From: Bifidobacterium breve
GTDB lineage: Bacteria; Actinomycetota; Acidimicrobiia; Acidimicrobiales; Ilumatobacteraceae
NCBI GenBank assembly: GCA_945901725.1
Contig: CAMDLK010000015.1
Coordinates: forward strand, 1 to 33,288
Length of the DNA stretch: 33,288 bases
Reading direction: 5' to 3'
Below the pieces are notes generated by a model, which was given only the letters and a program-made list of their open reading frames with translations, made no database searches and had not been told where the DNA came from. Made by a program: the position numbers and the translations under genes. Position 1 is the first letter of the stretch; every line of letters starts with the position of its first letter. Of the stretch, positions 1 to 33,288 are shown piece by piece.

Positions 1-1145
1 GTGTTTATCTCGCCACTTGCTTCATAACGCTCGAAAGGTTGACGCAACTGCGACAATGGCATTTTTGCGCGCGACAACTCTTGCAACATAAACATCGTGG
101 CGATAATGCCAGAGTCTGCTCGATAGTTATCGAGGAAGTAATAGTGAGCTGAGTGCTCTCCACCAAACACGGCGCCAGTTTCTGCCATCACCTGTTTGAT
201 GTTGCTATGACCCACCTGGGTGCGCACCGAGACTCCACCGCTTTCGCGTATCACTTCAGGAACAGAGCGTGAGCAAATGAGATTGTGCAACACAGTTGCA
301 CCTGGGTTATTGCGTAAAACTGCAGCAGCGAGAATTGCGGTGGTGGTTGAACCCGATAGCCCTCTGCCCTTTTCGTCAACTACGAACACCCTGTCTGCGT
401 CACCATCGAATGCAAGACCGATATCAAAGCCGCCACTGGTTACGCGAGCTTGAAGGTCTCTCTGGTTTGCTGGCTGAATGGGATCAGCTGGATGATTCGG
501 GAAACTGCCATCAAGTTCCGGATACATCACTTCAAGTTGCATCATTGGAAGGCGCTCAAAGACCACAGGGACAATGAGCCCACCCATGCCATTGGCAGTG
601 TCAGCAACAACTTTCATTGGCACAAGCGCATTGACATCAATGAATGACACCACATGATCTGCAAATTCATCCAGCATGTTGCGAGCCGACATTGATCCAC
701 GAACTGCTGCTGCGCCAGGGCCAGAACCAACAAGAACAGATTTTGCGACATCACGAATAATTGCAAGGCCGGTATCAATACCAACAGGGCGGGCACCTGA
801 CAAACAGAACTTGATTCCGTTGTATTCAGCCGGATTATGAGAAGCAGTAAACATTGCTCCGGGTGCATCAAGTTTGCCAGCCGCAAAATACACAAGGTCT
901 GTGCTGGCTAATCCGAGATCAAGCACATTGATGCCACGTGAAGTGACCCCGCTAGCAAATGAAGCCGCAAGAGACTCCCCCGTCACCCGCATGTCGCGAG
1001 CAACAATGACCATCGGCGCTTTAACGAAGTCCGCAAATGCAACTCCGAGCGCAAACGCCACTTCGTCGTTCATTTCATTCGGCGTAGTACCGCGAATGTC
1101 GTACGCCTTGACGATGCGGTCAAGAACTGAGGGGTCTGTTTTCAT
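1..1145 (-). CDS. manB: Phosphomannomutase/phosphoglucomutase (3' end truncated by window edge)
   Basis: My translation of the minus strand from the ATG at 1143-1145 gives MKTDPSVLDRIVKAYDIRGT..., TASHNP (phosphoserine loop), DGDADR (metal loop) and GGEHSAHYYF (sugar-binding loop). It runs off the left edge, so it is absent from the ORF track. Confidence 0.93.
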   Translation of the reverse strand, partial: MKTDPSVLDRIVKAYDIRGTTPNEMNDEVAFALGVAFADFVKAPMVIVARDMRVTGESLAASFASGVTSRGINVLDLGLASTDLVYFAAGKLDAPGAMFTASHNPAEYNGIKFCLSGARPVGIDTGLAIIRDVAKSVLVGSGPGAAAVRGSMSARNMLDEFADHVVSFIDVNALVPMKVVADTANGMGGLIVPVVFERLPMMQLEVMYPELDGSFPNHPADPIQPANQRDLQARVTSGGFDIGLAFDGDADRVFVVDEKGRGLSGSTTTAILAAAVLRNNPGATVLHNLICSRSVPEVIRESGGVSVRTQVGHSNIKQVMAETGAVFGGEHSAHYYFLDNYRADSGIIATMFMLQELSRAKMPLSQLRQPFERYEASGEIN

Positions 1146-3616
1146 TAATCAGTGAGACTATCGGCGGTTGGTTCCGCGTTGGATTCAGGCTCAATTCCGC
1201 TGTCGGTACGGGCCGGCATCGCTACGCCGTAACGAAACCGTCTGCGGAAGAGGAACACAGCCATAACAATTCCAAACAATGTGACGGCATATGAGGAACG
1301 GTCTAGTTGAGACGGTTCGTATGACAGTGTCACATTCTTCTCTGTTGGGACCACGACCATCATGTTCGGTGCTGCGCGATACACACTTGATGCACCTTTT
1401 ACTTCCCAGTTAGGAAAGTAACTGACCTTTACAAGAACTGGAACACCAACACGATCGACTGTGAAAGACACCGATTCTTGTTCGACTTTCACATCTGAAA
1501 CTACAACTGGGTCAAGAGAAACTGTTTTGATTTCGGAACCTTCCACGGCTTTAACGATGTCGACTTCGCGACCAGGCTCACCTTCCACCCCAACACTTCG
1601 TGTTTCATCTGCAGCAACATCAATACGTTGCCATTCGTCAGGTCCGTGATCGACAGGCAATGCGGCCCATTCATTCATGTGCTGGAAATACGACGTACCA
1701 ATTTCCAGCCAGCGCTCGCGCTTGTCCCCCGGACGCTCATTAACAACTACGGGTTGTACCGACAACGGTTCAACGATTGTTGTATCTGCAATCTCGTACA
1801 GATGCCACGGCCCCGACGTTCCGACTTTAGTTAAGTCTGGTTGCTCATCGGCCTTAGCAATAGCTTCGGGTGTGTACCCCATGTAATAACGAATACCCAT
1901 CATGCGCATGTAGGCAACGCCTTTGACAGCGTCGTTGTTGTCATATCGCAATTCACGAACTGGGTTACTGCTCTGTTTTGACAAAGCCGCTGCTGAGATG
2001 AAGTGATACGGAGTTGAACCAGCTGCTTCAAAGAACAGTCCTTCCGTGGAGCCAATGCATCCATCAGTCCAATATGGCAACAACATCAATGCCATAGTGG
2101 TTCCGTACTTGTTGAGATCGCCGCTGTTTTCCCACAGCGCGTGACCACACCCGTGAGCCGGGTCTTCGCCTAGTTTCTTCATTGCTTGTACAACGCCGTT
2201 GTATTCACTGAAGGTTGTCTTGCCTTCATAACCTTCGAAATTCCAACGAGACCAGCCATCTGAGAAGGCACGCTGAGCAGGGAACGACACGGGACCCCAA
2301 CCATATGAAGTTCCCGTTGCATTCGATTGCAATGTCGCAAACGGCAAACTTTGATAACGCACGCCGAGCACCATGAGGCAAAAGACAGCCACAAGCCACA
2401 ACAACGAAGTTGACGTGTTTGTCGTTGGTGCTGACGGCATCTGCAGAGGATTTCGTTGAACTGCGATCGTGCGACGAATAAAGAGACCGGCTTCATACGC
2501 ACCAATTGCAGCCAACATGTAGCGCAGTAAATACATGAACGGCAAAATACGTGGGTTCCACAGGAGACCAATCACAGGCAACCCGCCTTGTGCAACTTTC
2601 ACACCAATCATCAACACGACGATGTAGACGCCCATCCAAATTCCAAGGAACCGTCGGCGATACACAGAACCGATAAAGCCAACTATGGCAAGCGTCATCA
2701 ACATGATGTCTAGATTCGTTGCTAAAGGAAAATACATGTCCCACATGGTCTTGAAAGATCCGCCGCCCGGCTCGGATCCGTACTTCATGTCGGTCATAAA
2801 TGCATGACCACCAAGAAATGGAATAACCCAGAATGCTGAGAGGAAGACAGCACAACTCAACGTCGTGATGCCGAATTTCAGGCGTTGCCTATCAAGTCGC
2901 ATGAGCATCATCAACACTGCTCCACCAAACACGAATAGCAATACGATGCCGTGACTGAGTGCCGACAACGCAATGAACAATGCAGCCCATCCGCGGTGTT
3001 TGCCATCGTCAAGTCCGCGTGCGAAAAAACCCAAGCCAAGGATGGCGAAAGCTAATGCGATTGAGTGCGAGAACTCGCCTGCCATTGTTGAAGCGATGTT
3101 GCCGCCATAAATGGTGAAACTCTCATCAAAGAGAAACATGGTTGCACCAATAACCATCAATTCAGGCAATGGATACAGCAGTTTGCTGACTCGCCCCATG
3201 ATGTACACGCATGCAGGAAAAGCAACAAGGCCGGAGGCAACGATGATCTTGAAGGCAATTCCATACGGCAAGACAACGTCTAACGCCACGATGGCCAGTG
3301 CGGGCACCACCATGTAAAAGCGATACACAGGCAACCCTGCATACCAGTCCATGCTCCAACCAGTTAGTCGCCAATGAGGCAACAGCACATCACGCAAGTA
3401 CGCAGGGCCCCACACGTGTGCACCCATGTCACCACCTGTCGGCGTGTTGTTCCGCAGAATCAAATCCGGATGAAGAACTGACAACACCATCAACGTTGCA
3501 CCAAGCAAAACTGCAGTCGTACTCATTGACTTAAGCGTGGCGGTCCATTCCTGACGACGAACGGAAGGCCCGGCTGATTCTTGTTGGATGTCGGAGGTAT
3601 TGAGATCGGTATTCAT
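1145..3616 (-). CDS. Large polytopic membrane protein (YfhO/GT-C-like, 823 aa)
   Basis: Long ORF with many hydrophobic segments followed by a C-terminal soluble region. Stop codon overlaps the manB start by 1 bp, so probably an operon. Confidence 0.8.
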   Translation of the reverse strand: MNTDLNTSDIQQESAGPSVRRQEWTATLKSMSTTAVLLGATLMVLSVLHPDLILRNNTPTGGDMGAHVWGPAYLRDVLLPHWRLTGWSMDWYAGLPVYRFYMVVPALAIVALDVVLPYGIAFKIIVASGLVAFPACVYIMGRVSKLLYPLPELMVIGATMFLFDESFTIYGGNIASTMAGEFSHSIALAFAILGLGFFARGLDDGKHRGWAALFIALSALSHGIVLLFVFGGAVLMMLMRLDRQRLKFGITTLSCAVFLSAFWVIPFLGGHAFMTDMKYGSEPGGGSFKTMWDMYFPLATNLDIMLMTLAIVGFIGSVYRRRFLGIWMGVYIVVLMIGVKVAQGGLPVIGLLWNPRILPFMYLLRYMLAAIGAYEAGLFIRRTIAVQRNPLQMPSAPTTNTSTSLLWLVAVFCLMVLGVRYQSLPFATLQSNATGTSYGWGPVSFPAQRAFSDGWSRWNFEGYEGKTTFSEYNGVVQAMKKLGEDPAHGCGHALWENSGDLNKYGTTMALMLLPYWTDGCIGSTEGLFFEAAGSTPYHFISAAALSKQSSNPVRELRYDNNDAVKGVAYMRMMGIRYYMGYTPEAIAKADEQPDLTKVGTSGPWHLYEIADTTIVEPLSVQPVVVNERPGDKRERWLEIGTSYFQHMNEWAALPVDHGPDEWQRIDVAADETRSVGVEGEPGREVDIVKAVEGSEIKTVSLDPVVVSDVKVEQESVSFTVDRVGVPVLVKVSYFPNWEVKGASSVYRAAPNMMVVVPTEKNVTLSYEPSQLDRSSYAVTLFGIVMAVFLFRRRFRYGVAMPARTDSGIEPESNAEPTADSLTD

Positions 3617-3622
3617 AATTCT

Positions 3623-4333
3623 TTACAGAAGCACTACGAGCGCAAGCCCAGTTGCGTTGAAGGCCATATGGGTGACAATGGACGTACCTATTGTGCCAGT
3701 TGAGTGACTAGCCCACCCCAGCACCAATGCGAAAGCAAATAGCCCTGGGAACTCGACTGGCTGCATATGAATTGCTGCGAACAAGGCCGCTGTAACCAAG
3801 ATTCCCGCCGAACGACCCCACGACGAAACCAAACCAGGCTGAACCACGCCGCGATACACGATTTCTTCCACGATGGGAGCTCCGACGATTACGACAAGCG
3901 CAAGCAGGAAAATCCACCCACCGTTCGCATCATCGACCAAATCAGTTGCTCGCTTTGACACCTCATCAAATGAAAAAGCGTCTGGAAACAATCGAGCCAG
4001 AGGCAAGTTCACTGCGTTCACCAATACAAGTTGACACGCGATTCCTAATGGAATTCCAACCACCACATCACGTCGCACGAGAGTTGCACCAATGGTTGAC
4101 CGCAAGTTTCTCCAAGTGACTTTCAAGAATTGTGTTGTAGCAAAGAGGTACACAATCCACATTGCGGTTGCGCTAAGAGCCACCACAAGTGTGGACATGC
4201 CACTTGTCGAAGAGTCGCCATTCCCGGTGATTACCAAGACCAAAAGTGATGCAAAATTTGCTACAACAAACGCGACAAGCCAGAACAGCAATACCTGGCT
4301 TGCTCGTGATTGACGCGGTGCCGTCTGGTCCAA
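3623..4333 (-). CDS. CPBP-family intramembrane metalloprotease
   Basis: ORF 3623..4441 contains VEEIVYRG (EExxxR) and FAAIHMQ plus HMAFNATG motifs, with several TM segments. Start probably trimmed (e.g. TTG at 4333), because the ORF N-terminus overlaps the DUF3499 gene. Confidence 0.8.
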   Translation of the reverse strand: MDQTAPRQSRASQVLLFWLVAFVVANFASLLVLVITGNGDSSTSGMSTLVVALSATAMWIVYLFATTQFLKVTWRNLRSTIGATLVRRDVVVGIPLGIACQLVLVNAVNLPLARLFPDAFSFDEVSKRATDLVDDANGGWIFLLALVVIVGAPIVEEIVYRGVVQPGLVSSWGRSAGILVTAALFAAIHMQPVEFPGLFAFALVLGWASHSTGTIGTSIVTHMAFNATGLALVVLL

Positions 4334-4338
4334 GATGA

Positions 4339-4569
4339 TTACCCGGCGAGGCGGCCAGGGCTGTACACATGAACGCGTTGACGGCGATCTTCTAAGTGCC
4401 ATCCGGAGGGAGCTGTGAGACGATTCGCGTGCTGGTCGCATAAGTCATACGAATGCGGGTCACGCTCTGGGCTGAGGTCGTCAAGCCAGACCGAGGATCG
4501 CGCATACTGATACGTCAGCGTGACTGTGGCGGAATGCACACAGCCTTGTCGGGTGCATTGCCTAGCCAT
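4339..4569 (-). CDS. DUF3499-family small Cys-containing protein
   Basis: MARQCTRQGCVHSATVTLTYQYARSSVWL...PHSYDLCDQHANRLTAPSGW matches the actinobacterial DUF3499 pattern. Start taken at the internal Met (4569). Confidence 0.82.
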   Translation of the reverse strand: MARQCTRQGCVHSATVTLTYQYARSSVWLDDLSPERDPHSYDLCDQHANRLTAPSGWHLEDRRQRVHVYSPGRLAG

Positions 4570-4576
4570 GACAGAA

Positions 4577-4582
4577 ACGGTA
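4577..4582 (-). promoter_or_regulatory. -10 TACCGT of the DUF3499 gene (N7 to ATG)
   Basis: Minus strand reads TACCGT-TTCTGTC-ATGGCTAGG. Confidence 0.5.
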
Positions 4583-4638
4583 GTCACCGCAGGCCACGAA
4601 ATAGGCGATGCCGCTAGTACGGGGGCTCACGGCACCCG

Positions 4639-4644
4639 TAGCAT
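4639..4644 (+). promoter_or_regulatory. -10 TAGCAT of ftsH (N6 to ATG)
   Basis: TAGCAT-GAACAG-ATGAGCGAT. Confidence 0.55.
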
Positions 4645-4650
4645 GAACAG

Positions 4651-6570
4651 ATGAGCGATATCCCACCGCCCCCTCCACCATCACGCAACCCACAAGGTCG
4701 CAACCCCATGAAGGGCCTGCGCAATGTCAAGCCAGGTGCAGACGGCAAGCCGCCAATGCCCAAGTGGGCTATCTGGGCCATTGTGGCAGCTGTCGTGGTT
4801 CTCGCATTCGGTAGCCAATTGTTCGCAACTCCTACTGGCGACAAACTCACGTACACAGAGTTCCTCGTACAGGTGAAAAATGGCGACGTCAAACAGGTCG
4901 TTATCAACAACTCCTCGAACATAATTTCAGGCACCCTTCAATCGGGCACCAAATTCACCACAACCGGATCCGTGAACCTCAGTGATGCTGACGAACAACT
5001 CTTGAAGCAGATGGGGGTCGACTACTCATTTAAGACACCTCAAGCCAACTTCTTCACCAGTTTGTTGCCCATCATTCTTCCGTTCGCTTTTGTCATCGCA
5101 TTTTTCGTATGGATGCAACGTCGTGCCATGGGACAAGCTGGCAGCATCATGTCCGTGGGCAAGAGCAAGGCCAAGGCCTACCAAGCCGACAAGCCATCAA
5201 CCACTTTTTCTGACATCGCTGGATACGACGGCGTGAAGCTGGAAATCAAAGAAGTTGTTGACTTCTTAAAGAAGCCAGAACGGTTCAAGGAAATCGGAGC
5301 ACGTGTTCCGAAAGGCATCTTGCTAGTTGGCCCTCCAGGAACAGGTAAGACCCTCTTTGCTCGCGCCGTTGCCGGTGAAGCCGGTGTCGGATTCCTTTCC
5401 GTTACAGGTTCAGACTTTATGGAGATGTTCGTGGGCGTTGGCGCAAGCCGCGTGCGTGACCTCTTTGCGCAAGCAAAGAAACTCGGTAAAGCAATTATCT
5501 TCATCGACGAAATTGATTCCATCGGACGCAAACGTGGTGCAGGTCTTGGTGGCGGTCATGATGAACGCGAACAAACTCTGAACCAGTTGCTGTCTGAGAT
5601 GGACGGCTTTGAAGCCACTGAAGGCATAGTGATTCTTGCGGCAACAAACCGCCCCGATGTTCTTGATACCGCATTGCTTCGTCCAGGACGTTTCGACCGA
5701 CAGATCATTGTCCCGCTTCCTGAATTTGAAGAGCGCCTTGCAATCTTGAAAGTGCACTCTCGCGATAAGCGCATGGGAACAGACGTCGACCTCGAGACAA
5801 TGGCTCGTGCTACACCCGGAATGAGCGGTGCTGATCTTGCAAACCTCGTGAACGAAGCAGCCCTGTTTGCTGTTCGTCGTGAGTCACTTGCAATTGAGCG
5901 CCTTGACTTTGAAAATGCACGTGACCGAGTTGTCATGGGTGCACGCCGCGAATCTTTGGTGTTAAACCCTGAAGAAAAGCGCGCCACTGCGTACCACGAA
6001 GGCGGCCATGCAGTGTTGGCAGTAGTGCTTCCACACTCTGATCCATTGCATAAAGTCACCATCCTTCCTCGCGGAATGGCACTCGGTGTCACATGGACTT
6101 TGCCAGAAGAACGTCATACGTACTCCCGAGAATTCTTTGAAGATCTGATCTGTAAAGCAATGGGTGGGCGTGTCGCCGAGAAGATCATCTTTGGTCATCT
6201 CAACAGTGGCGCCGCAAACGACCTCGAGCAAGCAACAGGTATCGCGCGTCGTATGGTGCGCGAATGGGGCATGTCAGACAAGATCGGCCCAATGGCCTGG
6301 ACTGGAAATCAACAAGTGTTCTTGGGTGAAGATCTCATGACTAGCGGTCGCGAGTACAGCGATTCAACGGCACAACTTGTCGACGATGAAATTTCTCGCA
6401 TCTTGCTTGAGCAAGAAACTCGCGCGCATGAGGTGTTAACACGTCATCGCCGTGGACTTGAACTTGTTGCTGAGGCTCTTCTTGTAGAAGAAACTATTGA
6501 CGGCCCAACCGTTGGTCGCTTGGTGCAACAAGGACTTGATGCACCATCAACAAGCGAAGTACAGGCTTAG
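4651..6570 (+). CDS. ftsH: ATP-dependent zinc metalloprotease FtsH
   Basis: N-terminal TM plus AAA module ([19 protein letters not shown] region [20 protein letters not shown]) and HEGGH zinc motif. Confidence 0.97.
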
Positions 6571-7016
6571 TTGCTGTGATTCTCACATGAGCCGGGCGAA
6601 CTGCCTGGTTCACGGCATTCAGCTACGGCTGCCCACAAATCTTGTGCCTTAACCGGGCCTAAAAATCCGGCCTTCACAACCCCGTCAGCGTCTGCAACGA
6701 CCAGTGCTGGAACAGCTTCGATTTTGTATCGAGCATGCATCTCAGGATCAGTTGTGTAGTCCACTCTCACCACTGCGACATCGTGGGAAGACAGAACTTC
6801 TGCTTTGGTAGCGACGTCATTGCACGCGTTGCACGTGGCAGAAGTGAATACCACAACCAACCACGGTGCCTCTGGCGATACAAAATCGTTGCGATCAAGC
6901 TGCACTGGCAATTCGAAACCGCCTTGTGTTGGTGCATCGTTCCGGCGACGACGGAGAAACCATGACACCACAAGAGCAATAATCATTGCCCCTGCGACAG
7001 TAAGTATTCGAACCAT
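6567..7016 (-). CDS. Thioredoxin-like membrane-anchored protein (CxxC)
   Basis: N-terminal TM then WLVVVFTSATCNACNDV...VRVDYTTDPEMHARYKIEAVPALVVADADG: thioredoxin fold with CNAC active site and a cis-Pro region. Confidence 0.85.
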   Translation of the reverse strand: MVRILTVAGAMIIALVVSWFLRRRRNDAPTQGGFELPVQLDRNDFVSPEAPWLVVVFTSATCNACNDVATKAEVLSSHDVAVVRVDYTTDPEMHARYKIEAVPALVVADADGVVKAGFLGPVKAQDLWAAVAECREPGSSPGSCENHSN

Positions 7017-8479
7017 TACCGAGACCTTATGGGAAGTGCTCCCACTATTCCGAAACCGACTAGTCCATGACCCCGAGTAGTGCGCCGCTGCACAGCTACA
7101 GGGACTGTCGCAGTAATTGTTACTTCCCCATCCTTTACATCTGCTGGTACGTCAATGCTGATCACTGATGCCGCACCGAGAACTACATCAACGAGCAGTG
7201 GTAGTTCCACGTCGCCACCAGGGCCGCTTGCAGAAACCGTAAACGTTCCATCCACGCCAGTCGTATTCACTACTGACAATGCGTTTCGTGCACCGTTCAA
7301 CAATCCACTCGGAACTCGCCATTTCTGCGACACCAAGCCACCAGGAATTCCATTTGTGATGGCCGTAAACGAACTTCCACCGACTCTTTGACTCAGCACG
7401 TGCTCTACCACTACTGGAACATTGTTCACCGTAGAGACGACCATCGCATGATCTCCCTTTGGTAAATCCGCAAGTGAATCCGTATTGATGGCAACTAATC
7501 CGCCAGCCGGAATATCGATTGCAGTAGATGGCGCAGCAGCTTTAGAAGTCTGGTCAACCCCAAGTCCGTTGGTGATTCCTTCCCCGAAGAAAGAAACATT
7601 TACCTGCGCCGGAGAACCCGATGGGTTAAACACCATCAATAGTTCAGACACCAGCGCACCCGTGCGGCCAGATGTAAACCACCAGTCGCGCAACGCCATC
7701 GGCGTACCCACTGTGGTGGAATATCCGAGTCGTCCTGCACCTAAGTAATGCTGAATACGCGACGCAATTATTTGGCCCGTAGAGGCCACAACTTCAACTG
7801 CCAACCGCGCTTCGTTTTGCGCACCTGCATCGGCCAACGAAATACTTCGAGATGAACGTGGATTCAGAATGATTCCCTGCAACGACGCAGGAGTTCTACG
7901 ACCATTTGTCGTCGTGTAGGAGACGTTTACTACAGCGGTTTCAGGAAAAGGATTTGTCAGCACTAGACGCTGTGTTGAACCTTCTGCCGTAAACCCATCA
8001 GCAAAATACCAAGTGCTAGAGGTTTGCGAAACACATTGAGACGTCACGTCCCCGGCTGCATAAATGAGTTCTTGCTCCACCGAACCAATCGATCCGATTA
8101 TCTCAACGACCGGAACAACAACTCCGACTGTTCTCCCGCGCAGTACATCGACTTCTTTACGAGAACGTGCGAGCACAGTGATTGTTTCCGCATCAGATGG
8201 CGAATCACTGAAGAAATTCAGTGTGGCCGTTAGGTCCGCGTCGCCCGGGTTAACAACAACAATGGAAGCACTGCTGATTCCGTCACCCGCCGCTGCGCCA
8301 GGGCAAAACCACGATGTGCTTATTCGAGTTCCGTCAGATGCTTGCGGGAAACCAGCAAATTCAACGATCGCAGAAGATGCGCCCACAGATTCTTTTCCTG
8401 AATGACGGTCCACAAGGACAACAACTGCGCTAACGGCGGCAAGAAGAACAAAGGCAACGGCCCGGCGTAACAACTTCAC
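7016..8479 (-). CDS. Exported DUF5719-like protein
   Basis: Signal/TM N-terminus, repeated beta-rich segments (WYFADGFTAEGSTQRLVLTNPFPE, WWFTSGRTG), directly downstream of the GT2/membrane gene as in other actinobacteria. Confidence 0.72.
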   Translation of the reverse strand: MKLLRRAVAFVLLAAVSAVVVLVDRHSGKESVGASSAIVEFAGFPQASDGTRISTSWFCPGAAAGDGISSASIVVVNPGDADLTATLNFFSDSPSDAETITVLARSRKEVDVLRGRTVGVVVPVVEIIGSIGSVEQELIYAAGDVTSQCVSQTSSTWYFADGFTAEGSTQRLVLTNPFPETAVVNVSYTTTNGRRTPASLQGIILNPRSSRSISLADAGAQNEARLAVEVVASTGQIIASRIQHYLGAGRLGYSTTVGTPMALRDWWFTSGRTGALVSELLMVFNPSGSPAQVNVSFFGEGITNGLGVDQTSKAAAPSTAIDIPAGGLVAINTDSLADLPKGDHAMVVSTVNNVPVVVEHVLSQRVGGSSFTAITNGIPGGLVSQKWRVPSGLLNGARNALSVVNTTGVDGTFTVSASGPGGDVELPLLVDVVLGAASVISIDVPADVKDGEVTITATVPVAVQRRTTRGHGLVGFGIVGALPIRSR

Positions 8480-11400
8480 AACGAATCCTCGCTCACAAAT
8501 TTCATCACCGGAGCATCAGCAATTAACGATGTCGAAGAATTCCTACGAGAGCGTCGACGTGGACGCACCAATGCAAAGAACGCAACAACACACCACGCTG
8601 CAAATTGCAGCAGCACCACAATTGAATGAACGGAACTTGACTCGAATCCCAGCCGAACACGTCCGGCACTTGCAACGTCATATGCATTGGTTAAACCGAA
8701 AGCAGGGCGTGCTTCTATCTTGTTGCCATCCAATGTCAACTTCCAGTGAGTACTGAATGGAACTGCTAGGTGAACCGTTCCCGGCTCCACATCTGCCTCA
8801 ATCGCTCCTTCAGGACGAGTCGGAGTCGGAAGTGGCGTGGCACCAGAAATGTCTGTCGCAATCATTGAAGTAGCCCCTGCAAGTTGACTACTAGCGGCAC
8901 CAGCTGCAGTCAACGTTGACCGAACGGGCACCCACGATGCATTCTCGAAAATCACAAGATCAGGTGATGCATAGAGACGACGCAAGTCAAGTTGCCGCGA
9001 CAACGAATCAATGAGACCGCGTGGTGCGGCAATTGGATTGCTACGCGTCGATTGTCCTCCATCAATGATGGGAACAACAATGAACCGAACAGACAATGGC
9101 GCAAGCAATCGGCCTGCACGGGCTGTCTGGCCACGCACGATTCCGTACAAAGCAGCGACTGCATTGTCGCGCGCACGTGTCGGTGGGGTTTCCCACAGTT
9201 CTTCCAACGTAGGAGCACCGCCATTCACGACCGCATATGAAATACCCCAACCAAAGTTCAACGGAGCTCCCGGCAAAACTCGAGCATCACCAATAAACAA
9301 GGTGCGATATTCCCCTGACGTTTGCTCATCAGGAAGTTGCGCCAACAGCTGCGGCAGCGCAAGCGACGGCTGACTCCAACTGCCATTCAAGGCGTTAATC
9401 GAGACAGGGACAAGTCCGACCGCAAAGGCAAGAGCGACAATTGCACTAATAGGTTGTCTCCAACCGAACCGCGCACGACGCAAATCAACAACCAGAGCAG
9501 CACCCATTGCACCAGCACAAATTGCGATTCCAAAAGCAACAGGCACGAGCAGAATTGCGGGTTCAGGAAGATGCACTGGAAGCAATGCAGAATCATCAAG
9601 CATCGCTACCGCTAGCCCGAATGCAACAAGACTTGCGCCGCGCAATACCCAACCAGACCTGACACCGTGTACCAACAAAACCGCACCGATGACAACTGCA
9701 TACAACGTGACAGTGACTGACGACAATACAAATCCACCAATGTTGAATGTTGCTAATCCGATCAGGCCAACATTGCGTCCAGATTCAACGGGAGCGCCGG
9801 TGATCGCTTCCCACCAACCCGAACGAATGTATGTGCCAGCCCACGGAAGATTAAGAACTACGCCCGACACAACCACTGCAGCCGTGATAACCGCCCACCG
9901 AATAGCCCACTTCACTTGCGTACCGTGCACAACACTGACAACAGTAAAAATGAGGGCAACCAACGGAACAATTACAACTACTGACGGTTCGAATGCAATA
10001 ACTGTCCCAATCAGCAACACCAAACATGCGAACCATTTACGCCACAGCGCAGGAGGCGCCACAGCCATTAGCTCTTCTGGCAATTCTTCGTCGATGTCGG
10101 CGTGACCCACCAACATGCGCGACAAGTGCACCATCCAGGGCAATGTGGCGTACATCAACAAGGCGCCCCATCGTCCAGATGAAATAGCCGCGTATGGCAA
10201 CGGCACTGCGGCATAGGCGGCTGTAGCTGCAATGCGTGCTGCACGTGTACCTAAGACCGACGCAAAACGCCAAACACCAAGCCAACCCGCCACTGGCAAC
10301 ATCACCACGAGAAGCGTGTGCGATAGTCCCATTTTTCCAAAAGTGGTCAATGCGCTTGCAGCGAGAATTGCAACACCAGTAGGAGCAGCAGACACCTGGC
10401 CAAAACCAGCCGCCCACCATCCCGATGCATACGAACGAATCAATTCCCCCATGGACGCAGTGATAGGCGCCATCTGACCCACCGCAACCACACCGTTTAA
10501 CAACAACTTCCGTGAACCGATAAGAAAGATTGCGGCGAGAATGCCCCACAACACGAATGCACTACGTGGAGTTGCTTCGCGTGATTGACCAGCTGAAAGT
10601 GATTGCGCTTGACCCGCTTGCGCAGCACGACGTCGCAAGAAATTTGCAAGATACGCATTGCCTTGCATTTGTAATGCGCGAACCTCATAGCCAGAAACGG
10701 CACGGTGAGTAGACATTGCTTCTCGACGTTCACGAATTTCAACAACACCAAATGGCAAAAGCAACAAAGCCCGCAATTCATCTATTGCCCGGCGCACACG
10801 ACCAGTTGCCATCAGCAGAAAGAAACGCGCGAGGGTGAGAACGCCCATTTGCACAACTGTTGTCAGTAATTGCTGTGCTGAAGTAAGAGATGCAACTGTT
10901 CTGACCCGAACTATTTCGTTTTCAAGGAATTGATCTACACCGTCTGGATTATTGACCGATTGAGAAGAGTTCTCTCGGTGACGACCGACAGCGCTTGGCA
11001 CCACCATTACTCGTGCGGCCGTTGCGTGCAATCTCCAACTTAAATCCAGATCTGCACCGGCACCAGGAAGGTCAGGATTGAATCCGTTAATCGTGGAAAA
11101 GAGATCTGCTCGCACCATGATGCACGCAGACGACACAATGAATACGTCTTGCACTGCATCATGTTGTTCTTGATCTAATTCGCCATCGTCGGCAATCGGC
11201 AAACTGTTTCCAAATCGATCAACTGCAATACCAACGCTCTGGATCATGCGTGGGTCGTCCCAATACACAAGCTTCGGGCCGACTGCGCCAGCATTTGATC
11301 GATACAACTCTTCTACAAGCCGACTGATTGCATCAGGCGCAAGCGCGACGTCATCGTGGAGAAAACAAAACAAACCGCTGTTGCCATCAACCAGATTGAG

Positions 11401-11664
11401 AACCGAGTTGCATGCCGCGCCAAAGCCGGGATTTCCTCCGAGGAAGCGCACCACTGCCGTCGGCAAATTGGTGGCAACCACATCGAGAATCTCGCGCGAG
11501 ATTGGGTCGTCTTCAACCCCTGTTACAAGGACAAGGCTCTGCAGGGCGTTGTAATTCTGACCAGCAAGGCCCTGAAGGGACTCTGCTAGCCATTCGCCCT
11601 TCTCATGTACGACCATGACGGCCACCACGGGGGGTAAGGAAGAAACAACCTGAGGCTCTGTCAC
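8476..11664 (-). CDS. Family 2 glycosyltransferase fused to a large C-terminal polytopic membrane region
   Basis: N-term VVAVMVVHEKGEWLAESLQGLAGQNY...GGNPGFGAACNSVL...FCFLHDDVAL (GT2), followed by many TM segments. GTG start; stop overlaps the DUF5719 start (ATGA-type). Confidence 0.85.
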   Translation of the reverse strand: MTEPQVVSSLPPVVAVMVVHEKGEWLAESLQGLAGQNYNALQSLVLVTGVEDDPISREILDVVATNLPTAVVRFLGGNPGFGAACNSVLNLVDGNSGLFCFLHDDVALAPDAISRLVEELYRSNAGAVGPKLVYWDDPRMIQSVGIAVDRFGNSLPIADDGELDQEQHDAVQDVFIVSSACIMVRADLFSTINGFNPDLPGAGADLDLSWRLHATAARVMVVPSAVGRHRENSSQSVNNPDGVDQFLENEIVRVRTVASLTSAQQLLTTVVQMGVLTLARFFLLMATGRVRRAIDELRALLLLPFGVVEIRERREAMSTHRAVSGYEVRALQMQGNAYLANFLRRRAAQAGQAQSLSAGQSREATPRSAFVLWGILAAIFLIGSRKLLLNGVVAVGQMAPITASMGELIRSYASGWWAAGFGQVSAAPTGVAILAASALTTFGKMGLSHTLLVVMLPVAGWLGVWRFASVLGTRAARIAATAAYAAVPLPYAAISSGRWGALLMYATLPWMVHLSRMLVGHADIDEELPEELMAVAPPALWRKWFACLVLLIGTVIAFEPSVVVIVPLVALIFTVVSVVHGTQVKWAIRWAVITAAVVVSGVVLNLPWAGTYIRSGWWEAITGAPVESGRNVGLIGLATFNIGGFVLSSVTVTLYAVVIGAVLLVHGVRSGWVLRGASLVAFGLAVAMLDDSALLPVHLPEPAILLVPVAFGIAICAGAMGAALVVDLRRARFGWRQPISAIVALAFAVGLVPVSINALNGSWSQPSLALPQLLAQLPDEQTSGEYRTLFIGDARVLPGAPLNFGWGISYAVVNGGAPTLEELWETPPTRARDNAVAALYGIVRGQTARAGRLLAPLSVRFIVVPIIDGGQSTRSNPIAAPRGLIDSLSRQLDLRRLYASPDLVIFENASWVPVRSTLTAAGAASSQLAGATSMIATDISGATPLPTPTRPEGAIEADVEPGTVHLAVPFSTHWKLTLDGNKIEARPAFGLTNAYDVASAGRVRLGFESSSVHSIVVLLQFAAWCVVAFFALVRPRRRSRRNSSTSLIADAPVMKFVSEDSL

Positions 11665-11757
11665 GCCGTAGCGAGGCTAGTGGCACTGGTGTGAACCCCA
11701 TGGGCAGCAGAACCCAGCTCCCCCGATTTCCCAATGCTGGCAGTGTTTACAGATTGC

Positions 11758-11786
11758 TTGCAAAAGTAAGCACTTGTGGGTACTCT
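11758..11786 (+). promoter_or_regulatory. Promoter of the 99-aa small protein: -35 TTGCAA, 17-bp spacer, -10 TACTCT, N6, ATG
   Basis: Direct reading of 11758-11795. Confidence 0.7.
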
Positions 11787-11792
11787 TGACGC

Positions 11793-12092
11793 ATGAACAA
11801 AATTTCGTTCCCCCACATCACTCTTCCGAACATCACCATTCCTGGAATCGACCATCTTCCAAAAGTCGACTTCTCAAAGATCTCTCTTCCCTCGTTGCAC
11901 TCAATAGACCTCACTTCAATCGACCTCTCCCGCCTAAATCCATCAGCAGTTCTTCAGAACCCAGTCGTAAAGCAAGCAACTGAGATTGGTTATACCGCTG
12001 TCGGATTCGCAGTTCTTGGTTTCCAGAAGCTTCAAGTGCGCCGCGTTGAGTTGTTCGACGCAATGAAGGCACGCAACAACACCGCTCAATAG
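11793..12092 (+). CDS. Small protein with Ile/Leu-Pro-rich periodic N-terminus and a hydrophobic C-terminal segment
   Basis: 99-aa ORF MNKISFPHITLPNITIPGIDHLPKVDFSKISLPSLHSIDLTSIDLSRLNP...IGYTAVGFAVLGFQKLQVRRVELF, preceded by a good promoter (TTGCAA-17-TACTCT-N6-ATG). Confidence 0.75.
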   Translation: MNKISFPHITLPNITIPGIDHLPKVDFSKISLPSLHSIDLTSIDLSRLNPSAVLQNPVVKQATEIGYTAVGFAVLGFQKLQVRRVELFDAMKARNNTAQ

Positions 12093-12100
12093 AGCTTCAT

Positions 12101-12116
12101 AGCGCCATAGGGCGCT
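12101..12116 (+). terminator. Short hairpin after the 99-aa gene, weak terminator/attenuator candidate
   Basis: AGCGCC-ATAG-GGCGCT starting 8 nt after the stop; no T-tract. Confidence 0.3.
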
Positions 12117-12132
12117 CCACTGTTACTGCAAC

Positions 12133-12138
12133 TAACCT
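12133..12138 (+). promoter_or_regulatory. -10 TAACCT of the flippase gene (N7 to GTG)
   Basis: TAACCT-TGACCTC-GTGTCAGAA. Confidence 0.5.
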
Positions 12139-12145
12139 TGACCTC

Positions 12146-13471
12146 GTGTCAGAAGGAGTAGCAGCAGAGAAGACCTCGCGCGTTCCTCTCCCAGAAGGCA
12201 CCATCCCAGTAGGTATTGGTTTATTTGTTTCGGGGTTTACCTCGTACGCATTCTTTAAAATTGGCCAACTTGCGCTCGGCAAAGAAGATTTCAAACCGAT
12301 CGTTGCCTTGTGGTTCACCACCTTTGCCTTAGTTCCAGGGTTCTTCATGCCGGTGGAACAGGAACTTGGCCGAGCGCTTGCTCATCGTCGCGCATTAGGA
12401 CAGGGCGGACTTCCAGTTGTGCGCCGCATGCTTCCCTTAACGCTAGGACTAGCAACAATTCTGATTGTCGGAATCGCCGCATCATCTTCGTGGCTCACGT
12501 CAGGCATGTTCGACGGCCACTGGGTTGTCACACTTGCCCTCGTTTTGAGTATCAGTTTTTATGCACCGATGCACTTAGCTCGAGGCATTGCATCAGGTTC
12601 TGGTCGGTTCGCGGCATACGGCACGGTGATGGCAGTTGACGGCCTCGTTCGCATCACGGCTTGTGTATTGCTTTGGCAACTCGGAGTAACAAGCGTCGGC
12701 GCGTACGCACTTGCAGTTGCGGTATCGCCCCTTGTTGCTTCAGGAGTTGTGTTTTTTCGCGGCGAGACAAAAACTGATGAAGGCCCGCCAGCAACATTTT
12801 CGGAAATCACGCCGAATCTTGGATGGTTGCTACTTGGCACCATCATGGCTGCGGCACTAGTAAATGCCGGCCCCCTCGGTGTCGACTTTCTAGCCAACGC
12901 AAGTGACGCCGAAAAAGTCACAGCATTTGGTAACGGAGTGTTGTTGTCACGAGTTCCGCTGTTCTTATTCCAAGCAGTGCAAGCTGCTCTTTTGCCACGC
13001 CTTGCCCGCCTTGCGGCTAAAGGTGACCTTGCAGAATTTCGTGAAGGATTTTCACTACTGCTGAAAGTAGTTACTGCAGTCGCCGTACTTGGCACGGTGG
13101 GTTCATTTGTTCTAGGTCCGCCAGTCCTCACCATGGTGTACGACGGTGGACTCGATCGACGCACGCTTACATTGCTTGCACTTGCGAGCGGAATGTACAT
13201 GCTTGCTCTTGCAGTGTCACAAGGTGTCATTGCATTACAAGGCCATAAGTTCGTAGCAGTTGGCTGGCTGTCAGCCATGGTTGGCTTTCTTGCGGTCACA
13301 GCGTTTGCATCAGATGACTTGTTTTTGCGCGTTGAACTTGGGCTTGTTGCCGGCTCAACGGTTGCACTTGCAGTGTTTTCCTACGCGTTTCGGGCGCGCA
13401 TGATCGCCGGTGCAATACCTGATGCCGAATCAATGATTGACGGCGTACCTGATCTCCCTCTAGAGGGATAA
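12146..13471 (+). CDS. Polysaccharide biosynthesis flippase-like (MATE/Wzx superfamily) membrane protein
   Basis: 441 aa, about 12 hydrophobic segments, ...FVSGFTSYAFFKIGQLALG...PGFFMPVEQELGRALAHRR...; GTG start; exopolysaccharide context. Confidence 0.75.
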   Translation: MSEGVAAEKTSRVPLPEGTIPVGIGLFVSGFTSYAFFKIGQLALGKEDFKPIVALWFTTFALVPGFFMPVEQELGRALAHRRALGQGGLPVVRRMLPLTLGLATILIVGIAASSSWLTSGMFDGHWVVTLALVLSISFYAPMHLARGIASGSGRFAAYGTVMAVDGLVRITACVLLWQLGVTSVGAYALAVAVSPLVASGVVFFRGETKTDEGPPATFSEITPNLGWLLLGTIMAAALVNAGPLGVDFLANASDAEKVTAFGNGVLLSRVPLFLFQAVQAALLPRLARLAAKGDLAEFREGFSLLLKVVTAVAVLGTVGSFVLGPPVLTMVYDGGLDRRTLTLLALASGMYMLALAVSQGVIALQGHKFVAVGWLSAMVGFLAVTAFASDDLFLRVELGLVAGSTVALAVFSYAFRARMIAGAIPDAESMIDGVPDLPLEG

Positions 13472-13475
13472 CCGT

Positions 13476-14462
13476 TTACTTACGAAGTCGAGCTGTTTCG
13501 ATTTCCATGTCGTTCTTCACCATCATCTTCACAAGTGATGGGAAATCAACTTCTGGAATCCAACCCAACTTGTCACGTGTCTTGGTCGGGTCACCAATCA
13601 GCAAGTCAACTTCTGCGGGACGGAAGAAACGCGGGTCTTGGCGCACATAATTGTGCCAATCGTCAAGGCCGACTTCTTCAAATGCCAACGTAAGGAATTC
13701 CTCAATGGAGTGCGTCTCACCAGTTGCAACGACATAGTCATCTGGTTCGGACTGTTGCAACATCATCCACATTGCGCGCACGTAGTCACCTGCGTAGCCC
13801 CAGTCACGTTTTGCATCAAGGTTGCCCATGACCAATTCTTTTTCAACACCCAACTTGATACGAGCTGCTGTGTTTGAAATCTTGCGCGTAACGAACTCAA
13901 GTCCACGACGAGGGCCTTCATGGTTAAACAAGATGCCCGAGCAGGCATAGATGCCGTAGCTCTCGCGATAATTGATTGTGATGTCATGACCGAACACCTT
14001 TGCGCAGCCATAAGGAGAGCGTGGGTGGAATGGCGTGAGTTCGGTTTGTGGCACTTCACGCACCTTGCCGAACATCTCTGATGACGAGGCCTGATAAAAA
14101 CGAATCTTGTTGTTCTGGGTGCCACCAACCATGCGAATCGCTTCAAGCATGCGTAGTACGCCAAGACCAGTGATGTTTGACGTCAGTTCTGCTTGCCCAA
14201 AAGAAATAGCAACGAACGAAATAGCGCCGAGGTTATAGACCTCGTCTGGCTGCACGTATTCAAGGGCATTCACGAGGCTGGTGAGGTCTGCTAGGTCGCC
14301 TGGTACAAGTTCGACATACGGGAACTCATCGCGGATCTGCAGTGCGCGGGGGTTGTTTTGGCCCTTGATCATGCCAAAGACTTGGTAGCCCTTCGAATGG
14401 AGAAACTCAGCTAAGTGCTGGCCGTCTTGGCCGGTAATACCGGTGATAAATGCGCGGGGCAT
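13476..14462 (-). CDS. gmd: GDP-mannose 4,6-dehydratase
   Basis: [91 protein letters not shown]. Confidence 0.95.
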
Positions 14463-14550
14463 AACTGGACCTCGTTGATCGATAATCGGACTTGACAACG
14501 GTACCACTGCAGCCCTTTTGTTCAGGTGAACCCTCTGCGATGCAAAGCCC

Positions 14551-14556
14551 TACGCT
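14551..14556 (+). promoter_or_regulatory. -10 TACGCT of cofD (N6 to ATG)
   Basis: TACGCT-TGTCTC-ATGATTATG. Confidence 0.55.
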
Positions 14557-14562
14557 TGTCTC

Positions 14563-15522
14563 ATGATTATGGTGCTGGCTGGGGGTGTTGGTGCCGCCCG
14601 TTTTCTCTCAGGACTCATACAGGTGGTCGACCCAGCTGATGTGGTGGCAGTGGTGAACACCGGCGACGACACCGAGCTTCATGGCCTCTCCATCTCTCCT
14701 GATATCGACACAGTGATCTACACCTTGTCAGGATCCATTGACCAAGGTCGCGGGTGGGGTCTTCACAACGAAACCTGGCGTGCCATGGAATCACTTGAAC
14801 GTTTTGAAGCTGTGCGCCCTGCAGGGTCTGCTGCTGCACCACGATGGTTCAATCTTGGCGATACAGATCTTGCGACACATTTTTATCGCACCGCTCGTGT
14901 TCGAGAAGGAGCAACCCTTCAACAAATCACTTCAGAACTTCGCACCGCCTTCGGGTTGTCGGTCACCGTGGTTCCGATGTCGAATGATTCTGTTCGCACA
15001 ATTGTTCATCTGGAAGATGGTCCTGTCCCCTTCCAGGAATATTTTGTGCGCCTGCAGCACAATGTGCCGGTGACTCGCGTTGAATTTGTTGGTGCAGAGT
15101 CCGCAACTTTCATTGACCTCTCGCTACTCACTGATGCAGAAACAATTGTGATTGCGCCCTCTAACCCCATCGTGTCCATTGCGCCTATTCGCGCACTAGC
15201 TGGCGTTGATGCGACCCTTGCTGCTCGTCGCGACAGCGTTGTTGCAATCTCACCAATCGTGGCTGGTGCCGCACTTAAGGGCCCTGCCGACAGAATGCTG
15301 GTTGAACTAGGCCACGAACCAACCGTGGTTGGCGTCGCTCGCATCTATGCCCCAATCTGTGGAACTCTCATCATCGATTCACAAGACGAACACCTAGCGA
15401 CTGCAGTTGAACGAGAAGGAATGCGCTGCATCACTACTGACACCATCATGTCAAAGCCAGGTGTTGCATCATCTCTCGCCCGCATTGCAATTGATGCACC
15501 TTCGAATAAAGGAGACCACTAA
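14563..15522 (+). CDS. cofD: 2-phospho-L-lactate transferase (CofD/FbiA), coenzyme F420 biosynthesis
   Basis: MIMVLAGGVGAARFLSGL...VVNTGDDTELHGLSISPDIDTVIYTL...FNLGDTDLATHFYRT. Confidence 0.95.
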   Translation: MIMVLAGGVGAARFLSGLIQVVDPADVVAVVNTGDDTELHGLSISPDIDTVIYTLSGSIDQGRGWGLHNETWRAMESLERFEAVRPAGSAAAPRWFNLGDTDLATHFYRTARVREGATLQQITSELRTAFGLSVTVVPMSNDSVRTIVHLEDGPVPFQEYFVRLQHNVPVTRVEFVGAESATFIDLSLLTDAETIVIAPSNPIVSIAPIRALAGVDATLAARRDSVVAISPIVAGAALKGPADRMLVELGHEPTVVGVARIYAPICGTLIIDSQDEHLATAVEREGMRCITTDTIMSKPGVASSLARIAIDAPSNKGDH

Positions 15523-16235
15523 TGGCACGACTCATGGCATGGAGCGTTGAAGGAATCGGTGAAATAGTTCCCGGTCAACAACTGGGCGACATCATTGTTG
15601 AAGCTTGCTCTGCAGAACCGAATGGCCCCTTGCGCGACAACGACGTATTAATCGTTACGCAAAAGATTGTCTCCAAAGCTGAAGGGCGCCTTGTGCCCAT
15701 TGATGCAGACGATCCGCTCTCACATAAGGTTCTCGTGGAACAAGAAGCAAATCGAATTGTTCGCCGACGTGGAGACCTCATCATCACAGAAACCAAACAT
15801 GGTTTCGTGTGCGCAAACAGTGGTATTGACTTATCAAACGTTGAACGTGGTTATGCGGCACTTCTTCCACTTGATAGCGACCGTTCAGCGCGGCGCATCA
15901 GAGACATTGTGCGCGCAAAACTTGGTGTCACTGTCGGAGTTATTGTGAGTGACACCTTTGGTCGCCCATGGCGCAAGGGCCTCACTGACGTAGCAATCGG
16001 TGTTGCAGGGATTGCTGGAGTTGTTGACCTACGCGGAACTGAAGATGCGCTTGGCAGAATGATGCAAGTAACTGAAGTGTGCATTGCAGATGAATTGGCA
16101 AGCACCGGCGAATTAGTTATGGGCAAATCAAACGGTGTGCCCGTTGCAGTAATTCGCGGCGGTGACCCATCATGGTTTCGTGATTCCTCGATGGACGAAA
16201 TTGTTCGGCCTCCGAGTGAAGACCTCTTTCGCTAA
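15522..16235 (+). CDS. cofE: Coenzyme F420-0:L-glutamate ligase (CofE / FbiB N-domain only)
   Basis: NDVLIVTQKIVSKAEGR, VRRRGDLIITETKHGFVCANSGIDLSNV, VIVSDTFGRPWRKGLTDVAIGVAGI; TAATG overlap with cofD; only 237 aa. Confidence 0.95.
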   Translation: MARLMAWSVEGIGEIVPGQQLGDIIVEACSAEPNGPLRDNDVLIVTQKIVSKAEGRLVPIDADDPLSHKVLVEQEANRIVRRRGDLIITETKHGFVCANSGIDLSNVERGYAALLPLDSDRSARRIRDIVRAKLGVTVGVIVSDTFGRPWRKGLTDVAIGVAGIAGVVDLRGTEDALGRMMQVTEVCIADELASTGELVMGKSNGVPVAVIRGGDPSWFRDSSMDEIVRPPSEDLFR

Positions 16236-17140
16236 CGCAACGTTGCGAGACCGTCTTTTAACGACGTAAACGGCGACCAGCCAAGCTGAATGCGGGCCCG
16301 CACCGGAGATAACGACAGACGAGCCAAATCATTCGGGCGAGCCGCACTAGTGCGCGGAACTGGCGAGGCAGCACCTGCCATCACCGACCACAAGTCAGAA
16401 ATTGAAGTTGCCACGCCTGTACCGACATTCACCACTAAGCCACCAGCCCTGTCAGTAGCGCGAGCAATTGCATCAACCGTGTCGTCAATGTAGATGAAAT
16501 CACGAGTTTGCTTTCCATTGCCATGAACAATCGGGGCACGACCATTTGCCAATGCGTCAACGAATGAAGCGACTACTCCATCAGCTGCTCGTTGGCGAGG
16601 TCCATAGACATTTCCCATGGCAAGAACTGTGAATTCGACACCATGACGTTCGCGATACACCGAGTGGATATCAGCAGCTGCGCGAGCTAACACTTCTTCA
16701 CTGGTGCGAGGGTCATTGATATGTCCTTCTTTGATTGGCAAATCTCGAACTGCAACTTCGCCGTAGAGCAAGCCGCTTGGCAATGCGGTTATGACCTTTT
16801 CAACACCACCAAGACGGGCGGCTTCAAGAATGGCTACCGACAATTGCAAACTCGACAAAGCGCCATTGAGATGAGCATGCACTGGCGAGAACGTTGCGAG
16901 GTTGATAATGATTTGCGGTCTACGCAAAGACACGAGTTCTGAGAACTCCCGAGATTCAATTCCAATATTTTGAAATTTGAATCGACCTGTTGCGTTGCGG
17001 GCATCAGCCAAATTGGTCAACGAACCACTTGACAAATTGTCGACAACTTCAACTTCATGACCCTCTGCGATAAGACGATCAACAAGATGAGACCCAACAA
17101 AGCCGGCACCACCGCACACCATGATTGTCCTTGATGCCAT
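16232..17140 (-). CDS. Extended SDR / NAD-dependent epimerase-dehydratase-like protein, possibly catalytically degenerate
   Basis: GGAGFVGSHLVDRLIAEGHEVEVVDNLSSGS Rossmann motif; GNVYGPRQRAADGVV; HGNGKQTRDFIYIDDTVDAI. Confidence 0.88.
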   Translation of the reverse strand: MASRTIMVCGGAGFVGSHLVDRLIAEGHEVEVVDNLSSGSLTNLADARNATGRFKFQNIGIESREFSELVSLRRPQIIINLATFSPVHAHLNGALSSLQLSVAILEAARLGGVEKVITALPSGLLYGEVAVRDLPIKEGHINDPRTSEEVLARAAADIHSVYRERHGVEFTVLAMGNVYGPRQRAADGVVASFVDALANGRAPIVHGNGKQTRDFIYIDDTVDAIARATDRAGGLVVNVGTGVATSISDLWSVMAGAASPVPRTSAARPNDLARLSLSPVRARIQLGWSPFTSLKDGLATLR

Positions 17141-17142
17141 GA

Positions 17143-18147
17143 TTATTTCACTGCTTCAGGATCAGGGACTTTGGCATTAACTAGCTGAGAAAATGGTGCA
17201 ACATGAGCATCGGCACCAACAACACAGTCAACCAGAGAAGCCTCAGCACCAATAGCGCCCATCACTAGGGAACGTTCGAGGCGAACTCGAGCACCGATAT
17301 GTGCGCCAGGGAGAACAACTGAATCAATGATGACGCATCCTTCTTCCACTACGGCTGCTTCACCAATGACGCTATGTGTAATTGACGCTGACGAATGCAC
17401 ATGTGCTTGTGGCCCTACAGAAGCCAAGATTCGTGTACGAGTTCCATCAATGAGGTCAAGGTTGGCGCGTAGGTATGTGCTGGGAAGACCAGTATCGATC
17501 CAGTAATCGTCTGTAGGCATTGCTGCAAGAGTTCCATCGGCCACCATTGCGGGAAACACGACTCGTTCAATTGAAAGGCGCTGCCCTTCAGGAATACGAC
17601 TAATGACAGACGGCTCTAACACATATGTGCCGGCATTGACCAGGTTGCTGGAAGTTTCTCCGGGAGCTGGCTTTTCAACAAAGCGCTTCACCCAGCCTTT
17701 GTCATCCGATTCGACAACTCCAAACTGCGATGGGTCGGCAACTGGCGTGAGGTGCAATGTCCCTTCGGCGCCTTGACTCTTATGGAAGGCCACCAACTGC
17801 GACAAATCAACGTCACACATGATGTCGCCGTTCATCACGATGAAAGTGTCAGACACGCCTGCATGTCGTGCCGCAAACGCAATAGCGCCTGCAGTATCAA
17901 GAGGTTCTGGCTCTACCGCGTAATGCAGCGCAATACCTGCACACACACCATCTGGGAAGGCCTCGAAGAATGGCTCTGGTTTAAAACCGATTGCAAGGAC
18001 AACTTCAGTGACACCGGCAGTACCGAGAGAAGCAATGAGATGCTCTAATTGACGCACATTCGCAATTGGCAACAGCGGTTTTGGTGTGGTGAGCGTGAGT
18101 GGTCTCAGCCGAGTTCCGAAACCCCCGACTAATACGACAGCGTGCAT
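17143..18147 (-). CDS. NDP-sugar pyrophosphorylase, probably mannose-1-phosphate guanylyltransferase
   Basis: MHAVVLVGGFGTRLRPLTLTTPKPLLPIAN, VMNGDIMCDVDL, FVEKPAPGE and a C-terminal hexapeptide-repeat region. Confidence 0.9.
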   Translation of the reverse strand: MHAVVLVGGFGTRLRPLTLTTPKPLLPIANVRQLEHLIASLGTAGVTEVVLAIGFKPEPFFEAFPDGVCAGIALHYAVEPEPLDTAGAIAFAARHAGVSDTFIVMNGDIMCDVDLSQLVAFHKSQGAEGTLHLTPVADPSQFGVVESDDKGWVKRFVEKPAPGETSSNLVNAGTYVLEPSVISRIPEGQRLSIERVVFPAMVADGTLAAMPTDDYWIDTGLPSTYLRANLDLIDGTRTRILASVGPQAHVHSSASITHSVIGEAAVVEEGCVIIDSVVLPGAHIGARVRLERSLVMGAIGAEASLVDCVVGADAHVAPFSQLVNAKVPDPEAVK

Positions 18148-18896
18148 CAGCCGCCAGTGGTTGTTGTGGTGGCGCCAGCAACGGTTGTTGTAGTGCCTCC
18201 ACCAAATTCAGACGCCACGATGTCTGCCAACTTTGCAGCTGACTCTGGCAATGGAATTTGTGTGCCAGGAGCAACATACGCAACAGCAATGGCCATTTCG
18301 TCGTTCAAAATTCTGACATTAGAGAAATCTGTGATGTAACGCTTTGAGTTGGCATCTTCGCTGGCCTTAGGCCACGCGATGACTTGCACTTGCGCATCAA
18401 CCAATTTGCCTGACTTGTCTTTGCACTGGTCTTTACTGACCGCGTATGACACGCCTTTGTTCTGTTCTGCAGGAAACGTAATGCCCTTAGTTGTCACTTC
18501 AACACCGTAGGTAGTGAGATACAAACCAAGCTTGGCTTTCTTGCCTGCAGATGCGATTTGTGGGTACCAACGAATCACACCATCTTCACGGCTAAAGACT
18601 CCGTACTTCGAAAAATTCTCGTCAGCTGTATCGGCTTTTTGCTTGTCAATCGCAAGGTTCGGAAGATATGCATCACAGTGGTAGATACCAAACGGAATGT
18701 GCCAGCGATCAGATGTAGTTGGAGCGACGTCACTGGCTGCTGGTGCCTGACGGGCATACGAAATCAGGCCGGTACCGACAATGACAATGACTGCCATGAT
18801 GGTCGGGAAAAGAGTGCCGCCTTGAAAGCGCACCTTCTTGCCTTTGCCCTTCTGTGCGAGACGGGCGACCTTTTTTGCTGATGAACCACTAGCCAC
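18147..18896 (-). CDS. Conserved membrane-anchored/exported protein of unknown function
   Basis: Basic N-terminus plus one TM (FPTIMAVIVIVGTGLISYA), soluble domain WHIPFGIYHCDAYLPNL...GVIRWYPQ, Thr-rich tail TTTTVAGATTTTTGG. Confidence 0.75.
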   Translation of the reverse strand: MASGSSAKKVARLAQKGKGKKVRFQGGTLFPTIMAVIVIVGTGLISYARQAPAASDVAPTTSDRWHIPFGIYHCDAYLPNLAIDKQKADTADENFSKYGVFSREDGVIRWYPQIASAGKKAKLGLYLTTYGVEVTTKGITFPAEQNKGVSYAVSKDQCKDKSGKLVDAQVQVIAWPKASEDANSKRYITDFSNVRILNDEMAIAVAYVAPGTQIPLPESAAKLADIVASEFGGGTTTTVAGATTTTTGG

Positions 18897-20151
18897 GAAG
18901 AATTGAGGCTATCTGCTGAACGCCCAGTGAGGCGATTACATCCAGGTATGAATTGGCAACCCGTGCTGGCGATACATGAGATTCGACCCATAATCTGCCT
19001 CGAGCCCCTGCTTCTGTGGCTGCTGAACCCGAATTCACCATCGCACGAAGTGCATCAGTGAAGGCAATCGGATCATCGGGTGCCACCGAGACGCCCGCGC
19101 CACTCTCAGCCAAAATACGCGTCACTTCTGTGCCAGCATCAATGGCCGCAACGACGGGCCGGCCCGCCGCCAAGATGCTGTACGTCTTTGATGGGACACT
19201 GACCGCACCTAGCCCAGCCCGCAAAGGCACCACATGAATGTCGGCAGTCGCGAGAACTTCAGCCACACGATCAGCGGGTTGATACCCAGAGAATCGAATA
19301 TTGGAAAGCCCGATTGCATCACGTTCTAGTTCCCCACGGGCTGCACCATCACCGTTGATAACAAATGTCACCTCAGGCATCTCACGTGCTGCATGCACCA
19401 TCATGGTGAGCGACTGCGAATACCCAACATTGCCTGCGTACATAACAACGGGCTCTGAACCGATTCGTAACTCTTCGCGATATGAAGTCATTCGATCACG
19501 CGGCGTGATTCGATCGCTATCAACAAAGTTCGGAATCACATGCACCTTGTGTTGGTGTTTAGGTGCAACCTTTGCCAACACATTTGCTCGCAAGTCTTCT
19601 GACAGCACAACCACAGCATCAGAACGGTGATAACTGACTCTCTCTAACCATCGAGACACCGCGATGATACGCGCGTTAGTAATTGCGCCAGTTTCTACTG
19701 CAGCGTCAGGAAAGACATCCTGGATGTTGAACACTGACGGACAACGCCTAATTCTGCTTGCAAGCCAACCAGTTAAACCAAGCGTGAGTGGCGGCGACAT
19801 TGAGATCACTGCAGCAGGACGACGTTGAACTCCCCCTGCAAAAACTGTGCACACGCCAGCGATTGCACTAAATGCTCCGAATCCGATTGCACGACGTAGC
19901 AAGTTTGACTTGCTCTTGCCAGGAAATGGGTGAACGCGGATGATCGAACCCCATGCAGTTTGTTCGCGACGAACCAAACGGCCAGCCCAGCCGGATTCAA
20001 TGGCGTGGGTTCGATACCACGGCAACGATGTCACCACGTGAACTTTCTGACCTTTCGCCACGAACTCATGAACGATGCGAGTAATCACATCTCCCGTTGG
20101 TGCAGTGTCTGGCGCAAAGTGTGGACACAGGACAATTATTGGGCGACTCAA
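18889..20151 (-). CDS. Family 4 glycosyltransferase (WcaI-like)
   Basis: MSRPIIVLCPHFAPDTAPTGDVITRIVHEFV... VMYAGNVGYSQSLTMMVHAA... VPSKTYSILAAGRPVVAAIDAGTE. Confidence 0.9.
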   Translation of the reverse strand: MSRPIIVLCPHFAPDTAPTGDVITRIVHEFVAKGQKVHVVTSLPWYRTHAIESGWAGRLVRREQTAWGSIIRVHPFPGKSKSNLLRRAIGFGAFSAIAGVCTVFAGGVQRRPAAVISMSPPLTLGLTGWLASRIRRCPSVFNIQDVFPDAAVETGAITNARIIAVSRWLERVSYHRSDAVVVLSEDLRANVLAKVAPKHQHKVHVIPNFVDSDRITPRDRMTSYREELRIGSEPVVMYAGNVGYSQSLTMMVHAAREMPEVTFVINGDGAARGELERDAIGLSNIRFSGYQPADRVAEVLATADIHVVPLRAGLGAVSVPSKTYSILAAGRPVVAAIDAGTEVTRILAESGAGVSVAPDDPIAFTDALRAMVNSGSAATEAGARGRLWVESHVSPARVANSYLDVIASLGVQQIASILRG

Positions 20152-21284
20152 CGAATACCTCGTGCTGCTGCAAGCACCAAGTCATATTGTTCGACTAATT
20201 CGGTGGCAGATATCTCAGACGTAAATGCCCTGGCGCGATCTTTGCCTGCAGTTACCAATTCTTCACGGCGAATCTTTACCGCTTCCAACGCGCGCACCCA
20301 TGCATCATCATCTAACGGACATACGAGTCCCGCATCTCCTACTACTTCGGGCAAGCTACCCCTGTCGCTACACACAACAGGAGTGCCACAACGCATGGCT
20401 TCAATTACTGGTGCACCGAATCCTTCGTATTCACTTGGAAACACCATTGCTTCTGCCATGGCCAATAATCCGTTGCGATCCGCATTCGATACTCGACCCG
20501 CCATCACAACTCGGTCACGAAGACCCAAGGTGTCAATCAGTTGAAGTACTTCATCATGTGCTGAACCTTTTGACCCCATACAGATGAGTCGCAATGCGGG
20601 ATCTCCCCATCGCCCTTCGCCATGTGCCATCAAACGCATGAGGAACGCGTGATTCTTGTGTGGGTGAGTAATTGCGGGATATACGAGAACAGGTCCGTTA
20701 CCTAAGCCAAACTGTCGACGTAACGCATCACTGCTGGTTGTTTCACCGTCGAAGGCTTTCTCTAAACCGTGACGCACCACACTGATTTTCTTCGGTGCGA
20801 TTCCGAAAGCACGCACCAATGTGCCAGCCACAAAACGAGACGGCACAGCAATGCGAACCGCACGTTGCAAAGACGACGGGACCATCTTGTTGAGATATTT
20901 CAACTTCACTGGCGCTACATAATGCGGGTAATCAATCCACTGCACATCATGGATTGTGACCAGTGTGTGCTTATTGCCGAAACGAGGAATCGAACCCCCA
21001 CCGTGGTGAACAACTTGATATTCCCGGGTACGCCATGCAAGCCAGGTGTGTTCCAGGAAAATGCGCTCAGCTCGGCGCATGCACGAACTTGGAGCTTCAT
21101 ACACAGTGAACGCTGCGGCAATGCGCGGGTGGCGTTCACAAAAACCGCGGGGTGCAAATACATCTACTTGATAGTTATGCGTGATTAGCGACAGACCATC
21201 GAGTTGACGCAACAAGTACTCCTCGCTACCACCAACACCGGGCACGCACCACAGTAAGTTCATCGCCGCATATCGGGTAATCAT
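20148..21284 (-). CDS. Family 4 glycosyltransferase
   Basis: VLVYPAITHPHKNHAFLMRL... VFPSEYEGFGAPVIEAMRCGTPVVCSDRGSLPEVVGDAG: GT4 E-x7-E motif. Confidence 0.92.
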   Translation of the reverse strand: MITRYAAMNLLWCVPGVGGSEEYLLRQLDGLSLITHNYQVDVFAPRGFCERHPRIAAAFTVYEAPSSCMRRAERIFLEHTWLAWRTREYQVVHHGGGSIPRFGNKHTLVTIHDVQWIDYPHYVAPVKLKYLNKMVPSSLQRAVRIAVPSRFVAGTLVRAFGIAPKKISVVRHGLEKAFDGETTSSDALRRQFGLGNGPVLVYPAITHPHKNHAFLMRLMAHGEGRWGDPALRLICMGSKGSAHDEVLQLIDTLGLRDRVVMAGRVSNADRNGLLAMAEAMVFPSEYEGFGAPVIEAMRCGTPVVCSDRGSLPEVVGDAGLVCPLDDDAWVRALEAVKIRREELVTAGKDRARAFTSEISATELVEQYDLVLAAARGIR

Positions 21285-22357
21285 GATGCAGTACCTAATA
21301 CTTGTCTATACGCGTTCATAGTGGCTTCAGCTGTAGCCGACCATGGCACTTGTGCCGCACGTGCAAGACCGCTTGCTCGAAGGTTGTCAACATTTGACAA
21401 CGCTTCAGACAAACCAGCCGCAATTGATTCAACACTGAGCGGATCAACAAGCACTGCTGCCCCACCGGCAACTTCTTCGGTTGATGTTCCGCGAGACGTA
21501 ACCACAGCAGCACCATGGGCCATGGCCTCAATGACTGGCAATCCGTACCCTTCCAAAATTGACGGGAATGCGAAAACCGAGCATGCCTCATATAAGGCAG
21601 GCAAATCATTTGCTGGCACAAAACCTGTAAATCGAACATCGTGCGCAGTTGATGGAGCTTCATCGCCCCACCCGGCCATCCCTACAACAACTAGTGGCGG
21701 AGCATCACGAAGTGAACCGAGCGCTTCAATGAGGCGTGCCAAGTTCTTTCGTGGCTCAAGTGTTCCGACAAACAAAACAAACTGTTCAGGCAAATCGTAT
21801 GTCGCACGAACTCGAGCGCGATCTTCGCTAGTGATGTTCTGCGCCCTTACTCCGAGCGGAACATGTCGTAAACGGTCTGAGTTAAAACCTGCCGTTACAC
21901 AATCGTCAAGCGTTGCTTGCGACGAGCACAGCACCATGTCTGCTTTGTTCAGCATGATGTCAAGACTTCGACGAAATACTTTGTTGCCTCGTGCAGTAAA
22001 GAAATCTGGATGGCGCAAGAAAGCCAAATCATGAATGGTGACCACTAGGGGCAATGACGTTGCTGGAGGAATGATGGTTGTGGAATGCACCAGGTCTGCG
22101 TTGTCGACGATGGATTCAACTTTTGGCCATCCGAGGCGCAACCAGGATTCAACGAGAAGTGGCCCACCAATGGGCAGCGAGTTGACTGCGATCGGAGGAA
22201 TAAACCCATCAGTTGGCGGGTGACGGTGTCGCCCAGTTACTCCAATGACCTCTACATCAGACCGCAAGGTCAGTTCACGAGCCACTTCAATAGCTGAGAT
22301 TCCGGTCCCCCCAGGGACTCGGTGCCAGCATTGTTCGAGGGTGTAGGCGATGAGCAC
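21281..22357 (-). CDS. Family 4 glycosyltransferase
   Basis: FVLFVGTLEPRKNLARLIEAL... VFAFPSILEGYGLPVIEAMAHGAAVVTSRGTSTEEVAGGAAVLVDP. Confidence 0.93.
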   Translation of the reverse strand: MLIAYTLEQCWHRVPGGTGISAIEVARELTLRSDVEVIGVTGRHRHPPTDGFIPPIAVNSLPIGGPLLVESWLRLGWPKVESIVDNADLVHSTTIIPPATSLPLVVTIHDLAFLRHPDFFTARGNKVFRRSLDIMLNKADMVLCSSQATLDDCVTAGFNSDRLRHVPLGVRAQNITSEDRARVRATYDLPEQFVLFVGTLEPRKNLARLIEALGSLRDAPPLVVVGMAGWGDEAPSTAHDVRFTGFVPANDLPALYEACSVFAFPSILEGYGLPVIEAMAHGAAVVTSRGTSTEEVAGGAAVLVDPLSVESIAAGLSEALSNVDNLRASGLARAAQVPWSATAEATMNAYRQVLGTAS

Positions 22358-22382
22358 CCCTACATTGTGACCGTTCCAGTCG

Positions 22383-22388
22383 TACTAT
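22383..22388 (+). promoter_or_regulatory. -10 TACTAT of fcl (N7 to the internal ATG 22396)
   Basis: TACTAT-GGCATCC-ATGTCGGAA. Confidence 0.5.
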
Positions 22389-22395
22389 GGCATCC

Positions 22396-23355
22396 ATGTC
22401 GGAATTTTGGTCGAATCGCAGTGTGGTGGTCACGGGAGGCAATGGCTTTCTCGGACGGGTCGTCGTAGCCCGATTGGCCCAACTAGGCGCTCGCGTTGCT
22501 GCCCCCACCCATGATGAGTACGACCTGACCATCCCCGGCGCAGCCGATGCAATGTTGGCTGCCCACTCACCTACTCATGTCATTCATCTGGCTGCCCGCG
22601 TCGGAGGAATCGGATACAACCAAGTTGCGCCAGCGCCTTTGTACCTCGACAACCTCATGATGGGCACTCACATCATCGAAGCAACGCGAGCTGCTGGAAC
22701 CGAGAAGACCGTCTTGCTCGGCACCGTGTGCTCGTACCCCAAACTCACTCCTGTTCCGTTCAAGGAAGAATCGTTGTGGGACGGTTATCCGGAAGAGACC
22801 AATGCACCATACGGCATTGCCAAGAAAGCTCACCTCATTCATGCACAGGTGAATGCAATTCAATACGGTCAAAAATTTGCATATCTCATTCCCACAAATC
22901 TCTACGGGCCTGGCGACAAATTCCATGAGTCGGTATCACACGTCATTCCGGCCCTTATTAAAAAGTGCATCGAAGCAAAAGAAACTGGGGCAGACCACAT
23001 TGACGTGTGGGGCACAGGTTCTGCCAGTCGTGAATATCTCTACGTCGAAGATGCAGCAGCAGCGATTGTGCGCGCTGCAGAAGCCCACGAAGGAACTGAG
23101 CCGATCAACCTTGGCTCGGATAGCGAAATCACCATTCGTGAAACGGCAGAAACAATTGCTTCAGTCGTTGGGTACACCGGCACTCTTCAATGGGACGCCA
23201 CCAAACCAGACGGCCAACCACGACGCCGCATTGACGCCACACGTGCAGAACAATTGCTCGGATGGAAAGCAGCCATGAAGTTTCGAGACGGCCTCGCGGC
23301 AACAGTTAATTGGTATCTCGCCAACCGAGCGGCAGCGGAGGCTGCACCTCGCTGA
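22396..23355 (+). CDS. fcl: GDP-L-fucose synthase
   Basis: VVVTGGNGFLGRVVVARL, HLAARVGGIGYNQVAPAPLYLDNLMMGTHIIEA, LGTVCSYPK, NAPYGIAKKAHLIHAQ, TNLYGPGDKFHESVSHVIPALI. Start moved from the ORF-track ATG (22387) to 22396 because a -10-like TACTAT overlaps the first ATG. Confidence 0.93.
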   Translation: MSEFWSNRSVVVTGGNGFLGRVVVARLAQLGARVAAPTHDEYDLTIPGAADAMLAAHSPTHVIHLAARVGGIGYNQVAPAPLYLDNLMMGTHIIEATRAAGTEKTVLLGTVCSYPKLTPVPFKEESLWDGYPEETNAPYGIAKKAHLIHAQVNAIQYGQKFAYLIPTNLYGPGDKFHESVSHVIPALIKKCIEAKETGADHIDVWGTGSASREYLYVEDAAAAIVRAAEAHEGTEPINLGSDSEITIRETAETIASVVGYTGTLQWDATKPDGQPRRRIDATRAEQLLGWKAAMKFRDGLAATVNWYLANRAAAEAAPR

Positions 23356-24191
23356 TGTCGTTTCCCCCACCGATTCTCGAATACTGCACCAGACATCCGG
23401 ACACAGCAACAGGCCGTCACTGCACGCGTTGTGGTCGCCCCGCATGCAACCAATGCCTCACGCAAGTCCATGTCGGCTCACACTGTGTTGACTGCATCAA
23501 GAGCTCGCGGCCACCAGTTACCGAGCGCATTCGTTTCTGGAACGCAGCACAACCGTTGTTAATCACCCAAGTCATTATTGCGGTGAACGTGTTTCTGTTT
23601 CTTTGGGTCACTATGGGGTCCACAGTGCTTACTAATGGCGGATCAATCAATGGCCGCGAACTCGATATGGCGTTGTCGCAGTATTTCATTGACAACGGCG
23701 AGTGGTACCGACTGATTTCTTCGGGTTTCCTGCATTACGGATTAATCCATGTCGGTATGAACATGTTCTTGTTGTGGCAACTTGGTCAACTTCTTGAACC
23801 AGCACTTGAACGAGGGCGATTTGCGCTTCTGTATTTTGCCGCAATGTTCGGCGGTTCTGCCGGGGCGCTTGCACTTAGCCCCAATGCTTTAACCGGTGGC
23901 GCATCGGGTGCAGTATTCGGCCTGATGGCAGCAGCAGCTGTTGGTTTGCAACAACGCGGCGTTAACCCAATGAAGACCGGAATCGGCGGAACTCTGATCT
24001 TGAACTTGCTCATCACTTTTACGATTCCCGGAATCTCTATTGGTGGCCACGTTGGTGGAGCACTCATGGGTGCCGTTGTTGGGTACGCAATGCTCGAGCC
24101 CCGATGGAACCGCACCGCTTCGTGGATTGCTTGGGCTGCACCCATCGCTGCCATGGTGGGATCAGTCTTTTTCATCGCTGTTTTCTTGTAG
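23355..24191 (+). CDS. Rhomboid-family intramembrane serine protease with N-terminal B-box-like zinc-binding domain
   Basis: CTRHPDTATGRHCTRCGRPACNQCLTQVHVGSHCVDC, then TM segments with HVGMNMFLLWQLG, GGASGAVFGL (GxSG) and GGHVGGALMG (His). Start overlaps fcl stop (TGATG). Confidence 0.93.
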   Translation: MSFPPPILEYCTRHPDTATGRHCTRCGRPACNQCLTQVHVGSHCVDCIKSSRPPVTERIRFWNAAQPLLITQVIIAVNVFLFLWVTMGSTVLTNGGSINGRELDMALSQYFIDNGEWYRLISSGFLHYGLIHVGMNMFLLWQLGQLLEPALERGRFALLYFAAMFGGSAGALALSPNALTGGASGAVFGLMAAAAVGLQQRGVNPMKTGIGGTLILNLLITFTIPGISIGGHVGGALMGAVVGYAMLEPRWNRTASWIAWAAPIAAMVGSVFFIAVFL

Positions 24192-24257
24192 CGACACACC
24201 CGCCACATAACGTTCGCATCACATTCCCCCGTGATCCAACTATCAACGGGAGACTCC

Positions 24258-24692
24258 ATGCTCAACGCATCACTTGTCGACATTCCACGTCCATTTATTG
24301 ATTCCATCTCATCCCTTGTCGAATCACTCGGTGTCGCCTGTTTGGCACTTGAACACCCACTGCGCGCCAACACCTATGCACTCATTACTGATCAGCAACA
24401 ACGAGGCCTCGGACTTATTCGCGACCAGCCCATCAACGAAAGCACCATTCATAACATCGTTGGTCAGTGTTCTCGCATTCCGAATGCTCATTCAATAGTT
24501 CTCGTGTCGGTGCGCACTACGTCTCCCATTCAATACGGAGATGTCGAGATGCTTCACCACTGCGCAATGGTGACCAACAACGCCGGACTTCAATTACTTG
24601 ATTGGGTCATTATTGGCCGTGGTGGGCTTTATTGTCCGAGGTCCATTGCAGGCATGCCAGACCCGTGGTCAACTGCATCAGCATTCTTATAA
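24258..24692 (+). CDS. RadC/JAB-like protein lacking an obvious HxH metal motif
   Basis: MLNASLVDIPRPFID...HSIVLVSVRTTSPIQYGDVEMLHHCAMVTNNAGLQLLDWVIIGRGGLYCPRSIAG; the C-terminal part resembles the RadC ...LLDHLIIG..YYS core. Confidence 0.6.
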   Translation: MLNASLVDIPRPFIDSISSLVESLGVACLALEHPLRANTYALITDQQQRGLGLIRDQPINESTIHNIVGQCSRIPNAHSIVLVSVRTTSPIQYGDVEMLHHCAMVTNNAGLQLLDWVIIGRGGLYCPRSIAGMPDPWSTASAFL

Positions 24693-24958
24693 GCACGTCG
24701 TTGCGCAGCTGACATTCGCAAGCCAGAACTCACCAAATGTGTCACCAGTTCTCTACTGGTCACCACCTGTGCGCCAAGGTCTATTGCAATGGCACGAATA
24801 TGCATCGGTAAGTCGTAATGGTCACCATGAAATGCACGTGGTGGAATTTCTAGCGTGACAGCGAATAGATGCAGTTCTTCAAATGAATGGTTGCTCGCCA
24901 TGTGACACCACTGATGATCCTTGAACCACCATCTGCTCTCATCAACAAAGATGGCCAT
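24629..24958 (-). CDS. DUF4031-like protein
   Basis: MAIFVDESRWWFKDHQWCHMASNHSFEELHLFAVTLEIPPRAFHGDHYDLPMHIRAIAIDLGAQVVTSRELV: xxVDxxRW, ELH.FA..L and HYD... REAIALGA-type pattern. Confidence 0.8.
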   Translation of the reverse strand: MAIFVDESRWWFKDHQWCHMASNHSFEELHLFAVTLEIPPRAFHGDHYDLPMHIRAIAIDLGAQVVTSRELVTHLVSSGLRMSAAQRRAYKNADAVDHGSGMPAMDLGQ

Positions 24959-24961
24959 GCG

Positions 24962-25177
24962 TTATGAGCAGCAGCCCCCGCCACAACAGCCACCACCAGA
25001 TGGTGCTGCTGGCATTGCCTGAGTTGAACCGCCACCAACGGAGGCAAACACGCTCAACATGCGCACTGCGTTGTCATGGCCTTGCGGGCATGTGGCAGGC
25101 GCATTGGCCTCTGCCATTGGGCGACGTTCATCGAATGTGGAATCACATGTGCGGCAACGGAACTCATACAAAGGCAT
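24962..25177 (-). CDS. FmdB-family zinc-ribbon protein
   Basis: MPLYEFRCRTCDSTFDERRPMAEANAPATCPQGHDNAVRMLSVFA... with Gly/Cys-rich tail GGGCCGGGCCS. Confidence 0.9.
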   Translation of the reverse strand: MPLYEFRCRTCDSTFDERRPMAEANAPATCPQGHDNAVRMLSVFASVGGGSTQAMPAAPSGGGCCGGGCCS

Positions 25178-25183
25178 GCGTTG

Positions 25184-25189
25184 AGTGTA
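25184..25189 (-). promoter_or_regulatory. -10 TACACT of the fmdB-like gene (N6 to ATG)
   Basis: Minus strand reads TACACT-CAACGC-ATGCCTTTG. Confidence 0.55.
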
Positions 25190-25221
25190 CGGCACCTCAT
25201 TCACCTGATTGACTGTTGGAC

Positions 25222-25512
25222 ATGGCAACCCCACTCAAAACTCGCCCCGTCGAGTCGCGCCCAGAGACAGAGATGGTTCCCGAGACCGGCGAACCAATTG
25301 TGGCTCACATTGTGAAGACCGAGCCTGGTGAGAATGCTGCAGCAAAGGTTCTAGAAGCACGCATCAACGGAACGCCAATTGAAGCGTTGTGTGGTCATGT
25401 GTGGGTACCGTCGCGCGACCCAAAGCAAGTACCGATGTGTCAGAAGTGCAAAGACATCTACGAGACGTATCGCATGTTCAACGACGGTCTTGGCGAATCA
25501 CCAAACGAATAA
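25222..25512 (+). CDS. DUF3039-family protein
   Basis: ...IVAHIVKTEPGENAAAKVLEARINGTPIEALCGHVWVPSRDPKQVPMCQKCKDIYE matches the actinobacterial DUF3039 pattern. Confidence 0.88.
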   Translation: MATPLKTRPVESRPETEMVPETGEPIVAHIVKTEPGENAAAKVLEARINGTPIEALCGHVWVPSRDPKQVPMCQKCKDIYETYRMFNDGLGESPNE

Positions 25513-25517
25513 TTTGC

Positions 25518-28500
25518 TTAACGAAAATCGCGACTAGGGATAGCGGCCGGCGCAAACAACGGCAACAACTGTTCAGCAACGATATTTATAACGCCTGTTG
25601 CAGATTCAACCCTGCCTCGCACTAATAACGCTGACGCATCACGCGCAACATTTCGGTACCGTGCCCAACACCCTTTTGAACACACAACATTGATAAGACC
25701 TGTCTCATCTTCCAAACTGATGAATGTGGCACCGCGTGCGCTCATGGGTCGTTGACGATGGGTGACAATGCCAGCCACCAACACTCGATCTTTGTGCGGC
25801 ACAGCCGGTAGCCCATCTGCAGTAACCACTCCCTTCGCTGCAAGTTGTTCACGCAGGAAAATAGTGGGGTGACCATCAGGCGAAATACCCGTGGCCCACA
25901 AATCTGCAATGGCTTCTTCCACTGGTTCCATGCCAGGCAATGTGGGCCGTGAATTCAACCCCATGATTCCCTGCAGATAAGCAACATCACCATGACCATG
26001 CGCACCTGCTTCCCACAATGCGTGCCTGCGATCATCGCCAAAACTGTCAGTGAATGCTCCAGCCGTAGCCAATGCTTCTACTTGCTTGCGCGACAAAGCA
26101 GGCACACGTGCAACCAGTTCTTCAATTGATGTGTATGGCCGATGTACTGCAATCTCACGGGCAAGTTCAGACCCGATTCCACGCACAGAACCGATACCCA
26201 GGCGCACAGCAAGACCAGTTTCCGAATCACTACACACTTCAAGCGTCGCTTCATGCCCCGATGCATTGATATCAGGAGTGCGCACCACAACACCATGACG
26301 CCGTGCATCACGCACCAATGTGTGTGGCGACCAAAACCCCATTGGTTGTGCATTCAATAACGCAGCACAGAACACAGCTGGTTCATGCAACTTGATATAC
26401 GACGACGAATACACGAGATACGCAAAACTCACTGAGTGACTTTCGGGAAATCCGTAATTGGCAAACGCTGCCATCTTCAGAAAAATCTCATCAGCAATTG
26501 CATCAGTAATGCCGCGTTCTGCCATGCCCTGATACAGCCGCACCTTCAACCGTTCCATACGGGCCTGCGACCGCTTCGAGCCCATGGCTTGGCGCAGTTG
26601 ATCAGCTTCACTTGCCGTGAAGCCAGCAACATCGATTGCCATTTGCATCAGTTGCTCTTGGAACAGCGGAATACCCAATGTCTTACCGAGAGAATTCTCT
26701 AACAGCGGATGCAGATACGTAATGGGTTCAAGTCCATTACGTCTGCGAATGTACGGATGAACTGACCCACCTTGAATTGGCCCGGGGCGAATGAGAGCGA
26801 TTTCCACAACCAAGTCATAAAAGCGACGCGGCTTTAAACGAGGCAATGTTGACATTTGTGCGCGCGACTCCACCTGAAACACGCCCACTGTGTCTGCACG
26901 ACACAACATGGAATACACATCATCTTCTTGCGGAATGGTCGCAAGGTCAAGTTCATACCCGCGGTGTTCCGAAATAAGCGACACAGCATTTGACAGTGCC
27001 GACAACATGCCAAGACCCAACAGGTCAAACTTCACCAGCCCTGCAGCAGCACAATCATCTTTGTCCCACTGCAACACACTGCGATTAGCCATGCGCCCCC
27101 ACTCAACTGGGCACACTTCAATAATGGGCCTGTCGCACATCACCATTCCACCTGAGTGGATACCCAAGTGCCGCGGCATATGTTCCACTTCGGCGGCCAT
27201 CTCTAACACCAAGTCGGGAATGTCATGGTCACGTTGTGTGGCAGTAATAGCAACCGTGCCCCATGCATCAACTTGTTTACTCCATGAATCTTGCTGATCA
27301 GCTCTATGCCCTAATGCGCGCGCCATATCGCGCACTGCTGAACGCGAGCGGTATGTAATGACATTGGCAACTTGTGCTGCATGATGACGCCCATGACGGG
27401 AATATACATACTGAATCACTTCTTCTCGCCTTCCGCTTTCAATGTCGATATCAATATCGGGCGGACCATCGCGCTCTGGTGACAAGAAGCGTTCAAACAA
27501 CAAGCCCAATGACACCGCATCGGCTTTTGTAATACCAAGAGAAAAACACACAGCACTGTTTGCCGCGCTTCCGCGACCCTGACACAAAATGCCCTGTTCG
27601 GTACAGAACCGCACGATGTCCCACACCACTAAGAAATAGCCAGCGAAGCCAAGCGTTTCAATGATTTCTAATTCATGGTCAATCGTGCGCCACGCACGTG
27701 CACGCAATGATAAGTCTTCACTTGATTCAGCCGGTTTCTCGCCGTACCGATGTTGTGCACCGCGCGCAACAAGCTGTCGCAAGTACGACATCTCCGTATG
27801 GCCATCAGGGCACGGAAACGGCGGTAACTGTGGTGCAACTAATGACAAGTCAAAAGCAATTTCCTGTGCAAGGGTTGCTGTGCGCTCTACAACACCTGGG
27901 TACCGCGCAAAGCGCCGTTGCTGTTCAACGCCGGAACGCAAGTACGCCGTTGCTGCAGCCGGTAAAAGATGATCAATGCTGTCAAGACCACACCTGTTAC
28001 GCACCGCCGCTAATGCTGTTGCCAAACGATGTTGCGCCGGCACCGCATACATGACGTTGTTGCTAGCAACACACTCAAGGTCAAGCATTGCTGCCAACTG
28101 CACCAACTGGTCATTACGCACAGCATCAATAGGGTCGCCGTGATCCCACAGTTCCACCAACACATTGCGTTGCCCGAAATGCTCGATTAACGAACGTAAT
28201 GAACGTTCTGCTTCTGCTGGGCCATGCTGCACCAATGCCTGCACCACCGCGCTGGTACGACCACCTGTGAGAACCAAGCAATGATCACGCACTGTTTGCC
28301 CCACCGTGGGAAATGAAAACACGGGAGCACCTTTACTGCCGGCAAGTTGTCCTTCACTAATGGCTCGTGCCATACGCGCATACCCTGATGGCCCGCGCGC
28401 CAACAACACAATGTCGCCAGCAGCACAATCAAGTTCCACTCCAAAGATGGTTGGCAAGTTCACTGCACGTGCTGCTTCTGCAAAACGAACGACACCGTAC

Positions 28501-28796
28501 AAACCATTGCGATCAGTGATGGCAAGCGCAGATAACCCGAGCGCCGCTGCCACCTCTGCTAATTCTTCAGGGTGTGCTGCACCTTCTAAGAACGAAAAAT
28601 TAGATGTGCAATGCAATTCTGCATACGGCACCGTGGGCAGCTGACGTGACAACACGGGCTCAAACGGTTGACGTGTTGCACTAAACGCAGGGCCATCGCC
28701 GCCTGCATTCCAGCCAATCGAAGACGGCGCTCGACCATCAGACAGACGCGCTTCTAATTCGTGCCACGGCATCGCCGGATTATTGAACCCCACCAT
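25518..28796 (-). CDS. dnaE2: Error-prone DNA polymerase III alpha subunit DnaE2/ImuC
   Basis: PHP domain YAELHCTSNFSFLEGAAHPEELAEVAAALGLSALAITDRNGLYG; polymerase motif GPPDIDIDIES; C-terminal OB region; adjacent to imuB and imuA' with an SOS box. Confidence 0.96.
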   Translation of the reverse strand: MVGFNNPAMPWHELEARLSDGRAPSSIGWNAGGDGPAFSATRQPFEPVLSRQLPTVPYAELHCTSNFSFLEGAAHPEELAEVAAALGLSALAITDRNGLYGVVRFAEAARAVNLPTIFGVELDCAAGDIVLLARGPSGYARMARAISEGQLAGSKGAPVFSFPTVGQTVRDHCLVLTGGRTSAVVQALVQHGPAEAERSLRSLIEHFGQRNVLVELWDHGDPIDAVRNDQLVQLAAMLDLECVASNNVMYAVPAQHRLATALAAVRNRCGLDSIDHLLPAAATAYLRSGVEQQRRFARYPGVVERTATLAQEIAFDLSLVAPQLPPFPCPDGHTEMSYLRQLVARGAQHRYGEKPAESSEDLSLRARAWRTIDHELEIIETLGFAGYFLVVWDIVRFCTEQGILCQGRGSAANSAVCFSLGITKADAVSLGLLFERFLSPERDGPPDIDIDIESGRREEVIQYVYSRHGRHHAAQVANVITYRSRSAVRDMARALGHRADQQDSWSKQVDAWGTVAITATQRDHDIPDLVLEMAAEVEHMPRHLGIHSGGMVMCDRPIIEVCPVEWGRMANRSVLQWDKDDCAAAGLVKFDLLGLGMLSALSNAVSLISEHRGYELDLATIPQEDDVYSMLCRADTVGVFQVESRAQMSTLPRLKPRRFYDLVVEIALIRPGPIQGGSVHPYIRRRNGLEPITYLHPLLENSLGKTLGIPLFQEQLMQMAIDVAGFTASEADQLRQAMGSKRSQARMERLKVRLYQGMAERGITDAIADEIFLKMAAFANYGFPESHSVSFAYLVYSSSYIKLHEPAVFCAALLNAQPMGFWSPHTLVRDARRHGVVVRTPDINASGHEATLEVCSDSETGLAVRLGIGSVRGIGSELAREIAVHRPYTSIEELVARVPALSRKQVEALATAGAFTDSFGDDRRHALWEAGAHGHGDVAYLQGIMGLNSRPTLPGMEPVEEAIADLWATGISPDGHPTIFLREQLAAKGVVTADGLPAVPHKDRVLVAGIVTHRQRPMSARGATFISLEDETGLINVVCSKGCWARYRNVARDASALLVRGRVESATGVINIVAEQLLPLFAPAAIPSRDFR

Positions 28797-28801
28797 GCAA
28801 T

Positions 28802-28827
28802 TCTATACGAACATATGTTCGTATAGA
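28802..28827. promoter_or_regulatory. LexA-type SOS box (core CGAACATATGTTCG at 28808-28821) inside a 26-bp perfect palindrome, dnaE2 promoter
   Basis: TCTATACGAACATATGTTCGTATAGA is its own reverse complement; the core matches the Gram-positive/actinobacterial LexA consensus; next to dnaE2. Confidence 0.93.
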
Positions 28828-28830
28828 CAA
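28802..28830 (-). promoter_or_regulatory. dnaE2 promoter: -35 TTGTCT, 17-bp spacer containing the SOS box, -10 TATAGA
   Basis: Minus strand reads TTGTCT-ATACGAACATATGTTCG-TATAGA-ATTGC-ATG. Confidence 0.75.
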
Positions 28831-28835
28831 GGGGG

Positions 28836-29381
28836 TTATAAGCCCAGCATGGCTTTCGTGGCGCGTAATCCGCCCAACAACCCCACATCGGCAATGGCCT
28901 CTGCCTCGTCCCATTCGAACCATCGCACCAGTTGGCTCTCACCTTCTGCAGGCGCTGGCGCAACATCAGGAGCTCGCACCACATAGCGCAGATCAAGATG
29001 CGTATGACCCTTCGGACCCGCATGCACATCAACGTGCACAAATACTCCACCGTCACTTTCATGACGCACAGGTAAACCCGTTTCTTCTTCAGCTTCACGC
29101 AATGCACCTTGTGCAGCGGTCTCCCCTGCTTCGATATGTCCACCTGGTTGCAACCACATGTTGAGTCGTTTATGCATATGCAACGCCACTTTGTCACCGG
29201 CTTCACTAACCACAATTGCTGATGCAGTGATGTGCACAAGATCTGCATTTTCGTTAAACGGGTCCGTGAGAACCGGTGCCATCTCTAAGAACTTCTCTAT
29301 TGACTCGCGTTCACGTTCATCAATTGGCGTGCGTGCGCCAACCAATTCACACCAGTGTTGAGCATCGCGATGTATCGGCAC
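28836..29381 (-). CDS. Nudix hydrolase
   Basis: Complete Nudix box GHIEAGETAAQGALREAEEETGL (GX5EX7REUXEEXGU); GTG start 24 nt downstream of the imuB stop. Confidence 0.94.
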   Translation of the reverse strand: MPIHRDAQHWCELVGARTPIDERERESIEKFLEMAPVLTDPFNENADLVHITASAIVVSEAGDKVALHMHKRLNMWLQPGGHIEAGETAAQGALREAEEETGLPVRHESDGGVFVHVDVHAGPKGHTHLDLRYVVRAPDVAPAPAEGESQLVRWFEWDEAEAIADVGLLGGLRATKAMLGL

Positions 29382-29405
29382 ACACCCAGTGTGCCACGAG
29401 AATGG

Positions 29406-30869
29406 CTAGTCGTAGCGGGCAAGCAAAGTCCACTGTTGATTTTCTAAACCAACAAGAAACACTCCGACACCACGACGTGGGTGCCGCACCAACACCTGCA
29501 TGCGTACCTGGCGGCGTTTGCGACGCGGATCCCACCAACGTTCTTCAAGCGGCCATGGCCCTGCAACGCGCACAACGTCATACTTTTGACTGCCGACTTC
29601 TACATATGACGGCACCGTGTTCAGTTCATGCCGGCCGGTAACCCCAACATCGCTACCACTGGCATCAACAACCCGAATGAGCGGCGGTTCAACAGCAACA
29701 GATGCTGGCGACGGTGACGGCACAGAACCTGACCACTGACGCGCAACGCCATCACCCGTGTGTACTCGTTGCTCACTTGCATCAGGGTTGGTGATATCAA
29801 CAAGAGACAACGGCACGCGTGAATACACAGTTGCCATATCGCGACCACCTTCCCATCGCGGCACCGTTACCTGCACACTGGTGTTCACAGCCATTGCCAT
29901 GCTGGCTGCGCGAGCTGCACGTTCAGTATTTTCCTGACTGCCGCCCCACAACAACGGTTGCGACACCAACACTTCGCGACTTTCTAACGGCATCAACTCA
30001 ACTCGCACAACACCACTGGTAGGCGCATCAGGGTCTGCAGCTGAATCAGTGAGCCATCCTTCAAGTTGATACAAAAGCCGTTGCGCTGTGACTGCCGCAC
30101 TAAACCCGCGCGGTTCACCCCAAATACGGCTAGTGCTTTCTGCATGATCAGTGTCACAAGTAATCAATAAACGGACGCATTGCTGACCATGCCCAGCAAT
30201 GGCATTCACCATGGCGTCAATGGTGTCGCGAGCAGCAGACACCACGTGTGCCGCATTGGCCAACGGTGATTCGAATTCAATACTGCACGCAAAGTCTGAT
30301 GGTGGCGCACCAGGTGCAAGGTGCTGCACTTCGTCGCCAGACACCAGTAGATACACACGTTTGCCTTCAACACCGAAACGATCAATTAGCGCAGCTTCAC
30401 CCACGGTCAGTAATGCACCACATGTACCAAGACCTAACCGTTGAAATAGGTCAACAGAGTCTGCAGTAATGCCACCCACGCGAGACAATGACGCCACCGG
30501 CAATGCTGCAATGAACTCAGCAGCAATAGCGGTATCAATAACGCACGGAAGTTGACGTGACACCGCTAAGTGGGCCGCAGCAAGCGCAGCAAAACGCGAA
30601 TCAGCAATGCCGACCCCAAAAGCTGAACCCATATTGGAATCAAGACAGATCTGATGCAGTTTTTGCGCAACCGCTTTATCGCCACCGAAATAACGCGATG
30701 GGCCGCGCGCCGACAACACAATGGTGCCAATATCTTGCACTTCAACAAGTGGTGACAATGCAGTGACCGCACGAACCACATGTTCAAAGGTACGAAACGC
30801 GTGTTCTTCACCTAAGTGACCATGTTCCTGCATCCAATGCGGAAACACCACAGCAATAGAACGACTCAT
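29406..30869 (-). CDS. imuB: ImuB, Y-family polymerase-like (non-catalytic) mutasome protein
   Basis: MSRSIAVVFPHWMQEHG..., SARGPSRYFGGDKAVAQKL, DLFQRLGLGTCGALLTVGEAALIDRFG; C-terminal clamp-binding-like QPLLWGG. ATGA overlap with imuA'. Confidence 0.92.
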   Translation of the reverse strand: MSRSIAVVFPHWMQEHGHLGEEHAFRTFEHVVRAVTALSPLVEVQDIGTIVLSARGPSRYFGGDKAVAQKLHQICLDSNMGSAFGVGIADSRFAALAAAHLAVSRQLPCVIDTAIAAEFIAALPVASLSRVGGITADSVDLFQRLGLGTCGALLTVGEAALIDRFGVEGKRVYLLVSGDEVQHLAPGAPPSDFACSIEFESPLANAAHVVSAARDTIDAMVNAIAGHGQQCVRLLITCDTDHAESTSRIWGEPRGFSAAVTAQRLLYQLEGWLTDSAADPDAPTSGVVRVELMPLESREVLVSQPLLWGGSQENTERAARAASMAMAVNTSVQVTVPRWEGGRDMATVYSRVPLSLVDITNPDASEQRVHTGDGVARQWSGSVPSPSPASVAVEPPLIRVVDASGSDVGVTGRHELNTVPSYVEVGSQKYDVVRVAGPWPLEERWWDPRRKRRQVRMQVLVRHPRRGVGVFLVGLENQQWTLLARYD

Positions 30870-31513
30870 GAGATACCTGGCAACTGCACCGTGCATGAAC
30901 GATGCGCGTACACACGGCGCCCTGATGCAGAGACTTCAACCGTGCGTGACCTGGCATGAGTATCAAACTGCCAATCAACAGTGCGTGCACTAAACGATGC
31001 GTCGAGAGAAAACCCGCCAGGCTTTCCCAACACAAACAGCACAGCCTCTTGCGCTTTCACACGCGTAGCAATGCGACGTGCTTCAGACTGTGAACACACG
31101 GGCGACGACACCGCGACAAGATCAACGCCATCAACTAACGCACCAACTACTGGCGACATGACAGACGATGTGTTGTCTCCAGACACACACAAGGTGCGAT
31201 GCAACGCCACACCATGTTCATATGCAGACATCAGACCGGCAGTAGGCATGTTGACCATGGCAAACCACGAACCTGCAGTAGTGGCCGCAGCAACAAGACC
31301 AAATAACAGCGACGTAGCAGCATCACCCGTGCAGCCATATATGTAGCCGCGCTCGAGACCTGCTGCCGGCAACAACGGTGCTAGTGATGAAGCAACTGCA
31401 ATGGGGCCAAACCCGCTAGCGACATGGGCATGCATTCGTTCAGCAAATTGCACACCTGTTTCCACGCCTGCAATGCGCATGCCTGCAAGTTCTTCAAAAG
31501 CGACGCGTCCCAT
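30866..31513 (-). CDS. imuA': ImuA' (RecA/SulA-like mutasome accessory protein)
   Basis: 215 aa; position directly upstream of imuB with ATGA overlap; GSWFAMVNMPTAGLMSAYEHGVAL...; SOS box at its promoter. Confidence 0.85.
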   Translation of the reverse strand: MGRVAFEELAGMRIAGVETGVQFAERMHAHVASGFGPIAVASSLAPLLPAAGLERGYIYGCTGDAATSLLFGLVAAATTAGSWFAMVNMPTAGLMSAYEHGVALHRTLCVSGDNTSSVMSPVVGALVDGVDLVAVSSPVCSQSEARRIATRVKAQEAVLFVLGKPGGFSLDASFSARTVDWQFDTHARSRTVEVSASGRRVYAHRSCTVQLPGIS

Positions 31514-31519
31514 GGGGCC

Positions 31520-31525
31520 AGCGTA
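31520..31525 (-). promoter_or_regulatory. imuA' -10 element TACGCT, 6 nt before the ATG (candidate leaderless start)
   Basis: Minus strand reads CGAACATATGTTCG-C-TACGCT-GGCCCC-ATG. Confidence 0.7.
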
Positions 31526-31526
31526 G

Positions 31527-31540
31527 CGAACATATGTTCG
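31527..31540. promoter_or_regulatory. LexA-type SOS box CGAACATATGTTCG, imuA'-imuB(-nudix) promoter
   Basis: 14-bp perfect palindrome identical to the dnaE2 box core, 13 bp upstream of the imuA' ATG. Confidence 0.93.
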
Positions 31541-31546
31541 ATGGTT

Positions 31547-31563
31547 TCAGGGGGTTCCCCTGA
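31547..31563 (-). terminator. Short perfect hairpin downstream of the NifU-like gene, possible U-less terminator insulating the imuA' promoter
   Basis: TCAGGGG-GTT-CCCCTGA: 7-bp stem, 3-nt loop, 6 nt after the NifU-like stop codon on the minus strand; no T-tract. Confidence 0.45.
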
Positions 31564-31569
31564 GCCGAC

Positions 31570-32025
31570 CTACTTGGCGGCGAGACGGGCGCGGGCGTTA
31601 CGGCTGCGCTCGAACAAATGCGGCGGAATGCGTGGGTCTTCGCCAGCCGGAGCCGCGGTATCGCCACTAGACGACGCAGCCGGAGCTACCTCTGCTGGCA
31701 TCGATGCAAGAAGTTCCTCAAGTGTTGGAGGCACCATGCCGGGCTTCCAGTACTGATAGAGATCACGAACAATTTCGTTGAGACCGGATTGCGAGGCGCC
31801 TGCCTCAAGCGAAGCGGTGATGCAGTTGCCATACACATGGACCCATGACACGTGACCTGATTCAAAAAAACGACGGGCAATGACCGCAGCGGGGCGAGGG
31901 CCCTTGGCCTCGGCGGCACTAGTAAAGCGCTCGTGACCGCTGCCTGTGAGGGAGCGATTGGTCTCAAACCGCACAACGGTGGACGCGCCACCAGCCTTTT
32001 GTTCTACTGCCACAAGCTGTCCCAT
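31570..32025 (-). CDS. NifU/Nfu N-terminal-domain-like protein with Ala/Pro linker and basic C-terminal tail
   Basis: VVRFETNRSLTGSGHERFTSAAEAKGPRPAAVIARRFFESGHVSWVHVYGNCITASLEAG resembles an Nfu N domain; tail DPRIPPHLFERSRNARARLAAK. Confidence 0.65.
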   Translation of the reverse strand: MGQLVAVEQKAGGASTVVRFETNRSLTGSGHERFTSAAEAKGPRPAAVIARRFFESGHVSWVHVYGNCITASLEAGASQSGLNEIVRDLYQYWKPGMVPPTLEELLASMPAEVAPAASSSGDTAAPAGEDPRIPPHLFERSRNARARLAAK

Positions 32026-32137
32026 AAGACTCCACGCTAGTCAATTCCCACCTGCCTTCGCCCATCAATCGACATCCCGATAATGTGAGGAAAGTACAAA
32101 GCGACCCCATCGGGTCCGACTAGGGGACAAACACACC

Positions 32138-33288
32138 ATGGCCGACATCACCATCGCAGAATTTGAAAAAGAAGCACTCGCCTTTCTCGAGGCAAACGCA
32201 GAACGCCGTGTGGCTGAAAAAGCATTCGTATGGGGCGAAGGCGCAGACACCTTCTACCGCGAAAAAGATCGTGAACAAGAAGCTGCTAACGCTGAAGAAG
32301 CCAAAGCATGGCGTAACAAGAAATTCAAAGCTGGCTTCGGATGGATCACTGGACCAAAGAAATTTGGCGGCCGTGAACTTCCCGCTGCATACGATCGTTT
32401 GTACAGCCAACTCGAAGTGCAATTCCGTGTTGCTGACCAAAGCTGCTTCACTATCGGTCTCGGCATGGTTGCTCCGACAATCCTTGCGCACGCAACTCCT
32501 GCAGCGCTTGACTTGTACGTCAAGCAAATGTGGAGCGCCGAAATCATCGGTTGCCAATTGTTCTCAGAGCCAGGTGCAGGCTCAGACCTTGCATCACTCA
32601 CCATGAAAGCAGTCAAAGACGGCGACGAGTGGATCCTTACTGGTCAGAAAGTGTGGACCTCAGGTGCACATTATTCAGACATTGGTGAAGTTATCTGCCG
32701 TACCGACTGGGATCTTCCGAAGCACAAAGGCCTCACCGGCTTTATTGTCGACATGAAAGCCCCTGGCGTTGACATTCGCCCACTGAAGCAGATGACAGGT
32801 GGCGCAAGCTTCAATGAAGTCTTCTTCAACGAAGTTCGCGTTCGTGATGACCACCGTCTTGGTGACATCAACAACGGCTGGAACGTCGCTCTCACAACTC
32901 TTATGAACGAGCGTGCAGCAATCGGCAGTGGCAACTCTGGCGACAACAACTTGCTCACTCGCGTGATTGCAATGGTGAAGCATTACGGACTCGACACAGA
33001 CCCACTCATTCGCGTGCAACTTGCAGACATCATTATGAACTACCGCATTGCAGCTATGAACTCTCAGCGCACAGCAGCATCTGCCAAGGCCGGAAAACTT
33101 CCTGGACCTGAAGGTTCAGTCGGCAAGATGGTGTTGGTAAACAACCAAGCTCGTCTTGTGAAGTTCGTGTCACATGTTCTCGGACCAAAGCTCATCGCAG
33201 ACAGCGGCGAGTGGGGCACCTACGCATGGTCAAACTTCGTTCTTGGCGCACCTGGCCTTCGTATTGCCGGTGGTTCAGACGAAGTGAT
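32138..33288 (+). CDS. Acyl-CoA dehydrogenase family protein (3' end truncated by window edge)
   Basis: My translation from the ATG at 32138: MADITIAEFEKEALAFLEANAERR...GGRELPAAYDRLY...CQLFSEPGAGSDLASLTMKAVKDGDEWILTGQKVWTSGAHYSDIGEVICRTD; open to the window end, hence missing from the ORF track. Confidence 0.95.
   Translation, partial: MADITIAEFEKEALAFLEANAERRVAEKAFVWGEGADTFYREKDREQEAANAEEAKAWRNKKFKAGFGWITGPKKFGGRELPAAYDRLYSQLEVQFRVADQSCFTIGLGMVAPTILAHATPAALDLYVKQMWSAEIIGCQLFSEPGAGSDLASLTMKAVKDGDEWILTGQKVWTSGAHYSDIGEVICRTDWDLPKHKGLTGFIVDMKAPGVDIRPLKQMTGGASFNEVFFNEVRVRDDHRLGDINNGWNVALTTLMNERAAIGSGNSGDNNLLTRVIAMVKHYGLDTDPLIRVQLADIIMNYRIAAMNSQRTAASAKAGKLPGPEGSVGKMVLVNNQARLVKFVSHVLGPKLIADSGEWGTYAWSNFVLGAPGLRIAGGSDEV

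Follow-up and report, generated by a model that had tools for sequence, protein, structure and literature searches.

In Streptomyces venezuelae, the LexA operator is a 16-bp motif of the form tCGAAC-N4-GNNCGa (PMC9380542). The operator described here resembles that actinobacterial type, with CGAAC-N4-GTTCG at dnaE2, recA, and lexA of a genome that encodes the LexA equivalog (TIGR00498) and RecA (TIGR02012), but its dyad symmetry spans 26 bp, and that of its relatives 28 to 52 bp, almost only at mutasome operators. The gene cluster that it serves is like the SOS-controlled imuA'-imuB-dnaE2 cassette of mycobacteria (PMC10421592) in that the same three genes are under predicted LexA control. Unlike the mycobacterial cassette, it has a NUDIX gene between imuB and dnaE2, and dnaE2 has a LexA promoter of its own inside the cassette.

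Two further bodies of work bear on the comparison. In leaderless actinobacterial genes, TANNNT precedes the start codon by about 12 bp (PMC3160421, PMC3898074), and lexA of M. tuberculosis is itself leaderless (PMC2897130). The dnaE2 promoter has the same arrangement (TAGAAT-N6-GTG 28793), but its -10 is fused to a LexA half-site, an association conserved at dnaE2 and imuA' throughout the order. The second concerns quasipalindrome template switches, in which inverted copying perfects an imperfect palindrome and produces multibase compensatory changes (PMC7202029, PMC8794818). The arms of the present operator show this pattern, with the difference that the process would be acting on a repressor operator, as judged from sequence comparison.

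The window, the whole stretch of 33,288 nucleotides that was analyzed, is part of a 1.9-Mb draft genome whose dnaE2 relatives lie mostly in Ilumatobacteraceae and other Acidimicrobiales. On the minus strand, the genes are ordered imuA', imuB-like, NUDIX hydrolase, and dnaE2 (Table 1), such that imuA', imuB, and dnaE2 are adjacent members of one cassette; imuB is named from weak Y-family matches together with its position. A pattern search for the SOS boxes of the genome located CGAACN4GTTCG at lexA (two perfect boxes), recA, imuA', and dnaE2. NUDIX-like matches turned up in 47 of the searched dnaE2 loci, and in many of these the match ends immediately before dnaE2. The NUDIX hydrolase may regularly accompany the mutasome genes of this group as an additional member of their cassette.

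Table 1. Positions of the cassette genes and of the promoter and operator elements in the window.
Feature	Coordinates	Strand	Basis and remarks
dnaE2, error-prone DNA polymerase	25518..28793	-	NCBIfam NF004225; start codon compared across seven relatives
Most likely -10, TAGAAT (TANNNT)	28800..28805	-	Exactly 6 nt before the GTG start in 7 of 7 genomes with the palindrome
Alternative -10, TATAGA (from the earlier note)	28802..28807	-	17-bp spacing to TTGTCT; lacks the final T of TANNNT
Predicted extended LexA operator of dnaE2, 26-bp perfect palindrome TCTATACGAACATATGTTCGTATAGA	28802..28827	-	Self-complementarity; chance calculation
LexA (SOS box) core CGAACATATGTTCG	28808..28821	-	imuA' has the identical core; lexA and recA in this genome have related boxes
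-35-like hexamer TTGTCT	28825..28830	-	Sequence; TTTTCT in the relative L018 (88% identical)
NUDIX hydrolase gene	28836..29381	-	Pfam PF00293; same strand as dnaE2; ends 8 bp before the palindrome
imuB-like, degenerate Y-family polymerase	29406..30896	-	Weak DNA polymerase IV matches; position in cassette
imuA', DnaE2-dependent mutagenesis accessory factor	30866..31513	-	NCBIfam NF058630
Second LexA operator of the cassette, at imuA', CGAACATATGTTCG, 14 bp only	31527..31540	-	Followed by -10 TACGCT (31525-31520), N6, and ATG 31513

The dnaE2 operator is self-complementary throughout its 26 bp on the minus strand, as the earlier note had claimed. No other perfect palindrome in the window exceeds 16 bp, about 0.0005 of at least 26 bp are expected there by chance, and, given the 14-bp LexA core, six extra pairs per side have a probability of about 0.0002. 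The core fits CGAAC-N4-GTTCG, and its motif, its gene, and its regulon context make the palindrome almost certainly the LexA operator of dnaE2. The dyad symmetry extends beyond the roughly 14 to 16 bp of the described LexA motif, which makes the site a variant of that motif and does not exclude it, symmetry length being no requirement for recognition of the core by LexA.

The hexamers named in the earlier note are present, with TTGTCT at 28830-28825 and TATAGA at 28807-28802 on the minus strand, 17 bp apart. The palindrome was said to fill the spacer between them; it does cover the spacer but also holds all of TATAGA and half of TTGTCT. The overlap of the SOS box of dnaE2 with its promoter is likewise upheld from the sequence, and bound LexA is predicted to occlude RNA polymerase. 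In many dnaE2 and imuA' operators a TTG lies 9 to 12 bp upstream of GAAC, and no match to a terminator or to the sigma-70 consensus was found near the palindrome on either strand.

Two assignments required correction, namely the predicted start codon of dnaE2 and its -10. The in-frame ATG at 28796 is unique to this genome, since each of the six relatives with the palindrome either lacks it or has it out of frame, and the start kept among relatives is the GTG at 28793. TAGAAT is a likelier -10 than the TATAGA proposed earlier because it fits the actinobacterial TANNNT and stands exactly 6 nt before this conserved GTG, a position that makes a leaderless dnaE2 mRNA highly probable. The arrangement is widespread in the order. 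Among nonredundant operators, TANNNT begins no more than 3 bp from GTTC in 62 of 83 at dnaE2 and 32 of 42 at imuA', and a start codon follows TANNNT at exactly N6 in 33 and 22 of these, respectively; at recA and lexA operators, TANNNT occurs in 4 of 36 and 7 of 52, with no N6 start in either. The majority of operators at dnaE2 and imuA' in the order share a GTTCG-N-TANNNT-N6-start design, which recA and lexA operators lack.

From these elements a mode of operation can be proposed in which a leaderless dnaE2 promoter has its LexA operator between -35 and -10. A LexA dimer bound at the core would lie across the spacer and some of the -10, barring RNA polymerase from both promoter elements. Upon DNA damage, RecA-stimulated cleavage of LexA would free the operator, and transcription would start at or beside GTG 28793. 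Overall, the best explanation of the locus, to which we assign a probability of about 0.72, is a leaderless, LexA-controlled dnaE2 promoter whose outer arms came from inverted template copying. The sequence and architecture of the site, the recurrence and covariation of the arms, and the polarity of the right-arm change are directly shown; LexA binding, the leaderless start, and template switching are what we infer.

The history of the arms within the genus is consistent with such copying. The 26-bp palindrome is kept in relatives that are 97 to 99% identical and in L018 (88%). In the sister clade (L014, L015, and L038), the left arm is the same (tttCTATAC, with one substitution in L015) and the right arm is GGTATCCT, and in most of the genus the right arm is GGTANNNT or GCTANNNT. 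On the maximum-likelihood DnaE2 tree, the right arm changed on one supported branch, and the derived arm matches the inverted left arm at 8 nt, compared with 1 nt for the sister. The long palindrome therefore arose once in this genus, with the right arm becoming an inverted copy of the left. An ancestral right arm, GGTANNNT, was replaced by an inverted copy of the left arm (TTCTATAC to GTATAGAA), most simply in one quasipalindrome template-switch event that was seeded by the LexA core and retained a good -10, and comparable conversions would have occurred repeatedly at other dnaE2 and imuA' operators of the order. A lineage-specific half-site preference of LexA was rejected as the cause of the symmetry in this genome, the lexA, recA, and imuA' boxes of this genome being asymmetric just outside the core.

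Among homologous promoters, a perfect GAACN4GTTC box lies upstream in 99 dnaE2 loci and is lacking in 9. The earlier note had named conservation of the core alone as the observation that would speak against a role for the arms, and this is in part what was found: homologues generally keep only the 14- to 16-bp core, although a minority have symmetry of 24 to 52 bp, with extremes of 38 and 52 bp. General conservation of the core alone speaks against a conserved function of the arms. The outer arms are probably a lineage-specific addition, and base-specific function would reside in the 14- to 16-bp core plus the -10.

Long arms nevertheless recur in the order. Arms extending at least 6 bp beyond GAAC/GTTC occur in 15 of 126 dnaE2 and imuA' operators (about 1.2 expected) versus 1 of 90 recA and lexA operators. 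Expectations were obtained by permuting right flanks among nonredundant operators; the separate values are 8 of 83 at dnaE2 (0.53 expected) and 7 of 43 at imuA' (0.62 expected), with 0 of 36 at recA and 1 of 54 at lexA, and since redundancy was cut at 70% identity without a full tree model, residual shared ancestry may inflate these enrichments. The symmetry was not an artifact of a shared right-arm type, as stratification by the first three right-arm bases left 8 versus 1.0 at dnaE2 and 7 versus 1.8 at imuA'. A general excess of long palindromes was not seen, with three non-LexA cases of at least 22 bp in 1.6 Mb of DNA chosen around LexA sites. The single extended recA/lexA box is the lexA operator of L199, TTGACAC-GAACGGGTGTTC-GTGTCAA.

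One extended form, GTATC-GAACN4GTTC-GATAC, was present in 55 of the 347 genomes sampled from the order, for which a control pattern gave zero; outside the order, 3 of 367 sampled Actinomycetota had it. Its 65 sites comprise 41 at imuA'/imuB, 13 at dnaE2, and 11 without an assignment. Covariation of the arms is significant for three positions beyond GTATC/GATAC (28 bp in total) and then stops, and the outer base pairs differ by lineage: CCA/TGG in 26, ACA/TGT and GCA/TGC in 2 each, and CGA/TCG, CAA/TTG, and CTA/TAG in 1 each. Inheritance of a single CCA/TGG state was rejected as the source of this covariation, in that 7 of 17 imuA' operators without a left CCA are symmetric, versus 1.1 expected. 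Mutasome operators are thereby set apart from other LexA operators by a dyad symmetry that reaches 28 bp while its bases change.

In one extreme case, the imuA' operator of L298 (G034:C3:51000-51500) forms a 38-bp perfect palindrome, in which the left arm is the inverse of the right arm common to L061, L063, and L066; the copy takes in the discriminator and reaches 13 bp past GTTC. Immediately upstream of the palindrome are short tandem repeats (GCCGCGCGAAGCAAGGCTCAGTCGAAATA). In the other, a 52-bp perfect palindrome in L403 (G327:C24:114650-115900) is centered on the imuA' LexA core and runs into the first imuA' codons; it is possibly a template-switch product or an assembly error.

No binding model predicts symmetry that is conserved while bases change, and the arms admit two main accounts. 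In one, bases well beyond the established LexA contacts can add affinity to a site and would thereby determine when the error-prone polymerases are switched on; in the other, repressor sites are remade into perfect palindromes by a mutational process. A derived arm that is an inverted copy of the other, with several bases changed on one branch, is the signature of copying and is present here. Template switching is reported to create and perfect hairpins with multibase compensatory changes (PMC8794818), and protein blocks, or at least those that are covalent, are reported to stimulate it (PMC6357072). The extremes in L298 and L403 also point to inverted copying, and we give template copying about an even chance of being the main source of the arms. 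A purely mutational origin is opposed by the recA and lexA boxes, which should gain arms too, yet only 1 of 90 has done so; the rarity of comparably long palindromes away from LexA boxes (the three cases in 1.6 Mb) also counts against it. Because long arms are restricted to mutasome operators, selection or tighter LexA occupancy probably also matters, and selection for tight repression may help to keep the arms.

The strongest competing explanation is that the operator was selected for high affinity, the arms prolonging LexA binding or improving occlusion such that the mutasome genes are tightly repressed and induced late. The enrichment of arms at dnaE2 and imuA' without enrichment at recA or lexA favors this explanation, as does the concentration of the GTATC..GATAC form at imuA'/imuB or dnaE2 (54 of the 65 sites) and its presence in 55 of the 347 genomes. 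In E. coli, moreover, SOS induction of the mutagenesis gene umuD comes late, and the timing of induction correlates with the rates at which LexA dissociates (PMC5999292). The outer positions, however, covary without one consensus, a pattern not predicted for a homodimer that reads bases; the LexA motif published for actinobacteria spans 16 bp (PMC9380542), and arms are missing from most dnaE2 operators. A base-reading protein is a poor cause of the arms because a consensus would be expected where symmetry with drifting bases is seen, and selection for affinity as the source of the arms is possible but somewhat doubtful. The extra-strong repression suggested in the earlier note is possible: it fits the enrichment of long arms at mutasome genes but is incomplete as an explanation because the arms covary without consensus and in one relative enter coding sequence.

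A tentative version of the copying account makes the mutagenesis operators hotspots of inverted template copying provoked by tightly bound LexA. If true, multibase inverted copying takes the place of point mutation in the evolution of these control sites, and the arms are perfected repeatedly, so that symmetry is conserved while sequence drifts. No earlier report of extended LexA operators or of template switching at repressor operators was found in the literature searched. The kind of operator is itself known and does not constitute a new regulatory system, but an extended palindrome that covaries and is enriched at mutasome operators appears to be a new form of it.

The remaining explanations fare less well. 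A hairpin might be the functional unit, either in a read-through imuA'-imuB-nudix mRNA, where it would protect the upstream 3' end or block entry to dnaE2, or extruded in DNA. Symmetry without consensus, compensatory changes, the position of the palindrome after the stop codon of one gene and before the start of the next on the same strand, and an RNA folding z-score of -3.7 all agree with a hairpin, though the z-score is uninformative here because perfect palindromes fold by construction. There is no terminator signature at the palindrome, however, and a leaderless dnaE2 mRNA would not include the hairpin, leaving a hairpin improbable.

A bidirectional promoter, in which a mirrored -10 drives both strands, is highly implausible. 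By symmetry, TATAGA is present on both strands, and the earlier note had raised symmetric transcription on this ground, but on the plus strand the mirror position lacks a TANNNT, AATTCT stands in place of a -35, and there is no promoter match. No divergent gene adjoins the palindrome, the upstream NUDIX gene being codirectional with dnaE2. Divergent genes at extended operators were supported in neither of the two cases examined, this window and L403, where the opposite-strand ORF has 17 codons and the neighbor is codirectional. Chance extension of an ordinary SOS box would suit the rarity of the CTATAC..GTATAG form, found only in this genome of the 347 sampled from the order, but it is scarcely credible at a probability of about 0.0002 for the dnaE2 box and is very unlikely as the source of the whole family of sites, which recurs in independent lineages far above the permutation expectation.

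Further LexA boxes were seen at other loci. Three tandem LexA-like boxes precede dnaE2 in L113, and the lexA promoter (L002/L003, G000:C6:29548-29620) has two perfect LexA boxes 24 bp apart and a third close match, AGAACATTTGTTCT. A gene resembling FtsB/DivIC is preceded, at a distance of about 50 bp, by a perfect SOS box, CGAACAAATGTTCG (L007 position 1143, G000:C24), suggesting a possible link between the SOS response and cell division.
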